From the NCBI GenBank assembly GCA_021790305.1, contig JAJYED010000004.1:1-57351 (forward strand): DNA of 57,351 nucleotides, read 5' to 3'. The notes below the pieces were generated by a model. That model ran no database searches. It saw only the letters and a program-made list of their open reading frames with translations, and had not been told where the DNA came from. Source of the stretch: Microcaldota archaeon. Lineage in GTDB: Archaea; Micrarchaeota; Micrarchaeia; Micrarchaeales; CABMGC01. Made by a program: the position numbers and the translations under genes. Shown here piece by piece: positions 1 through 57,351 of this stretch (within the stretch, counting starts at the first letter, position 1; each line of letters begins with the position of its first letter).

Positions 1-73
1 CATTCAGGTATGCAAGCGTAAGTGATATGTGCTTTTCATATCCTGAACCTTCTTTATAGCGTATGTATTTCAT
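1..73 (-). CDS. Partial CDS, N-terminal 24 residues, unknown protein
   Basis: The reading frame opens with ATG at 73 on the minus strand and runs off the left edge. The visible N-terminus begins MKYIRYKEGSG and is hydrophilic. Its ATG overlaps the TGA stop of the preceding small membrane protein (ATGA at 70-73), so it looks like the fifth gene of the minus-strand operon that begins near 1766. Too little is visible for a functional call. Confidence 0.55.
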   Translation of the reverse strand, partial: MKYIRYKEGSGYEKHISLTLAYLN

Positions 74-270
74 TGAGCCACCATATATACGATAGATGAG
101 AGCATTATGATTACTGAGAAGATCAGTATCTGCTTCATCAGAAGTTTTTGTCCAATAGCTTTACCGTGATCGTTATTTGAAAATACGATTATTAGAGATA
201 AGATAGAGACGATGATTGCTGAAACCTCTGTTATGTATCTGAATAAGAAAATGATGCCATTCATTATCAC
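70..270 (-). CDS. Small two-helix membrane protein, unknown function
   Basis: A 66-residue protein with two hydrophobic segments (about residues 5-30 and 45-63) separated by a short charged loop containing NNDHGK and KQ; no signal peptidase site is visible. Its start overlaps the end of the 189-residue upstream gene by 4 nt, and its stop overlaps the next start by 4 nt, so translation is probably coupled. I recognise no family. Being locked between other membrane or adaptor-like proteins, it could be a small subunit of a membrane complex, but that is inference. Confidence 0.6.
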   Translation of the reverse strand: MIMNGIIFLFRYITEVSAIIVSILSLIIVFSNNDHGKAIGQKLLMKQILIFSVIIMLSSIVYMVAQ

Positions 271-836
271 ACCACTCCGATATTGTATCCTGCAGTTAGC
301 ATAAGGAGAGTGGCTGAGAGCTCTTCCCTGCCCAGTACCGCATTGAGGAAAGATGCATTATCAGGGAAGGCCAACTCCAGCTTTTTATGGATTTTTATGC
401 GTTCAGGAAGTGCATCATACCTGTGAAGATCTACCATTCCGAATCTTCTTGATGCAATATTCAACGTGTCGCTTTCCGATAGTCTTCTTGAAGATATGCC
501 CTCGGTTATGAGGCGGTCGGTGACAATGCGTGATAGAGCGGCCTTGCGCGGCTCTGCAGAGTATGTTAAGTAGTTGCTAAACCTGTTCATCCCAAAATAC
601 ACATATCGATAAAAGGAATACTCCTTATCAGGCTCTTCCGAAAGGTCCTTTATGTCTGCCGTTTCGCTTAAGCTGATGGATCCTGATAGTTCGACATCAT
701 CTTTTGCTACAGGGGTATCGAGATCTATGCGTGTCTTGTGCTTCAGGAGATTAAGCGATTTTAACAGGGTGAATATGATTAAGCCAATTATCAGAGGGTA
801 GAATTGCGACAGGTAAGGCACTATTAACTGGGTCAT
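267..836 (-). CDS. Membrane-anchored protein of unknown function
   Basis: 189 residues. One N-terminal hydrophobic helix (about residues 8-26) is followed by an acidic linker (residues 40-70) and a soluble alpha-helical domain with basic and hydrophobic patches (from about YRYVYFG to the C-terminus). The expected topology is a single anchor with a large soluble domain. It sits in a minus-strand operon, overlapping both neighbours by 4 nt. No known domain is recognised. The region with RRLSESDTLNIASRRFG resembles a small helical domain, but I cannot assign it. Confidence 0.6.
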   Translation of the reverse strand: MTQLIVPYLSQFYPLIIGLIIFTLLKSLNLLKHKTRIDLDTPVAKDDVELSGSISLSETADIKDLSEEPDKEYSFYRYVYFGMNRFSNYLTYSAEPRKAALSRIVTDRLITEGISSRRLSESDTLNIASRRFGMVDLHRYDALPERIKIHKKLELAFPDNASFLNAVLGREELSATLLMLTAGYNIGVV

Positions 837-1498
837 ATCTTCACGATATTCAGCTTATTTCCCCTTGAAGGGAGTATCTTGTATCCACGATCCGGCAGCT
901 CATTAAGTGCCGATTGAAGCTCAATCTTGTCCAATCCAGTATATTCCATCATCTCTTGCATCGTTGCCTCTTTTCCTGACCTTGCAATTATCAGTTCAGG
1001 TGCGATTTGGTATAATTTGTTCTGGAGTTTTGCATTGCCGTTCTCCAGTTCAAGATTCTTCCTTCTTAGCTCTATTATCCGTTTGGAGAGCAGGATGTCC
1101 GAGTACTCGTTAGAGTTCCTTTCCTTTATCGCATTTGAGTAGTGATTCAACTGGTTCTTTACCAGGGCCTCTGAGAGATGTGCGTATATCTCAGACATTC
1201 TTAGTTCGTATCCCCATCTGCAATTGGACATCATTTCGAAAAGCATTAGGAGAATTTCCCTCTTCGGGTTTTCCAGTGCAGTGTTTGATAGAAGTTCTAT
1301 AGAAATGCACTTTTCGTCAAGGTTGAATACGAACTTCCTGCCCTCCTCTTCGAGAGTAGCACAGATGCTGCCTCCTTCTCCTGTTAACTTGTAGGCTTTT
1401 ACTTCCGAGAGATAAGTCTTCATCTGGCCTGTGTCGGCAATCATGTCTGCATTTACAGACATTACATAGCTTACCGCATACTTATTCTGCTTTTTCAT
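833..1498 (-). CDS. Hypothetical protein with coiled coil and C-terminal helix-turn-helix-like segment
   Basis: 221 residues from ATG 1498. This start is preceded by GGTG six nt upstream (AGGTGCC), which favours it over the in-frame GTG at 1507. The N-terminal half is mixed alpha/beta with two Cys. Residues around 130-175 are a Leu/Glu/Asn-rich coiled coil. The last 50 residues (EATMQEMMEYTGLDKIELQSAL...) look like a winged-helix DNA-binding or protein-interaction domain ending in a beta wing. It overlaps the upstream 94-residue gene and the downstream membrane gene. Function unknown. Confidence 0.6.
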   Translation of the reverse strand: MKKQNKYAVSYVMSVNADMIADTGQMKTYLSEVKAYKLTGEGGSICATLEEEGRKFVFNLDEKCISIELLSNTALENPKREILLMLFEMMSNCRWGYELRMSEIYAHLSEALVKNQLNHYSNAIKERNSNEYSDILLSKRIIELRRKNLELENGNAKLQNKLYQIAPELIIARSGKEATMQEMMEYTGLDKIELQSALNELPDRGYKILPSRGNKLNIVKI

Positions 1499-1766
1499 TT
1501 TTGGCACCTGCCGCTATCCGGTTTACCGCTCCTGCAAACGCGTCTGCTATCTCGCTGTCGTTTATCCTGAGCCTGCGCAACTCTGAGAGTATGGCTCTCC
1601 TGTCCGCACCGCACAGTATCATTTTGTGGATAAGCTCGCTTAACACTACCTCTGAAGAGGAATTTACGTATGCGAGCACTGCTGCTCCCTCTTCAGGACC
1701 GCAGAGCCGCAGGACTATGCCGTGAAGTTTGCCCGTGTCTACTTCCATCTCCATCCGATCAGCCAT
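1482..1766 (-). CDS. Small helical protein, first gene of unknown operon
   Basis: 94 residues, mostly amphipathic helices, acidic N-terminus, no membrane segment. A TATA-like stretch (TTTATATA on the minus strand near 1797-1804) lies about 33 nt before the ATG, so this is probably the first gene of the minus-strand operon extending left to the window edge. The gene diverges from smc. I see no recognisable motif; the Arg/Leu-rich middle (ADRRAILSELRRLRI) could be an interaction helix. Confidence 0.55.
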   Translation of the reverse strand: MADRMEMEVDTGKLHGIVLRLCGPEEGAAVLAYVNSSSEVVLSELIHKMILCGADRRAILSELRRLRINDSEIADAFAGAVNRIAAGAKNEKAE

Positions 1767-1959
1767 TATTTATTTAAGTATAATATCATATACTATAATA
1801 TATAAACATTTCTTTTGAGTTAAGAATCTGTTGTGCTGAGCCGCTTGAGGCGGGAGTTAACGCATCTTCACCTGAATAATGAGGCGTGTATTGGTAAGAA
1901 TCCGCTTTAGAGCAAGCTTTTTATTCCTTAAATCACAGTAAATTTTGGCGATCAGGGAC

Positions 1960-4900
1960 ATGTTACATCTAAAATCACTCACTATACACAGGTTCAAGTC
2001 ATTCAAGCACGCAGAACTTCTTTTCAATGATGGGTTTACATGTATAGTGGGGCGTAACGGCTCTGGGAAGTCAACAATCTTCGATGCTCTTACATTCGGT
2101 CTTGGAGTTACGTCTAAGAAGAGGCTGCGAGTAAACAGCATGAAGGAGCTCTTATCCGATTCGCTGAAGGAGAAGAAGGGGCTGCATACAGCTTATGTCA
2201 AGCTCACCTTTACAGGAGATGAAAATGTAGAAGTGGCCAGATATATACGCTCTGACGGAAAGCACGCTTACAGGGTTAACGGGAAGAGGATGAAGAAAGG
2301 AGATGTGATGGAGCTCCTTGCAAAGCATGGAATAAAGTCCGATTACACGAATACGATGCTGCAAGGAGAGATAAACCGTGCAATAGAGATGAATCCTAAG
2401 GAGAGGAGGGAGCTCATAGACATAGCTTCCGGCATAAAGGAATTTGACATAAAGAAAGATGAGAGCCTTAAGGAGCTTGACAAGGTGGATCAGAAGATAT
2501 CAGAGGCGAGGGTCTCTTTGAACGAGAGGACAGGTTTCCTGAAGGAGCTTGGAAAGGAGAAGGAGGTTGCAGAATCTTATCTTAATTACAATAAGAGGCT
2601 AAAGGCCTTGAGATACAGCCTGCTTTCGATGAAGAAAGAGGCTCTGCAGATGTCTTATGACGATGCGGGCAGGAAGATTACAGTTATAGAGCAGAAGAAG
2701 GGCGGCATTAAACAGAAGTATGAAGAGATGAGCAAGCGGATAGAGCAGCTGAATGATGAGAGGCAGACGCTCATGTCGGAGATGAATGAGCGTACAACTT
2801 CTTCGGGGGAGAGGAGCAAGAAGTTGGAGATATCTGCGGCAGAGCTGGCAAACGTTAAGGCTGAACTTTCAAACAGGGAGCAGCAGATTGTTCAGTGCAA
2901 TTTGGATATCGCTGCGCTTGAAGCTGAGCGCAAAGGCATATTAGATAAGATAATTGCAAATTCAAAGGAGATAGAGAGGCTTAGAGAGGAAGAGAGCAGG
3001 TATGCAAAGATTGTTTCTGAGCTTGACTACCTTGGAATTGCTGATGAGAAAGCCGATGAGATACGGTTGATAAACCAGAGGATACTGGAGCTGAGCAGCA
3101 AGCTGATGGATGAGCAGGAGCATATGTCCAGAGTGGGCGCAGACAGATCAGCGATGCTGGACAGGAAGGAATTCTACAAGAAGCAGGCAGAGGAGGTATC
3201 CAAGGGCACAGTAAGCCTGGTCTCTGAGATGAATGATCTTGGCAAGCGCGTTCCTGAGATAGAGAGTAGACTTAAGGAGATAGAGGCTGAGCTGAAGAAG
3301 CTCGACTCTGGATCAAAAGGCCTCTCCTCAACGATAGAGAGGGCTGATGAGAAGCTCATAGAGCTCAGGGAGCAGAGGTCTTACGCAAGGCAGAGGAATA
3401 GTCAGCTTGAGACAAAGCTGACAGCTGCATTCAAGGAGAAGGATGGTTTCTATGGAAAGGCAGCTTCATTATGCACCTATGAACTTGAACACTCTGCTGC
3501 GATAGAGGCTGCTGCAGGGGCGAGGATGGAGTACTTTGTAGTCGATGATATAGACGTTGCCAACCGCATAATAGAGTATGTAAAGAAGAATAGCCTTGGC
3601 AGAGCCACCTTCATACCGCTAAAGGAGATAAAGACTATAGCGCAAAAGGAAGATGAGGAGATGGAGAGGCTCGTCGATCTGGTAAAGTTCGACAAGAAGT
3701 TCGGCAGGGCTTTCGAATATATATTTGAGGATACCTTCCTTGCAGAGAGCGTTGCACAGATAAAGAAGAAGGGAGTGGGCAGGCACAGGTATGTGACAAT
3801 TGATGGAGAGCTTGTAGAGCGCTCAGGGATAATAAGCGGAGGCTCAGGATACGGAAAGGTATCGGTAAGGACAATAGATATGAGCATAGAGAAATTTGAA
3901 GCGGAGAAGAAAGCAGCTCGCGAGGCGACTGATGCAATCGCAGGAAAGCTGTTTGATGCAAGAAAAGAGAAGATGCTTCTGGAGAGCGAGCTCAAGTCGA
4001 TAAACGATAGGACAAGCAGGTTGTCTTCTGAGGTAGCGATAGCTGAAAAGAAGCTCAATGATTCGGTAGCTGCTGCAAAGGAGCTAGAGGTAAAAGCAGC
4101 AGATATAGAGAAGGGCATGCAGGAGATGGATAAGGCAAAGCTTGAGACTGCAATGGAGATAGAGAGGCTGAAGGGCAGGCTGGCAAACGCGGAGAAGGGG
4201 AAGAAGGGCAAGGGGGCGATGGAAGAGGAGAGGAAGAAGCTGAATGATGCCCGTTCCGGCCTTGACAAGACAAGGATAAGGATTGCTGAGCTTTCAAAAG
4301 AGAATGAGATGATTAGTGAGAGGGATTCGGGAATAACCTCTTCGATGAAGAAGAGGAATGGTGAGATAGAGAGGAGCAGGAAGGAGATAAAGGAGCTTAT
4401 ATTGAAGAGACAGGTTCTGGAGGATTCAAGGAAGAGGATAGAGGAGGAGATAAAGAACAGCAGCAGTGTCACCTCGAAGGCTTATGAAAGAATGCAGAAG
4501 ATGGAGGCTGAACTGCAGAAGATGGGCATTGAGAATGGCAAGACCTCTGCGGAGCTGGCAAACGCAGAGAGGGAGCTGAACGAACTTAATATTGTAAGAG
4601 GCCAGACAGAGACAAGACTGAGCGATATAAAGGCGGAGTTTGCCTCGTATGATGGAGAGGGGATAGGGACGGTGGATGGAAGGATAGAGGATATGGAAGC
4701 TGAGGCTAACCTGCTCAACCTTAAGATAAAGGATCTTGGAAATGTCAATCTTAAGGCTCCTGAGATATATGAGATTAAGAAGAAAGAGGTCGACGAGGCG
4801 GATGCAAAGGTGCTCACGCTTGAAGCTGAAAAGGAAGCTGTCCTTAACATGATAAACGAGATAGAATCGAAGAAGCTGCAGATATTCATGGATACATTCA

Positions 4901-5340
4901 ACGATGTCAGCAAGAATTTCACCAAGCTGCACAAGCACATATCCGAGATAAAGGATGCGTCCCTGAAGCTGAGCGATATGTCAAACCCGTTGCAGAGCGG
5001 GCTTGAGATATCAATAAAGGAGGCGGGTGCCTCAAGATCCGTGATACAGCTCTCAGGAGGGGAGAAATCCTTCGCAGTTCTTGTACTGCTTTTTGCGATA
5101 TTCACCAGGAATCCTTCAAGGATATACATATTTGACGAGGTAGATTCTGCACTTGACAAGGACAACTCAAGACTGCTGTCAAAATTGATAAAGGATATGT
5201 CAAAGGACGCACAGTTCGTAGTGGTAAGCCATAATGATTCCCTTGTCGTAGAAGCAGATGCGGCAGTGGGTGTAATAAAGGATACTGCAGGATCAAATGT
5301 AGTAGGAGTCGAGATAGCGGAATTGACAAGAGGCAGATGA
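1960..5340 (+). CDS. smc: Chromosome segregation ATPase SMC
   Basis: An SMC-family ATPase that forms ring-shaped dimers and organises and segregates the chromosome. From ATG 1960 it has 1126 residues, normal for archaeal SMC. The order is the usual one: N-terminal ATPase half with Walker A (GRNGSGKST), a coiled coil, a hinge domain near residues 490-640 with a Gly-rich GGSGYGK end, a second coiled coil, then the signature (QLSGGEKSF), Walker B (IYIFDEVDSALD) and switch His (VVSHND). I chose ATG 1960 because a GGCGATC motif lies 7 nt upstream; an in-frame TTG exists at 1945. ScpA/ScpB partners are not adjacent. Its stop overlaps the signal peptidase start (ATGA at 5337). Confidence 0.97.
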   Translation: MLHLKSLTIHRFKSFKHAELLFNDGFTCIVGRNGSGKSTIFDALTFGLGVTSKKRLRVNSMKELLSDSLKEKKGLHTAYVKLTFTGDENVEVARYIRSDGKHAYRVNGKRMKKGDVMELLAKHGIKSDYTNTMLQGEINRAIEMNPKERRELIDIASGIKEFDIKKDESLKELDKVDQKISEARVSLNERTGFLKELGKEKEVAESYLNYNKRLKALRYSLLSMKKEALQMSYDDAGRKITVIEQKKGGIKQKYEEMSKRIEQLNDERQTLMSEMNERTTSSGERSKKLEISAAELANVKAELSNREQQIVQCNLDIAALEAERKGILDKIIANSKEIERLREEESRYAKIVSELDYLGIADEKADEIRLINQRILELSSKLMDEQEHMSRVGADRSAMLDRKEFYKKQAEEVSKGTVSLVSEMNDLGKRVPEIESRLKEIEAELKKLDSGSKGLSSTIERADEKLIELREQRSYARQRNSQLETKLTAAFKEKDGFYGKAASLCTYELEHSAAIEAAAGARMEYFVVDDIDVANRIIEYVKKNSLGRATFIPLKEIKTIAQKEDEEMERLVDLVKFDKKFGRAFEYIFEDTFLAESVAQIKKKGVGRHRYVTIDGELVERSGIISGGSGYGKVSVRTIDMSIEKFEAEKKAAREATDAIAGKLFDARKEKMLLESELKSINDRTSRLSSEVAIAEKKLNDSVAAAKELEVKAADIEKGMQEMDKAKLETAMEIERLKGRLANAEKGKKGKGAMEEERKKLNDARSGLDKTRIRIAELSKENEMISERDSGITSSMKKRNGEIERSRKEIKELILKRQVLEDSRKRIEEEIKNSSSVTSKAYERMQKMEAELQKMGIENGKTSAELANAERELNELNIVRGQTETRLSDIKAEFASYDGEGIGTVDGRIEDMEAEANLLNLKIKDLGNVNLKAPEIYEIKKKEVDEADAKVLTLEAEKEAVLNMINEIESKKLQIFMDTFNDVSKNFTKLHKHISEIKDASLKLSDMSNPLQSGLEISIKEAGASRSVIQLSGGEKSFAVLVLLFAIFTRNPSRIYIFDEVDSALDKDNSRLLSKLIKDMSKDAQFVVVSHNDSLVVEADAAVGVIKDTAGSNVVGVEIAELTRGR

Positions 5341-6356
5341 GTATTTTGAAGAAGGAAAAGACGAAACATGATTATGTCAGCTGGTTGCTTTATGCACTCT
5401 TAGTTGTGTCAGTAGTGGCTTATGCTTTTACTAGCAGTGTGTTAATAGGCATAGGAGCTTTCGCATTAGTAGTAATAATACTGATGTATGAATTCAGGCA
5501 GAGCGTTAAGGAAGAGGGTGCGAAAGGTACGGTAGTAGATGTAGCAAAGGCTCTTGCAGTAGTGGCTGTCATATGGTTAGTGCTGATAGTGGTGCTTGGC
5601 ACCACGCAGCCGGTAAATGTCGTGGCAAGCTGCAGCATGCTCCCTGTCCTGAACAGAGGAGACCTCGTCTTCCTTCATGGAATAAACAACATGTCTTCAT
5701 TCCTTCAGAGCAAACACATACCTGTAATAAATGTCAGCCAGACCCAGTTCAACAGTATGGAAGCGAACATCAACAGTGAATTCCTTGCGTATTTCGCATA
5801 TGCAAAGGCAAATCCTTCTGACATAGGGTATATAGGAAACTTCAGCAATTCCACTTATGGCATAGGGTTGTACAACACCCATTGCATAGATTACTACTCC
5901 AGCCTCTCTGAACCTACAGAATACGCAAGATGTGCGGTTCCTGCAGGTTATCAGAACAGGAATCTGATAAGATACAACTATTCAATAGGCAAGGCAGTAA
6001 TAAACGGCATTACTGAGCAGGCGGTCTATACCTCCTCGATAACCATAGCCAACCATACTGTTATAGAGAATTACTCCAATCCAATAATTATTTACCAGAC
6101 AACTCCTTCAGACTACTTCAGCGGAGATATAATACACAGGATTGTAGCCGCGTTGAACGTCAATGGTTCCTATTACATACTTACAAAAGGGGACAACAAC
6201 CCTGGCCTTGATATGGAATTTGGCAATTATCCAATAAACCAGAGCAGTGTAATAGGGTACAACATTGCAACAATACCGCTTATAGGCTATCTGAAACTGA
6301 TACTGAGCGGACAGCTTGGAGCTGTTGCAGGATGCAACCAGACAATGCTAAGATGA
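5337..6356 (+). CDS. Signal peptidase I (S26B-like) with large insertion
   Basis: Membrane serine protease expected to remove signal peptides from Sec-exported proteins. 339 residues. Three hydrophobic helices lie near residues 14-35, 36-52 and 67-88; the third precedes the catalytic motif with Ser100 (CSMLPVLNRGD). The second motif GDIIHR carries His266, as in archaeal/ER Sec11-type enzymes, and TKGDNNPGLD supplies the Asp (285 or 291). A C-terminal hydrophobic segment follows. About 165 residues separate Ser and His, far more than in typical archaeal enzymes; the insert is rich in Asn/Tyr and N-glycosylation sequons. Overlaps smc by 4 nt, so it is co-transcribed. Confidence 0.85.
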   Translation: MSILKKEKTKHDYVSWLLYALLVVSVVAYAFTSSVLIGIGAFALVVIILMYEFRQSVKEEGAKGTVVDVAKALAVVAVIWLVLIVVLGTTQPVNVVASCSMLPVLNRGDLVFLHGINNMSSFLQSKHIPVINVSQTQFNSMEANINSEFLAYFAYAKANPSDIGYIGNFSNSTYGIGLYNTHCIDYYSSLSEPTEYARCAVPAGYQNRNLIRYNYSIGKAVINGITEQAVYTSSITIANHTVIENYSNPIIIYQTTPSDYFSGDIIHRIVAALNVNGSYYILTKGDNNPGLDMEFGNYPINQSSVIGYNIATIPLIGYLKLILSGQLGAVAGCNQTMLR

Positions 6357-6360
6357 GTGT

Positions 6361-6615
6361 ATGAAAATAGTATTTGACGAAGGGAAGATATGGGCGAAGA
6401 CGGAGCATGGAGAGGCCGAACTGGACTACAGGATAAAGGACAATTATATGATAATATACCATACAGGAACTCCTGAAGAGGATAGGGGAAAGGGAATAGC
6501 CGAGGAGCTCACTGACAGGGCTTTCGAGTTCGCCAAGAAGAATGGATTGAAGATAATACCCGCATGCCCGTACACACAGTATTACATAAAGAAGAAAAAG
6601 ATAACGGAATACTGA
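6361..6615 (+). CDS. Small GNAT-like acetyltransferase (YjdJ/NATD1 type)
   Basis: 84 residues. This length and the pattern ELDYRIKDN...I.HT.TPEEDRGKGIAEELTDRAFEFAKKNGLKIIPACPYTQYYIKKK match the small Acetyltransf_CG-type GNAT fold, with the acetyl-CoA-binding loop RGKGIA and the family's conserved C-P-Y motif. The substrate is unknown even in well-studied members. It starts 4 nt after the signal peptidase stop, completing a probable smc-signal peptidase-GNAT operon. Confidence 0.85.
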   Translation: MKIVFDEGKIWAKTEHGEAELDYRIKDNYMIIYHTGTPEEDRGKGIAEELTDRAFEFAKKNGLKIIPACPYTQYYIKKKKITEY

Positions 6616-6629
6616 TATTGCAAGCTATC

Positions 6630-7259
6630 TCAATCTTCAAAAAGAGGCCTTAATGCGCCTAGCAGTTGAGGGTCCATGCCATTCTTTTTACGCAGGTATA
6701 CCTTCCTTGCGGCATAGAATCTTGATCCTGGTATCATTATTGCATCGTTTGCCGTTTTTTCCATCTGCACGCTTCTTTCATCCTGCATGTATACCATTAC
6801 AGGCGCTTCTGCCATCGGCTGCCTTACACCGCTCATGCTCGTTACGCCCCCATGCTTGGATGTCTTCCATATATCCACGGATATCGGACCGTTTCCCTGA
6901 TGGAAGTATACTCTTCTGTTGAACGGCATATTGTCAAGCTCCTCTGTCCATTGCATTGATACGAAACGTAGCTTCTTCCTTTTGCTTTTGTTGTCAATGT
7001 CTATCGCATGATAGCCGTTAAGGTTAGTGCCGATTGCTCCAGTCCAGAACCAGATGTAACCGCTCTCGCCATAGAAACCGGTGCGTTCCAGGGAGGTGAT
7101 GAAGCGTTCATCTCCAAGGTAATCGATAAGCTTTTCAGGAGTGATTAGGCTACCTCTGCTCTTCGTAGCTGCCAGGTAGGAAGTGAAGTAGTTTGCAGGC
7201 TTTTCCACTAGAGTTGGTGCGATAGATGGCTTATTCTCAGCTTCTTTATTTGCAATCAT
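6630..7259 (-). CDS. Hypothetical protein, unknown function
   Basis: 209 residues from ATG 7259. Longer in-frame starts (7292, 7337) would place a TATA box (TTTATAT on the minus strand, 7293-7299) inside the coding region, so I prefer 7259, about 37 nt after the box. The protein is rich in aromatic residues and Arg/Lys (FYGESGYIWFWTG, FNRRVYFHQG, PGSRFYAARKVYLRKK), with no signal peptide or membrane helix. Convergent with the preceding acetyltransferase gene and divergent from the exported protein at 7355. I recognise no family. Confidence 0.6.
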   Translation of the reverse strand: MIANKEAENKPSIAPTLVEKPANYFTSYLAATKSRGSLITPEKLIDYLGDERFITSLERTGFYGESGYIWFWTGAIGTNLNGYHAIDIDNKSKRKKLRFVSMQWTEELDNMPFNRRVYFHQGNGPISVDIWKTSKHGGVTSMSGVRQPMAEAPVMVYMQDERSVQMEKTANDAIMIPGSRFYAARKVYLRKKNGMDPQLLGALRPLFED

Positions 7260-7323
7260 AAAATCCTTGCATTCTTTTTGAGATTGCCTCATATATAAAG
7301 AATGCAGGCCGTTCTGATATAGA

Positions 7324-7331
7324 TTTATAAA
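7324..7331 (+). promoter_or_regulatory. TATA box of the 7355 gene
   Basis: TTTATAAA centred 28 nt before ATG 7355. This is the archaeal TATA-to-start distance expected for a leaderless mRNA. Confidence 0.55.
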
Positions 7332-7354
7332 GTGCAATTGGTAGACTTATAAAT

Positions 7355-8131
7355 ATGCGTAGATTGGCCAATTATGTACTGCTTGTATCTGCCTTAAGCT
7401 CCGTCTTCCTATTTGCAAGTGCTAGTGCGTATTTCAACATGACATATGTCAATACGACTGTGATACTTTACAAGAATACCAGTGCCCATGTTGTAGAATC
7501 TTTCACGATATCCATGTCGAATTCCTCTATTTCGCAGTACAACCAGGATCGGAGGGCGATAAACCTGACACTCAGCGAATGGCAGCATGCGTTGAGCAAC
7601 GATTACCTGATGGAGCACATAATAAACCCTAGAGGCAGCGTACGGGACGTAACCTTTCTGCCAGGGCCGATAGGATATACGAACAATTACGGAGGAACTG
7701 CGATAATAACTCTTGATTACTGGGTGAATAATGTGACCGATGTGCAAAATATTGCACCGCGGGAATTTGAGTATACCTTCAATGACTCTGTGCTTAATTT
7801 CCAGCACACCTCGAGCGGGGAGGATCTTCCGCCCAACACAAGATTCAATATAATAATTCCCAAGGGCACAGACGCCATATCGGTGTATCCATCTCCTGAC
7901 TTCCCGAACCCTAGCTTCACGGGCAATTACACAGGGCATGTGCTCTTCTCGTGGTTTGAGAGCGAACCGTTGAACAAGTTTACCTTTGCATATACGCAGC
8001 AGCAATCTATGCAGGCAGAGGTACTGGCATATTTCAGCGGGATTTACTACGGTTACACCGCAGAGGTATATCTGGCAATAGTGGTCGCTGCTGCAGCTGT
8101 TGGGATTTACGCATACAGGAAGCTGAGATAA
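7355..8131 (+). CDS. Exported, C-terminally anchored surface protein
   Basis: 258 residues. An N-terminal signal peptide (hydrophobic residues 6-22, ending SASA) is followed by a beta-rich extracellular domain with several N-x-S/T sequons and one C-terminal transmembrane helix (about residues 235-253) with a short basic tail (YRKLR). The expected topology is type I: outside domain, single anchor. No enzyme motif is visible. Similar architecture recurs at 24642 and 53511, so it probably belongs to the cell-envelope repertoire. It ends 9 nt before pheS. Confidence 0.65.
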   Translation: MRRLANYVLLVSALSSVFLFASASAYFNMTYVNTTVILYKNTSAHVVESFTISMSNSSISQYNQDRRAINLTLSEWQHALSNDYLMEHIINPRGSVRDVTFLPGPIGYTNNYGGTAIITLDYWVNNVTDVQNIAPREFEYTFNDSVLNFQHTSSGEDLPPNTRFNIIIPKGTDAISVYPSPDFPNPSFTGNYTGHVLFSWFESEPLNKFTFAYTQQQSMQAEVLAYFSGIYYGYTAEVYLAIVVAAAAVGIYAYRKLR

Positions 8132-8140
8132 GGTGTATTT

Positions 8141-9628
8141 TTGCATAATTATGAGATTAGGGTGCTTCGCTTATTGGCACGTGCAGACAGCGCATCTCTT
8201 ACAGAACTTGAGAAGCGTGCAGAGCTTAGCAGGGATCAGGTTCTGTGGTCCCTTCACGGACTTGAGGATAAAGGATTTGTAAAATTGCATTACAAGGAAG
8301 AGCGCAGGATAATCCTTACTGCAGAGGGCAAGAGATATGCTGAAAACGGGCTTCCTGAAAGCAGACTCCTTCAAAGAATAAGTAAATCCGAGGTGAAGGC
8401 AGTATCACTCAGCAGTGATGAGGATAAGATAGGACTTCAGTGGCTCATGAGGAAGAAGCTTGCAAATATTGACAACGGTTCCTTAAGGATAACGGACGCT
8501 GGAGAGAGCGCTTTGAAGAAGGAATTCCCTGAAGAGCGTCTGCTACGGGCGATAGCAAAGGATATCGAACATGACAAACTTGCATCTGAGTACGGGGAGG
8601 AATTGGATACCCTGAAGAGGAGGGGGCTTTTGGATATTGAGAATGTGAATGAGTTTGAAAAGGCAGAGATAACCAAGAAAGGGATTGAAGCTGCCGGCGA
8701 TTCGTCTGAAAAAAAGGACGATATCGGAAGCGTTGACCGCGAGATGATTGCAAAGATGGGCTGGAAGGGCAGGAAGTTCTCCGAATATGATGTATCTGCA
8801 AAGGTGGGGCGGGAATTTGCAGCAAAGAAGCATGTATTAAAACAGACTATTGACAGGATAAAGGATGCTTACCTTGCGATGGGCTTCAAGGAGATATCCG
8901 GCCCTACAATCGATTCTGCATTCTGGGTATTTGATTCACTCTTCGTTCCACAGGATCATCCTGCTAGGGATAAGCAGGATACCTTCTTTCTGGAAAACCC
9001 AAAGGAGTTGGAGATAAAGGAAAGGGACTATGCCAAAAAGATAAAGGAAGAGCATGAAAAATCATGGAAGTACGAGTGGGACATAGATAAGGCAAGGCAG
9101 AGCGTCCTTAGGACCCATACTACAAGCGTATCCGCAAGATTCGTTCAGGAGGCGATTGCAAAGATAGCGTCTGAGGAGAGCGATGAGATGCTTCCGTTAA
9201 AGGCCTTCTCGATCGGAAGGATATTCAGGAATGAGAATATTGATTATAGGCATCTTGCGGATTTCTACCAGCATGATGGCGTGATAGTAGGCAAGGATCT
9301 GACCATGGCAAACCTTTTTGATACCCTGATAAAGATATATGCGAAATTCGGGATAGGGATAAAGTTCAAGCCGTCATACTTCCCTTTTGTAGAGCCTGCT
9401 ACAGAGTTTTATGGTTTTTCAGAAGTAGCTGATGAGTGGATAGAACTTGGAGGTGCCGGAATATTGAGAAGGGAGATTACAGGCATCTCAAGAAGCAAGA
9501 TAAGCGTGCTTGCGTGGGGGGCAGGCGTGGAACGCATATTGCTCATGAACAAGGACAATGGGATAAAGTCAATAGCGGAGCTCTACAACAACGGAATAGG
9601 CTTTGCAAGAGATATGAGGTATGTATAG
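8141..9628 (+). CDS. pheS: Phenylalanyl-tRNA synthetase alpha subunit
   Basis: Catalytic subunit of the heterotetrameric enzyme that charges tRNA-Phe. 495 residues, archaeal type: N-terminal winged-helix domains (residues 1-60 and further helical repeats to about 190) precede the class II core with motif 2 (RIFRNENIDYRHLADFYQHDG) and motif 3 (GAGVERIL). The start is TTG at 8141, preceded by AAGGTG with 5 nt spacing; the nearby ATG at 8151 is out of frame. The stop TAG is directly followed by the pheT ATG, so the two subunits are made from one mRNA. Confidence 0.96.
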   Translation: MHNYEIRVLRLLARADSASLTELEKRAELSRDQVLWSLHGLEDKGFVKLHYKEERRIILTAEGKRYAENGLPESRLLQRISKSEVKAVSLSSDEDKIGLQWLMRKKLANIDNGSLRITDAGESALKKEFPEERLLRAIAKDIEHDKLASEYGEELDTLKRRGLLDIENVNEFEKAEITKKGIEAAGDSSEKKDDIGSVDREMIAKMGWKGRKFSEYDVSAKVGREFAAKKHVLKQTIDRIKDAYLAMGFKEISGPTIDSAFWVFDSLFVPQDHPARDKQDTFFLENPKELEIKERDYAKKIKEEHEKSWKYEWDIDKARQSVLRTHTTSVSARFVQEAIAKIASEESDEMLPLKAFSIGRIFRNENIDYRHLADFYQHDGVIVGKDLTMANLFDTLIKIYAKFGIGIKFKPSYFPFVEPATEFYGFSEVADEWIELGGAGILRREITGISRSKISVLAWGAGVERILLMNKDNGIKSIAELYNNGIGFARDMRYV

Positions 9629-11284
9629 ATGCCGGTAATGAAGATAAACAAGAGTTATCTCGGTTCACTCTTAAAGCTGAAGATAAGTGACGAGCAGTTG
9701 AGGGACCAGATATTGAAGCTGGGACTTGAAATAGAGAGCATGACAAAGAACGAGATTGATATAGAACTGCACCTTTCAAGGCCAGATCTTCTTGACCCGG
9801 TAGGAATAGCAAGAGCTTTGCGCTACTTTATGCATAAGAGCGATAAGTTCCATTACAAACTTGGGAGCGGTAAACCGGAGATGACAATAAATGTTTCCAG
9901 CAGCGTAAAGGGCGTAAGACCGTTTATTGCAGGGATGGTAGTCAAAGGGATAAGATTCGATGATATATCGCTGCAGCAGCTAATGGCATTCACGGATAAG
10001 TTCTGCGATACGTTCGGAAGGGAGAGGAAGAAGATAGCAGTTGGAATACATGATTATGACTCGATAGAAAAAACGGATCTCTCATACACACTTTCAAAGG
10101 ATGACAGTTTCGTTGCTCTTAATTCGAAAGAGCGGGAGAGCTTCAGCAGCATTCTGAAAACCAACAAGAAGGGCATCGATTATGGAGAGTCAATAGCGTA
10201 TGGAGGATCAGGATATCCTGTGCTGAAGGATTCCAAAGGTATCCTTGCCCTGATACCTATAATAAACTCGGAGAGGACCAAGGTTACAAAGTCCACGAAG
10301 AACCTCTTCGTTGACGTGACTGGAAATTCCGAGTATGCGATTGGCAAAAGCATCGATATGCTTGCCGCGATGTTCATGGACATGGGTGCAACTGTCTGTC
10401 CTGTAATCACAGCTTATGGAAGCTCTAAGAAGACGTATCCAATGATGGATTCAGATTATATCTCAATAGCACTTGAGGATATATGGAAGAGCCTTGGAGT
10501 TAAATTTGACTACAGGGCAGCGATATCGCTTGCAAACAAGATGGGTTATGAAGCCGCATCTGTGGGCAAGAAGATAAGATTCAGCACTCCTGAGTACAGG
10601 ATAGATATAATCAACGAACAGGACATAATTGAGGACATGGCCATTGCATACGGCTATGATTACATACAGCCGATAGGATTGCCCAGCTATAATGCAGGAT
10701 CGCTTGAGAGTACAACGCTGATGAACAGGAATCTGGAGAGCATGATGACAGGCATGGGATTCACGCAGGTCATGAATTCCTATCTTACAAATCTATCTGT
10801 GAATTATGAGAAGATGGAGGTAGAGAAAAACAAGGATGAAGCGGTGACTATTACAAACTCGGTAAATTCTTCGGTATCGATGCTTAGAACATGGCTTCTC
10901 CCTTCCCTGATGGGAAATCTGTCAAGATCCCAGCATGAAAAGATGCCGCACAGGCTATTTGAACTGGATATGGCATTTTCCGTGAATGCATCAAAGAAGG
11001 TAAGCGAGGAGTATCGCATTGCAGCCGTCGTGTCTGACCCTAAGGCCAATCTTAATGACATAAAAGCTGTTTTGGAAGAGTTAATGTACCTTAACAGGAT
11101 AAAATACACTGTATCTAAATGCTCGCATGGAAGTTTTATAGAAGGAAGATGCGGGGAGATAAAGGTTGATGGCAAGAGCGTCGGATTCTTCGGTGAGATA
11201 CATCCGAAGATACTGAATAATTTTTCTATAGATGAACCCGTATCAGCATTTGAGATAAATCTTCATGGGCTTGGGATCTACTGA
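9629..11284 (+). CDS. pheT: Phenylalanyl-tRNA synthetase beta subunit
   Basis: Partner of PheS. 551 residues, the short archaeal/eukaryotic form without the bacterial N-terminal tRNA-binding extensions. The start (MPVMKINKSYLGSLLKLKISDEQL) and the B3/B4-like and B5 regions (INEQDIIEDMAIAYGYD) are typical. An internal ATG at 9638 is an alternative start. The 3' end overlaps the convergent rfcL stop by 7 nt, so the two transcripts are antisense at their ends. Confidence 0.95.
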   Translation: MPVMKINKSYLGSLLKLKISDEQLRDQILKLGLEIESMTKNEIDIELHLSRPDLLDPVGIARALRYFMHKSDKFHYKLGSGKPEMTINVSSSVKGVRPFIAGMVVKGIRFDDISLQQLMAFTDKFCDTFGRERKKIAVGIHDYDSIEKTDLSYTLSKDDSFVALNSKERESFSSILKTNKKGIDYGESIAYGGSGYPVLKDSKGILALIPIINSERTKVTKSTKNLFVDVTGNSEYAIGKSIDMLAAMFMDMGATVCPVITAYGSSKKTYPMMDSDYISIALEDIWKSLGVKFDYRAAISLANKMGYEAASVGKKIRFSTPEYRIDIINEQDIIEDMAIAYGYDYIQPIGLPSYNAGSLESTTLMNRNLESMMTGMGFTQVMNSYLTNLSVNYEKMEVEKNKDEAVTITNSVNSSVSMLRTWLLPSLMGNLSRSQHEKMPHRLFELDMAFSVNASKKVSEEYRIAAVVSDPKANLNDIKAVLEELMYLNRIKYTVSKCSHGSFIEGRCGEIKVDGKSVGFFGEIHPKILNNFSIDEPVSAFEINLHGLGIY

Positions 11285-12507
11285 TTCTTTCCTCTCTCCT
11301 TTATGAAGTCGGCCTCATCAGATTCCAGATTGAAGTGCTTCTCCATGAATGCCATGGTCTCATCCTTGCCGTATGAGCTCTCTCCGCTTTCCATCATCAG
11401 CTTCAGCAGAGGCATGTAGCCATTTACTATCTCCTTCTTGTTCACATGGAATACTGGAGAGAGCTTCCCCGCTATCTCCTTGATGTACTGGCGCTCCGCT
11501 TTTGTAGTGCTGAGGTATCTTATTACGCTCGGGAAGAGGTAAGGATTTATCGTGCTTATGTATCCTGTATTCTGAAGGCTTACACCACCTGACATAAGAT
11601 CGTTTGAATATCTCAGATAGCCATAGTAGTTCGTGCGTGTCGCATTGTTGTTGAACCTGCTTGCAAGGGCAAGGACAGAATAGGCATTCGCAACATCCTT
11701 CTTTGACAGATATCTTACAGGTATATTCTGGTCAATCCATTTGAGCAGCATGTCCTTGTCTATTCCTGAAGCAAGGGCCACGCTTCTTGATGCGAGTTTC
11801 TTTGAGGTGAATATCTTATCCAACACGGCAAAGGTCTCTACCTTCCTGTCCCTCATTCCAAGGTGCTCCAGCAGTTCAGGACTTGCGTCTACCATCGCTT
11901 CAAGGTCGTTTAGCGCAGCTCTTACGTCCCCGTTTGCCCTGTTTGCGATTATGTCTACCGTTGCCTTGTCCATCGATATGCCCTCCTTTGCAAGTATGTT
12001 GTTCATCAGTGATACCACATCTTTTGCACTTGGTTTCTTGAACTCTATCCTTTCCACGTACTCTCTAAGGAAGACAAGACTCCTGCTCCAGTAATCGTTA
12101 GCGGTCAATATAACAGGGCTTTTGGATTCCCTGAAGAGCTTTGTCAGTATGCCTTCTATTCCCTTGTCAAACCTTGCCGATATCTCGTCTATCTCATCGA
12201 ATATGATTATTACCTTGCTGCCGAAGAGGTTCCTTGATGTTGTTGCAGGGAGAAGCCTTTTCTGCAGCGTTTCTGCGTCACGGTAGTCGCTTGCGTCGAA
12301 TTCTATTATCTCAAAACCGTTGGAGTATGCGAATGCATGCGCTGCCGCAGTCTTCCCGGTTCCCGTAGGCCCATATATCAACAGGGGTCTTTGCTTCTTC
12401 CCAGATTGAACCTCTGCACCGTAATTTATTAACCTGTCAATCTGGTTCCTATTGCCGATAAGCATGTTGAGCGTAATAGGAGCGTATTTCTCGCAGAATG
12501 AGGGCAT
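11278..12507 (-). CDS. rfcL: Replication factor C large subunit
   Basis: Large subunit of the archaeal clamp loader that opens PCNA and loads it onto primed DNA. 409 residues; AAA+ core with Walker A (YGPTGTGKTAAAH), Walker B (IIIFDEIDEI) and sensor 1 (ILTANDYWSR), then the helical C-terminal domain. The C-terminus ends in KERGKNQ and shows no clear PCNA-interacting (PIP) box, which many archaeal RfcL proteins carry; contact with PCNA may rely on the AAA+ face. The small subunit gene is not in the window, but PCNA is at 29125. Confidence 0.94.
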   Translation of the reverse strand: MPSFCEKYAPITLNMLIGNRNQIDRLINYGAEVQSGKKQRPLLIYGPTGTGKTAAAHAFAYSNGFEIIEFDASDYRDAETLQKRLLPATTSRNLFGSKVIIIFDEIDEISARFDKGIEGILTKLFRESKSPVILTANDYWSRSLVFLREYVERIEFKKPSAKDVVSLMNNILAKEGISMDKATVDIIANRANGDVRAALNDLEAMVDASPELLEHLGMRDRKVETFAVLDKIFTSKKLASRSVALASGIDKDMLLKWIDQNIPVRYLSKKDVANAYSVLALASRFNNNATRTNYYGYLRYSNDLMSGGVSLQNTGYISTINPYLFPSVIRYLSTTKAERQYIKEIAGKLSPVFHVNKKEIVNGYMPLLKLMMESGESSYGKDETMAFMEKHFNLESDEADFIKERGKNQ

Positions 12508-12562
12508 GGTATTAATTTATCTGTAAGGAATATAATAGTTCTGAATTAATTCTAAGTGCTAT

Positions 12563-12637
12563 GCTCCGATCGTCTAGTCCGGTCAAGGACGCAGGCCTCT
12601 CACGCCTGTAACCCGGGTTCAAATCCCGGCCGGAGCA
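12563..12637 (+). tRNA. tRNA-Glu (CTC)
   Basis: Cloverleaf read by eye: acceptor GCTCCGA with CCGGAGC, one A7-C66 mismatch; D stem GTCT/GGAC; anticodon stem CAGGC/GCCTG with loop CTCTCAC, giving anticodon CTC; T arm CCGGG-TTCAAAT-CCCGG; discriminator A. No intron and no encoded CCA. Confidence 0.95.
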
Positions 12638-12656
12638 CTTTTGCGTATGTAAAGAA

Positions 12657-12914
12657 TCAGTCCTTTCTTGGCATTTTCTTTAGCTCTTTAAATATGATAA
12701 TAGATGAAGTGATTCCTGCTATCCCCAGCCCTATTGTTGCACCTGCAGCAATGTGTATCAGCTGATTTTCCGGCAGATCATTAGGATTGGCCTTTGAGAA
12801 GTGAATACCGGCGAGCCATGCTCCTATAACTGAGCTTGTGGCAGTGAACTTTATCCCTTCGTTTATCAGATATTTTTTGGGATTATTCTCCTGCTTCCCT
12901 ATTTTGAAGTGCAT
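12657..12914 (-). CDS. Small membrane protein, relative of the 13058 gene
   Basis: 85 residues from ATG 12914 (an in-frame TTG lies at 12923). Two predicted membrane helices (about residues 24-43 and 55-77), the second Gly/Ala/Ile-rich, then a cytoplasmic tail ending FKELKKMPRKD. The tail and the helix pattern match the divergently transcribed gene at 13058, whose protein ends AFKELKRKE, so the two look like diverged paralogues. Function unknown. Confidence 0.6.
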   Translation of the reverse strand: MHFKIGKQENNPKKYLINEGIKFTATSSVIGAWLAGIHFSKANPNDLPENQLIHIAAGATIGLGIAGITSSIIIFKELKKMPRKD

Positions 12915-12979
12915 GCTAAACAAGGATTTAAGATGAATATTATGATTATTAAATATTGTTGCTTTGTGAGAAGAACTTA

Positions 12980-12997
12980 ATACGATATATGTCGTAT
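12980..12997. promoter_or_regulatory. Inverted repeat between divergent paralogues
   Basis: ATACGA and TCGTAT, perfect 6-bp arms separated by 6 nt (TATATG), lie midway between the divergent small membrane protein genes. Position and symmetry suit a dimeric repressor operator, but no regulator is known. Confidence 0.35.
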
Positions 12998-13057
12998 AAA
13001 ATTATGATCCTGAGTTACTTTTAAAAATCATAAGATTTGTTATATGTATGTGAAGAG

Positions 13058-13300
13058 ATGGAGATTTCAAAAAAACTGAAAGGTAAATACATCGAGAACA
13101 GGCACCTCGTACCTGAGGTGCGCAAGTTCGCTGCGTCAGGAGCTTTCGTAGGAGCATCAGTAGCAGGGATTGGAGGGGTCGCGGCAGGTATGCACGGAGT
13201 AGGTGTTGGAGAGATTACAGCATATGTAGGATCTGCGGCTTTGATCGGCGCTGTTGGATTAGGTATAATGGCTTTCAAGGAATTGAAGAGAAAGGAGTAG
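13058..13300 (+). CDS. Small membrane protein, relative of the 12914 gene
   Basis: 80 residues from ATG 13058 (MEISKKLKGKYIEN). A basic N-terminus is followed by two Gly/Ala/Val-rich hydrophobic stretches (about residues 28-48 and 53-72) and a KELKRKE tail. The glycine-rich helices resemble small channel-like or spore/biofilm-type membrane peptides, but no family is recognised. A TATA-like TTTTAAAAA lies about 35 nt upstream. An upstream in-frame TTG (13037) is less likely. Confidence 0.6.
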   Translation: MEISKKLKGKYIENRHLVPEVRKFAASGAFVGASVAGIGGVAAGMHGVGVGEITAYVGSAALIGAVGLGIMAFKELKRKE

Positions 13301-13679
13301 GACAGAATAGCAAGGAACTGGATTTTATGCAGTCTGTTGACGCATTTTGTGTGTTTGACTGATATTTGCAGCTTTGGACTGCAGCATAGAAAGTGTTAAA
13401 TATCTAGCAGTACATATAGTAGTTGAAAGAATTTCTGGTACAGATAGGTCATCTTATCCTGAAAAGATTAAGGTAAACATGGCGGCAATCTAAATATATA
13501 GAATTACTTTTTGAGATTTTAGCCGTTTTGCAGATTTTATAACAATCGGTCATTTTACCAGAAGTTCTTTTGACATTCAAAGTACGCAGGGTTTTGAAAA
13601 GATATAAAAACCTTGAGTTATACATAAACTTACAGAATTTTTATACAAAGCACAGCGATGGCTTTATACGGGTCTATTT
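13301..13679. other. Intergenic region with L30 promoter
   Basis: 379 nt without a convincing ORF. It is AT-rich, with a small TGCAG/CTGCA hairpin near 13366-13384 and a TATA-like TTTTTATAC at about 13637-13645, roughly 38 nt before the L30 ATG. A second AT-rich box is at about 13600. I found no tRNA or C/D-box pattern here. An unrecognised small RNA cannot be excluded. Confidence 0.4.
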
Positions 13680-14105
13680 ATGAAGACGCATCTTGAGAAC
13701 AAGCTAATTGCCATAGTAAGAGTCAGAGGAACCTATGGAGTAAGGCATGATATAAAGGAGACCATGAAGAGGATGAACCTGAACAGGGTCAACAGCATGG
13801 TGCTGCTTTACGGCAACAAGGCCAATATAGGCATGATAAACAAGTGCAGCGACTTCGTGACTTACGGAGAGATTGATAATGAGACATTGGAGCTTGTAGC
13901 GAAGAGGAAGGAGATAAAGGTCGAGAAGACAGACATCGATGGCATCTCAGCAGGTAAGAAGAGCCCTAAGGAGGTTATCCCTATGCCAATAAGGATGCAT
14001 CCTCCAAGAAAGGGATACCGAGGCATAAAGCAGAGCTACAAGGCAGGAGGAGACCTTGGATACAGAGGCAAGGAAATAAATTCATTGATAAAGAGAATGG
14101 CATAA
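13680..14105 (+). CDS. rpl30: 50S ribosomal protein uL30
   Basis: 141 residues, the long archaeal/eukaryotic form of L30/L7. The N-terminus contains the typical AIVRVRGTYGVRHDIKETM core, followed by the archaeal C-terminal extension with a basic RMHPPRKGYRGIKQSYKAGGDLGYRG segment for rRNA contact. It starts a ribosomal-protein unit with L15 11 nt downstream, as in the 3' end of the archaeal spc operon. Confidence 0.95.
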   Translation: MKTHLENKLIAIVRVRGTYGVRHDIKETMKRMNLNRVNSMVLLYGNKANIGMINKCSDFVTYGEIDNETLELVAKRKEIKVEKTDIDGISAGKKSPKEVIPMPIRMHPPRKGYRGIKQSYKAGGDLGYRGKEINSLIKRMA

Positions 14106-14115
14106 GGTTATTTTT

Positions 14116-14511
14116 ATGGTATTAAGAGTTAAGAAAAAGAGCAGGAAGTTTTTAGGGAGCAGAAGCTGGGGCGTAGGCAACATAAAGAATGCCAGAGGCT
14201 CCGGAGACCGTGGAGGCACAGGAAGTGGAGGAAAGAAGGGAAAGTGGACACACACGGTAGTTTATGAGAAGGATTCGATAAAGAAGGTGGGTTTCAGCCC
14301 TTGGAGAAAGAAGAACTATTCTGAGATAAACCTTGAGGACATCTCAAAGAACATGGATAAGCTCAAGAAGGACAATGAGATAATGCTAAGGAATTACAAG
14401 GTGCTCAGCAGGGGAGAGATAAGCGTGCCTGTAAAGATATCAGCAAAGTCATTTTCAAAGAAGGCTGAGGAGAAGATAAAGGCGGCAGGAGGAGAAGCGG
14501 TAAAGCTTTAG
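14116..14511 (+). CDS. rpl15: 50S ribosomal protein uL15
   Basis: 131 residues. The basic Gly-rich N-terminus (SRSWGVGNIKNARGSGDRGGTGSGGKKGKW) is diagnostic of archaeal L15 and threads into the rRNA; the C-terminal half (PVKISAKSFSKKAEEKIKAAGGEAVKL) is the globular domain. In most archaea secY follows L15; here a glycosyltransferase starts 7 nt downstream. Confidence 0.95.
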   Translation: MVLRVKKKSRKFLGSRSWGVGNIKNARGSGDRGGTGSGGKKGKWTHTVVYEKDSIKKVGFSPWRKKNYSEINLEDISKNMDKLKKDNEIMLRNYKVLSRGEISVPVKISAKSFSKKAEEKIKAAGGEAVKL

Positions 14512-14518
14512 TGTATAC

Positions 14519-15694
14519 ATGGAAAAATTAAGGATTGCGTTTTATACTGACACCTATCTGCCTAACGTCGATGGTGTCGTTACCTCGATAATAAATTTCA
14601 GGAAGGAATTGGAGAGAAGAGGGCATACTGTTTATGTGTTTGCCAGCGCAAGCCCAAAGAACAAGGCACTCTATTCAAATAACAAGACCTTTCTGTATAC
14701 TGGATTGAACTTCAAGCCATATCCGCAGTACAGCATCGCGATATTCCCTTACAATTCGGCAATAAAGTTAAGGTCCCTTGGAGTTGACATCATACATGCG
14801 CAGACACCTTTTGCAATGGGCTTTTCAGGCTTGATGGCAGGAAGGATATCACAGTACCCAGTATTGGGATCCTTCCACACCTTTGTCAACAATAGGCACA
14901 TAGTAGAACATTATTATCCAAAGAGCAGACCGCTGAAAAAGTTTGCAAGCACTTACATGAAGAAATACCTGCGCTTCTTCTACAGGAGATGCGATGGCGT
15001 GATAGCCCCTTCTTTCACTGTGGAGAGGATGCTTTACAAGAGCGGGATAAAGGATGTTCATGTTGTGCCGAACAGCATAGACATATCAAAATTCAACAAC
15101 AAGGTAAGCGGAGATAAGATAAGGAAGAAGTACGGGATAAAGGACAGGGACAAGGTTGTGCTCTACGTTGGAAGGCTGTCTGTAGAGAAGAGGATAGAGA
15201 CTATGCTTAAGGCTGCAAAGCTGCTTATGGACAAGGATGACAAGGTAAAGGTCATGATTGCAGGCAAGGGCCCGTCTGAGTCATATTACAAGGAGGTTGC
15301 GCATAAGCTAGGGGTTGCAGACAGGGTGCGCTTCATAGGTTTTGTTGAGCAGAAGACGCTTCCTGAGGTATATGCGGCTTCTGATCTGGTCTGCATGCCC
15401 TCGACCTTTGAGACCCAGGGAATCGTCTCCGTAGAGGCGATGGCCTGCGGAAAACCCGTGGTCGGAGCAGATTACCTCTCCACAAAGGAGCTCATAAAGA
15501 ACGGTTTCAACGGAGAAAAGTTCCGCGCAGGGGATTACAGGCACTGCGCTAAAAAAATAGATAAGGTTTTAAATGATACTAAACCTTATATTAAAAATGC
15601 CCTTAGTACAGGGCGCAGTTTCTCTTCGGAGAAGATGACAGACAAACTGATAGATGTTTACAAACTACTTTTGTCAAAGCAGGCGATAGACTGA
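14519..15694 (+). CDS. Glycosyltransferase family 4
   Basis: 391 residues, GT-B fold. The N-terminal Rossmann domain opens RIAFYTDTYLPNVDGVVTSI, the pattern of GT4 enzymes that transfer glucosyl or mannosyl groups to lipids. The C-terminal nucleotide-sugar domain has VVLYVGRLSVEKRIETML and the E-x7-E region (STFETQGIVSVEAMACGKPVVG). It is likely cytoplasmic or peripheral, making glycolipids or protein-glycan precursors; the donor and acceptor cannot be told from sequence. It follows rpl15 closely and overlaps the next gene. Confidence 0.85.
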   Translation: MEKLRIAFYTDTYLPNVDGVVTSIINFRKELERRGHTVYVFASASPKNKALYSNNKTFLYTGLNFKPYPQYSIAIFPYNSAIKLRSLGVDIIHAQTPFAMGFSGLMAGRISQYPVLGSFHTFVNNRHIVEHYYPKSRPLKKFASTYMKKYLRFFYRRCDGVIAPSFTVERMLYKSGIKDVHVVPNSIDISKFNNKVSGDKIRKKYGIKDRDKVVLYVGRLSVEKRIETMLKAAKLLMDKDDKVKVMIAGKGPSESYYKEVAHKLGVADRVRFIGFVEQKTLPEVYAASDLVCMPSTFETQGIVSVEAMACGKPVVGADYLSTKELIKNGFNGEKFRAGDYRHCAKKIDKVLNDTKPYIKNALSTGRSFSSEKMTDKLIDVYKLLLSKQAID

Positions 15695-16341
15695 GCGAAA
15701 AAGAGAACGGAAACAACAAGGCAGCTGCAGAAGCGGCGCCTACACCTCATAAGAGCGAGAAGCAGGATAAGGTAGAGGAGATCAGGAAGCAGATAGATGA
15801 GGAGAGGAAGAAGGGAGCTTCGATAGCGAATATGATAAGGGCTACGAAGCGCAGGCTCCTTTACAAGCTTGACGAGAAGGCAGCGGTATCCAAGCTGGCT
15901 CAGATCAGTCATGAGAAGACAAAGGACATAAGGTATCTGAGGAAGAGGAAGAACGAGATAGATTTCAGGATATCCACAGAGGCTTTCACGCTGGATGCCG
16001 AGAGGGATCTTGTAAGGAAGAGAAATGCTATTGAGAAGGAGCTAAACGAAGCGACAAAGAGCTACAGATTGAAGAAGAAGGTAGAGTTCATAGACAAGAG
16101 AATAGAAGAGATGAACAAACAGATAGAGACGATGGTCGAACAGCTTAAGGAATCTAACAAAAAACTCGATGATTACTACAACGAGATGAGAAGGATAAGC
16201 GGCGGCGAAAGAAGAAGGAGGGAGCCTCAGCATGGGGAGGGAAGGCACCAGCAGAAGCCGCAGGAGATAAGCATTGCAGACATCGCCATAATAAACAAGG
16301 AAGAAAGCAAGAAAGAAGAAGATAATTCGGTGATGAATTGA
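15691..16341 (+). CDS. Coiled-coil protein, apparent CTG start
   Basis: The open frame has no ATG, GTG or TTG between its upstream stop (TAG 15604) and ATG 15832, yet the stretch from 15691 reads like protein (LSEKENGNNKAAAEAAPT, then a Lys/Glu coiled coil leading into the rest). CTG 15691 overlaps the glycosyltransferase stop (CTGA) and has AGGCGAT 3 nt upstream, so I take it as the start: 216 residues. Most of the protein is a charged coiled coil (to about residue 165), followed by a basic and then an acidic tail. It resembles archaeal coiled-coil proteins of unknown role. The conservative alternative is a 169-residue product from ATG 15832. Confidence 0.65.
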   Translation: MSEKENGNNKAAAEAAPTPHKSEKQDKVEEIRKQIDEERKKGASIANMIRATKRRLLYKLDEKAAVSKLAQISHEKTKDIRYLRKRKNEIDFRISTEAFTLDAERDLVRKRNAIEKELNEATKSYRLKKKVEFIDKRIEEMNKQIETMVEQLKESNKKLDDYYNEMRRISGGERRRREPQHGEGRHQQKPQEISIADIAIINKEESKKEEDNSVMN

Positions 16342-17654
16342 AGATTACATTCCTAGGCGCTGCCGGAGAAGTCGGCAGAAGCTGTATAATGATAGAAGAA
16401 GACGGTACGAGAGTTCTTCTTGACTCGGGCATAAAGCTTGGCAAGAAGATAGAATATCCAGAATTGGATAAGGAGACATTGAAGGGTGTTGATGGGATAG
16501 TGGTGAGCCACGCCCATCTTGACCACAGCGGATACCTTCCGCACATATACTCCATAGGTTATGACAAATACGCATATGCTACGAAGCCTACGTTTGAACT
16601 TACGAATGTGCTTATTAGCGATTATATGCGCATTTCCAATCCTGAAGAGATAACCAAGCAGGGCTTGTCTGCGATGCAGAAGAAGCACAAGATAGTAGAG
16701 TATGGGGAGGAATTCAGGATAAAGAACCTAAGGTTCAGGCTGCTCACTGCAGGGCACATACTCGGCAGCGGGATGGTAGAGGTATCATCTAGCAAGGAGA
16801 AGCTGCTCTATACAGGGGATTTCAACCTCGCTACAAGCAAGCTGCTTGAGCCTGCATCAAACCAGGGTCTTAAGATAGATACCCTTGTTACAGAGAGCAC
16901 GTATAGCGGCAAGGATGATGTGTTCAAACCTGAAAAGGTGACCATGGATTTGATGGTAAACAGTCTGAATGATACGATAACTAGAGGAGGAAAGGCGATA
17001 GTCCCGAGCTTCGCGGTAGGGCGTGCAGAGGAGATACTCCTGCTGCTTGACGATTATATGAAGTCAGGAAGGCTGCAGAAGGTCCCGATACATATCGATG
17101 GCATGATAGGGAAGGCCATGCGCATACACAGGCATAATGTCATATACTGCAGGGACGAGCTGCAGAAGAGGATTCTTATGAATGATGACGATCCGTTCAA
17201 GAGCACGAACTTCAACGTCATAAAGACCAGAGGGGAGCGCAAGAACATAATAAACAGCAGCGAGTCAAGCATAATAGTAACGACAAGCGGCATGCTCACA
17301 GGAGGTCCGGTGATAAACTACCTGCAGTCCCTCGCAAAGGATACAAAGAATAAGCTTATCCTTGTAGGATACCAGGCTGTAGGGACGCCAGGAAGGGAGC
17401 TCTTTGACGGTAAGAAGGAGATACAGATAGAGGATAAGACTATAAAGGTAGGCTTAGAGGTAAATACCTTCCACATCTCTGCCCATGCAGACAGGCCGCA
17501 TCTGGTCAACTTCATAAAGTCCTTGAAGGGCTTGAAGAATGTCTATGCCGTGCATGGAGAAAAAGCTAAAGCAGAAGAATTTGTAGACTATATAAACCAG
17601 GACCACAAGCACAACGCAGTTGCGCCTGAACTTGGTTCTTCTTATAATACCTGA
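16338..17654 (+). CDS. Beta-CASP metallo-beta-lactamase ribonuclease
   Basis: 438 residues. Metallo-beta-lactamase motifs (SHAHLDHSG; LTAGHILGSG; YTGDFN) plus beta-CASP motifs (the TESTYSG/Asp-Glu region, TTSGMLTGGPVINYL, FHISAHAD) define an RNA endo/exonuclease related to CPSF73. There is no N-terminal KH module, so it resembles the shorter archaeal aCPSF-like proteins rather than full aCPSF1. Its likely job is RNA 3'-end formation or decay. The TTG start at 16338 overlaps the coiled-coil gene stop (TTGA) and is preceded by GGTGAT 3 nt upstream. Confidence 0.9.
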   Translation: MKITFLGAAGEVGRSCIMIEEDGTRVLLDSGIKLGKKIEYPELDKETLKGVDGIVVSHAHLDHSGYLPHIYSIGYDKYAYATKPTFELTNVLISDYMRISNPEEITKQGLSAMQKKHKIVEYGEEFRIKNLRFRLLTAGHILGSGMVEVSSSKEKLLYTGDFNLATSKLLEPASNQGLKIDTLVTESTYSGKDDVFKPEKVTMDLMVNSLNDTITRGGKAIVPSFAVGRAEEILLLLDDYMKSGRLQKVPIHIDGMIGKAMRIHRHNVIYCRDELQKRILMNDDDPFKSTNFNVIKTRGERKNIINSSESSIIVTTSGMLTGGPVINYLQSLAKDTKNKLILVGYQAVGTPGRELFDGKKEIQIEDKTIKVGLEVNTFHISAHADRPHLVNFIKSLKGLKNVYAVHGEKAKAEEFVDYINQDHKHNAVAPELGSSYNT

Positions 17655-17655
17655 T

Positions 17656-17877
17656 TTATTCGTATTTGCTTTTCAGGTGTCTTCGGTACAGGATGAATCC
17701 TATTACCAGTATTACCAGTATCACTACTAGAATAACTAGGTTGAATGATTGAGGCAACGGCTGCTGGATTCCCTGCGGCACTGTTATTGTCGGAGCTATT
17801 GGAATTGAGCTTCCTGATGAATTAGGATTTAAAGAACCTGCGGTTCCAAGCACGTAAACGAAGTCCATATGTAGCAT
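17656..17877 (-). CDS. Small membrane-anchored protein
   Basis: 73 residues: a short Ser/Pro/Ile-rich segment, then one long hydrophobic helix (about residues 45-64, VILVVILVILVIGFILY) and a basic tail (RRHLKSKYE). It looks like an externally exposed peptide held by a C-terminal anchor. The stop is 1 nt from the convergent beta-CASP stop. A TATA-like box lies about 25 nt upstream and it diverges from the pilin-like gene. No family recognised. Confidence 0.5.
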   Translation of the reverse strand: MLHMDFVYVLGTAGSLNPNSSGSSIPIAPTITVPQGIQQPLPQSFNLVILVVILVILVIGFILYRRHLKSKYE

Positions 17878-17913
17878 ATTTTAATTGATTACTATTAAAT
17901 AGGTTACATTAAC

Positions 17914-18840
17914 ATGAGACTCCAAAGTGCATTCGAATATCTTATGGTATGGGGCTGGGTAGTCCTGATAATAGCAGTAGTGCTCGTTATGCTCTTTGAG
18001 GAGGGATTGCTGAATCCTCTGAACTTTTACCCCACGGTATATGGGGGTGCTTGCCATGTTATAAGGCCTGATGGCCCTCTCACGACGCAGTTCATAAGCC
18101 TTGCAGGCACTTGCAATGCTGCTTTGCCGCAAAGCGTTGCGGATATGCCGTGCGCATGGCCCAACCTTAACGTGTGTAATCCTAATTTTATGGTTTCAAA
18201 TCTGAATAATTCAATAAATCCATTGACCATCTCGGCGTGGTTCTGGGAACCTCCAAATATAGTTTATGACGGGCAGTCCGTTGGTTATGGAGGGGTGATA
18301 GTAGGATTTAACGGCGTTTATCCAGAGCTTGCAGTAGGTTACAAATCGGGAAGCAATCCTGGATCTTATCTTTGTGGAGGTACGCCCAGCGACATATACT
18401 GCAGTTCGCATAACGCAACTCCGGGGGCATGGAATTATGGAGTCGTTACTATAAGCGATTCCGTGATAAATGTCTATATGAATGGCAAACTGGTAGCATC
18501 AGGTGCAGGAACAGCATTGACTGGAGATAACACGGCATATGTCGGGGTAAATGCCTCCGGGTGCCGCTGCTGGGAGAATTCTGCTGGCCAGTATGAGCCT
18601 TATTACAATAGCGGGTATACTGCAGACGTGCAGATATACAATACAACTCTTTCCTACGGGGACGTAAATGCGCTTTTTGCAGAAGGAATAAACGGTGCCC
18701 CGATAAACCTGAACAATCTTGTCGCATGGTGGCAACTAAATGGCGATTACAACGATTATAGCGGGAACGGGTACAACGGAAATGCCATAAACATATCATC
18801 TACCGGGTCATGGAAGAACACATATGTCGGTAAAAATTGA
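17914..18840 (+). CDS. Type IV pilin-like protein with LamG-like domain
   Basis: 308 residues. The N-terminus MRLQSAFEYLMVWGW has the archaeal class III signal: a very short leader, then Q-S-A-x-E-Y-L and a hydrophobic alpha1 helix (about residues 11-28) used for pilus assembly after prepilin peptidase cleavage. A Cys-rich linker leads to a concanavalin/LamG-like beta-sandwich (LTISAWFW...GVVTISDSVINVYMNGKLVASG...YTADVQIYNTTLS), a fold that usually binds carbohydrate or surfaces. An adhesive minor pilin or archaellum-like tip is plausible. No assembly ATPase lies nearby. The IS element begins 43 nt after the stop. Confidence 0.75.
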   Translation: MRLQSAFEYLMVWGWVVLIIAVVLVMLFEEGLLNPLNFYPTVYGGACHVIRPDGPLTTQFISLAGTCNAALPQSVADMPCAWPNLNVCNPNFMVSNLNNSINPLTISAWFWEPPNIVYDGQSVGYGGVIVGFNGVYPELAVGYKSGSNPGSYLCGGTPSDIYCSSHNATPGAWNYGVVTISDSVINVYMNGKLVASGAGTALTGDNTAYVGVNASGCRCWENSAGQYEPYYNSGYTADVQIYNTTLSYGDVNALFAEGINGAPINLNNLVAWWQLNGDYNDYSGNGYNGNAINISSTGSWKNTYVGKN

Positions 18841-18875
18841 TCGGCGCTCAGAAGAAGAGGTTCGCTTTTTCCTGT

Positions 18876-18883
18876 GTTTGAAG
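18876..18883. repeat. Left 8-bp target-site duplication of the IS
   Basis: GTTTGAAG directly abuts the left IS end and recurs at 19972-19979. Confidence 0.85.
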
Positions 18884-18901
18884 TGGGGTGTCCCATAATT
18901 A

Positions 18902-18944
18902 CTCATAAGTGGCCATGACTGCACTTCAGGCCTGATCTTATGAG
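18902..18944. terminator. Hairpin at the transposase 3' end
   Basis: CTCATAAG (18902-18909) and CTTATGAG (18937-18944) are perfect 8-bp arms, with inner TGGCC/GGCC matches. The hairpin lies immediately after the transposase stop and inside the left IS end. It may end the transposase mRNA or block read-through. Confidence 0.45.
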
Positions 18945-18947
18945 ATT

Positions 18948-19898
18948 TTACGGGATTGTACAGTTATAAAGAAACAACTTTGCGTCGATTTCCTTCTGTA
19001 TCATATCTTTTGTCTTAGAAAAGACAGATTCTCCGAACATCCCTTTGAACTTCCCATATGCTCCTTCCACTATCCATCTTTTTCCAAAACCAGATTTTTT
19101 CTTCCGTTTCTTTTGTTTTGCAATTCTGTACTTCTTACTGAGAGTGGTATGATACCTGCCATGGTGTCCATGACTGTCACTATCTGTGGGCAAGTCAAAC
19201 TGTTCTATTACTGCCTTTCTTCTCTCCCCTCCACACCTTCTGGTCGCGTTTATTCTTACAGGAACTATGCATCTGAAACTATGTTCCTTTCCCAGTTCAT
19301 GAGTCATTTCTGCGTCCCATGCACGGTCTGCAAAAAGAGATTTCATAGGTCCAAATAACGGATCCAATAATATCTTTGTAGGTTTTATGTCGTGTAGGTT
19401 ATCTTTTGTAACTGTTCTAGTTAACACTCTTCCATTGTCTGTATCTACTGCGAAAAAGAGTTTGATCCAGTCCTTTCTTTTGCCATACATCTTCGTACGG
19501 TATTCTCCATCGTTTACCAGTTTTATTCCTGTAGAATCAATCGCGACCTCAATTTTTTCCCCACTTTTGATTGGATGCGTATTGAAATTTACTTCAGTTT
19601 TCAATTTTTTAATTCGTCTCCACAAAGTCCTAAAATTTGGAGTTTCAACCTGAATATTCCTGAGAATATCTCGTATTGCGCCGGAAACCTGCCTGTAACC
19701 AAACCTGAGAAGACATTTCAAAGCAAATCCTGCAAAAACCAATCCGTTCCCATATATGAACGGTCTGCCGATTTTATCTTCATTCAGCTCCTTCACTTCC
19801 CTGCTTTGAATTAACGCTGCAGGTTCTATATACAGTGAAATCTCTCCTCTTCTTACTAACATATTGTTATATTCTTTCCAATTCCTATTCTTTACCAT
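18948..19898 (-). CDS. IS5-family DDE transposase
   Basis: 316 residues from ATG 19898. First Asp in VAIDSTGIKL, second in LFADRAWDAE, and the C-terminal E-x6-K signature in WIVEGAYGKFKGMFG make a DDE active site, all intact. The N-terminal region is helical and DNA-binding-like. A GGCGA motif 5 nt before ATG 19898 supports this start; an in-frame TTG at 19910 is possible. The start lies inside a hairpin (19896-19920). Confidence 0.9.
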   Translation of the reverse strand: MVKNRNWKEYNNMLVRRGEISLYIEPAALIQSREVKELNEDKIGRPFIYGNGLVFAGFALKCLLRFGYRQVSGAIRDILRNIQVETPNFRTLWRRIKKLKTEVNFNTHPIKSGEKIEVAIDSTGIKLVNDGEYRTKMYGKRKDWIKLFFAVDTDNGRVLTRTVTKDNLHDIKPTKILLDPLFGPMKSLFADRAWDAEMTHELGKEHSFRCIVPVRINATRRCGGERRKAVIEQFDLPTDSDSHGHHGRYHTTLSKKYRIAKQKKRKKKSGFGKRWIVEGAYGKFKGMFGESVFSKTKDMIQKEIDAKLFLYNCTIP

Positions 19899-19920
19899 CT
19901 TAGTCGCCAAAACTAAGATG
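19896..19920 (-). promoter_or_regulatory. Hairpin sequestering the transposase start codon
   Basis: On the minus strand CATCTTAG, a 9-nt loop (TTTTGGCGA) and CTAAGATG form a perfect 8-bp stem whose 3' arm contains the ATG, with the ribosome site GGCGA in the loop. The TATA box (19931-19936) predicts initiation near 19907, inside the loop. Only transcripts entering from outside would carry the whole hairpin. Confidence 0.55.
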
Positions 19921-19946
19921 CCCCTAGGGGTTTATACCCCTTGGGG
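19921..19946 (-). promoter_or_regulatory. Transposase promoter between two G/C palindromes
   Basis: CCCCTAGGGG and CCCCTTGGGG flank a TATA element (TATAAA on the minus strand). The flanking blocks could serve as transposase- or repressor-binding sites. Confidence 0.5.
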
Positions 19947-19971
19947 ATTAGTGGAATTATTGGACAACGCA

Positions 19972-19979
19972 GTTTGAAG
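19972..19979. repeat. Right 8-bp target-site duplication of the IS
   Basis: GTTTGAAG directly abuts the right IS end, identical to 18876-18883. Confidence 0.85.
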
Positions 19980-20023
19980 ATAAGATATAAATATCATGAT
20001 ATTCATTTAATTTCCTTGATAGT

Positions 20024-20233
20024 ATGAGAATAAAGGCAAACAAGGCGACTAGATATCACGGGGATGAACTCGGAATAGGAGCACCTGCATTTATAAGCAG
20101 AGATACAGAAGCGACTGACTCCTTTAAATGGGCATATAGGGGAGCTGACGTTGCTTCAAATAATATACCGAGTAAGAAAAATGCCGATTCTAGATTCTCA
20201 GAAGATTACGGCGGAGAGCCGTTGTTTATCTGA
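20024..20233 (+). CDS. Small hydrophilic protein, unknown
   Basis: 69 residues, polar, no membrane helix or known motif (MRIKANKATRYHGDELGIGAP...). A TATA-like GATATAAATATC lies about 36 nt before the ATG and directly right of the IS target site, so the insertion stopped just short of the promoter. The gene ends at the base before the acylphosphatase stop. Reality as a gene is likely but not certain. Confidence 0.5.
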   Translation: MRIKANKATRYHGDELGIGAPAFISRDTEATDSFKWAYRGADVASNNIPSKKNADSRFSEDYGGEPLFI

Positions 20234-20521
20234 TTATCTCTCTATGACAAACTTTTCATAATCGGGGCACTTTGGAAAATTTCCGGAGTGCTCTTCGTAT
20301 CTTTCTATGTGCATTACAGAAGGTCCGTTTTTCATATCGACATTAATCTCCTTCTCAAATTTATCAATTAATTCTTTTTCTGCTATTGCAATTATCCTGA
20401 CGCTTCCGTTCTCCATGTTCCTCACGCTGCCTTTTATGCTGTTCCTAAAGGCCGCTTTCTTTACTAGCCATCTGTATCCTACGCCCTGCACATTGCCATG
20501 GACTATGAGAAGGATCTTCAT
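20234..20521 (-). CDS. acyP: Acylphosphatase
   Basis: 95 residues, full family length. It hydrolyses acyl phosphates such as carbamoyl phosphate. The active-site loop VHGNVQGVGYRW holds the phosphate-binding Arg17, and GSVRNMENGSV holds the catalytic Asn35. The ferredoxin-like fold should be complete. A small cytoplasmic enzyme, divergent from the heat-shock regulator gene. Confidence 0.93.
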   Translation of the reverse strand: MKILLIVHGNVQGVGYRWLVKKAAFRNSIKGSVRNMENGSVRIIAIAEKELIDKFEKEINVDMKNGPSVMHIERYEEHSGNFPKCPDYEKFVIER

Positions 20522-20611
20522 ATGATAATATGTTTTTAATCAGTATTATATAATCTTTATCTTTTTCAAATAAAAGTTGAAATATTACAAATATAAGTTA
20601 GAAAAAAGCAA

Positions 20612-20640
20612 AGATTTATATATTATATATGTACAGTACA
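20612..20640 (+). promoter_or_regulatory. Promoter and candidate operator of the chaperone operon
   Basis: TTTATATA (about 20615-20622) is a strong TATA box about 25 nt before ATG 20644. Overlapping the expected start site is TGTACAGTACA (20630-20640), with perfect 5-bp arms around one central base. This position would let a bound regulator block transcription start. Confidence 0.5.
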
Positions 20641-20643
20641 ATC

Positions 20644-21093
20644 ATGAGCTCTGGAGATAAGATTATTATAAGGACAGTGAGCAGGCCTTCAGGAAAGGAT
20701 GCAGAGGAACTTGTAGATTGGTTCTGCAGGGTCTTCGGCCTATCCGGAGAGAAGGGAGATATAGAGCCTGTGCTGCTGAAAGAGATAATCATTACTAGCG
20801 TTAACGGAGAGGGAACGACGAGCAAGGTTTTGAATGAGAAGCTTGAACTCCCGAGAAGCACCGTGATATACCATCTAAACAGGTTCATATATTCAGGGCT
20901 TGTTGTGCGCAGAGGCAGAAAGTATTATCTGCGTTCCGAGGATATGGAGAGCACGCTTGAGGAGCTGCAGAGCGAGATTGACAGGGAGTTTGGCCGCATG
21001 ATGGAGTTCGCACAGAGGATGGATAGTTTATTTGAGGGTAATTTAGATGCAAGAAACAGAAGATGGAAAGAAAGACGAAAGGGCAGAGCCTGA
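20644..21093 (+). CDS. Winged-helix regulator, likely controls grpE-dnaK-dnaJ
   Basis: 149 residues from ATG 20644, which fits leaderless transcription from the TATA box better than ATG 20629. A winged-helix domain (about residues 35-100) has a clear recognition helix (TSKVLNEKLELPRSTVIYHLNRFIYSGLVVRRGRKYYL), followed by an amphipathic C-terminal helix for dimerisation. It resembles ArsR/Phr-like archaeal regulators. Being first in the operon and overlapping grpE by 47 nt, it probably represses or activates the chaperone genes and itself; this is inference from context. Confidence 0.75.
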   Translation: MSSGDKIIIRTVSRPSGKDAEELVDWFCRVFGLSGEKGDIEPVLLKEIIITSVNGEGTTSKVLNEKLELPRSTVIYHLNRFIYSGLVVRRGRKYYLRSEDMESTLEELQSEIDREFGRMMEFAQRMDSLFEGNLDARNRRWKERRKGRA

Positions 21094-21604
21094 GAAGAAG
21101 GAGACTGCAGAGCAGAGCTCTCCGGAGAAGGAGATAGCTGATCTTAAGGACAGGATGCTCAGGCTTGCTGCTGAATTCGACAACTACAAGAAGCGCGTTG
21201 TCAAGGATCTTGGCGCTTCCTCTGACAAGGGAAAGGCTGAGATAATTGCAAAACTGCTCCCTGTTATAGACGAGTTTGAGCTTGCGATAAGCAATATGGA
21301 TATTAAGCAGGAGCATGCGAAGGGTATCAGTCTGATATACTCGAACTTCATAAGCATACTTAAATCCGCTGGACTCAGGGCACTAGATGTATCTGGAAGG
21401 TACGATCCGTACAAGCAGGAGATAGTTCTTGTGGAAGAGAGCGATGAGGAAGAAGGCACTATAATCGAGGTAGTAAGGAAAGGGTATGCATTCAATGAAA
21501 TAATGCTTAGGCCCGCATCTGTGATAGTCGCGAAGAAGAGGCATGTTGAGCAAACAAAAAACAAAGAAGAAAACAAAGAGGAAAATAAGAAAGATGGTGA
21601 ATGA
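21047..21604 (+). CDS. grpE: Nucleotide exchange factor GrpE
   Basis: 185 residues. It releases ADP from DnaK. After a charged disordered N-terminus (about 25 residues) comes the long dimerising helix ([23 protein letters not shown]) and the beta-domain signature ([13 protein letters not shown]...[28 protein letters not shown]). The C-terminal Lys/Glu tail is longer than usual. The start overlaps the regulator by 47 nt; the stop is 1 nt before the dnaK ATG. Confidence 0.94.
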
Positions 21605-21605
21605 T

Positions 21606-23459
21606 ATGAAAATTATTGGAATAGATCTTGGAACGAGCAACAGTGCTGCAGCAGTACTTGAAGGAGGAAGACCGGTCCTGATACCAAGCGCAGAAGGGAC
21701 CTCGCTTTATGGAAAGTCCTTCCCAAGCTATGTCGCATTTACAAAGGATGGGCAGAGACTTGTCGGAGAGCCTGCAAGGAGGCAGGCTGTAGCAAATCCG
21801 GAAGGGACCGTAGCTGCATTCAAGAGGAAGATGGGTACCGATTTCAAATACGAGATATTCGGTAAGAAGTACTCGCCCCAGGAATTGTCGGCTGCAATAT
21901 TGCAGAAGATAAAGAAGGATGCTGAAGCCTTCCTCGGGGAGGAGGTTATAAAGGCAGTGATAACGGTGCCTGCATACTTTGACGACAACCAGAGGCAGGC
22001 AACAAAGGATGCTGGAGAGATTGCAGGCCTTGAAGTGATAAGGCTTGTCAATGAACCTACAGCTGCTTCTCTTGCATACGGGATAGATAAGGGAGCCAAA
22101 GAGGCGAAGATACTGGTATACGACTTTGGAGGAGGAACGCTTGACGTAACCATAATGGAATTTGGCGGCGGTGTTTTTGAGGTAAAGGCTACAAGCGGAG
22201 ACACCCATCTTGGAGGAACAGATATGGATAATGCAATAGTTGAATTCCTCCTTGCCGAGATAAAGAAGAGCACAGGAGCAGATGTTTCGAAGGACAAGCA
22301 GGCAGTGCAGAGAGTCAGAGAGGCTGGAGAGCGTGCAAAGATAGAACTCTCTACCACAGTTTCGACAGACATAAACCTTCCCTTCCTTGCGATGGGTGCT
22401 AACAACACTCCTGTTAACTTCTCGTACCAGATGAGCAGGGCGAAGCTCGAAGAGATAGTCATACAGATAGTAGAGAGGACGACGAAGCCGGTAATGCAGG
22501 CCATGAAGGATGCGAAGCTTGAGCCAAAGGACATAGACAAGGTAATACTTGTCGGCGGCCCAACAAGGATGCCCATAGTGCAGAGATATATAGAACAGCT
22601 GCTTGGGAAGAAGATAGAGCGCGGCGTTGATCCTATGGAAGCGGTAGCTTTCGGCGCGGCCATACAGGCAGGAGTGCTTACAGGTGAGGTAAAGGATGTC
22701 GTTCTTCTCGACGTTACTCCGCTATCCCTTGGGCTTGAGACCATGGGAGGGGTGATGACCAAGATCATAGACAGGAATACGACAATACCTGTCAAGAGAT
22801 CCCAGATATTCACAACTGCAGAGGATAACCAGCCTACGGTAGACATACACATACTGCAGGGAGAAAGGAGCATTGCAAAAGACAATATAGAGCTTGGCAG
22901 ATTCGAGCTCACAGGTCTTCCTCCAGCAAGAAGAGGAACGCCGCAGATAGAGGTTACCTTCGACATAGATGCAAACGGGATACTCCACGTCCATGCAAAG
23001 GATAAGGCAACAGGAAAAGAGCAATCCATGCAGGTAATGGCACCTAACAAGATGAACAGGGATGATATTGAGACGAAGATAAAGGAGGCTGAGCAGAACG
23101 CAGAGCAGGATAAGGAGCTGCTTGAAAAGATACAGCTCAAGAATGACGCCGAGTCCATCATATACACTACTGACAGAGCGCTGAAGGATTACAAGGATAA
23201 GATACCTGCTGACGTATCTGACAGCATAAGCAACTTGAAGAATGAGCTTGAGGATGCGGTAAAGAAAGAGGATTATCAGGGAATAAAGGACGGGCTTGAC
23301 AAGCTCAGGGAGGAGCTCCAGAAGATAGGCGGAAGCATGTATGGGCAGGGAGCTGGAGGAGAACCTGGACCAGAAGCTGCGCCTGGCCCTGGTCCCGGTC
23401 CTGATGCAGGAGAGGGAGGAGATGGAAGCGTAGATGCGGATTTCAAAGTGCAGAAATAG
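21606..23459 (+). CDS. dnaK: Chaperone DnaK (Hsp70)
   Basis: 617 residues from ATG 21606, chosen because GGTGA lies 5 nt upstream and the protein then begins [13 protein letters not shown] as in all DnaK. Hsp70 signatures are present: [33 protein letters not shown] and [11 protein letters not shown], followed by the substrate-binding domain ([28 protein letters not shown]). The C-terminus is a Gly/Pro-rich tail (PGPGPGP) instead of the usual EEVD-like end. Archaeal dnaK operons are considered of bacterial origin. Confidence 0.97.
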
Positions 23460-23468
23460 GGTTGAACG

Positions 23469-24593
23469 ATGGCAAAGGATTACTATAGCATTCTCGGAGT
23501 TCCAAAGAACGCTAGCCAAGCCCAGATAAAGGAGGCTTACAGGAAGCTTGTGCTGAAGAACCACCCTGACATAAACAAGAACGATGAAGCCAAGACCAAG
23601 ATGCAGGAGATAAACGAGGCTTATGCGGTCCTTGGAAACGAGGAGAAGCGCAAGCAGTATGATACATATGGTCCGGAGATGTTCAACAGGCAGTTCTCCC
23701 AAGAGGACATATTCAGGGGCATGAACTTTGAAGATATTATAAGGGATATGGGCCTCAACATAAACTTCGGCGGCTTCGGATCTGAAGACCTTTTCGGCAG
23801 CTTCTTTGGAGGACCTAGGCAGAACAGGGATGTTGGACAGAGCATATTATACAGGATGGACCTTACGCTGGAAGAGATAGCAAGAGGTACAAAGAAGAAG
23901 ATAACAATAAAGCATCTAAAGAGGTGCTCCCGCTGCTCCGGAGCAGGAGGAGAGCCAGGTTCAAAGCCCGTAAAGTGCCCAAGGTGTAAGGGCACAGGGT
24001 ACATAAGCAGGCAGCAGCGCTCGATGTTTGGCAGCATAAACACCGTTACCCCTTGTGAAGATTGCGGGGGAGCTGGAAAATACTATGACAAGGTATGCAA
24101 AGTATGCTCAGGAAAAGGAGGGGTCCTTGCATCTGAGAATGTCGAGGTTTCCATTCCTTCCGGAGTTACCCATGGGATGAGGCTGCGCCTTGAAGGCATG
24201 GGAGATTTTGGAAAGGATGGAAATGGAGACCTTTACATAGAGATAAGAGAGCTTGGTCATCGCATTTTCAAGAGGAGCGGGGATACGGTCATGGTTGATG
24301 TAAAGGTACCGTTTTACATAGCGGCACTTGGAGGAGGCGTATCCGTTCCGACGCTCTTGCATGGAAATAAGGAGATTGAGATAGAAAAAGGTACGCAGCA
24401 GGGAAAGAAGATATTCCTCAAGGACGAGGGGATTAAGAGATTCAATGGAAGTGCGATAGGAGAGGAGATAGCAGTAGTGAATATAGAGATACCTAAAGAG
24501 CTGACAAAGGAGGAAAGGGAGCTTATGGAAAAGCTCAAGGAGCTTGGGGAGCAGCATAAAGATGGCTCTAAGAAAAGGTTCGGCTTGTTCTGA
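23469..24593 (+). CDS. dnaJ: Co-chaperone DnaJ (Hsp40)
   Basis: 374 residues, complete class I DnaJ. J domain with HPD at residues 32-34; Gly/Phe-rich linker (residues 90-120); four zinc repeats [24 protein letters not shown] and CKVCSGKG; C-terminal beta domains binding unfolded substrate. It stimulates DnaK ATPase. Nine nt separate it from dnaK, so it is co-transcribed. It closes the operon. Confidence 0.97.
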
Positions 24594-24641
24594 GTAGTGC
24601 GATACCTATTTAAAATTGGGATTTCAGATATATTCGATATT

Positions 24642-25340
24642 ATGCGCTTCTCGATGTACCATGCGATTCTTCTAGTGTGCATATTTACAGCCACAGGATA
24701 TGGTGCAAGCGTTAATTCCACTAATCAGACAACAGGCTACTCGACCATACTTGTAAATACCTCTTTTGTTATGCCAAATTATCAAACCAAGTACGTTAAC
24801 TTCATTGTTTATCCTCTTTCAAACGTAAGCAGCTACACTACTCTAGAGTTGCTGAATCAGAGCTCATTCACAAAATATAACATGAGCGTAAAGCTTCTGA
24901 ACAATAGCGGGTATCCGCCATTCGTGGGTCAGATTGTGATTGCGCCGACAAATCATACGCCTAGTAATTTTTATCTGATCCGGTTGCAGGCTGTTGGTGG
25001 AAATCCTTCGAACTTTACCGAGGTTGTTAACGTAACCATACTTAACAGCACGCTGTATGAAGAGTATATAGGCCTGCAGAATTCCGTAAACAGCATAATA
25101 AATGGAAATACGACTTCCGTAAGCACGGTTAGCACCGTACCTGTAACACAGCAGACTACAGCCATTTACAATACTGCCAGTTCTGTGCAGACAACAGCTT
25201 ACGTCAATACAACTATAGCCACTACTGTTGCAACTGCTGCGCCACAGAATGGTAACTTGCTTTTGTATGCGGTTATCGTAATAGTGGTTGTGGTAGCGAT
25301 TGGCACATACCTGTTTTTGATGAATAAGAAGAGGCGATGA
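24642..25340 (+). CDS. Exported protein with Thr-rich stalk and C-terminal anchor
   Basis: 232 residues from ATG 24642; a TATA-like TATTTAAAA is about 32 nt upstream, arguing against a longer start at 24597. Signal peptide (residues 3-22, ending GYGAS), a beta-rich N-glycosylation-dense domain, a Thr/Val/Ala stalk (about residues 150-205), a transmembrane helix and the basic tail NKKRR. A cell-surface protein of unknown role. The following rnp4 gene starts 3 nt downstream, so they probably share an mRNA. Confidence 0.65.
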   Translation: MRFSMYHAILLVCIFTATGYGASVNSTNQTTGYSTILVNTSFVMPNYQTKYVNFIVYPLSNVSSYTTLELLNQSSFTKYNMSVKLLNNSGYPPFVGQIVIAPTNHTPSNFYLIRLQAVGGNPSNFTEVVNVTILNSTLYEEYIGLQNSVNSIINGNTTSVSTVSTVPVTQQTTAIYNTASSVQTTAYVNTTIATTVATAAPQNGNLLLYAVIVIVVVVAIGTYLFLMNKKRR

Positions 25341-25343
25341 TTC

Positions 25344-25652
25344 ATGAAAGGAAATAAGGTACAGGCAGAGGTAGCCGAATTTCGTATAAAAAGGCTCTTC
25401 TCGCTTGCAAAAGAATCGATGGATCCAGATTCGCCAATGCATGGGCTAGGAAAGAGATACGTACATATAGCAGAGGAGATAAGCTCGCATTACAGGATAA
25501 GGATACCTGATAAGATAAGGGTACAGATATGCCGGTCTTGCCATAATCTTCTTGTCCCTGGAATAAACGCAAAGGTAAGAGTAGTCTCTGACAAGGATTA
25601 TGTTGCTTATTTATGCGAGTGTGGAGCGGAGCGCCACATTTTTTACAGATAG
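25344..25652 (+). CDS. rnp4: Ribonuclease P protein component 4 (Rpp21/Rpr2)
   Basis: 102 residues. A protein subunit of archaeal RNase P that helps the RNA subunit cleave 5' leaders from pre-tRNA. The helical N-terminus (FRIKRLFSLAKES..., LGKRYVHIAEEISSHYRIRIPDKI) and a zinc ribbon with Cys63, Cys66, Cys91 and Cys93 (CRSC, CECG) match the Rpp21 family, including the motif around RIRIPD. In this intron-rich tRNA context it adds to the RNA-processing set. Confidence 0.92.
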   Translation: MKGNKVQAEVAEFRIKRLFSLAKESMDPDSPMHGLGKRYVHIAEEISSHYRIRIPDKIRVQICRSCHNLLVPGINAKVRVVSDKDYVAYLCECGAERHIFYR

Positions 25653-25656
25653 TATC

Positions 25657-26178
25657 TTATTTTACGCCAAGCTTTTTTAGCATCAGTTCGGACAATACGT
25701 CTACTCTCTCCGGATCGCTTAGCGTTATTATGTTTTTCTGGTCTTCCAGATAGTTTTCAGAAGCCTTGCCATGGTACAGCCTGATTACATCTCTTATTGA
25801 AGGGTCTTTTGGGGCTGCCACTTTTATCTCTGATATTATATTTGATCTTGCGATTATCTTTATTGCATTGTTTATCCCCACTATTATCTTGCCCCTGTTT
25901 GCGAATGAGGATATAACTTCAAGGAGAGGCCTGAAATCGTATAGTCTGTAAGACTCCACCCCAGGACCATCTGCCAGTATTATGGCATCGAAATCGTTGC
26001 CTTTTATGCGGCCTGCGTTAGTGAATCTGCTGTATACTGCACCATGAGAGCCAACGCACTCTTTTGTAGAGTAGCTTGCAAGCACGACTTCCACTCCCCA
26101 TTTTTCAAGCGTATTTTTTATGCTTGATATAGATTCATCCCTGAAGTCCTTTGGAGGTATAAGCATTACTACGCGCAT
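25657..26178 (-). CDS. DJ-1/PfpI-fold protein lacking the nucleophilic cysteine
   Basis: 173 residues with the class I glutamine-amidotransferase-like fold (MRVVMLIPPKDFRDES, DAIILADGPGVESY, IIVGINNAIKIIA). In DJ-1/PfpI the nucleophile elbow is G-x-C-H/N; here it reads VGINNAI, with Asn103 where Cys is expected. It is therefore probably not a protease or glyoxalase of the standard type, and may be a binding or scaffold version. Convergent with rnp4, 4 nt apart. Confidence 0.75.
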   Translation of the reverse strand: MRVVMLIPPKDFRDESISSIKNTLEKWGVEVVLASYSTKECVGSHGAVYSRFTNAGRIKGNDFDAIILADGPGVESYRLYDFRPLLEVISSFANRGKIIVGINNAIKIIARSNIISEIKVAAPKDPSIRDVIRLYHGKASENYLEDQKNIITLSDPERVDVLSELMLKKLGVK

Positions 26179-26216
26179 TTTATCACAAATTGTTGGACTA
26201 TAAAGATTATAACCTT

Positions 26217-28193
26217 TTACATGCCCCTATGCAGCCTTGACCTGGATATGAAATATACTATGAATGCTATTGCAACTATTCCTATTAAAATCTCAATGTC
26301 ATATACAGATACAAATATCTGTCTTATCTGGGTGCCGCCAGATGCAGAAGCATACTCGGTTATTCCACCATAGGTCGCACTCAGGTTTACCATGCCGTAT
26401 GGAAGATCCCTGAATGATATCCTTCCGTCAGTAGCTTGTAAATTTTCTGAACTTCCGTTGGCAAAAACCGCATGGATAGTTGCGTTTATAGGATTGTCAA
26501 AAATATCGGTGAATGTTGCGTTTATATTATACAGGGGCAGATTTACGAATACCGTACTGTTGCGCGTTATGCTTATCGGTTGGTTTAGTGCCATCTTCAT
26601 GTTGTCGTAGTAGACTCCGGTTATGTTATATGTCTGATCAGGGAATAGGAAGGCTGAATTATTGTATGCCTTGCCGTTTAGGTATATCTTTGAAGGGAAG
26701 ACCCTGTTTCCATATTCGTCTGTGGTCTCGAGAGAGGCAAGGTACTGCTTCTTGAATATTGCAGCCACAGTTACCGGCCGAGTCACGATGAAATTCATGT
26801 ATGTGTCAGAAGAGCCGTTGCTCCATGCGTAGAATGATGTTTGTGAAAAGTTCGATCTTTTTACTGTGTAGTTGCTAATTGATACTGTGGCGTTGGTGCC
26901 ATAGGCATACCATCCACTTCCGCTTATGCTGCCGTACTTTGAGCTTGCGTTTACGTAGTATTCCTTGATGAAAGTTGCGCTGATGTTGAATGGAGAATTG
27001 GCATATGCGCTTCCGGAAGGTTTATTGTTCCCGTTTGACCAGTTTTGGAAGACGTACCTTGTTGTTTGGTTGTAATAATAAGTGGAATTGTCTACGGCAT
27101 AGTTCACCATGCTTCCTGCATTATACCAGCCAGCGCCTTTTGCTGCACCATAAGAAGAATTTACATTTATCAGGTATTGAAGCTGCCAGTTTGCGTTCTC
27201 AGTTATATTGCTCGATATTGAGATAGTAGTGGAGTTATCCGGTCCTGTATAGCTGCCTGCTCCTGTGCCTGACCAGCCTTCGAACACTGCCCTTGTACCG
27301 TTTCCCATGTACACATACTTTGGCTCTGATATCTGCTGGCTTGAGTAAGCCTGGAATTGTGCTGTTGAATTCTTGGCACCGTATGCAGAGATGATCTTGA
27401 GGTAATAGCCGAAGTCCCATAGTTGGTATCCGTTGTTTGGCTGCGCAAGTCCTGAACCTGCCTCAAAATAGTTTATTCTTGACCCTATCTCTGAGACACC
27501 GTAAGGGTTTTGCAATGCCTTGTCGCTTCCTACACCATATCCTATGTAAGAATAGCCGTGCGGCACAGGATAGACTTCTCCTGCAGAATTGTAGAAAGAG
27601 AAATTTGAGAATATAACTGGCAGTATACGGGTGTTTGCGCCTGTAGAATTTGCCATCTCACCGAAGGCAACAGGTGCATTGCTCCCTGAAGATCCTGTCC
27701 CAAGATCGACTGTGCCTATCTGATTTCCGTTTAATAGAAAATGCCATACTCCGTTTGAATAATAAAACGAATACCTGTTGAATTTGCCATCAGGTCCAGC
27801 TGAACCGTCTGGCCCTATTGCACCCATAAAGGTGCTTGAATTAGAATTAGGAAGGAAGTATTCGTAGAACCATTCTGCGTCGCCTTTGTTTATGTACGCT
27901 GTGCTTGTGCAGTTGTATTGATTGCAGTATGAAGGATAGTTGCCGGACTGGTTTTCTATAACGTAGCCCACCTGTATGAATGCACCGTTTGCCAGGTTTT
28001 CGCCTGTCCAGAAGCCTATGGAGCCATTTTCCAGATAAGGCTGTGCTACTGTCTGTATTGTCACGGCTGCGCCTGTGTTATGGTAGGTTATCTGGTCCCC
28101 TGTCGCACCGAACTGGAACCAGTACTGGGCGTTGGCACTGTAAATAAGTACAGAGGCAAGTATGAAAATAGCAAATGCATCACGCCCTCTCAT
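26217..28193 (-). CDS. Large surface protein with InlB-type repeats
   Basis: 658 residues from ATG 28193. Signal peptide (FAIFILASVLIYSANA), an N-terminal beta-rich domain of about 250 residues that may be a lectin-like sandwich, then three divergent repeats of about 75 residues, each with a Y-G-x-x-G-W-Y core and an F-x-x-W-S-x-G turn. These resemble divergent InlB B-repeats (Flg_new type). An Ig/carboxypeptidase-regulatory-like domain, one C-terminal membrane helix and a basic tail follow. Very Asn/Ser/Tyr-rich with many sequons. Likely adhesion or envelope function. It overlaps the dtdA 3' end by 14 nt. Confidence 0.7.
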   Translation of the reverse strand: MRGRDAFAIFILASVLIYSANAQYWFQFGATGDQITYHNTGAAVTIQTVAQPYLENGSIGFWTGENLANGAFIQVGYVIENQSGNYPSYCNQYNCTSTAYINKGDAEWFYEYFLPNSNSSTFMGAIGPDGSAGPDGKFNRYSFYYSNGVWHFLLNGNQIGTVDLGTGSSGSNAPVAFGEMANSTGANTRILPVIFSNFSFYNSAGEVYPVPHGYSYIGYGVGSDKALQNPYGVSEIGSRINYFEAGSGLAQPNNGYQLWDFGYYLKIISAYGAKNSTAQFQAYSSQQISEPKYVYMGNGTRAVFEGWSGTGAGSYTGPDNSTTISISSNITENANWQLQYLINVNSSYGAAKGAGWYNAGSMVNYAVDNSTYYYNQTTRYVFQNWSNGNNKPSGSAYANSPFNISATFIKEYYVNASSKYGSISGSGWYAYGTNATVSISNYTVKRSNFSQTSFYAWSNGSSDTYMNFIVTRPVTVAAIFKKQYLASLETTDEYGNRVFPSKIYLNGKAYNNSAFLFPDQTYNITGVYYDNMKMALNQPISITRNSTVFVNLPLYNINATFTDIFDNPINATIHAVFANGSSENLQATDGRISFRDLPYGMVNLSATYGGITEYASASGGTQIRQIFVSVYDIEILIGIVAIAFIVYFISRSRLHRGM

Positions 28194-28983
28194 AGTCAAT
28201 CCCAAGCTCTTCAAGTTTATTTATAATCGCAGACCTAGGCTCCGATCCCAAGCTCTTCCAGTCTATGACTGCAAGTTCGGTTTCCTGGTCGCTCCTTTTT
28301 ATCGCAGCCTCGATCATATCAGTATTCCATGTGCTGCCATCTTTTATAAAAGAGTGGCTGGGCATTATGTGCCCGAATGCATAGCCCTTTTCCAGCGCCA
28401 GCCTTGTGAATTTTGATGGATAATGGTTTCCGCCTATGCCTATAACAGCATGTGAATAATCCTGGGAGTTATCTGCCATGGACTGTGCGGCGCTTATCGA
28501 AGCCTGTCCGAGAATTTCTGCCGATTCATGATTGCTAACCATGGCTTCGCTTCCTCCGAACTCTATGAATGTACAGGGAGTATCGAGCAGAGGGCCGTGA
28601 TGTGTGGCTTCGTATACCTTGTTTGTCCCTTCTGGTGCTCTTTCCGATAGATTCCTCATGCATGCAAGCATGAGTACAGGAGAAGAGGTTGAGAGTTTCT
28701 TCGGCATGCCCCCTAGCGATGCCTCTTTTGTCCAATTCCCTAAGGAGTGGGATGTGAAAGAGGTTATGCCTGCAGAGCTGTGATGCCTGCTCATGAATAG
28801 CACTGTGCTGAAACCCATCTTGTCCACATAGTCTGCGGTAATGAGAGATCCTTCGATCCTGAGCAGCTCTACCTTGTCCTGAATGACCCTTCCATCCCTG
28901 TCCTCGAAATCATACCCCTTTTTTATGAACTCGGCGGCATTCTTTGATACAGGATCGCTATCTGAATAGGCTATGCATATCAT
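28180..28983 (-). CDS. dtdA: D-aminoacyl-tRNA deacylase DtdA
   Basis: 267 residues. It hydrolyses D-amino acids from mis-charged tRNAs; the archaeal/plant (GEK1-like) type, unrelated to bacterial Dtd. Signature segments are present: SRHHSSAGITSFTSHSLGNW, VYEATHHGP, FIEFGGSE and IGIGGNHYPSKFT, with GHI.PSH near the end. I chose ATG 28983 (MICIAYSDSD) because a TATA box (TTTATATC on the minus strand, about 29010-29017) sits 30 nt upstream, inside a possible longer frame. Confidence 0.93.
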   Translation of the reverse strand: MICIAYSDSDPVSKNAAEFIKKGYDFEDRDGRVIQDKVELLRIEGSLITADYVDKMGFSTVLFMSRHHSSAGITSFTSHSLGNWTKEASLGGMPKKLSTSSPVLMLACMRNLSERAPEGTNKVYEATHHGPLLDTPCTFIEFGGSEAMVSNHESAEILGQASISAAQSMADNSQDYSHAVIGIGGNHYPSKFTRLALEKGYAFGHIMPSHSFIKDGSTWNTDMIEAAIKRSDQETELAVIDWKSLGSEPRSAIINKLEELGIDYERA

Positions 28984-29124
28984 GCTAACGCATCGGATAA
29001 GGGTTTTCAAGATATAAAGCTTGAGGTTAGTTGTCTTCAGAGAACTTCAAATTAAGATAAGCTATATATTATTATCGTGGTTAGTAGTTGTATAGCTTTT
29101 TGCTGATGCTCTGGCATAGGTGAT

Positions 29125-29865
29125 ATGTTGGAATTAAAGATAGATAATGCGAAGTATTGGAAGGAGTGCATAGATACGATAGTTAACCTTGTTGATGAAG
29201 GTGTCTTCAATGTTACGAAGGAGGGAGTCACCCTTAAGGCCATGGATCCTTCAAGCATAAGCATGATCTCTTTCTTCATGCCTACAAAGGCTTTCTCAAA
29301 ATATGATGTTGACAAGAATGTCTCTCTCGGCCTCAATATAGACAATTTGAGCAAGATAATGTCAAGGGCAAGGGATGGAGAGTCACTTATAATGAAGGAA
29401 CATGATAATAAGCTCACGCTTGAGTTCTCAGGCCAGTCCAAAAGGAGGTTCAAGACCCAACTGATAGACGTAAGGAAGAGCGTTGACAAGGAACCAAGCG
29501 TGCAGTTTGACGCAGATATTGAGATAAACGGAGAGACGCTTAAGGAATTAGTAAAGGATGCCACGATAGTCTCTGAGTATATATCTCTCAAGGCAACCAA
29601 GGATCAGTTCAACATAGATTGCAGAGGAGATTCAGGAGAGCTGAACGAGGAGCACCTCAGCGATGGCAATTCTATAAAGAAGATAAAGGCAGAGAAGAAT
29701 GCCGAGGCAACTTTCAACCTGCAGTTCCTTGAGAATATGGTTAAATCGTGTCCTGCCGGGAACTACATAAGCATAGGCTTGAAATCCAACGAGCCGCTTA
29801 AGCTCACCTACAAGGTAGGAGAGGCCCAGATAACATATTATCTTGCGCCTTACATGGAGAGCTGA
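29125..29865 (+). CDS. pcn: DNA polymerase sliding clamp PCNA
   Basis: 246 residues, one full PCNA monomer (two similar halves). It forms the trimeric ring that tethers polymerases and repair enzymes to DNA. The pattern FNVTKEGVTLKAMDPSSISMISFFMP, the interdomain region and the C-terminal YYLAPYME are typical. GGTGAT touches the ATG directly; if the 3-nt spacing seen at other genes applies, TTG 29128 could be the real start. Followed by DUF357 and trm1. Confidence 0.96.
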   Translation: MLELKIDNAKYWKECIDTIVNLVDEGVFNVTKEGVTLKAMDPSSISMISFFMPTKAFSKYDVDKNVSLGLNIDNLSKIMSRARDGESLIMKEHDNKLTLEFSGQSKRRFKTQLIDVRKSVDKEPSVQFDADIEINGETLKELVKDATIVSEYISLKATKDQFNIDCRGDSGELNEEHLSDGNSIKKIKAEKNAEATFNLQFLENMVKSCPAGNYISIGLKSNEPLKLTYKVGEAQITYYLAPYMES

Positions 29866-29873
29866 ATGGTAAT

Positions 29874-30122
29874 TTGTTGGAAGTGGAAGCCCGCATAAGG
29901 AAGGATATACTGCTTTTTTCCGAGAGTATGAAGAAGGTCAGCAATGCCAGCCTGAACGATGAGGAGAGAAAGGTTGTTGAGCTTGCAGAGATGTATGCAA
30001 AGGACTCTGAGTCATGGCTCAAGAAGAATGACGTTTACACTGCTTTCGCAAGCATAGCATATGCGCATGGATTGCTTGATGCGATTCTCAAGATAAAGGG
30101 AATTTATGATGAAGGTAAATGA
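29874..30122 (+). CDS. DUF357 family protein
   Basis: 82 residues, all helical. The C-terminal half (AEMYAKDSESWLKKNDVYTAFASIAYAHGLLDAILKIKGIY) matches the archaeal DUF357 pattern (Y.kDA..f...gd...A...i.YahGwLDa). Function unknown in the family. The start is TTG at 29874, or TTG 29877; no ATG is available. It overlaps trm1 by 17 nt. Conserved linkage with PCNA or tRNA methylation would be worth noting. Confidence 0.8.
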   Translation: MLEVEARIRKDILLFSESMKKVSNASLNDEERKVVELAEMYAKDSESWLKKNDVYTAFASIAYAHGLLDAILKIKGIYDEGK

Positions 30123-31188
30123 GCTCTCAGCTGAGATAAGTGTCAATAAAGGAGTATTCTACAATCCAAAGATGCAGTCTCTGCGTTCCGTCTCGGTGGC
30201 TTTCGTAAAAGCAAATGCCAGGAAGGGCGCAAGGCTTCTGGATGCGACTTCTGCAACAGGGATACGCGACATAAGATATGCGCTTGAAGCTGGAATAAAG
30301 GAGCCTGTGCTGATAGACATGAACAAAGATGCTTATGCCAATTCCTTGGATAATGTGAAAGCCAATGGGATTGAAGCAGACGTGAGGGAGAAGAGCTTCC
30401 AGGAGTTTGCAAATACCGATAGTGAGAGATTTGACATAATAGACATAGACCCGTTCGGAAGCCCGGCTCCTTTGATATACGATGCTTTCAAGATCTCGAA
30501 AGACGGGACGCTGCTGATGATTACTGCTACGGATACAGCAGTGCTGCACGGAGCGCATGCAAACGCATGCATAAAGACATACGGATCATTTCCTATGCAC
30601 ACTGAACTGTGCAAGGAAGCAGGAGCAAGGATCCTGTTGGGATTTGTTGCAAGAAATGCAGCACAGTTCAACTTCGGCATAGAACCTCTCATGTGCGTAT
30701 CGGATATGCACTACCTGAGAGTGTTCATGCGCGTATCTCACGGAGCATCAGGGGCCCTCGCTTCTGTAAAGGATCTTGGGATTTTGAAGCAATGCAGCTC
30801 ATGCAGATATTTCGAGTATAACGATGGAATATGCACATCTGATATCAGATGCACAAAGTGCGGTTCGAAGATGCTTGTTGCAGGGCAGATGTGGCTTAAA
30901 GGGCTTTCAGATAGGAAGCATGTAGATAATACATTAAAGGCAATAAAGAAGATGAACGATCCTGCTGCTGAAAAGCAAATGTCCATGATAGCCGATGAAC
31001 TTGATGTCCCTTTTTTCTACTCTGTCCCTAAGATGACAAAGGCATTCTCAATTGGCTCGGTTTCGCATAGGAAGGTTATGGATAGGCTGCAGAGTAAAGG
31101 ATATAGGGTCTCAGAGACGCAGTTCTGGAAGGATTCTGTAAAGACAGATGCAGATTATGATGCTGTTGTCAATTCTGTTAAAACCTAG
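30106..31188 (+). CDS. trm1: tRNA (guanine-26-N2) dimethyltransferase Trm1
   Basis: 360 residues, S-adenosylmethionine-dependent enzyme that makes m2,2G26 in tRNA. Class I methyltransferase motifs: ARLLDATSATGIRDIRYA, VLIDMNKDAYANSLDNV, and the catalytic IDPFGSP. The C-terminal domain has a Cys4 zinc site (CSSC...CTKC) as in archaeal Trm1. The start is ATG 30106 or 30109. It is the third gene of the pcn unit; the convergent GNAT-like gene ends 3 nt downstream. Confidence 0.95.
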   Translation: MMKVNELSAEISVNKGVFYNPKMQSLRSVSVAFVKANARKGARLLDATSATGIRDIRYALEAGIKEPVLIDMNKDAYANSLDNVKANGIEADVREKSFQEFANTDSERFDIIDIDPFGSPAPLIYDAFKISKDGTLLMITATDTAVLHGAHANACIKTYGSFPMHTELCKEAGARILLGFVARNAAQFNFGIEPLMCVSDMHYLRVFMRVSHGASGALASVKDLGILKQCSSCRYFEYNDGICTSDIRCTKCGSKMLVAGQMWLKGLSDRKHVDNTLKAIKKMNDPAAEKQMSMIADELDVPFFYSVPKMTKAFSIGSVSHRKVMDRLQSKGYRVSETQFWKDSVKTDADYDAVVNSVKT

Positions 31189-31191
31189 TAG

Positions 31192-31806
31192 TTATCTTCT
31201 CCTTTCTACTGAAAAGGCCAGTTTGAATGCGTCCCCTTTCTTATGATTCAATGAAAGATAATGCTCGTTTAGATTTTGATCTGGACATTTTGGCACATCT
31301 GGAGTAAGCATTCTTGGCAGTGTGCGCCTTTTCAGCTCCCTTGTTAATGAGTAGGAAGAGATACTTCCTTGATCGATAAAATAATTAATCGCTCTGAGCA
31401 ATCCCCTCTCCACATTTGGATTCTGTGTAGTTACAGTAAAGACGCTGAATCCTTCCCCCAGTCCATCCGATATGCGCAGTTTATTTAGCATGTAGTATAT
31501 CCCGTTGCCACGATCTGGTTTTGCGACAAAGGCAGTAACAAAATGGCACTCGTCCGTTTGATATTCTGATGCTGCAAAGCCTACTGCAGTCTTTGTGTCT
31601 TTCCTGCATGCCGAGAGCAGCAGGTTGTTTGTGGCGAGAAGGCGGGCTATCCACCTATCTGAAGTGTTATTGGTGAATGCATTCTTGGCTACCCTGATAG
31701 CATCTTTCAGTTCGGATTTGTCTATGTCAATGCTCTTTCCCCATGCGGATTTCTGTTTGATTATCTCGTATTTCCCATTGCATTCTATTGATGGCATGGT
31801 TTTCAC
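31192..31806 (-). CDS. GNAT-like acetyltransferase, paralogue B
   Basis: 204 residues. The central part AVGFAASEYQTDECHFVTAFVAKPDRGNGIYYMLNKLRISDGL resembles the GNAT beta4/motif A (R-G-x-G), and VTTQNPNVERGLLRAINYF the motif B region. It is clearly related to the upstream neighbour (shared LRISDGL..GF..FTVTTQNP.VE.G), with the same C-terminal GDAF segment. Start GTG 31806 overlaps the upstream stop (GTGA); ATG 31797 is an alternative. Substrate unknown. Confidence 0.65.
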   Translation of the reverse strand: MKTMPSIECNGKYEIIKQKSAWGKSIDIDKSELKDAIRVAKNAFTNNTSDRWIARLLATNNLLLSACRKDTKTAVGFAASEYQTDECHFVTAFVAKPDRGNGIYYMLNKLRISDGLGEGFSVFTVTTQNPNVERGLLRAINYFIDQGSISSYSLTRELKRRTLPRMLTPDVPKCPDQNLNEHYLSLNHKKGDAFKLAFSVERRR

Positions 31807-32435
31807 TCCCAGAAAAATTTCCTTGTTCTACTGGCTACGAATGATATCTGGAATGCATCCCCTCTCGTGTAGTCAAGCATAGAGAATAGCCTATTTATTC
31901 TCTCTTTGGATGATCTGGGAATATAGCCAGTTATCAGCCTGCCGTAACAGCCACGTATTACCTCCCTTTGCATGGAGTATCCCGATATTCTGCCCTCCAT
32001 TAATAAAGCATCGAAAGTGCAGGATATGCCATTTTCCACTCTTGGGTTTTGCGTAGTAACCGTAAAGGTGTCAAATCCCTTGCTGAGACCATCGCTTATT
32101 CGCAATCTGTTGAACATTTGATACAGGCCTTTCCCCTGCTCTGATTTGATTATTGCTGCTGAAGAGAGATAACAGAAATCGTCCGTATAATGAGAGGATG
32201 CAAACCCTACCGGCTGCATTTTGTCTTTATCATATGCCACGATAAGAAGAGCACTATCCTTTATAAGATTTGTTACCTCTTCTTTTGATATTACCGGGGT
32301 GAAAGAGGCTCTTGATATTCTGAATATCTCCTCGAATAACTCCTTGTTTATATTAGGATCTCCGGAATTTGCCTTATGTTTGGCTATCCTGTAGGTCTTT
32401 TCTGTTTCTGTTGAATAGTCTGCCCTTAGAGCCAT
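31803..32435 (-). CDS. GNAT-like acetyltransferase, paralogue A
   Basis: 210 residues, tandem paralogue of the 31192-31806 gene. PVGFASSHYTDDFCYLSSAAIIKSEQGKGLYQMFNRLRISDGL gives the acetyl-CoA loop (QGKGLY), followed by FTVTTQNPRVENG. The N-terminal 45 residues and the C-terminal GCYGRLITGYIPRSSKERI region differ most between the two copies, suggesting different substrates. AGGCGAT lies 3-4 nt before the ATG. It may cooperate with the C39-like peptidase nearby, because GNAT and this peptidase type are fused in some bacteria. Confidence 0.65.
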   Translation of the reverse strand: MALRADYSTETEKTYRIAKHKANSGDPNINKELFEEIFRISRASFTPVISKEEVTNLIKDSALLIVAYDKDKMQPVGFASSHYTDDFCYLSSAAIIKSEQGKGLYQMFNRLRISDGLSKGFDTFTVTTQNPRVENGISCTFDALLMEGRISGYSMQREVIRGCYGRLITGYIPRSSKERINRLFSMLDYTRGDAFQISFVASRTRKFFWE

Positions 32436-32632
32436 TTTATCGCCTATTTCCTGTTGTGTTTTGCATACTTAGAAGCGAAGGTCTTGTGTTCTTTTGTCTT
32501 GAGGTAGCAGCGAGACATTTAATCTCGGAATTTGATTAAAAATTGATGTAATACTTTCGATTAATCTGATATTTAAATCAGCATGTTTCGCTTCCACTAT
32601 TTCGTAATGTTTAAATATGACCAAAAGGAGAG

Positions 32633-32962
32633 ATGTCTTGTGGGGATAAATTGGATGGGATAGCTCTAGAAAGACAAGTGAGAGGGGAAGACTCGCTGGT
32701 CCAGTTCCTGAATAACAGCTGTATGAGCTGCAGGAAGGAATTCGGGAGGGACGAGATAAGGGTTCTGCCGTCTTCGTATATACAGGAGAGGGACTTCTAC
32801 GTCAGGAGCGGAATAGTAAGAAAGAGGCTGCTCTGCGTAGACTGCTACAACGGCACAAGAATGGCTACGAAGACAAGGAGCAACAGGTACAGGAATACTC
32901 GCAGGACAGGACTGCGCAGGCTCTTCTCTTCGAGAGGCTTCCTTTCGGAGACCTTGGTCTGA
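32633..32962 (+). CDS. Basic protein with two CxxC pairs (zinc ribbon)
   Basis: 109 residues. Two Cys pairs (CMSC near residue 30 and CVDC near residue 68) probably bind zinc; the C-terminal 40 residues are very Arg-rich (RSNRYRNTRRTGLRRLFSSR), suggesting nucleic-acid binding. ATG 32633 follows AGGAG closely, and a TATA-like TTTAAATA sits 20 nt upstream. The gene lies between the GNAT pair and the C39-like peptidase. No family recognised. Confidence 0.6.
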   Translation: MSCGDKLDGIALERQVRGEDSLVQFLNNSCMSCRKEFGRDEIRVLPSSYIQERDFYVRSGIVRKRLLCVDCYNGTRMATKTRSNRYRNTRRTGLRRLFSSRGFLSETLV

Positions 32963-32965
32963 GGA

Positions 32966-33688
32966 TTACTTCCTCTTTCTCAGGTCTGCCGTTATTATAT
33001 GGAAGTTTTTCTCTGCGTTGTCATAACCTAGCGCAGACTTGAAGACCTCTGCATCAAGAGTCATGGTGCTGTCAGAATAAGGATCGTTTATGTAGAATGC
33101 GTCCTTATCATAGCCTGTTACGACCACCCAGTGTGGTGATGACTCCATGTACGGATTTATCACATTTGCATCTATCAGCACTATGGGCAGCTGATTTGAA
33201 GAAAGTGCCTTCTTTATAGAATTTATCGTGATGTTGTTTGAGTGCTCCTCTGCAACCTTCATAGAGAGAGCTTTTTCCTTTATCTCGTTGAATGAAGCTG
33301 TGAGAGTATCAAGATTGACATTTTCATATACTGCGAGCTTCCTGTCGTACCCTTCATCCTTAGTATTGCTTATTATTTTTACCCTTGCGCCCCTCTTTGC
33401 AAGTGCGTATGCTATTCCGTACTTTGAACCGTGCCAGACGCTCCCGTTTACAGCTTCCTGCCATATGCCATACTCCTGATCCTTAGATAGCTTGAAGTTC
33501 TTGTTGATATATTTAAGTACCATCATGGTGCATGCTGCGGAGCTTGTGAATTCCTCTGTCTGCGGATAGTGAGGCACTTCAAGGGCGACCTGGGGCCTGA
33601 GCTTTGCCCTCTTAGCGTGATGCTGAGCTTTCGGAGTTTTCTTAACTGGTTTCGCCTTTTTCGCAGATTTCTTCTTGGTTATCGCCAT
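32966..33688 (-). CDS. C39-like (DUF3335-type) papain-fold protein with shifted Cys
   Basis: 240 residues. A Lys/Ala-rich tail (1-30) is followed by a papain-like domain: LEVPHYPQTEEFTSSAACTMMVLKY, WQEAVNGSVWHGSKYGIAYALAKRG, SPHWVVVTGYD (His186) and INDPYSD (Asp202). These match the PF11814-type C39-like peptidases, where the nucleophile motif is EFTCGPA; here position 49 is Ser and a Cys sits at 53. It may be inactive, a Ser variant, or use the moved Cys. The start is 17 nt after the tRNA-Leu 3' end, so the two are probably co-transcribed. Confidence 0.7.
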   Translation of the reverse strand: MAITKKKSAKKAKPVKKTPKAQHHAKRAKLRPQVALEVPHYPQTEEFTSSAACTMMVLKYINKNFKLSKDQEYGIWQEAVNGSVWHGSKYGIAYALAKRGARVKIISNTKDEGYDRKLAVYENVNLDTLTASFNEIKEKALSMKVAEEHSNNITINSIKKALSSNQLPIVLIDANVINPYMESSPHWVVVTGYDKDAFYINDPYSDSTMTLDAEVFKSALGYDNAEKNFHIITADLRKRK

Positions 33689-33705
33689 TGAATCACATTT
33701 TTTGG

Positions 33706-33803
33706 TGCAGGGAGAGAGATTTGTTCAGTGTTATTGAACTCTCGTAGGCCTAAGCCAACAGATCTTGAGTCTGTCGCGTTTGACCAGGCTCCGCCATCCC
33801 TGC
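33706..33803 (-). tRNA. tRNA-Leu (CAA) with a 13-nt T-loop intron
   Basis: Acceptor GCAGGGA/TCCCTGC, 7 bp; anticodon stem ACAGA/TCTGT with loop CTCAAGA, anticodon CAA; class II variable arm with a GGC/GCC stem; T stem GAGAG/CTCTC. The T loop has 20 nt instead of 7. Removing 33721-33733 (TAACACTGAACAA) restores TTCAAAT. The precursor folds into a bulge-helix-bulge: helix GTTC/GAAC, bulges AAT and AAA, each cut after its second base. CCA follows the discriminator A (33703-33705), possibly by chance. Confidence 0.9.
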
Positions 33804-33914
33804 ACGGCTATTTAATTATATGTTTCATTATATAATATTATCTAGTATTTATACGTTTGCATTGCAAAAAAACGCGTGATTTCCTCAGTTTTACTGATAT
33901 TTAAAGGTTAGGTT

Positions 33915-35354
33915 ATGAGAGTGAAGAAGATTGATGAGTATAGGTTCAGGATAGAGAAAGACGCCTCTAGCGGCATGAATACAGGCGTGGTAATGTACTC
34001 CTCTGAAAAGCTTATGGCCAATCTTAAGAATGATAGGACGATGCAGCAGGCCGCAAATGCGGCAACGCTCCCTGGAATACGGGGTAATGTGATGGTTATG
34101 CCTGACGGGCATGAGGGGTATGGTTTTCCCGTAGGAGGCGTAGCTGGTTTCGACGCTGATGAAGGGATAATCTCTCCTGGGGCGATAGGATTTGACATAA
34201 ACTGCGGGATACGTGTCATAAGAACCAATCTTGAAGAATCAGATATAAGGAAGAATATGAAAAAACTCTCTGATGAGATATTCCTGAATGTGCCTAGCGG
34301 GCTTGACAGCAGGCTCAAAATAGGTTTTGAGCCTTCGGATTTAGAAAGAGTGGCTCAGGAAGGTGCAGCATATCTTGTAAGCAAGGGCTTTGGAGTCAGT
34401 GAGGATATAGAGCATATGGAGGAGAAGGGCTGCATGGAAGGGGCGGATTTCTCAAAGGTCAGCCAGCGTGCAAAATCAAGAGGAAAGAATCAGCTTGGCA
34501 CTCTCGGAGCCGGCAATCACTTCCTTGAGATACAGAAAATTGATAAGATCTTCGACAAGAAACTTGCAAAGGCTTATGGAGTCTATGAAGGACAGATAGT
34601 GATCATGGTGCATACAGGCTCACGGGGTTTCGGCCACCAGATATGCAGCGATTATCTTCGCACACTTGCGGAATATCAGGCAAGAAAGGGCATACAGATA
34701 GTTGATCCGGAGCTGAGCTACGCGCATGTTAAGAGCAAAGAGGCAGAGGACTACCTTAAGGCTATGAAGTGCGGGGTGAACTTCGCATTTGCAAACAGGG
34801 AGATGATAACGCACATAATAAGAGAGAGCTTTGAGAAGGTTATGGGAAGGAGTGCTGAGGAACTGGGAATGAGCTTGCTGTACGATCTTTCCCATAATAT
34901 AGCAAAGCTTGAGGAGCACAAGGTTGAGGGTAAAAAGGAGAGAGTATATGTGCATAGGAAGGGAGCTACAAGGGCTTTTGCAAAAGGAAGGAAGGAGATA
35001 CCTGAAGCTTATAGGGATTACGGGCAGCCTGTGCTCATACCCGGAAGCATGGGAACAGCCAGCTACATACTTGCAGGGGGAGAAGGAGCGATGGAGGAGA
35101 CTTTCGGTTCTGCGTGCCATGGTGCAGGAAGGGTGATGTCAAGACACCAGGCACTGCGCGAGATAGGAGCGGAGAAGACAATGGCCTCTATGAAGAGCAA
35201 GGATATAGAGCTCAGGGTGCATGACAGGAGGCTGGTAAGCGAGGAATCGGAGTGGGTATACAAGGACATAGATGAGGTAATAAGAGTGGTGGAAGGGGCT
35301 GGGCTTGCACTGCCGGTATCAAGGAATGTGCCCATAGCTGTGATAAAAGGCTGA
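33915..35354 (+). CDS. rtcB: tRNA-splicing ligase RtcB
   Basis: 479 residues, normal length with no intein. A GTP- and Mn-dependent ligase joining 2',3'-cyclic phosphate and 5'-OH ends after tRNA intron excision. Family motifs: VMPDGHEGYGFPVGGVAGFDADEGIISPGAIGFDINCGIR, LGTLGAGNHFLEIQ, MVHTGSRGFGHQI and the guanylylated His in CHGAGRVMSRHQA. It lies beside an intron-bearing tRNA-Leu and matches the need created by at least three spliced tRNAs in this window. Confidence 0.97.
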   Translation: MRVKKIDEYRFRIEKDASSGMNTGVVMYSSEKLMANLKNDRTMQQAANAATLPGIRGNVMVMPDGHEGYGFPVGGVAGFDADEGIISPGAIGFDINCGIRVIRTNLEESDIRKNMKKLSDEIFLNVPSGLDSRLKIGFEPSDLERVAQEGAAYLVSKGFGVSEDIEHMEEKGCMEGADFSKVSQRAKSRGKNQLGTLGAGNHFLEIQKIDKIFDKKLAKAYGVYEGQIVIMVHTGSRGFGHQICSDYLRTLAEYQARKGIQIVDPELSYAHVKSKEAEDYLKAMKCGVNFAFANREMITHIIRESFEKVMGRSAEELGMSLLYDLSHNIAKLEEHKVEGKKERVYVHRKGATRAFAKGRKEIPEAYRDYGQPVLIPGSMGTASYILAGGEGAMEETFGSACHGAGRVMSRHQALREIGAEKTMASMKSKDIELRVHDRRLVSEESEWVYKDIDEVIRVVEGAGLALPVSRNVPIAVIKG

Positions 35355-35466
35355 TACGCCACTCTTGAACGAAAAATTATGAATCTGAGAAGAGCTTTTT
35401 GAGTAAAAAAGTGCCAGGACATTGTTAAATGATAGTAAATGCTGTACTATGAATGAGATAAAGGTC

Positions 35467-35997
35467 TCATTTAGATAATTTATACCTCTTAATTGTTTTA
35501 AAACGTCCTGTTTGCCTCTCTTCAACAATGTAGATATAATTGATTTTATGTATTCTTTTTATTTTCTTTGAATTCACTTCGTTAAATGCGTTTTTGAACT
35601 TGTTCTTTTGTATCTTATCTCCGACTGCGATATGTGGAATCCATAATTTTGTGGTATAATCAGTTGAAAATTTCTTACTATATAATTTAAAAAGATGATT
35701 TATTGCTTTATTCAACCTAATTAAGTCGCTTGTTCTTTTTATCTTATAGTATATCCTTCTTTTTGACCAATTAGTTAAACCGACAATCTCTATTTTGATG
35801 GGTTTAGTTTCAGAACTTATTTTCTTTAGTTCTTTTTTTATTTCGTTTAGATTTTTTATTTTTCCGATCTGGAAAGTTATGTGCGGATAATTATCTGAAG
35901 CTCCAGTTATTCCATTATATTTTCTTTCAAAGTCCTTGAAAAGTTTCATAAGTTTTTTATCGTCGTTTACAATTGATAAGATGTAGATTTTTGACAT
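35467..35997 (-). CDS. 2H phosphoesterase (2'-5' RNA ligase-like)
   Basis: 176 residues from ATG 35997 (GAGGGA 5 nt upstream). Two His-containing motifs, YPHITFQ and WIPHIAVGD, about 90 residues apart define the 2H superfamily (LigT/ThpR-like), which acts on 2'-5' or cyclic phosphate RNA ends. The gene is far more AT- and Lys(AAA)-rich than its neighbours, suggesting recent transfer. Its position near rtcB is suggestive, because both handle 2',3'-cyclic phosphate chemistry, but the transcripts converge. Confidence 0.75.
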   Translation of the reverse strand: MSKIYILSIVNDDKKLMKLFKDFERKYNGITGASDNYPHITFQIGKIKNLNEIKKELKKISSETKPIKIEIVGLTNWSKRRIYYKIKRTSDLIRLNKAINHLFKLYSKKFSTDYTTKLWIPHIAVGDKIQKNKFKNAFNEVNSKKIKRIHKINYIYIVEERQTGRFKTIKRYKLSK

Positions 35998-36049
35998 TTT
36001 ATTCCCTCTTTGGTCCACCTATAAGATTACTTTTGCCTTCTGTCTCTAC

Positions 36050-36871
36050 TTATATCCCTGCAGCACCGGCCACGTTTTTGATACGTTTCTTGTATACATT
36101 GTATTTCGGAAGGTCTATGAATGAAGAGATCATATCGAGAAGTTTTTCTGCGCTGTCGAACTCTTTCTTCATTGCAAGATGCCTTGCAGCATAGAATACC
36201 GCATTCAGCTCCCTTTCACGAAGCAATTCGTTTATCTTCTTCTCTGCATCCTTTTCGTTGGTCTCTGTTGCGAGTGCCATCTTCGCATATTTGAATGCAA
36301 GAGTGGTGTTCATCTGCTGGTCCAGTATTATCGATGCGTGCGCATACCTCTTCAACTTTATCTCAGCCATCGCCTTTATGAAGAGTGAATTCTCGTCAGA
36401 GGCTTTTGAAAGTTCGAGGATTTCTATGCTTTTGTGAAGGCACTCCCTGTTTCTGGATTCGAGATGCATGGCATTATACTTGTTCCTTTTAGGCTCGTCA
36501 TTCCTGTTGTCTGCATTTCTCTCCATGAATGCCTTCATGTTATAGTCCACATCCAGATAGGTTATATCTGAAAGTGATCTGTAGAGAGAGGCAAGAGCGT
36601 ATAGCACTTTTGGATCTGCATTTGTGCAGAGCTGTTCTGCATTCTCAATGGCTTCAAGATACGCCCCTTTAGCTATGGATTGGCTTATGCCACCGAGCTT
36701 GGATGCGACTACAGGATCAAGGATGTTCTTCTCTCCAGGCACCACTATTGATTCGCATAGCGGGCATATGGAATAAGGACCTTCTGCGCACATGTATTCT
36801 GTTGAACAGTAGGCGCACTTTGCCTTTGATTCTGGAAGCTTGAATGCCTTTGCATTATGATACAGGCCCAT
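36050..36871 (-). CDS. Zinc-ribbon protein with TPR-like helices
   Basis: 273 residues. The N-terminal four-Cys zinc ribbon (CAYCSTEYMC...CPLC, residues 19-38) leads into helical repeats resembling TPRs (SIAKGAYLEAIENAEQLC; KVLYALASLYRSL; ILDQQMNTTLAFKYAKMAL; DSAEKLLDMI). Probably a protein-protein scaffold. A minus-strand TATA (ATATAAAAT, around 36895) just before the ATG indicates a leaderless mRNA; it overlaps the flpA 3' end. No family recognised. Confidence 0.6.
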   Translation of the reverse strand: MGLYHNAKAFKLPESKAKCAYCSTEYMCAEGPYSICPLCESIVVPGEKNILDPVVASKLGGISQSIAKGAYLEAIENAEQLCTNADPKVLYALASLYRSLSDITYLDVDYNMKAFMERNADNRNDEPKRNKYNAMHLESRNRECLHKSIEILELSKASDENSLFIKAMAEIKLKRYAHASIILDQQMNTTLAFKYAKMALATETNEKDAEKKINELLRERELNAVFYAARHLAMKKEFDSAEKLLDMISSFIDLPKYNVYKKRIKNVAGAAGI

Positions 36872-36904
36872 GATTAACTTGTATCATAAAACATTTTATA
36901 TATG

Positions 36905-37564
36905 TCAGCGTTTTTTGAGTACAGCGAATAGGTGCATCCTGTCGAAAGGCATAAGGTCCATTGACTCCACAACCTCGAATGTTCCGGATACCGCCTTTAG
37001 GAATTCCTTGTACACCACTTTCGGATTCTTTGATACGCTGATGCTCTGTGACTTTATTGCAACATATGCATAGCTTCCTTTTCCTAGGAACCTGCTGTTC
37101 TCGATAAGCATCTGCGCCTGATCCCTTGCGGCTATATCCTGATACAGCACGTCTGCAAGGCCCACTTCTTCAGCATACCTCTCAACGTTCCTTGCATTTT
37201 CCAGTATAGGCAGCATATTCTCCCGCTTTTCGCAGACCTTTATCAGATCTCGTACGCTTCTCTCAGATACCTCTACGCAGTAGAGCTCTCCTTCCATTGA
37301 TATTATGTCGCTTATATGGCTGCATGTTGTGCCTGTCGCTGCTCCCAGGTAAAGAACCTTGCTCCCCTTCTTTATCTGCATGTGCCTCATTCCTTTCAGA
37401 ATGGCAGCGGCAAGCTTTGATCTGTAGGGATTCCATAGCCTGTACTCTTTGCCATCCGCTTTAACAAGCTCTTCTCCGTATACCTTCTCTCCCTGTACAA
37501 GATTGACAGTTGCAAGCTTTCCATTCACCCTGAACACCCCGTCGAATACTTCCTTTGCAGTCAT
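36905..37564 (-). CDS. flpA: Fibrillarin, C/D-box RNP 2'-O-methyltransferase
   Basis: 219 residues. Catalytic subunit of the C/D-box sRNP: with L7Ae, Nop5 and a guide sRNA it methylates ribose 2'-OH in rRNA and tRNA. Methyltransferase motifs include KVLYLGAATGTTCSHISDI, LYCVEVSERSVRDL, ADVLYQDIA and YVAIKSQSIS. Nop5, its usual operon partner in archaea, is not adjacent. A C/D-box guide candidate is present at 46036. Confidence 0.95.
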   Translation of the reverse strand: MTAKEVFDGVFRVNGKLATVNLVQGEKVYGEELVKADGKEYRLWNPYRSKLAAAILKGMRHMQIKKGSKVLYLGAATGTTCSHISDIISMEGELYCVEVSERSVRDLIKVCEKRENMLPILENARNVERYAEEVGLADVLYQDIAARDQAQMLIENSRFLGKGSYAYVAIKSQSISVSKNPKVVYKEFLKAVSGTFEVVESMDLMPFDRMHLFAVLKKR

Positions 37565-37592
37565 TAGAACACTGACATGATTTGGCGATGCA

Positions 37593-37602
37593 TATTTATA
37601 AT
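37593..37602. promoter_or_regulatory. Shared bidirectional TATA box (flpA / kinase)
   Basis: TATTTATAAT reads as a TATA element on both strands. It is centred about 27 nt from ATG 37625 (kinase, plus) and about 34 nt from ATG 37564 (flpA, minus). No other TATA box is visible in this short gap. Confidence 0.5.
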
Positions 37603-37624
37603 CCTTTTAATGGACAATACGTTC

Positions 37625-39886
37625 ATGGACGGCGACCGGTATGACAATCTGCTCTCCGTAGTGACAGGACTTTATAAGGAAGCAGGTACTCCTGCGGAGC
37701 TTATGAAGAGGTTTTCAACGAAGATGCAGAGCGTCAGCGGTGTCGACAGCGCCATAGTAAAGGAATCGAGTGCAGACAGTAAGAGAGGCAATTTTGAGGA
37801 GTTCATATTCAACACGAGAAAGCCGTATGTTGACAACAGCCTTAGCGACTATTCGGCTTTTCCTGAGCTGATAGAGTATTACAACAAGGGATACAAGAGC
37901 TGCATGGTGCTTCCGATAAGCGCTTACGATAGGAAGTTCGGGCTGCTAATACTCCTGTCAAAGCAGGAGGAAGCCTTTGGGGGCAATGCCATCTCTGATG
38001 CAGTGGTAATGGCCGAAGCCGTAGGTAATGCAGCGCTCTTCTTATCTGAGAAGGAGAAGAGCGTAAATCTTGCAAAGTATTTTGACGCAGCGTTTAATGC
38101 GGCTGTGCCGCAGGTGCTTATAGACAAGAATGGAAATGTTGTAAAAGCCAACAAAGGCTATGCCAATCTTTTTGATTATTCTGTTAGGGAGGCGATCGGC
38201 AAGAGTTTCGCCAATAACTTCAAGCTTGGAGAACAGGAGATGAAAGAGCTATTTGCAGGAGTGCCTCTTAATACTAGGACAGTCGATGGCAGACTTTTTG
38301 CAATAAGAGGAAGCACTGTAAACGAGAGGCTGACTCATCTCCTGATACGGGATATTACTGAGCATGAGAATCTGGAGAGGAGATTAGATACTGCGCAGAA
38401 AAGCAGGAATGATGTATTTATCGCAATGGATCGCAGCTTTAAGATAACGTGGATAAGCAGCAATGCGGCAGGAGTTCTCGGAATCATTCCTGAAGAAGTA
38501 ATAGGAGTAAATTTCACTGATATGGTGAAGGACGGCTCAGGCATATTGGCTGCGCTTGCGGGAGCTGCCGACAAGGAGTATTCTGCAAACATAAGGTTAA
38601 GCATAGGCAACGGCATGAATGCGGATATGAAAGCTTATCTGTATAGAAAGGATAATTCCATATATGGTGTGCTTTCAAAAGAACATGAGAGGTACTTCAA
38701 AGAGCTTAGCTCAACTTTTGACCAGGTAATAGGCATATCCAACGATTCAATCATAAGGATAGATGAGAATGGGATGATAACCGGGGTGAATAAAAGCTTT
38801 GAGAAGATTCTCAAATACACTCAGGAAGAGGTTTATGGGAAGCCGGTTACAAACATGTATGGCACGGCAGATGGACAGAAGCTGAGTTCGTATATATCTA
38901 TGGCAAAGAAGAACGGAATCGTAACGGACATGTTCGGAAACATGCATGCAAAAAACAGCGATGAGCTTGTGCCTTTCAAGTTTAGCATAAAGAGGATAAA
39001 TGAGGGTTATAGCAGCAATATGAGCTTCCTGATAATAGGTACTGAGCTTGCCACAAAGACGCGTATGGAGGACTTGGAAAATGAGATTGAGAGAAGAGAC
39101 AGGGAGGCACAGAAGTATAAGGCTGAGAGCGATCTGAAGACGCAATTTATAAATAATATATCCCATGACCTGAAGACCCCTATAACAAATATAAAGGGCT
39201 TCTCCAAGCTGCTCTATAAAGGAGAGTTCGGCGAACTTAATGAGGATCAGAAAGGGTACCTTAAGATAATAATGGATGAGCTTGACAGACTGATGAATCT
39301 GATAGGGCAGATGCTTGACGTTGCAAAACTCTCTTCTGGTAAGGTAGTGCTTGACCTGCAGCAGGTAAATTTCAATGAGCTCCTGAATAATCCGAGCATA
39401 AAGGCCTTTGAGGAAGTGTGCAAGGCAAAAGGGCTGTACTTCAGGTCACATGTCGATTATGATGTGCCTACGATAATAGCAGACCCAAACAGGCTGATAC
39501 AGGTTTTGGTCAATCTTATAGGCAATTCAGTAAAGTTTACTGAAAGTGGAGGGATAGAGATTATTGTAAAACGAGTGTCCAAGAACAGCAGGTATGTGAG
39601 AGTGACTGTGAAGGATACAGGCATAGGAATTCCAAGGGAAGAGAAGAAGAAGGTCTTTGGCAAATTCTTCCAGGTGCCGCATAGGGATAATCTGAAGATG
39701 CAAGAGGGAGCTGGCACGGGACTTGGTTTGTCGATAACAAAGGAGATAGTGCATCTTCATGGGGGGAAAGTCGGCGTTGAGTCCGAACCTGGAAAAGGCA
39801 GTGAGTTCTGGTTCAGGATGCCGTTCAGCGCTAAGGTCAAGAAGGAATCAAAGAAGCAGGCGCCTAAAGACAAGGTCAAGGAATGA
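37625..39886 (+). CDS. Cytoplasmic histidine kinase with GAF and PAS domains
   Basis: 753 residues from ATG 37625 (TATA box 27 nt upstream; ATG 37610 is too close). Order: GAF-like domain (about 5-145), three PAS-like domains (about 150-255, 265-365, 370-480), short coiled coil, HisKA with phospho-acceptor His514 (NISHDLKTPITN), and HATPase (N box NLIGNSVKF, G1 DTGIGIP, G2 GAGTGLGLSI). No membrane helices, so it senses an internal signal. The response regulator at 40949 is the likely partner, separated by an oppositely oriented exported-protein gene. Confidence 0.9.
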   Translation: MDGDRYDNLLSVVTGLYKEAGTPAELMKRFSTKMQSVSGVDSAIVKESSADSKRGNFEEFIFNTRKPYVDNSLSDYSAFPELIEYYNKGYKSCMVLPISAYDRKFGLLILLSKQEEAFGGNAISDAVVMAEAVGNAALFLSEKEKSVNLAKYFDAAFNAAVPQVLIDKNGNVVKANKGYANLFDYSVREAIGKSFANNFKLGEQEMKELFAGVPLNTRTVDGRLFAIRGSTVNERLTHLLIRDITEHENLERRLDTAQKSRNDVFIAMDRSFKITWISSNAAGVLGIIPEEVIGVNFTDMVKDGSGILAALAGAADKEYSANIRLSIGNGMNADMKAYLYRKDNSIYGVLSKEHERYFKELSSTFDQVIGISNDSIIRIDENGMITGVNKSFEKILKYTQEEVYGKPVTNMYGTADGQKLSSYISMAKKNGIVTDMFGNMHAKNSDELVPFKFSIKRINEGYSSNMSFLIIGTELATKTRMEDLENEIERRDREAQKYKAESDLKTQFINNISHDLKTPITNIKGFSKLLYKGEFGELNEDQKGYLKIIMDELDRLMNLIGQMLDVAKLSSGKVVLDLQQVNFNELLNNPSIKAFEEVCKAKGLYFRSHVDYDVPTIIADPNRLIQVLVNLIGNSVKFTESGGIEIIVKRVSKNSRYVRVTVKDTGIGIPREEKKKVFGKFFQVPHRDNLKMQEGAGTGLGLSITKEIVHLHGGKVGVESEPGKGSEFWFRMPFSAKVKKESKKQAPKDKVKE

Positions 39887-40841
39887 GTGCGGCGCATGCA
39901 TTCCCTATTGACTTTTGGGAGTTATAGTTCGATTCTACCTGCGAGTAGGTAAGCCCGCTGAATAATCCAGTGAATGTAGTTGTTACAGTGACATTGGAAG
40001 GGTAGGTAAACTGGGCATTAAGGGCAGCTTTTGAACCAAGAGTCTTTGATACAGTAGTGTATGTTATGTTGTAAGTTCCAGGAGAGACCTCTACTGCTGA
40101 TGAGGTGATTTCGTACGGAGTTACCTTGCTTGTATTGTAATATGTATTCTGTCCTGAAGGTGCAGAGTGCTGCGTTGAGATGAAGGTTGAATTGTATAAT
40201 GAAGGAGTGCATGATTGCGTTGCCTGATAAAGTGCTGCGTAGTTGCCCATCAGCGTGCCTACAGATGTTTTATTGAATGAAGATATTGCAAGGGCGCCAG
40301 TATTGACTGTCGTTGTTGGCTGTATCGTTGATATTGTGGTGCTGCCTGAGGTGGTAGTTGCAGTTGTAGTGGCAGTGGTCGGATTTCCTGAGACGCCTGT
40401 GGAAATCTTTATGTCTGCAGGTATCTGCACCACAGAGAGAACAGCGCCTGTGTTGTTTGATGAAATAAGCTTGAGTTCCATGTCTGCGTATTGTGACCCG
40501 CTAAGGCTGATGTTTGCCGTCTGGCCTTTGCTTATCCTCAGAGCTATCGTCTGACCCTGGAAGATAGGTATACTGCTGAGATACAGATTAACTAATGATG
40601 GAGTAGAATAGTTAAGGTATACTGAGAATTGATTGCCATTGTTTAACATAAGATTCTGTGCAGACCCTTTCTGCAGAACGAATGTGTAGTTCTGGCTTAT
40701 CTGCCTTGTCCCGTTTCCGGAAGAGAGGACAGCGTATGCTGCTATTATCACTAGAATAACAATAACTGCTGCTATTACTACCTTGCCGTTGCCTTTTCTA
40801 GCAACTTGGTTATGTACGCGGTGATGTTTGCCAAATCTCAT
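39876..40841 (-). CDS. N-terminally anchored exported protein, Thr-rich linker
   Basis: 321 residues. A basic cytoplasmic start (MRFGKHHRVHNQVARKGNGK) is followed by one hydrophobic helix (about 21-38) and an extracellular part: a beta domain (45-150), a Thr-rich linker (TTATTTATTTSGSTT) and a second beta domain with two Cys (CTPS..., GNACAALIP) that could form a disulfide. It overlaps the kinase 3' end by 11 nt. It could be an envelope sensor for the two-component system, but only position suggests this. Confidence 0.65.
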   Translation of the reverse strand: MRFGKHHRVHNQVARKGNGKVVIAAVIVILVIIAAYAVLSSGNGTRQISQNYTFVLQKGSAQNLMLNNGNQFSVYLNYSTPSLVNLYLSSIPIFQGQTIALRISKGQTANISLSGSQYADMELKLISSNNTGAVLSVVQIPADIKISTGVSGNPTTATTTATTTSGSTTISTIQPTTTVNTGALAISSFNKTSVGTLMGNYAALYQATQSCTPSLYNSTFISTQHSAPSGQNTYYNTSKVTPYEITSSAVEVSPGTYNITYTTVSKTLGSKAALNAQFTYPSNVTVTTTFTGLFSGLTYSQVESNYNSQKSIGNACAALIP

Positions 40842-40948
40842 GTTTTAGATTTATACGCATGCATTTTAATAGTTTACTTGCAGCGAGGTGCAGGGAAATG
40901 ATAAGAAATATTATATACTTTATACGAATCCTATTATAGGCGATCAGA

Positions 40949-42148
40949 ATGGACAACGTTGAATCTGTAAAATCCGACATCATATCTATAATAAACGACA
41001 GGCAGCAGGTAACCTATAATGAGTTACAGGGGCTTACCTCTTCTCTTAAGATAAGTGAGAGCACGCTCAAAAAGGGACTTGAGGAGCTTGAAGAAGCAAA
41101 TGCAATAGCTTCGAGGAGCAGCGGAGGAATACTCACCTATTATATGCTCCAGGACGAGCAGGTCCTGAACAGGGTCATGATAGTTGAGGATGATAAGAAC
41201 ATAAACAAACTGATGGCTCTCTCTGTAGGCAAGGGCTTCAACATAACCCAGATATACGATGGAAAGGAGGCCATGGAGAGAATAAAAAGGGAGAAGCCTG
41301 ATCTTGTCATACTGGACCTTATGCTTCCTGGAGCTGACGGCCTTGAGATATGCCAATCGGTAAAGACAAACCCTGCTCTTACAGACACCACAGTAATAAT
41401 AGTAAGCGCAATGGATGCTACATCTAACAGATTTAAGGGAATAAAGTACGGAGCTGATTATTACGTAAAAAAACCGTTCGATCCTACAGAACTGAGGAAT
41501 CTTGTCACCATATTCCTGAAGAAGAAGGGTAAGAGATTCGATCCCCTTATAGATCTGCCAAACGAGGAGAAGATATCTGCTGCTGTAGAGAAGAGCGTAA
41601 AGGCAACAAGCGACTACGGAATAGGAAGGCTTAAGGTAGAGGGGCTTGCGGATTTCGCAGATAGATTCGGATCAGATTCAGGAATAACAATACTCAGGCT
41701 TGTTTCACAGCTGATACAGGACAATGTAAAGGAATCAGGAGGGTCTGTCTTCGTCGGATTTCTTGATGCAGATGATTTTGTAATAGCAGGTGACAGGGCG
41801 AAGGTCTCCAAGATAGCTGCGAACATGGCTTCGGAGTTCAACTCAGTACTGCCTTTCATATATCAGAATGAGGGTTACAAACCGATAGAGCTCGGGATAG
41901 AAGACACGTATGGCACGGAGATGCCGAAGCTTCAGCTAATGTACTCGCCAATAGAAAAGAGTGACCTTAAGGAGAGAAGATCCGAGATACTTAAGAGCAA
42001 GAAGGATGAAAATACGATAGGGTCATATACCTACGAAGAGCTGAGGCGCATGCTTGGAAGCAACGACCTTGACGTTATAATAACCAGGGATCAGAACGGA
42101 GTAAGGCTATCCATAGGAAAGGGCAAGAGGGATAAAGACACTGAGTGA
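40949..42148 (+). CDS. Response regulator: wHTH + receiver + degenerate GGDEF-like domain
   Basis: 399 residues. Residues 1-65 form a winged helix (VTYNELQGLTSSLKISESTLKKGLEELEEANAI). 75-190 is a receiver domain with the acidic pair 81-82, phospho-acceptor Asp123 (VILDLMLPGADG), Ser153 and Lys174/175. 197-345 follows the GGDEF fold: DPLIDLPN like the GGDEF lead-in, then GFLDADDF where GGDEF is expected (D273-A-D-D-F277). The two Gly are lost, so c-di-GMP synthesis is unlikely; GTP or nucleotide sensing is possible. GGCGATC precedes the ATG by 3-4 nt. Confidence 0.82.
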   Translation: MDNVESVKSDIISIINDRQQVTYNELQGLTSSLKISESTLKKGLEELEEANAIASRSSGGILTYYMLQDEQVLNRVMIVEDDKNINKLMALSVGKGFNITQIYDGKEAMERIKREKPDLVILDLMLPGADGLEICQSVKTNPALTDTTVIIVSAMDATSNRFKGIKYGADYYVKKPFDPTELRNLVTIFLKKKGKRFDPLIDLPNEEKISAAVEKSVKATSDYGIGRLKVEGLADFADRFGSDSGITILRLVSQLIQDNVKESGGSVFVGFLDADDFVIAGDRAKVSKIAANMASEFNSVLPFIYQNEGYKPIELGIEDTYGTEMPKLQLMYSPIEKSDLKERRSEILKSKKDENTIGSYTYEELRRMLGSNDLDVIITRDQNGVRLSIGKGKRDKDTE

Positions 42149-42454
42149 CTATCTTCTCTTTGCTTTTTTCTGCGGGCTTTTAGGCTTTTGGGCTTTTGCT
42201 TTCTTCTGAGTCTTGGGCCTCGCATTCTTCCTTTTGACTGAAATCGACCTGGCAACTGCAGAAGGTCTTGACCCTGCTTCAGGAGAGCCAAGAAGCTTGG
42301 CTATGTGATCTTCCTGCTCTGGCCTGTCAGTTGCACTGTTGCTCAGTGCTTCGCTCTCGATAATTCCCTTCTCCAAAAGCTTATATATTTGCTGAGACCT
42401 ATTAAAAGTCTCAAAGCCTGTTGCCCTTTTGCTTTTATTCTTCTTAGCTACCAT
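42149..42454 (-). CDS. Small Lys-rich basic protein
   Basis: 101 residues from ATG 42454. Basic ends (MVAKKNKSKR; KRKNARPKTQKKAKAQKPKSPQKKAKRR) enclose a helical middle (FETFNRSQQIYKLLEKGIIESEALSN). The tail resembles eukaryotic-histone-like or ribosome-associated extensions, suggesting nucleic-acid binding, but no family is recognised. The stop abuts the response regulator stop. GGGAGTT precedes the ATG. Confidence 0.55.
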   Translation of the reverse strand: MVAKKNKSKRATGFETFNRSQQIYKLLEKGIIESEALSNSATDRPEQEDHIAKLLGSPEAGSRPSAVARSISVKRKNARPKTQKKAKAQKPKSPQKKAKRR

Positions 42455-42531
42455 TTTAACTCCCAATAACCAACCTTTTACAATAGGCGTACATCACACT
42501 TATAAATTTATTCTATAGCGCAGTGCATTTC

Positions 42532-45195
42532 ATGATACGAGTATTGGATAGGCAGTTTAGTGTAGAGGAGAGCCTCGATAGCCTAAATCTGTTCATAAGG
42601 AAGTGGTTCGTTTCCAGATACAAGGAGCCTAGCCCCCCACAGAGGTACTCCTTCAAGCTCATAAAGGAGAAGAAGAATATACTTGTAACGGCACCGACAG
42701 GGAGCGGCAAGACCTTCTCTGCCTTCATGGCGGTTCTCAGCGACCTTATGAATATGTCGCTTGCAAACCAGCTTGAGGAGAAGGTATACTGCATATACGT
42801 CTCTCCCTTGAGGGCTCTGAACAATGATATATACAGGAACCTTAACGAGCCACTTTCCGAGATATACTCTGATCTGAGCATAGACGTGAAGAAGATAACT
42901 GTTGGGATAAGGACAGGAGATACTCCTACTTCTGAGAGGCAGAAGCACATTGCCCACCCTCCAAACATACTCGTTACCACTCCGGAGAGCCTTGCCATAC
43001 TCCTTAATTCGCCCAGATTCATGGAGAACCTAAAGGACCTGAAGTACTTCATAATAGACGAACTGCATGAGCTTGCCAACAACAAGCGCGGAGTGCATCT
43101 CTCATTGTCCATAGAGAGGCTTGCAGAGGCAGTCGGCCATGATTTCATCAGGATAGGGATGGGAGCGACTTTGCACCCCATAGAGGATGCTGCACGCTTC
43201 CTTGTGGGATATGATAGGAAGGGCAAGGAGAGGGATTGCGATGTTGTAGACGCGACATGGAACAAGAAGCTGCAATTCGTTGCGATGTCTCCTGTAAAGG
43301 ACATAATGAATGCAAAGGATGAGGAGATAGAGAACTCCCTTTACTCGACAATGAATTCCATAATAAAGAAGAACAGCACCACTCTGATATTTACCAATAC
43401 AAGAAGCGGCACTGAAAGAGTAGTCTATAACCTTGCCAAGAGGTACAAATACGGCAATGAGCATATAGCGGCCCATCATGGCTCGCTATCAAGGGATACC
43501 AGACTTGGAGTTGAGGAGATGCTCAAGAAAGGCAAGCTGAAGTGCGTAGTCTCTTCCACAAGCCTTGAGCTCGGCATAGATATAGGGTCTATAGACAACG
43601 TAATACAGCTAGGGTCGCCTAAGAGCGTAGCACGGGTAGTGCAGAGGATAGGAAGGAGCGGGCACGGGTTCGGGAATCCTGCCATAGGTGAGGTCATAGT
43701 CACAAATAGGGACGACCTTGTTGAGTGCTCTGTGATGCTAGATTCTGCAGTAAAGAGACACCTTGACTCGTTCAATACTCCGAAGAACGCTCTGGATGTA
43801 CTCTGCCAGCACATTGTCGGTATGGCCCTTAACAGGAAGTGGGACGTGGAAGAAGCTTATGAGACCATAAGATGCTCCTATCCTTACCACACTCTTGACA
43901 AGCAGGATTACTTTGCAGTACTCAGGTACCTTTCAGGAATGTATGTTGGTCTAGAGAGCAGGCGCGTATATGCAAAGATATGGTATGATGAGAAGGAAAA
44001 GGTCTTCGGGAGAAGGGGGAAACTCACCAAGCTGATATACTACCTTAATCTGGGCACAATACCTGATGAGGTATCCGTAGACGTAGTGACAAAGGAGAAC
44101 AAGCATATAGGAAATATAGAGGAGGAGTTTCTTGCTCGGCTGAAACCAGGCGACATATTTGTACTGGGCGGAAGAGTGTACAGGTTTGAATACTCGAGAG
44201 TGATGAAGGCTTACGTGAGCGATGCTTCTGGAATGGCGCCCACGATACCTCCGTGGTATTCAGAACAGCTTCCTCTTACATACGAGCTTGCAATAAACAT
44301 AGGCAGGTTCAGGGCCGAGTTCACGGAAGCGGTATCGAAATCTGCAAAGAAGGAGAAGAAGCTCATAAGCAAGCTCTCAAGAAACACCCTGGAGGCCAAC
44401 AAGGACGCTAAGAAGATACTCGACAGCATGCCAATGGATGATAATGCAAAGAACTCGATGTTCAACTACTTCATGGAGCAGCTGCTCTTTGCAGGATATG
44501 TGCCTAATGACAGGTTTATGCTGATAGAGCAGAGTGTTGATGAGGAGAGCGAGAGGAACCTGATAATATTCCACTCTTTGTATGGAAGAAGGATAAACGA
44601 TGCGATGTCAAGGCTCTTCGGCATAAAGATAGCAGATATGCACGACACCGAAGTTGGAGTCAATATAACCGATAACGGCTTTGTAATAATGACACCTGAA
44701 GATGTAAGGATCACTGGCAAGGAGATACATGCCATAATACAGGAGCTTGGGAGATCAGACCTTTACAAGATGCTTCGTGAGAATATAAGGAGAACGGAGA
44801 TGATGAAGAGAAGGTTCAGGCACTGCGCGGCAAGGAGCTTCATGATTCTTAGGAATTACCGCGGCATAAAGATAGGCGTAAGGAGGCAGCATGTGAACTC
44901 TCAGGCGATACTCAAAGCGGTAGAGGAGATGGATCCCAACTTTCCGATATTGAAGGAGACTTACAGGGAGATATTCGACGATCTCATGGACCTTCCTAGG
45001 ACTACTGGAATAATAAAAGGACTTGTGGAAGGGAGCATAGACTACAAGGTCATAACAAGCGATATACCTTCACCTTTTTCACATATGATGCTGACTTTCG
45101 GAGAAGCAGATGTTATAATGATGAGCGACAGGAGAAGGCACCTCAAGGAACTTAGGAAGCAGGTTCTTGCAAAACTGAAGGAGATGTCGAAGTGA
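42532..45195 (+). CDS. lhr: ATP-dependent helicase Lhr
   Basis: 887 residues, Lhr-core superfamily 2 helicase. Motifs: I TAPTGSGKTFSAF, Ia SPLRALNND, II DELHE, III GATLHP, V STSLELGIDIG, VI QRIGRSGHG, followed by the winged-helix and C-terminal domains typical of archaeal Lhr. Acts in DNA repair or replication restart. ATG 42532 lies about 28 nt after TATAAAT, fitting a leaderless mRNA; GTG 42523 is an alternative. It overlaps the phosphoesterase gene by 4 nt. Confidence 0.95.
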   Translation: MIRVLDRQFSVEESLDSLNLFIRKWFVSRYKEPSPPQRYSFKLIKEKKNILVTAPTGSGKTFSAFMAVLSDLMNMSLANQLEEKVYCIYVSPLRALNNDIYRNLNEPLSEIYSDLSIDVKKITVGIRTGDTPTSERQKHIAHPPNILVTTPESLAILLNSPRFMENLKDLKYFIIDELHELANNKRGVHLSLSIERLAEAVGHDFIRIGMGATLHPIEDAARFLVGYDRKGKERDCDVVDATWNKKLQFVAMSPVKDIMNAKDEEIENSLYSTMNSIIKKNSTTLIFTNTRSGTERVVYNLAKRYKYGNEHIAAHHGSLSRDTRLGVEEMLKKGKLKCVVSSTSLELGIDIGSIDNVIQLGSPKSVARVVQRIGRSGHGFGNPAIGEVIVTNRDDLVECSVMLDSAVKRHLDSFNTPKNALDVLCQHIVGMALNRKWDVEEAYETIRCSYPYHTLDKQDYFAVLRYLSGMYVGLESRRVYAKIWYDEKEKVFGRRGKLTKLIYYLNLGTIPDEVSVDVVTKENKHIGNIEEEFLARLKPGDIFVLGGRVYRFEYSRVMKAYVSDASGMAPTIPPWYSEQLPLTYELAINIGRFRAEFTEAVSKSAKKEKKLISKLSRNTLEANKDAKKILDSMPMDDNAKNSMFNYFMEQLLFAGYVPNDRFMLIEQSVDEESERNLIIFHSLYGRRINDAMSRLFGIKIADMHDTEVGVNITDNGFVIMTPEDVRITGKEIHAIIQELGRSDLYKMLRENIRRTEMMKRRFRHCAARSFMILRNYRGIKIGVRRQHVNSQAILKAVEEMDPNFPILKETYREIFDDLMDLPRTTGIIKGLVEGSIDYKVITSDIPSPFSHMMLTFGEADVIMMSDRRRHLKELRKQVLAKLKEMSK

Positions 45196-45935
45196 TAGAG
45201 CTATACAAAGGAGTATACGTAGTAGAAGGTATGCCGGTATTATTCATAAAGAAGCTGAATGCGCTTGTATGTTCAGACCTTCACCTCGGATATGAGGGAG
45301 TGATGGCGGATAGAGGCATCTTCCTTCCCAAGACAAATCTTGCTAAGATAAAGGAGACATTGAAGAAGAGCACGGAGATAACAGGAGCAAAGAAGCTGAT
45401 AATAGACGGCGATATAAAGAACGAATTTTCCAAAGTACATATGGAGGAGTTCAATGAATTCAGGGAGCTTGTGTCTTTCCTTAAAGAGCTCGATATCGAA
45501 GAGCTGCACCTTGTAAAAGGCAACCATGATAACTTCATAGACAGGTTCGAAAGACCTTTCGGGATAAAGATATATAGGCAGGAATTTCTTCTTAAAGACG
45601 TTTTGTTCTTCCACGGCGAGGAACTACCTGCTTCAGATGAAGGCAAGCTGCTTGTGATGGGACATCTGCATCCTGCTGTCGGCATATTCAACAAATTAGG
45701 GGTTAAGGAGAAGGTGAAGTGCTTCCTTTATGGCAAAATGGCAGATAAGAGAGATATAATCATACTGCCTGCCATGAACTACTTCTCAGAAGGAATAGAG
45801 GTCAACATAAGCAATATTGACGATACGCCGGTATTCAGGCGTATGCTGAACCTCATGGACATGAATGTTGTAGGCATAGATTACACTGAAGCTGTGAAAT
45901 TCGGCAGTGTAAGGGAACTTGCAGATATTTTATAA
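45192..45935 (+). CDS. Lhr-associated metallophosphoesterase
   Basis: 247 residues, COG1407-type calcineurin-like phosphoesterase. Metal motifs: CSDLHLGYEG (D-x-H), IIDGDIKN (GD-x), VKGNHDNF (GNHD), FFHGE and MGHLHPA (GHxH). Start GTG 45192 overlaps the lhr stop (GTGA). This lhr-phosphoesterase linkage is common in archaea and bacteria and suggests joint DNA end processing or repair. Confidence 0.93.
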   Translation: MIELYKGVYVVEGMPVLFIKKLNALVCSDLHLGYEGVMADRGIFLPKTNLAKIKETLKKSTEITGAKKLIIDGDIKNEFSKVHMEEFNEFRELVSFLKELDIEELHLVKGNHDNFIDRFERPFGIKIYRQEFLLKDVLFFHGEELPASDEGKLLVMGHLHPAVGIFNKLGVKEKVKCFLYGKMADKRDIIILPAMNYFSEGIEVNISNIDDTPVFRRMLNLMDMNVVGIDYTEAVKFGSVRELADIL

Positions 45936-45958
45936 TTTAAACAGGGATATTGTTACGC

Positions 45959-46031
45959 AGTCCCGTCATCTAGTGGCCAAGGATAGCGGGCTTTGGACCC
46001 GCTTACGCCAGTTCGAATCTGGCCGGGACTA
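45959..46031 (+). tRNA. tRNA-Gln (TTG)
   Basis: Acceptor AGTCCCG/CGGGACT, 7 bp; anticodon stem GCGGG/CCCGC with loop CTTTGGA, anticodon TTG; T arm GCCAG-TTCGAAT-CTGGC; discriminator A. No intron or encoded CCA. A C/D-box sRNA follows 4 nt after the 3' end. Confidence 0.96.
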
Positions 46032-46035
46032 TCAA

Positions 46036-46082
46036 GTGATGAGACGAGGTATTTCTGAATGGTGATGAAAGAGAGTCTCTGA
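46036..46082 (+). ncRNA. C/D-box sRNA, dual guide, behind tRNA-Gln
   Basis: All four boxes are present in order: C GTGATGA (46036-46042), D' CTGA (46055-46058), C' GTGATGA (46062-46068), D CTGA (46079-46082). The guides are 12 nt (GACGAGGTATTT) and 10 nt (AAGAGAGTCT), with a 3-nt D'-C' spacer: textbook archaeal geometry. From memory both guides are complementary to neighbouring stretches of the conserved large-subunit rRNA block around CUCUUAAGGUAGCCAAAU (E. coli about 1920-1945), with target bases near 1921 and 1940. It lacks its own promoter and probably comes from the tRNA-Gln transcript. Confidence 0.9.
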
Positions 46083-46134
46083 CCAACATGACTTTGCATG
46101 CGCGTATGTAGATAGTATTTAAGGTATTTTGCAT

Positions 46135-46149
46135 CAATACTGAGTATTG
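46135..46149. promoter_or_regulatory. Inverted repeat over the proS start site
   Basis: CAATAC-TGA-GTATTG, perfect 6-bp arms, 14 nt before the proS ATG. A TATA-like AGTATTTAAGG (about 46114-46123) predicts initiation within the repeat. Confidence 0.35.
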
Positions 46150-46162
46150 TTTAAGTGAATCC

Positions 46163-47614
46163 ATGGTTGAAAAGCCGAAGAACCTTGAGGGCATAAATGT
46201 TCGTAAGGACGAGAATTTCTCTGAGTGGTATACTCAGGTAGTGCTAAAGGCAGGATTGGCAGATTATGGGCCTGTACAGGGTACGATGGCAATACGTCCT
46301 ACAGCATATGAGATATGGGAGATGATACAGGAGGCTTTTAACAGAATGATAAAGAGTACGGGCCATAAGAATGCGTATTTCCCGATGCTCATACCAGAGT
46401 CATTCCTTACAAAAGAGGCAGAGCACTTCGAGGGCTTCACTCCTGAGGTGTTCTGGGTTACTCATGGCGGCAATAACAAGCTTGGAGAACAGCTTGCAGT
46501 AAGGCCTACTTCCGAGACGATAATATACTCCTTTTATTCAAAGTGGATAAGGAGCTGGAGAGACCTTCCTCTGCTGCTGAACCAGTGGTGCAATGTCCTT
46601 AGGGCTGAGATAAAGGCAACAAAACCTTTCCTGAGAACTAGCGAATTCCTTTGGCAGGAAGGACACACTGCACATGCCACTAAAGAGGAGGCAGATAAGG
46701 AAGTTAGGATGATACTTGACTTCTATAAGGAGATTGCAGAACAGTACCTTGCTATACCTGTCCTTCAGGGAATGAAATCGGAGAGGGAGAAATTTGCAGG
46801 AGCTCTTTACACTACAACCATAGAGGCGCTGATGCCTGATGGCAAAGCAGTACAGTCAGGAACATCGCATAATCTGGGACAGCACTTCGCCAAGGCGTTT
46901 GGCATAGAGTTCCTTGATGAGCAGGGGCAGAAGCAGTTCGTCTGGCAGACCTCATGGGGGATATCAACAAGGCTTCTTGGAGCTTTGATAATGCTGCATG
47001 GAGATGATAAAGGACTGGTCATACCTCCGAAGGTTGCACCTGTGCAGCTGATGATAGTGCCGATATACAAGGACATTGAGAAGGCAGAAGTTCTGAAAGC
47101 TTCCAGGAGCATAATGGAGAGTCTCAGAAGCGCAGGCTTCAGGGTCGATATAGATGAGAGGGAGAATAGGACTCCTGGATGGAAGTTCAACGAGCATGAG
47201 ACAAAAGGGGTGCCGATGAGGATAGAGATAGGACCAAAGGACATTGCATCTGGATCTGTAGTATTGGTAAGGAGGAACACTTCGGAAAAGAGATCAGTAA
47301 AAATATCCGAACTGAACAACTTAGTAAAGGAAGAGATAGTTAAGATGCAGAATGAGATGTTTGAAAAGGCAAAGAAGTTTCTTGACCAGAATATAAGAGT
47401 TGCAGAAAATTATGATGAATTCAAGGAGATACTCAATTCAAAGAAGGGTTTCATAAAAGCAGGATGGTGCGGCAAGGACTCCTGCGAAGATAAGATCAAG
47501 GAGGAAACTGGAGCTACAAGCAGACTGATACCTTTTGATCATGAGAATACAAAGAGCTGTGTTTATTGCGGAGAGAAGGCTAAGAGCTACGCTTACTTTG
47601 CACTCTCTTATTGA
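46163..47614 (+). CDS. proS: Prolyl-tRNA synthetase (archaeal/eukaryotic type)
   Basis: 483 residues. Class II core with motif 1 region, motif 2 (LRAEIKATKPFLRTSEFLWQEGHTAHA), the RPTSETIIY loop and motif 3 (TSWGISTRLLGALIMLHGDDKGL); then the anticodon-binding domain and a C-terminal zinc-binding domain with four Cys (CGKDSC...CVYC) ending in the Tyr typical of this type. No bacterial editing insert. It abuts the convergent HAD gene with no spacer. Confidence 0.97.
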   Translation: MVEKPKNLEGINVRKDENFSEWYTQVVLKAGLADYGPVQGTMAIRPTAYEIWEMIQEAFNRMIKSTGHKNAYFPMLIPESFLTKEAEHFEGFTPEVFWVTHGGNNKLGEQLAVRPTSETIIYSFYSKWIRSWRDLPLLLNQWCNVLRAEIKATKPFLRTSEFLWQEGHTAHATKEEADKEVRMILDFYKEIAEQYLAIPVLQGMKSEREKFAGALYTTTIEALMPDGKAVQSGTSHNLGQHFAKAFGIEFLDEQGQKQFVWQTSWGISTRLLGALIMLHGDDKGLVIPPKVAPVQLMIVPIYKDIEKAEVLKASRSIMESLRSAGFRVDIDERENRTPGWKFNEHETKGVPMRIEIGPKDIASGSVVLVRRNTSEKRSVKISELNNLVKEEIVKMQNEMFEKAKKFLDQNIRVAENYDEFKEILNSKKGFIKAGWCGKDSCEDKIKEETGATSRLIPFDHENTKSCVYCGEKAKSYAYFALSY

Positions 47615-48211
47615 TTATGCTTCTATGCCGTATTTTTTAAGATCTTTCATTAACCCGTTAATGCCTTTGAAGCGTATGGCATTTATTCCTGCCTTTCTTG
47701 CCCCTTTTACGTTAACTTCCATGTCGTCTATGAATACGGCTTCACTTGGCTTGACATTCAGCCTTCTCAGTGCTTCCAGATATATGCGCTTGTCTGGCTT
47801 TGACACCCCAAAGTAGCAGGACGCGAGGACAAACCTGAATATGCCGTAGTCTATAAGGGATTTTGCGTAGTAATATCTTGACTTGTCAACATTTGTTATG
47901 CATGCAATTTTGTATCTCTTGCTAAGCTTTTTGGCGAGCGAAACCATGTCCTTCTTTACCTTCCCGTTGTCATAAAGGAAGATCGGCCATTTTACCTCTG
48001 ACTCCTTTATGCCGAATCTCTTTGCTATCCTACTTTCGAATTCATGCTTTGTCATATTTCCCGACTCGTAATCCACAAGAAGCGATACGATGAAGTTGCG
48101 TATTGTCTTTTCATCAGTATTGGTGAGCCCTTCCATCTTCCTGAAGTACTTGTAATTAACCGCGTCTAGAAGTACCCCTCCCATATCGAATATTACAGCT
48201 TTTATTGCCAT
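47615..48211 (-). CDS. HAD-superfamily hydrolase
   Basis: 198 residues, HAD subfamily IA. Motif I AVIFDMGGVLLD (nucleophile Asp9; the second Asp of DxD is Gly, as in several haloacid-dehalogenase-like members), motif II CITNVDKS, motif III Lys (GVSKPDKRIY) and motif IV FIDDMEVNV. Probably a small-molecule phosphatase; substrate unknown. It lies 4 nt downstream of the proline dehydrogenase gene in a minus-strand pair. Confidence 0.88.
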   Translation of the reverse strand: MAIKAVIFDMGGVLLDAVNYKYFRKMEGLTNTDEKTIRNFIVSLLVDYESGNMTKHEFESRIAKRFGIKESEVKWPIFLYDNGKVKKDMVSLAKKLSKRYKIACITNVDKSRYYYAKSLIDYGIFRFVLASCYFGVSKPDKRIYLEALRRLNVKPSEAVFIDDMEVNVKGARKAGINAIRFKGINGLMKDLKKYGIEA

Positions 48212-48215
48212 GCAT

Positions 48216-49061
48216 TCAGCCCTGTATTATGGATCTTATTATTATCTTTGTATGCTCCCATTCTGACAGCCTGCGCATCGAGTATTTTATCCACTCTTCC
48301 CCGTATGGCAGATAGATATTCATGTCCTCTGATTCTGCAATCTTTGCAGCAAGAGACGATCTTACTCCTTTCAGCATCCCGAATGAGATCCTTTTATGAT
48401 ACTTTTTCTCGCTGTTTATTGCAATCTTTATTATCTTATCATCATGCGATGCTATCATGAATTTGTCCGCATGGGAAAAAAGATACGCCATGCACCTTAG
48501 ATAATTATTGTACACATCGCGCTTGTCCTGGAACGCTATTGTTGAGGGGTATTTGTATGCTCCCTTCACAAGCCTTACCATACCATTATGCTTTGCTATC
48601 CGTTCTACATCCTTAAGGCTTCTTTTGAGCTTAGCCTGTATGCATACTCCCGTATTCTTGTATCGCTTATGGAATTTTAGATAGGTGTTTATAGTACTTG
48701 GAACGAATCTGTACTGTTCCATATCAAGCCATACTGTAATATCGTATCTTGATGCCTTTGCAAGTATCATTGAATAATTCTTCTCGAAATAGCTTGTGCT
48801 TACTATCAAACCAGTCTGTGTCGGCTTAACAGCTATGCTTCCTTTTATTTTCTTGGAATGCATCTGGTCCAGAAGCTGCATTATCTGATCCATGTTCTGT
48901 TCCACAAGCTTTTTGCTCTTAAGATCCTCTCCCAGATAATTCATTATTACGCTCTCTTTATGGGAGTTTATCCTTTTTGCCTCCTGAATTGCGTGTTGCA
49001 GATCCTCTCCTGCAATCCACTTCCTTGCAACAAGCATTCCTAGCGAGTCTATGACAGACAT
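48216..49061 (-). CDS. Proline dehydrogenase-like FAD enzyme
   Basis: 281 residues, (beta-alpha)8 PutA/PRODH-type barrel. Family landmarks: GSIAVKPTQTGL, VWLDMEQYRF, VCIQAKLKRSLKD, VRLVKGAYKYP, IASHDDK, and the C-terminal YLPYGEEWIKYSMRRLSE with the Arg pair binding the proline carboxylate. It oxidises proline to pyrroline-5-carboxylate. No P5C dehydrogenase follows; a HAD gene does. Length fits the compact monofunctional enzymes. Confidence 0.88.
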   Translation of the reverse strand: MSVIDSLGMLVARKWIAGEDLQHAIQEAKRINSHKESVIMNYLGEDLKSKKLVEQNMDQIMQLLDQMHSKKIKGSIAVKPTQTGLIVSTSYFEKNYSMILAKASRYDITVWLDMEQYRFVPSTINTYLKFHKRYKNTGVCIQAKLKRSLKDVERIAKHNGMVRLVKGAYKYPSTIAFQDKRDVYNNYLRCMAYLFSHADKFMIASHDDKIIKIAINSEKKYHKRISFGMLKGVRSSLAAKIAESEDMNIYLPYGEEWIKYSMRRLSEWEHTKIIIRSIIQG

Positions 49062-49127
49062 ATAAACATTAGTATCTCTTGCAACAAATTTATATAATAC
49101 CCCTTGCGAATATTATCTGTTTATTCA

Positions 49128-49267
49128 GGGGTTGTTGCGTAACTTGGCAGCGCGGCAGGCTCCAGATGTTTATAATCCAATGAGCCTTTCGGCGATGATG
49201 AGGATCTGGAAGTACCGAATAAATATGAAGTAACCTGCAAGTCGGGGTTCAAATCCCCGCAACCCCA
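49128..49267 (+). tRNA. tRNA-Trp (CCA) with 67-nt intron
   Basis: Acceptor GGGGTTG/CAACCCC; D arm GCG/CGC; anticodon stem GCAGG/CCTGC with loop CTCCAG-A, anticodon CCA. The intron (49166-49232) sits at the canonical 37/38 site. T arm CGGGG-TTCAAAT-CCCCG; discriminator A. The intron contains AATGAGCCTTTCGGC followed by ATGATGA, shared with the tRNA-Met intron. It does not show a full C/D set. Confidence 0.93.
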
Positions 49268-49378
49268 AGCCCTATCCCATAGCAACAGGATGCATAGATT
49301 ATTTATAGATAAGTGAGATATATATCCAGCAGATTTCGCCTGTTGGGCCTAAAATAAATAGAAACATGTTGGGTTTTT

Positions 49379-49522
49379 ATGAACGTACGCATGCATGAAT
49401 TCTTTATCGCTTTCATTGCTATATTCAGTGCCACGCTTATCCTCAGCTTCTGGCTTGGCGGATGGCCATTCATACCTGCCGGAGCGCTGTTTGTTTACAT
49501 AATTGCAAGACTTGACAAATAG
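49379..49522 (+). CDS. Small membrane protein, 47 residues
   Basis: MNVRMHEFFIAFIAIFSATL then a second hydrophobic stretch (WPFIPAGALFVYIIARLDK). Two membrane helices with a W-L-G-G-W turn between them, ending in a charged tail. It sits alone between tRNA-Trp and the convergent M16 peptidase, whose stop is 12 nt away. Coding potential is supported only by composition and the clean start-stop frame; no family recognised. Confidence 0.45.
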   Translation: MNVRMHEFFIAFIAIFSATLILSFWLGGWPFIPAGALFVYIIARLDK

Positions 49523-49534
49523 CATTCTTTCTGT

Positions 49535-50761
49535 TTACTCCCTGCTTAACGTTATCATCCCGTATCGTTTCATGAATATGTAACTGCTTGCCAGCCTGCT
49601 CAGTCTTTTCGCGTCCAGTTCTTTAATCATCTGCGGTATTTTTGCATACATTCTTCCATCGCCGTACATCAGCTCCATCTCAGTTATCTTAGTTGCAGTT
49701 TCCATCGTATCGTCAGTATCCATTGCGTATTTTATCTCAAGTCCGCGCTTGACATTTTCCAGCTCCTCGCTTTTAATCTTTCCGCTCTTGAGCTTCTGAA
49801 ATTCCTGGAGCATTATCTGCCTTATTTTATTGAGCTTTGATGGAGAACCTCCCGCAGATGCTGAGATATAGCCGAATGTGCCGTATGCGTTGTATTCGAC
49901 ACTTGGGTCGTATGAAAGCCCGTGGATCTCTCGTACCTGATCGTAGAGCCTGTTGTTCAGTATGCTCGCTATCGCACGCATTGATACATACTCTTGGAGC
50001 TTGGACGCGTCTATCCCGTGGCATCCGAAGCCTATGGCAACCTCCCCTCTTTCAGTATCCTTCCGCTTCATTTTTATGCGCCTGGTGTTATTGTTCGGAA
50101 ATAATCGGTCACGCTTTGGACTGGAGAGTTTCCGCTCAAAATCGCCCATGTATTTCTTGGCAAGTTCAACTCCGTATTCTGCGCTTATGCCTCCGCTTAT
50201 TACCATGACGGAATTGCCCGGATTATAATAGGTCTCGTAAGCATCTATTATGTTCTGAAGGCTTACATTGTGCTCCAGGGAGCTTATGCTTTCAGGCATT
50301 ATTCCCTTGCTTTTCTTGAACAGCGCCCTTGGCATGTTGTCATACACTATCGAATTCGGATCCTCCTTCCTCATCGCTATCTCATGCGTGATGGGACCGA
50401 GCTCATGTTTGAATTCCTTTCTTGAGAACTTCGGGTGCCTGAACATATCTGATATCAGCTCCATTGCGTTCTCCGTATAACGCCTGTACACCTGCGCTTC
50501 GTACATCGTGGTCTCGTAATCCGTCTCGGCGTTGTAGAAGATGTTGTACTTCCTCGTTATCTCGTTTATCTGCGACCAGCTCCTCTTCTTTGTGCCTTTG
50601 AAGAGCATGTGCTCAAGATAATGTGCAAGGCCTTCATGGTTCCTTCCAACATCTACCGAGCCGAAATTAACCCCTATCACTATGCTTACTGATTCCAGGC
50701 TCTCCTTTTGGGCTATGAGCACCCTTAAGCCATTATCTAAAGTTCGCTTGTGGATCTTCAT
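49535..50761 (-). CDS. M16-family zinc peptidase
   Basis: 408 residues, single-chain M16 (insulinase/processing-peptidase) protein. The inverted zinc motif HxxEH is intact (His47, Glu50, His51 in AHYLEHMLFKG), with the distal Glu region HELGPITHEIAM. Both the catalytic and the C-terminal substrate-binding halves (Arg/Tyr in GLSYDPSVEYNAYGTFGYISASA) are present. Likely cytoplasmic, degrading peptides. M16 peptidases are common in bacteria and patchy in archaea. Confidence 0.9.
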   Translation of the reverse strand: MKIHKRTLDNGLRVLIAQKESLESVSIVIGVNFGSVDVGRNHEGLAHYLEHMLFKGTKKRSWSQINEITRKYNIFYNAETDYETTMYEAQVYRRYTENAMELISDMFRHPKFSRKEFKHELGPITHEIAMRKEDPNSIVYDNMPRALFKKSKGIMPESISSLEHNVSLQNIIDAYETYYNPGNSVMVISGGISAEYGVELAKKYMGDFERKLSSPKRDRLFPNNNTRRIKMKRKDTERGEVAIGFGCHGIDASKLQEYVSMRAIASILNNRLYDQVREIHGLSYDPSVEYNAYGTFGYISASAGGSPSKLNKIRQIMLQEFQKLKSGKIKSEELENVKRGLEIKYAMDTDDTMETATKITEMELMYGDGRMYAKIPQMIKELDAKRLSRLASSYIFMKRYGMITLSRE

Positions 50762-51014
50762 CGTATTAGATGTAGCGAAGCAACTTTCTTTAACCTTTTA
50801 GAGCATTTTGGTATGTAGCGATGCTTTCTAAGGACTTGTCTATAAAGAAGATGCTTATTTGGCAGGATAAATGATAAAATAAATGCAGTAGATGGCATAA
50901 AAGACAAAATGGATACAAGACAGGACAGCATGGTGCACTTTCTTTGACATCAGGGCATACGCTCATACATAAAAATCTTGCTTTGCATAGATATTATCAT
51001 ATAATGGTGATTTT

Positions 51015-51287
51015 GTGGCTAGAAGAAGAAGCGTTAGAAAGAGCGAATCTGGAGAATATTCCAGAGGTGCCAATAGAAAGATGCACGGACCTGTAGGCTG
51101 GTTATATCTGGTTGCAGGAATAGTGCTGGTATTCGTAGCGTACTTTGTAAACCCTGCGCTTATAGCAGCACTGATATTCTTTGTGATAGGACTGGGCTTG
51201 CTTGCCGCAGGATTCGGCATGATGGGAATAAGGTGTGGCTTCCTGTGCAATTGGTTCTGCGATGACAGCTGCGGTACCAAACACTGA
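51015..51287 (+). CDS. Small membrane protein with Cys-rich tail
   Basis: 90 residues from GTG 51015. An Arg-rich N-terminus (ARRRSVRKSESGEYSRGANRK) is followed by two membrane helices (about 28-45 and 47-67) and a Cys-rich tail (GIRCGFLCNWFCDDSCGTKH) that could bind metal or form disulfides. No family recognised. A strong hairpin terminator follows. Confidence 0.6.
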   Translation: MARRRSVRKSESGEYSRGANRKMHGPVGWLYLVAGIVLVFVAYFVNPALIAALIFFVIGLGLLAAGFGMMGIRCGFLCNWFCDDSCGTKH

Positions 51288-51341
51288 CTGGTGTTAAGCA
51301 TTTGATGCGTGGTCTTTTTCCATGCATCTTTACTATATGTG

Positions 51342-51363
51342 CGGAGAGAGAATACTCTCTCCG
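51342..51363. terminator. Bidirectional hairpin terminator
   Basis: CGGAGAGAG, loop AATA, CTCTCTCCG: a perfect 9-bp stem followed on the plus strand by a T-rich tract (TTATTCTTTTTCC). It lies between two convergent genes, so it can end transcription from either side; on the minus strand the following tract is less T-rich. Confidence 0.7.
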
Positions 51364-51402
51364 TTATTCTTTTTCCTTTGTAATTATCGCACTTGCCTGC
51401 CT

Positions 51403-52473
51403 TTAGACGTTCCTGTGTACAAGGAAGTCAACCAGCTGCTTCATCCTCTCCTTTGCTGCTGAATCAGGAAGTGTCTTGTCTACTGCATCCCATGCTTCTT
51501 TTATCATGCGCTCTGCTATTTTGGTTGAGTATTCCTTCGAATTGTACTTGTCGATTATACCTATTGCTTCTTTTATCAGGACTTTGTCCTTTGTGTGCAT
51601 CCTTAGTATCTCGGAAAGCCTGTTCTTGTCAGCTTCACTGCCTTCCTTCATCACATGCAGTACCATCAAGGTTATCTTGCCTTCCGAAATGTCGTCTCCA
51701 ACTCCTCCCTTGCCTTCTGAGAGCTTGCTTTCCGTCAGGTTGAGTATATCATCCTGTATTTGGAATGCTATGCCTATAGTTGCACCGAACCTTCCCATTA
51801 TCTCTACGGTTTTGTCATCAGCGCCTGCAAGTGCAGAACCGAGTTCGCATGCAAATCTTGATAGTACGCCTGTTTTGTCGTGAGCCATCTGCAGATACTT
51901 CTCCTCTGTTATGGTCTTGGGATCCACAAGGCCACCGTGCCACGCTATATCTATAGCCTGGCCTAGAGATACCCTTGTCATATTTTTTATGTATATTGAG
52001 GCTGCCCTGTTCTTTTGGTCTTGTGTAAGCTTTGGGCTGTCAATTAATGCAAGCATTGGGAAAAAGTACATGAAGTCGCCAAGGTTTGTCGCTACATCTA
52101 TCCCGAATTTTACATGTATAGAATCGGCATTTCTCCTTTTTGGGGAATTATCCTCTATATCATCATGAATCAGAGTGGCGTTGTGTATCACTTCTGGTAT
52201 TATTGAGAACTCTATATATTCATCAGGGTTCTTGCCAAGAGCTTCAAGTGTGATCATGGTCAGTGCAGGGCGCCACCTCTTGCCTCCAAGATCAAGGAGA
52301 TACCAAGCAGGCTCCAGGATGCTCTTTGTCATGGCTTCAGGGTCATACTCGTAGTTGCTCCTTCCAAGCAGGCTTTCTATATACCTGTTTGAAGACTTTT
52401 TCTTGAGGTAAGTCTCAAGTTCCTGATTGACCTTTTGTGAATTTTCCTTTAGATACTCTTCAAAATTATCCAT
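51403..52473 (-). CDS. Polyprenyl (geranylgeranyl) diphosphate synthase
   Basis: 356 residues from ATG 52473 (TATA-like CTATAATA about 30 nt upstream; GTG 52488 is an alternative). All-alpha prenyltransferase with the first Asp-rich motif HDDIED, GQAIDIAWHG, the Lys-Thr pair (DKTG) and the second Asp-rich region QIQDDILN. It makes C20 or longer isoprenyl diphosphate for archaeal membrane lipids. The last Asp of the second DDxxD is Asn, a mild deviation. Confidence 0.92.
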   Translation of the reverse strand: MDNFEEYLKENSQKVNQELETYLKKKSSNRYIESLLGRSNYEYDPEAMTKSILEPAWYLLDLGGKRWRPALTMITLEALGKNPDEYIEFSIIPEVIHNATLIHDDIEDNSPKRRNADSIHVKFGIDVATNLGDFMYFFPMLALIDSPKLTQDQKNRAASIYIKNMTRVSLGQAIDIAWHGGLVDPKTITEEKYLQMAHDKTGVLSRFACELGSALAGADDKTVEIMGRFGATIGIAFQIQDDILNLTESKLSEGKGGVGDDISEGKITLMVLHVMKEGSEADKNRLSEILRMHTKDKVLIKEAIGIIDKYNSKEYSTKIAERMIKEAWDAVDKTLPDSAAKERMKQLVDFLVHRNV

Positions 52474-52602
52474 ATACACACAGCGCACGTTTAGGTGCTA
52501 TTATAGATTGACTTAGGGTATTAAGAATTTAGCTGCTTATTCGTCAAAAGAGGTAAGGTAGATTTAAATCTTGAACGTTTCAAATCTAGAATAGGTATTA
52601 AC

Positions 52603-52851
52603 ATGGTAAAGATAGATGTTAAGGCAGAGGCAGCAAATCTTCACAAGGCCACGCGAACGCAGATAACTACATTGATAATAACTGCATTCGGGCTTGTAGC
52701 AGCGCTTGCATGGAATACTGCAATACAGGGGATTTTTGTGTTGGTATTCGGCCCAGCCAGTTCGATAGGGGCCATGCTGAGTTATGCAATTCTGGTTACT
52801 GTGATAGCGGTCATAGTTACTGTTTATCTCTCAAGGCTAAATTCCAAGTAA
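52603..52851 (+). CDS. DUF5654-like small membrane protein
   Basis: 82 residues. A polar N-terminal helix, then T-R-x-Q-I-T-T-L-I-I-T-A-F-G-L-V-A-A-L-A-W-N, a pattern seen in small archaeal membrane proteins of DUF5654, and two transmembrane helices. Function unknown. It ends 4 nt before the convergent DedA gene. Confidence 0.7.
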   Translation: MVKIDVKAEAANLHKATRTQITTLIITAFGLVAALAWNTAIQGIFVLVFGPASSIGAMLSYAILVTVIAVIVTVYLSRLNSK

Positions 52852-52855
52852 GTAA

Positions 52856-53467
52856 TTACTTCCTTGTCTTCTTAACAGCTATCCTGTATATTATGTATAG
52901 GATGAGTGCGAGGAATGCCACTGCGGACATTGCAATATAAAGGTTATTTGAAGACAGCAGATAGTATCCAAAAAGCATTAGCAATATGTCCCATATCGCA
53001 CTTCCTACCAAAGAGTATAAGAAGAACTTTTTGAAAGGCATCCTTGCAAAACCTGCAGGGAAGCTGATAAGCCCTCTTAGAACTGGTATCATCCTTGATA
53101 CAAATACTGCAAATCCTCCATTCCTGTTGAACCAGCTGTCAAAAGCATCTATTTTCTCCTTGTTTATGTGGAAAAGGTGAAGATGTTTGTATACTACATC
53201 CTTGCCTATGAAATATCCTATTACATAGTCTATGACTACGCCAACCATATTTCCTGCAAGTATTGCAAGTGCAGCTATGTAAAAATTAAAGACGCCTTTT
53301 GCAGCAAGATATCCTGCTATCGGAACTATTACCTCACTAGGTATAGGCAGGGATGCGCCTTCTAGGGCCATCATCCCGAACAATCCCAGATACCCGTAAG
53401 TAGAGAGCAGACTGTTGATGTACGCAGTACTGAATATCGTTTGGAGCAGCAGTAGTATTTGAAGCAT
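52856..53467 (-). CDS. DedA-family membrane protein
   Basis: 203 residues from ATG 53467 (GTG 53476 also possible). SNARE-associated/VTT fold: GMMALEGASLPIPSEVIVPIAGYLA with the acidic residue and the PIPSE motif, and the second re-entrant region FVSRMIPVLRGLISFPAGFARM with the family Arg. Probable lipid scramblase or flippase for polyisoprenyl-phosphate or phospholipid recycling. Several membrane helices; basic C-terminus KKTRK. Confidence 0.9.
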   Translation of the reverse strand: MLQILLLLQTIFSTAYINSLLSTYGYLGLFGMMALEGASLPIPSEVIVPIAGYLAAKGVFNFYIAALAILAGNMVGVVIDYVIGYFIGKDVVYKHLHLFHINKEKIDAFDSWFNRNGGFAVFVSRMIPVLRGLISFPAGFARMPFKKFFLYSLVGSAIWDILLMLFGYYLLSSNNLYIAMSAVAFLALILYIIYRIAVKKTRK

Positions 53468-53510
53468 ATTTTTCACATAAGATAAATATTTGGTAACAGT
53501 AGATCAACTG

Positions 53511-54221
53511 TTACTTTTTACGGATCGTGAGTATGTACAGAATAACAATTCCTATTGCGAGTATTGCTCCGACAATTATAATAAGGCTTGGAGCCTGGCC
53601 TTGGCTTGTCGCTATTGTTGTAGAATTCTGTGTGTTATTCTGGCCAGGTATGGTATAGAGCAATGAGGTCGTGTTGGCAATAGTAGTGGTGTTTACAGTC
53701 TCGACCGTAGTCTGAACTGTTGTAGTTGTAAGGTTTGCAGGTAACTGTGTTGCTGAAGTTACAGTTCCAGCATCTGAATTGGTGCCAAACCATTCTGCAA
53801 GTATCAACCATGAGCCATTAGAGTATACATATGTGGCAGAATAAGGTATGAATAATGCGGTGGTCTGGTTGCTTGACACAAACCATATATCCCTGTTTAC
53901 GCTGTATGCTGTAGCATTTATGTCTACCACACTTGAATTCCTTATGTAAAAGGTGTAGGGAGTGCCGTATGAAGTTATGTTTTCCAACGCAGGCAGTATC
54001 TCAGAATTACCATAATAGGTATTGCTGAAGTTAGTGTAATTCATATTTATGAATATGAATGGATATGTAACATAGCTTCCCATAGTAGCACTTATGTTTC
54101 CTGCAGCTATTTCGCTTATATGCACAGTGGATATGTTTGCAAGCGTTTGGGTGACGTTCGACTGGGCAAGCACTAGAGATGAGATGAAAATTAACGCAAG
54201 TAAAGGTATAGATGCCTTCAT
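53511..54221 (-). CDS. Exported surface protein with Thr-rich stalk and C-terminal anchor
   Basis: 236 residues. Signal peptide (PLLALIFISSLVLAQ), an Asn/Tyr-rich N-glycosylation-dense beta domain (20-160), a Thr/Val/Asn stalk (160-205), a transmembrane helix (about 210-231) and the tail TIRKK. Same architecture as the 24642 protein, with no clear sequence identity in the domain. It shares a bidirectional TATA region with the ABC transporter genes. Confidence 0.65.
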   Translation of the reverse strand: MKASIPLLALIFISSLVLAQSNVTQTLANISTVHISEIAAGNISATMGSYVTYPFIFINMNYTNFSNTYYGNSEILPALENITSYGTPYTFYIRNSSVVDINATAYSVNRDIWFVSSNQTTALFIPYSATYVYSNGSWLILAEWFGTNSDAGTVTSATQLPANLTTTTVQTTVETVNTTTIANTTSLLYTIPGQNNTQNSTTIATSQGQAPSLIIIVGAILAIGIVILYILTIRKK

Positions 54222-54249
54222 CCTATCATATTGGTTATTAAAGCGTGCA

Positions 54250-54260
54250 ACTTATATAAA
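54250..54260. promoter_or_regulatory. Symmetric bidirectional TATA box (ABC / surface protein)
   Basis: CTTATATAAAT contains the palindrome TTATATAA. It is about 32 nt from the ABC start (TTG 54287) and 34 nt from the divergent ATG 54221. No other TATA-like sequence is in the gap. Confidence 0.55.
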
Positions 54261-54286
54261 TGCGTTAAATCGATTGGTGTTTTTAA

Positions 54287-55207
54287 TTGCCAATAGAATG
54301 TGTAAAACTTACAAAAAAATACCACGGAGCTACTTCAAAATCACTGGATAATGTAAATGTCAGCATACCTACCAAGGGGATATTCAGCCTCATAGGAAGG
54401 AATGGGGCAGGAAAGACTACACTTACAAGAATACTTGGAACTCAGCTCATGCCGAGCTCGGGACACGCGAGCATTAATGGGCTTGATGTTGTGGATGATG
54501 CTAAGGAGCTCAGGGAGATCATCGCGGTGATACCGCAGGATGGGAAACCTGTTCCGTGGGTAACTCCTGCACAGATGATAATGACATATTTGATGTGGAG
54601 AGGATATGGGATTAGGGATGCAAGGTCAAGAGCCTTAAGCGTGATAAAGGATGTCGGTATTTACAAGGAGAAGGATAAGCATATTGAAAATCTTTCAGGC
54701 GGCACAAGGAGAAAGGTGCTTGTAGGATGCGTCCTTGCCTCTGAAGCAGAGATAGTCTTCATGGACGAGCCGACTACCGGCCTGGATCTTATATCAAGGA
54801 CTTCTTTTTGGGAGACTCTTGGAAGGCTGAAAAAGGACCGTTTCTTCCTTCTTACCACGCATTACCTTGAAGAGGCAGAGTCACTTGCTGATGGAATAGG
54901 CATACTTGACAACGGAAAGCTGCTGGTATCAGGGAGCATGGACCAGATAAGGAGGAGGATACGCTATAAGTACATGGTTACTCTTGGAAAAGATGCAAAG
55001 GTCCCTGATGTTAAGGGAAAGACGGTGCGCACTTCTAACAGCACAAAAATAATGACATCTGAGAAGGAGGCAAAGAAGATAGCTTCTGAGATGATAAGGA
55101 GGCATGCAGAATTTTCAATGAGTCCCATATCACTGAATGAGATATTTTACTCTTTTGTAAAGGAGGATATAGATTTAGAAAACGGTGAGAGTCATGAGGA
55201 GAAATAA
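54287..55207 (+). CDS. ABC transporter ATP-binding protein
   Basis: 306 residues. Nucleotide-binding domain of a multidrug/antibiotic-type exporter: Walker A GRNGAGKTT, Q loop VIPQDG, signature LSGGTRRK, Walker B IVFMDEPTTGLD, H loop TTHYLEE; a C-terminal extension of about 80 residues is typical of the DrrA type. Start TTG 54287 has GGTG 8 nt upstream. It overlaps the permease gene, forming one exporter. Confidence 0.92.
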   Translation: MPIECVKLTKKYHGATSKSLDNVNVSIPTKGIFSLIGRNGAGKTTLTRILGTQLMPSSGHASINGLDVVDDAKELREIIAVIPQDGKPVPWVTPAQMIMTYLMWRGYGIRDARSRALSVIKDVGIYKEKDKHIENLSGGTRRKVLVGCVLASEAEIVFMDEPTTGLDLISRTSFWETLGRLKKDRFFLLTTHYLEEAESLADGIGILDNGKLLVSGSMDQIRRRIRYKYMVTLGKDAKVPDVKGKTVRTSNSTKIMTSEKEAKKIASEMIRRHAEFSMSPISLNEIFYSFVKEDIDLENGESHEEK

Positions 55208-55937
55208 GCTTAGTCAGATCTGGGCATCCGTCCTTCTTACAGCAATATACTGGATGAGAAATTACCCTATATCGATAGTTGCGTCCTTCCTCTCTCCGCT
55301 TGCGATAGTGTTGATAATATCATTTGTAAGCAAAGGTGCACTTGTAGGAGTAGCTGTTGAAGGTGCGTTGATAACGACTTTTGTGCTTAATGGAATAATG
55401 GAGATGACAGACATATCTCATTTGAAGAACGATTTTAAGATACAGGATATGGTAGTGGCTTCTCCCACTTCTGCCTTCTCGTATATATTTGGCATGTCGC
55501 TTTCAAGCCTGGCTACTTCTATCCCATCAATAATATTCATACTCATATTGTGGAGCGTTTTTGTACATACTACGATAGTATCTGCTCTGACGGTTTTTGC
55601 CGTGGTGGCTCTCCTCATGGTCCTTTCCATATCAATAGGTTTCTTCCTGGCTACCAGAACATCAGATATATCTCAGAGTTATCAGTTTACAAGCATACTT
55701 GGCTTGCTTTTTACAACAATTTCCCCTATATACTATCCTATATCTCTGATACCGATGCCATATAGGTATCTTGCATATCTCTCTCCGATAACCTATGGAG
55801 CAGAGATAATACAGAGCGCAACTGGTTACCTTAGCATAAGTTCCATGAATCTTGCAGTTGACTGGCTGGTCCTCATCGTTCTTACAGCAATTACACTGTT
55901 CTTCGCGATAAAGGATTTGAGATGGCGCGAGGCATGA
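55194..55937 (+). CDS. ABC-2 type permease
   Basis: 247 residues from ATG 55194 (GGTGA 5 nt upstream). Six hydrophobic segments with the ABC-2 signature region (LGLLFTTISPIYYPISLIPMPYRYLAYLSPITYGAEII). Dimeric partner of the ATP-binding protein. It overlaps that gene by 14 nt. Its last 135 nt have a shortened second copy at 57135. Confidence 0.92.
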   Translation: MRRNKLSQIWASVLLTAIYWMRNYPISIVASFLSPLAIVLIISFVSKGALVGVAVEGALITTFVLNGIMEMTDISHLKNDFKIQDMVVASPTSAFSYIFGMSLSSLATSIPSIIFILILWSVFVHTTIVSALTVFAVVALLMVLSISIGFFLATRTSDISQSYQFTSILGLLFTTISPIYYPISLIPMPYRYLAYLSPITYGAEIIQSATGYLSISSMNLAVDWLVLIVLTAITLFFAIKDLRWREA

Positions 55938-55941
55938 GTTT
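55803..55941 (+). repeat. Permease 3' end, parent copy of the duplicated segment
   Basis: Direct repeat with 57135-57228. The first about 25 nt and the last about 65 nt are nearly identical; 45 nt are missing from the second copy. Confidence 0.85.
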
Positions 55942-56080
55942 TGCTTGGGAGATTTCGGGTTTAGGATAGATGTAATTCGCATATTGTTATCTGCCATAAC
56001 GCCGCCTAACGGCCAGGTAGGATACGATAACTTTTTCAGTTTATTATTAAACAGGTTAAGCGTATTAAACAAGTGAAACG

Positions 56081-57136
56081 ATGGGAAATAAGGATTGGTA
56101 TACTGAAAGGTGGAAAAATAAGCAAGCGCTTAAGAAAAAGACACGACGCCTTGAAAAACTGAAAAGAAATGTAAAAAAAGATAATTCTGATGAAGACTCT
56201 CTAGAACTGACTATTTATGATTCTGACGATCCGGTTTTAGGTGAATTAAATCAGGGCATCCTAGCTGGTCTGAGTTATCCCACTTATACAATCCTGTCTA
56301 AAGGGAAATTTATTCAAGGAATGACCGAATCAAAAGAACAGGGAGGTATACTTAGCAAGCTTTCGATAGGAGATAACATAGTATTTGACATGTATGATGA
56401 AAAACCTGTGATAATGGGGATAACCCAAAGGCGCTCGAAGCTTGTCAGGTTACGTGCAGACGCTTCTAGGCGCTCTCAAGCTGGAGCAGAAGAGCAAGTG
56501 ATTGCAGTTAATATGGACTTGGCAATAATTGTTGCTTCTGTAGCCCAGCCCACTTTCCACCCAAGGTTAGTAGATAGATACCTGATAGTGTGCCAGTACG
56601 GCAACATACGTCCTTTGCTATGTCTGACTAAGATAGACTTAGCGCCAATACCAGATGTGTCAATGTACCGTGGGATAGATCTGCCGGTTGTAAGCATATC
56701 AAACAAAACTAATGAAGGCATAGACCAGCTACTGCCTTATCTTAATGGAAAGTGTTGTGTCCTAGTTGGTAACAGCGGCGTAGGAAAATCCTCCCTAGTC
56801 AACACTCTGCTTAAGAGAGAGGAAGCATTAACAGGAGAGGTAAGCAAAAAATCTGGAAAAGGAAGACACACTACTTCAGCTTACATGCTGCACGTCTTAG
56901 ATAAATCTACTTATCTTATCGATACACCTGGAATACGTTCGCTTGGTTTATTGGACATAGACAAGAGATCATTGCGCTTATATTTTCCTGAGTTTCATGA
57001 GTTCGCAACTAATTGCAAATTCAATGATTGTACACATTATCATGAACCAGACTGTGCAGTCAAAAAGGCAGTAGAAGAAGGGTTTATCTCACAGGAGAGG
57101 TACGATAGTTATATCCGTATCCTATCAAAGAGTTGA
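56081..57136 (+). CDS. rsgA: Ribosome-associated GTPase RsgA (YjeQ), bacterial type
   Basis: 351 residues, full length. Circularly permuted GTPase: OB-fold region (residues 55-120), G4 TKID (183-186), G1 GNSGVGKSS (230-238), G2 around Thr264-265, G3 DTPG (281-284), then the zinc site Cys312, Cys317, His319, Cys325. In bacteria it checks late 30S assembly. Such genes are rare in archaea; codon choice (more AAA, GAA, CGT) differs from neighbours, and it lies between duplicated permease ends beside a tRNA gene, so lateral gain is likely. Confidence 0.93.
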   Translation: MGNKDWYTERWKNKQALKKKTRRLEKLKRNVKKDNSDEDSLELTIYDSDDPVLGELNQGILAGLSYPTYTILSKGKFIQGMTESKEQGGILSKLSIGDNIVFDMYDEKPVIMGITQRRSKLVRLRADASRRSQAGAEEQVIAVNMDLAIIVASVAQPTFHPRLVDRYLIVCQYGNIRPLLCLTKIDLAPIPDVSMYRGIDLPVVSISNKTNEGIDQLLPYLNGKCCVLVGNSGVGKSSLVNTLLKREEALTGEVSKKSGKGRHTTSAYMLHVLDKSTYLIDTPGIRSLGLLDIDKRSLRLYFPEFHEFATNCKFNDCTHYHEPDCAVKKAVEEGFISQERYDSYIRILSKS

Positions 57137-57228
57137 GATAATACAGAGCGCAACTGGTTGCCTCGTTCTTACAGCAATTACACTGTTCTTCGCGATAAAG
57201 GATTTGAGATGGCGCGAGGCATGAGTTT
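57135..57228 (+). pseudogene. Truncated remnant of the ABC permease 3' end
   Basis: The frame reads EIIQSATGCLVLTAITLFFAIK and ends WREA-stop, the same C-terminus as the permease at 55194-55937 with 15 codons deleted in frame and one Tyr-to-Cys change. There is no start or upstream part. It begins inside the rsgA stop region and ends at the tRNA-Met gene, marking the likely original permease-tRNA junction. Confidence 0.85.
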
Positions 57229-57347
57229 GGCGGGGGGGAGATTTGAACACCCGATCTCTAGATTTCTAAGATCATAGCCGAAAGGCTCATTACTCATCAT
57301 GCTATGCATATGAGTCTAGCGCTCTAACCAGGCTGAGCTACCCCGCC
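57228..57347 (-). tRNA. tRNA-Met (CAT, elongator-like) with 45-nt intron
   Basis: Acceptor GGCGGGG/CCCCGCC; D stem GCTC/GAGC; anticodon stem CTAGA/TCTAG, loop CTCATA-A, anticodon CAT. Intron 57264-57308 at the canonical 37/38 site. T loop TTCAAAT with one T-T mismatch in the stem; discriminator A. The anticodon stem lacks the G-C triplet of initiator tRNA, so elongator Met is most likely; tRNA-Ile2 with modified C34 cannot be excluded. The intron shares a core with the tRNA-Trp intron. Confidence 0.9.
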
Positions 57348-57351
57348 TTCG

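Follow-up and report, generated by a model that had tools for sequence, protein, structure and literature searches.

Results

A tRNA-Leu(CAA) gene with an interrupted T loop

The window, i.e., the whole 57,351-nt stretch of DNA analysed here, belongs to a 742-kb assembly (G000; ~82% complete) of an uncultured archaeon of the Micrarchaeota, a placement drawn from records that have the gene in common, of which one carries an identical tRNA sequence. Its minus strand encodes a class II tRNA with the anticodon CAA, flanked on one side by the divergently transcribed gene for the tRNA-splicing ligase RtcB and on the other by a C39-like peptidase-family gene (Table 1). Counting the discriminator base, and with no encoded CCA assumed in its delimitation, the tRNA gene is 98 nt long unspliced and 85 nt long spliced. 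Its Rfam alignment (45.1 bits) places an insert inside the T loop; the T stem, GAGAG/CTCTC, thus encloses a loop of 20 nt, TTCAATAACACTGAACAAAT, just as had been read from the DNA originally. ARAGORN calls no tRNA in the unspliced gene. Once 13 nt are removed, it returns a perfect 85-nt tRNA-Leu(CAA) with all stems paired and the T loop TTCAAAT, confirming the claim that excision of exactly this length restores the canonical loop; such a canonical product is expected of introns of the bulge-helix-bulge (BHB) type.

Table 1. Features of the tRNA-Leu(CAA) locus, with window positions and the evidence for each.
Feature	Positions	Strand	Evidence
C39-like peptidase-family gene, immediately 3' of the tRNA	32966..33688	-	PF11814, 91.8 bits
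tRNA-Leu(CAA) gene	33706..33803	-	Rfam RF00005, 45.1 bits; ARAGORN after removal of 13 nt
Outer helix: GAGA (49-52) with UCUC (60-63) at 33716-33719	33740..33743	-	4/4 paired in 116/118 sequences
Central helix, 5' strand GTTC (positions 53-56), exon	33736..33739	-	Pairs with intron GAAC in 118/118 sequences
5' bulge AAT, predicted cut after the second A (position 58)	33733..33735	-	Covariation of the next pair supports the register
Predicted 13-nt intron TAACACTGAACAA, position 58/59	33721..33733	-	Sequence; TTCAAAT restored; alignable inserts in 118 distinct tRNAs; orthologs lacking the intron
Residual inner helix: A (33732)-U (33727) pair enclosing 4 nt	33727..33732	-	Covariation in relatives, 98/112 paired vs. 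74 shuffled
Central helix, 3' strand GAAC, intron	33723..33726	-	Variants G-U compatible only: GAAC 86, GGAC 12, GAGC 10, GAAT 9, GGGC 1
3' bulge AAA, predicted cut after the second A, last base being exon A59	33720..33722	-	Variation in relatives; minimum-energy fold
rtcB, tRNA-splicing ligase, divergent neighbour	33915..35354	+	PF01139, 551.5 bits; sole rtcB match in the genome

A second, intact tRNA-Leu(CAA) gene, the counter-evidence named in the original prediction, was searched for, and none occurs among the tRNA matches from Rfam (40, with E values up to 10) in this ~82% complete genome. This bears on whether the gene could be a silent pseudogene, with UUG being read by another tRNA; a tRNA-Leu(TAA) in the genome could do so by wobble, and an assembly of this completeness leaves room for such a reading. 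Against it, no other CAA gene is present among those matches and the order as a whole has conserved both the cloverleaf and the anticodon, such that we give the pseudogene reading almost no credence.

Gene neighbourhood

The start of rtcB lies 111 nt from the tRNA gene. Within the family of the host, rtcB is adjacent in 20 of 22 loci, with the other two situated near contig ends; in a sister family, it is adjacent in none of 8 loci even though the intron is retained, and three intron-free genomes have kept the adjacency. That rtcB is the next gene was therefore correctly noted, and it is the only rtcB of the genome; the special link to the intron that this position might suggest does not hold, as the arrangement is a feature of one family and is not distributed in step with the intron. 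A functional tie between the two was thus not supported. Linkage to the C39-like gene is tighter than that to rtcB: it begins 17 nt past the tRNA on the same strand, and occupies the same place in 154 of the 156 intron-bearing loci (from two families) that have room downstream. Convergent with the adjoining rtcB is a 2'-5' RNA ligase/2',3'-cyclic phosphodiesterase family gene (35467-36018, minus strand), with a weak PF13563 match, the product of which could work on RNA termini with cyclic phosphates.

The insert in related genomes

Of the 60 nearest genomes, 55 carry an insert at the same tRNA-Leu(CAA) site; in four the T loop is uninterrupted, and the assembly of the remaining one lacks a CAA gene. 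Two pooled collections, for which part of the set was gathered via an exon pattern requiring GAGTTCAA and ATCTC, provided 118 distinct intron-bearing tRNAs with 111 distinct intron sequences between them. Intron lengths range from 10 to 21 nt (13 nt in 44 cases), and the spliced loop is TTCAA/AT (slash at the junction) in 118/118. In every one of these, GTTC pairs with four intron bases, where ~1.3% would be expected per random 4-mer, affording the 4-bp helix between exon and intron that defines archaeal BHB tRNA introns; with the register slid by 1 or 2, pairing with GTTC is found in 0/118. This constancy is partly forced because GTTC is a motif fixed by tRNA function, so that double changes are invisible and the central helix can display changes of the G-U type only. 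No such constraint applies to the first inner-helix pair, which does show compensatory change (A-U 79, U-A 8, G-C 5, G-U 4, C-G 2), with 98/112 paired against a shuffled mean of 74, and the second pair is formed in 35/49 versus 20.5 in shuffles; as the shuffles ignore kinship, and given the pattern used for part of the set, these figures constitute support and not exact probabilities.

Could the insert simply be retained, yielding a working but atypical tRNA with an enlarged T loop? The extended hairpin is stable by itself, which speaks for this reading. However, removal restores TTCAAAT across the entire set, insert-free orthologs possess exactly TTCAAAT or TTCGAAT, and the inserts vary in both length and sequence while keeping the splice-site pairing; retention is thus scarcely believable. 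On the strength of this comparative evidence, namely the inserts of relatives, the helix pairing, the covariation, and the intron-free orthologs, the T-loop insert is to be read as a genuine intron, and the predicted non-canonical site (58/59) with a BHB-type splice is supported.

The original description of this intron as among the shortest in archaeal tRNAs is true only in a loose sense. Archaeal tRNA introns are reported to span 11-129 nt with medians mostly of 12-25 nt (PMC4090602), and 13 nt is a common length. The version in Ca. Micrarchaeum harzensis is 18 nt long, and the shortest that we detected (L058; G023:C15), at 10 nt, is below the 11-nt minimum quoted in that source. A DNA-pattern match in Heimdallarchaeota (L110), which would have placed the intron in a second phylum, was rejected, its T arm being intact with a chance ATCTC downstream. 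A second GACTCAAGATC site in the host genome (C13:8593) coincides with none of the Rfam-listed tRNA matches.

Fold of the precursor

Alongside the central helix, two 3-nt bulges (AAU and AAA) fit the BHB architecture, with their register fixed by covariation and by the pattern of variation; cleavage would occur after the second base of each. In the minimum-energy fold of the host sequence, both the GTTC/GAAC helix and the AAA bulge are present, and the isolated T arm folds at -6.7 kcal/mol (z -2.8). This single-sequence fold pairs A57, and lacks the 5' bulge and the inner helix. In its strict form it was set aside, since the covariation among relatives supports the bulge. The inner helix amounts to one A-U pair in the host copy and reaches 2-5 pairs in 35/118 relatives, being often lengthened to this extent in introns of at least 14 nt. 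Because of this single A-U pair, and the single-sequence fold without a 5' bulge, the host copy sits at the border of BHB and bulge-helix-loop (BHL) structures, the inner helix (h') being what separates a strict BHB from the relaxed hBH/BHL forms. The "textbook" BHB of the original prediction is thus sound with respect to the helix and the 3-nt bulges, and comes close for the family as a whole, but overstates the case for this copy.

A 4-bp central helix is possible only if G53 pairs with an intron base and A52 with U60; the outer helix is then not the mature T stem but a version of it offset by one base. The base opposite G53 is C or U in 118/118 sequences, which supports a one-base slip of the T stem in the precursor. 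The alternative is an intact T stem accompanied by a 3-bp helix (TTC/GAA) and a 5-nt bulge, or else cuts at 56/57 or 57/58, all with the same product. Several cut frames do yield an identical product here, and the GAGAG/CTCTC stem is compatible with a 3-bp helix. Nonetheless, the pyrimidine opposite G53 is as expected of a paired base, and the +2/-7 covariation fixes the 5' bulge at 3 nt. Moreover, the last two intron bases, in the 3' bulge, vary among relatives (AA, AC, AT, TA) whereas exon A59-U60 is constant (AT in the DNA), fitting a cut after the second bulge base. We consider these other frames very unlikely, and favour the shifted T stem with cuts at 58/59.

Splicing machinery

The host genome has a single splicing endonuclease gene (G000:C29), encoding 384 aa in one ORF. 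In phmmer, its product matches the epsilon-2 enzyme of ARMAN-2 (PDB 4FZ2) with 505 bits over residues 10-384, with PF02778 and PF01974 both matched; it has the three-unit (alphaN-alpha-betaC) single-chain architecture of the epsilon-2 type. The proposed check of enzyme class (alpha4, alpha2beta2, or epsilon2) hence returns epsilon-2. In the alignment with the ARMAN-2 protein, the residues Y160/K161 of the ARMAN-specific loop (ASL) and the catalytic residues Y236/H251/K282 (positions named after PMC12397907) are conserved in 5/5 cases. The ARMAN-2 enzyme cleaves BHB and BHL pre-tRNAs in vitro, for which Y160 and K161 are needed (PMC12397907), and acceptance of relaxed sites by epsilon-2 enzymes was already known (PMC6379350, PMC4033280). 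By homology to ARMAN-2, the protein encoded here would form a homodimer with a relaxed substrate range, agreeing with the relaxed specificity that had been proposed for it. An archease gene is also present in the genome.

Intron loss and origin

Three genomes (G006, G183, and G206) have an intact T loop in a tRNA located between the same two neighbour genes, and their congener G032 has a 13-nt intron. G040 and G050 are intron-free in genera where others retain the intron; G048 is intron-free as well. In at least three genera with intron-bearing members, this locus thus also holds intron-free orthologs, and such presence/absence patterns, as compared by genus, would imply that the intron was cleanly lost at least three times. 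Another family in the class contributes three more intron-free genomes, at 96-97% identity over the first 70 bases. Further families of the class (L254, L255, L257, L271, L275) have T-loop inserts in Leu tRNAs, with loops of 38-127 nt, and one of these inserts ends in the same GAACAA/AT. The order either inherited a long intron and shrank it or gained its own, and we express no preference between these origins.

T-loop introns in other tRNAs

Two other tRNA genes of the host genome contain T-loop introns. In tRNA-Arg(TCT) (G000:C12:10376-10288, minus strand; L309 89-177), the intron is of 14 nt and best read at 59/60; ARAGORN misses the unspliced gene, the spliced form is a complete tRNA, and relatives have versions of 12-43 nt or none at this site. 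In tRNA-Ala(GGC) (G000:C29:16479-16580, plus strand; L308 80-181), a 30-nt intron is again best read at 59/60; tRNA finders misread this gene, which when spliced gives a complete tRNA with G3-U70, and the insert varies in length or is absent among relatives. Both leave the T stem intact and use a TTCA/TGAA helix, with one mismatch in that of Ala. The T loop is thus a regular intron site in this order, rendering the tRNA-Leu(CAA) finding less exceptional. Since ARAGORN missed tRNA-Leu(CAA), and these two further genes were missed or misread, Micrarchaeota may be credited with too few tRNA genes.

In tRNA-Leu(TAA) (G000:C31:4044-4126; L310), the insert is in the D loop and the T arm is intact. 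The last 39 bp of this gene repeat 1,040 bp downstream (C31:5128-5166; L311), in the manner of an att-like repeat that remains after integration of an element into the 3' end of a tRNA gene.

Discussion

A model for removal of the T-loop intron

Taken from the DNA and its comparison across relatives, our reading, which we hold with high confidence, is that pre-tRNA-Leu(CAA) carries an intron at 58/59 of the T loop that would be excised by the epsilon-2 endonuclease, with exon joining by RtcB and archease. In the precursor, G53-U54-U55-C56 would pair with intron GAAC, and this central helix would displace the T stem by one base (49-52 with 60-63), leaving the AAU and AAA bulges. The homodimeric endonuclease would then cut each bulge after its second base, upon which RtcB, aided by archease, would seal the exons to give the canonical T arm GAGAG-UUCAAAU-CUCUC. 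As the splicing helix cannot coexist with the mature T stem, splicing should come first, i.e., before elbow formation and any elbow-dependent maturation.

Such an order of events raises the question of a selected function, either as a maturation checkpoint, with the T arm unfolded until splicing, or as a means of spoiling a T-arm target of integrating elements. The intron is near-fixed in the order at one site, the T loop is the intron site in three different tRNAs of the host genome, and the tRNA-Leu(TAA) with an intact T arm is the one that shows the att-like 39-bp repeat ~1 kb downstream. Yet the intron sequence is unconserved beyond the splice site, and three or more genera have undergone precise losses for which no compensation is apparent; we thus regard a selected function as unlikely. 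A bolder version, that this near-fixed minimal intron is a lineage-wide maturation switch kept by selection, with the wrong-register T stem making elbow-dependent steps follow splicing and T-loop introns recurring in other tRNAs for the same reason, is likewise improbable and is offered as speculation. The intron instead appears to be a small relict, selected only to stay removable.

Relation to known systems

Archaeal T-arm introns have been named at 53/54, 56/57, and 59/60, in Crenarchaeota and others, and are short and BHB-type (PMC4090602, PMC6379350). The tRNA-Leu(CAA) intron resembles these, in that it lies within the T loop and its removal leaves a 7-nt loop. It differs in (i) its 58/59 site, which is absent from those named in PMC4090602 (in a list left open-ended with "etc."), (ii) its helix, which recruits G53 and shifts the T stem, and (iii) its persistence at one locus, at 10-21 nt, across almost the whole order. 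A further parallel is with ARMAN-2 (Ca. Micrarchaeum acidiphilum), a member of the same phylum with the same enzyme type and conserved ASL residues; its enzyme was assayed on pre-tRNA-Ile(UAU) and pre-tRNA-Cys(GCA), and the portion of that source drawn upon here describes no T-loop substrate (PMC12397907). The 2011 paper on ARMAN tRNA introns (10.1093/nar/gkr692) may already list this intron.

A splice junction within the T loop is shared with the permuted tRNAs of Thermofilum pendens and Cyanidioschyzon merolae (junction 59/60; PMC3218864), while tRNA-Leu(CAA) is instead encoded colinearly with an ordinary intron. Very short T-arm introns are also found in the nucleomorph tRNAs of Guillardia theta, where they are 3 nt long with removal confirmed by RT-PCR; those insertions are eukaryotic and of unknown mechanism, unlike the present case in which a BHB-type site and an enzyme are identifiable (PMC4090602).

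T-loop introns were thus already known in archaea, and that of tRNA-Leu(CAA) extends known biology without breaking it; what is added is order-wide conservation, a covarying inner pair, a 10-nt minimum, and repeated losses, and the mechanism itself is not new. With its 10-21-nt range and precise losses, the family provides a well-sampled natural series through which to study the lower size limit of spliceable introns in archaea, the clean loss of introns, and the recognition, by an endonuclease of broad specificity, of a site in competition with the tRNA elbow.

Further tRNA introns in the window

The last 124 bp of the window (57228-57351) hold a CAT-loop tRNA with a 45-nt intron, of which an identical copy is located near a contig end (G000:C12:31368-31487); the two are likely the same locus at an assembly break. 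The introns of this tRNA (57228-57347) and of tRNA-Arg(CCT) (67 nt; 49128-49267) have AATGAGCCTTTCGGC-ATGAT in common, which possibly reflects shared ancestry of the two introns or a guide RNA embedded in them.
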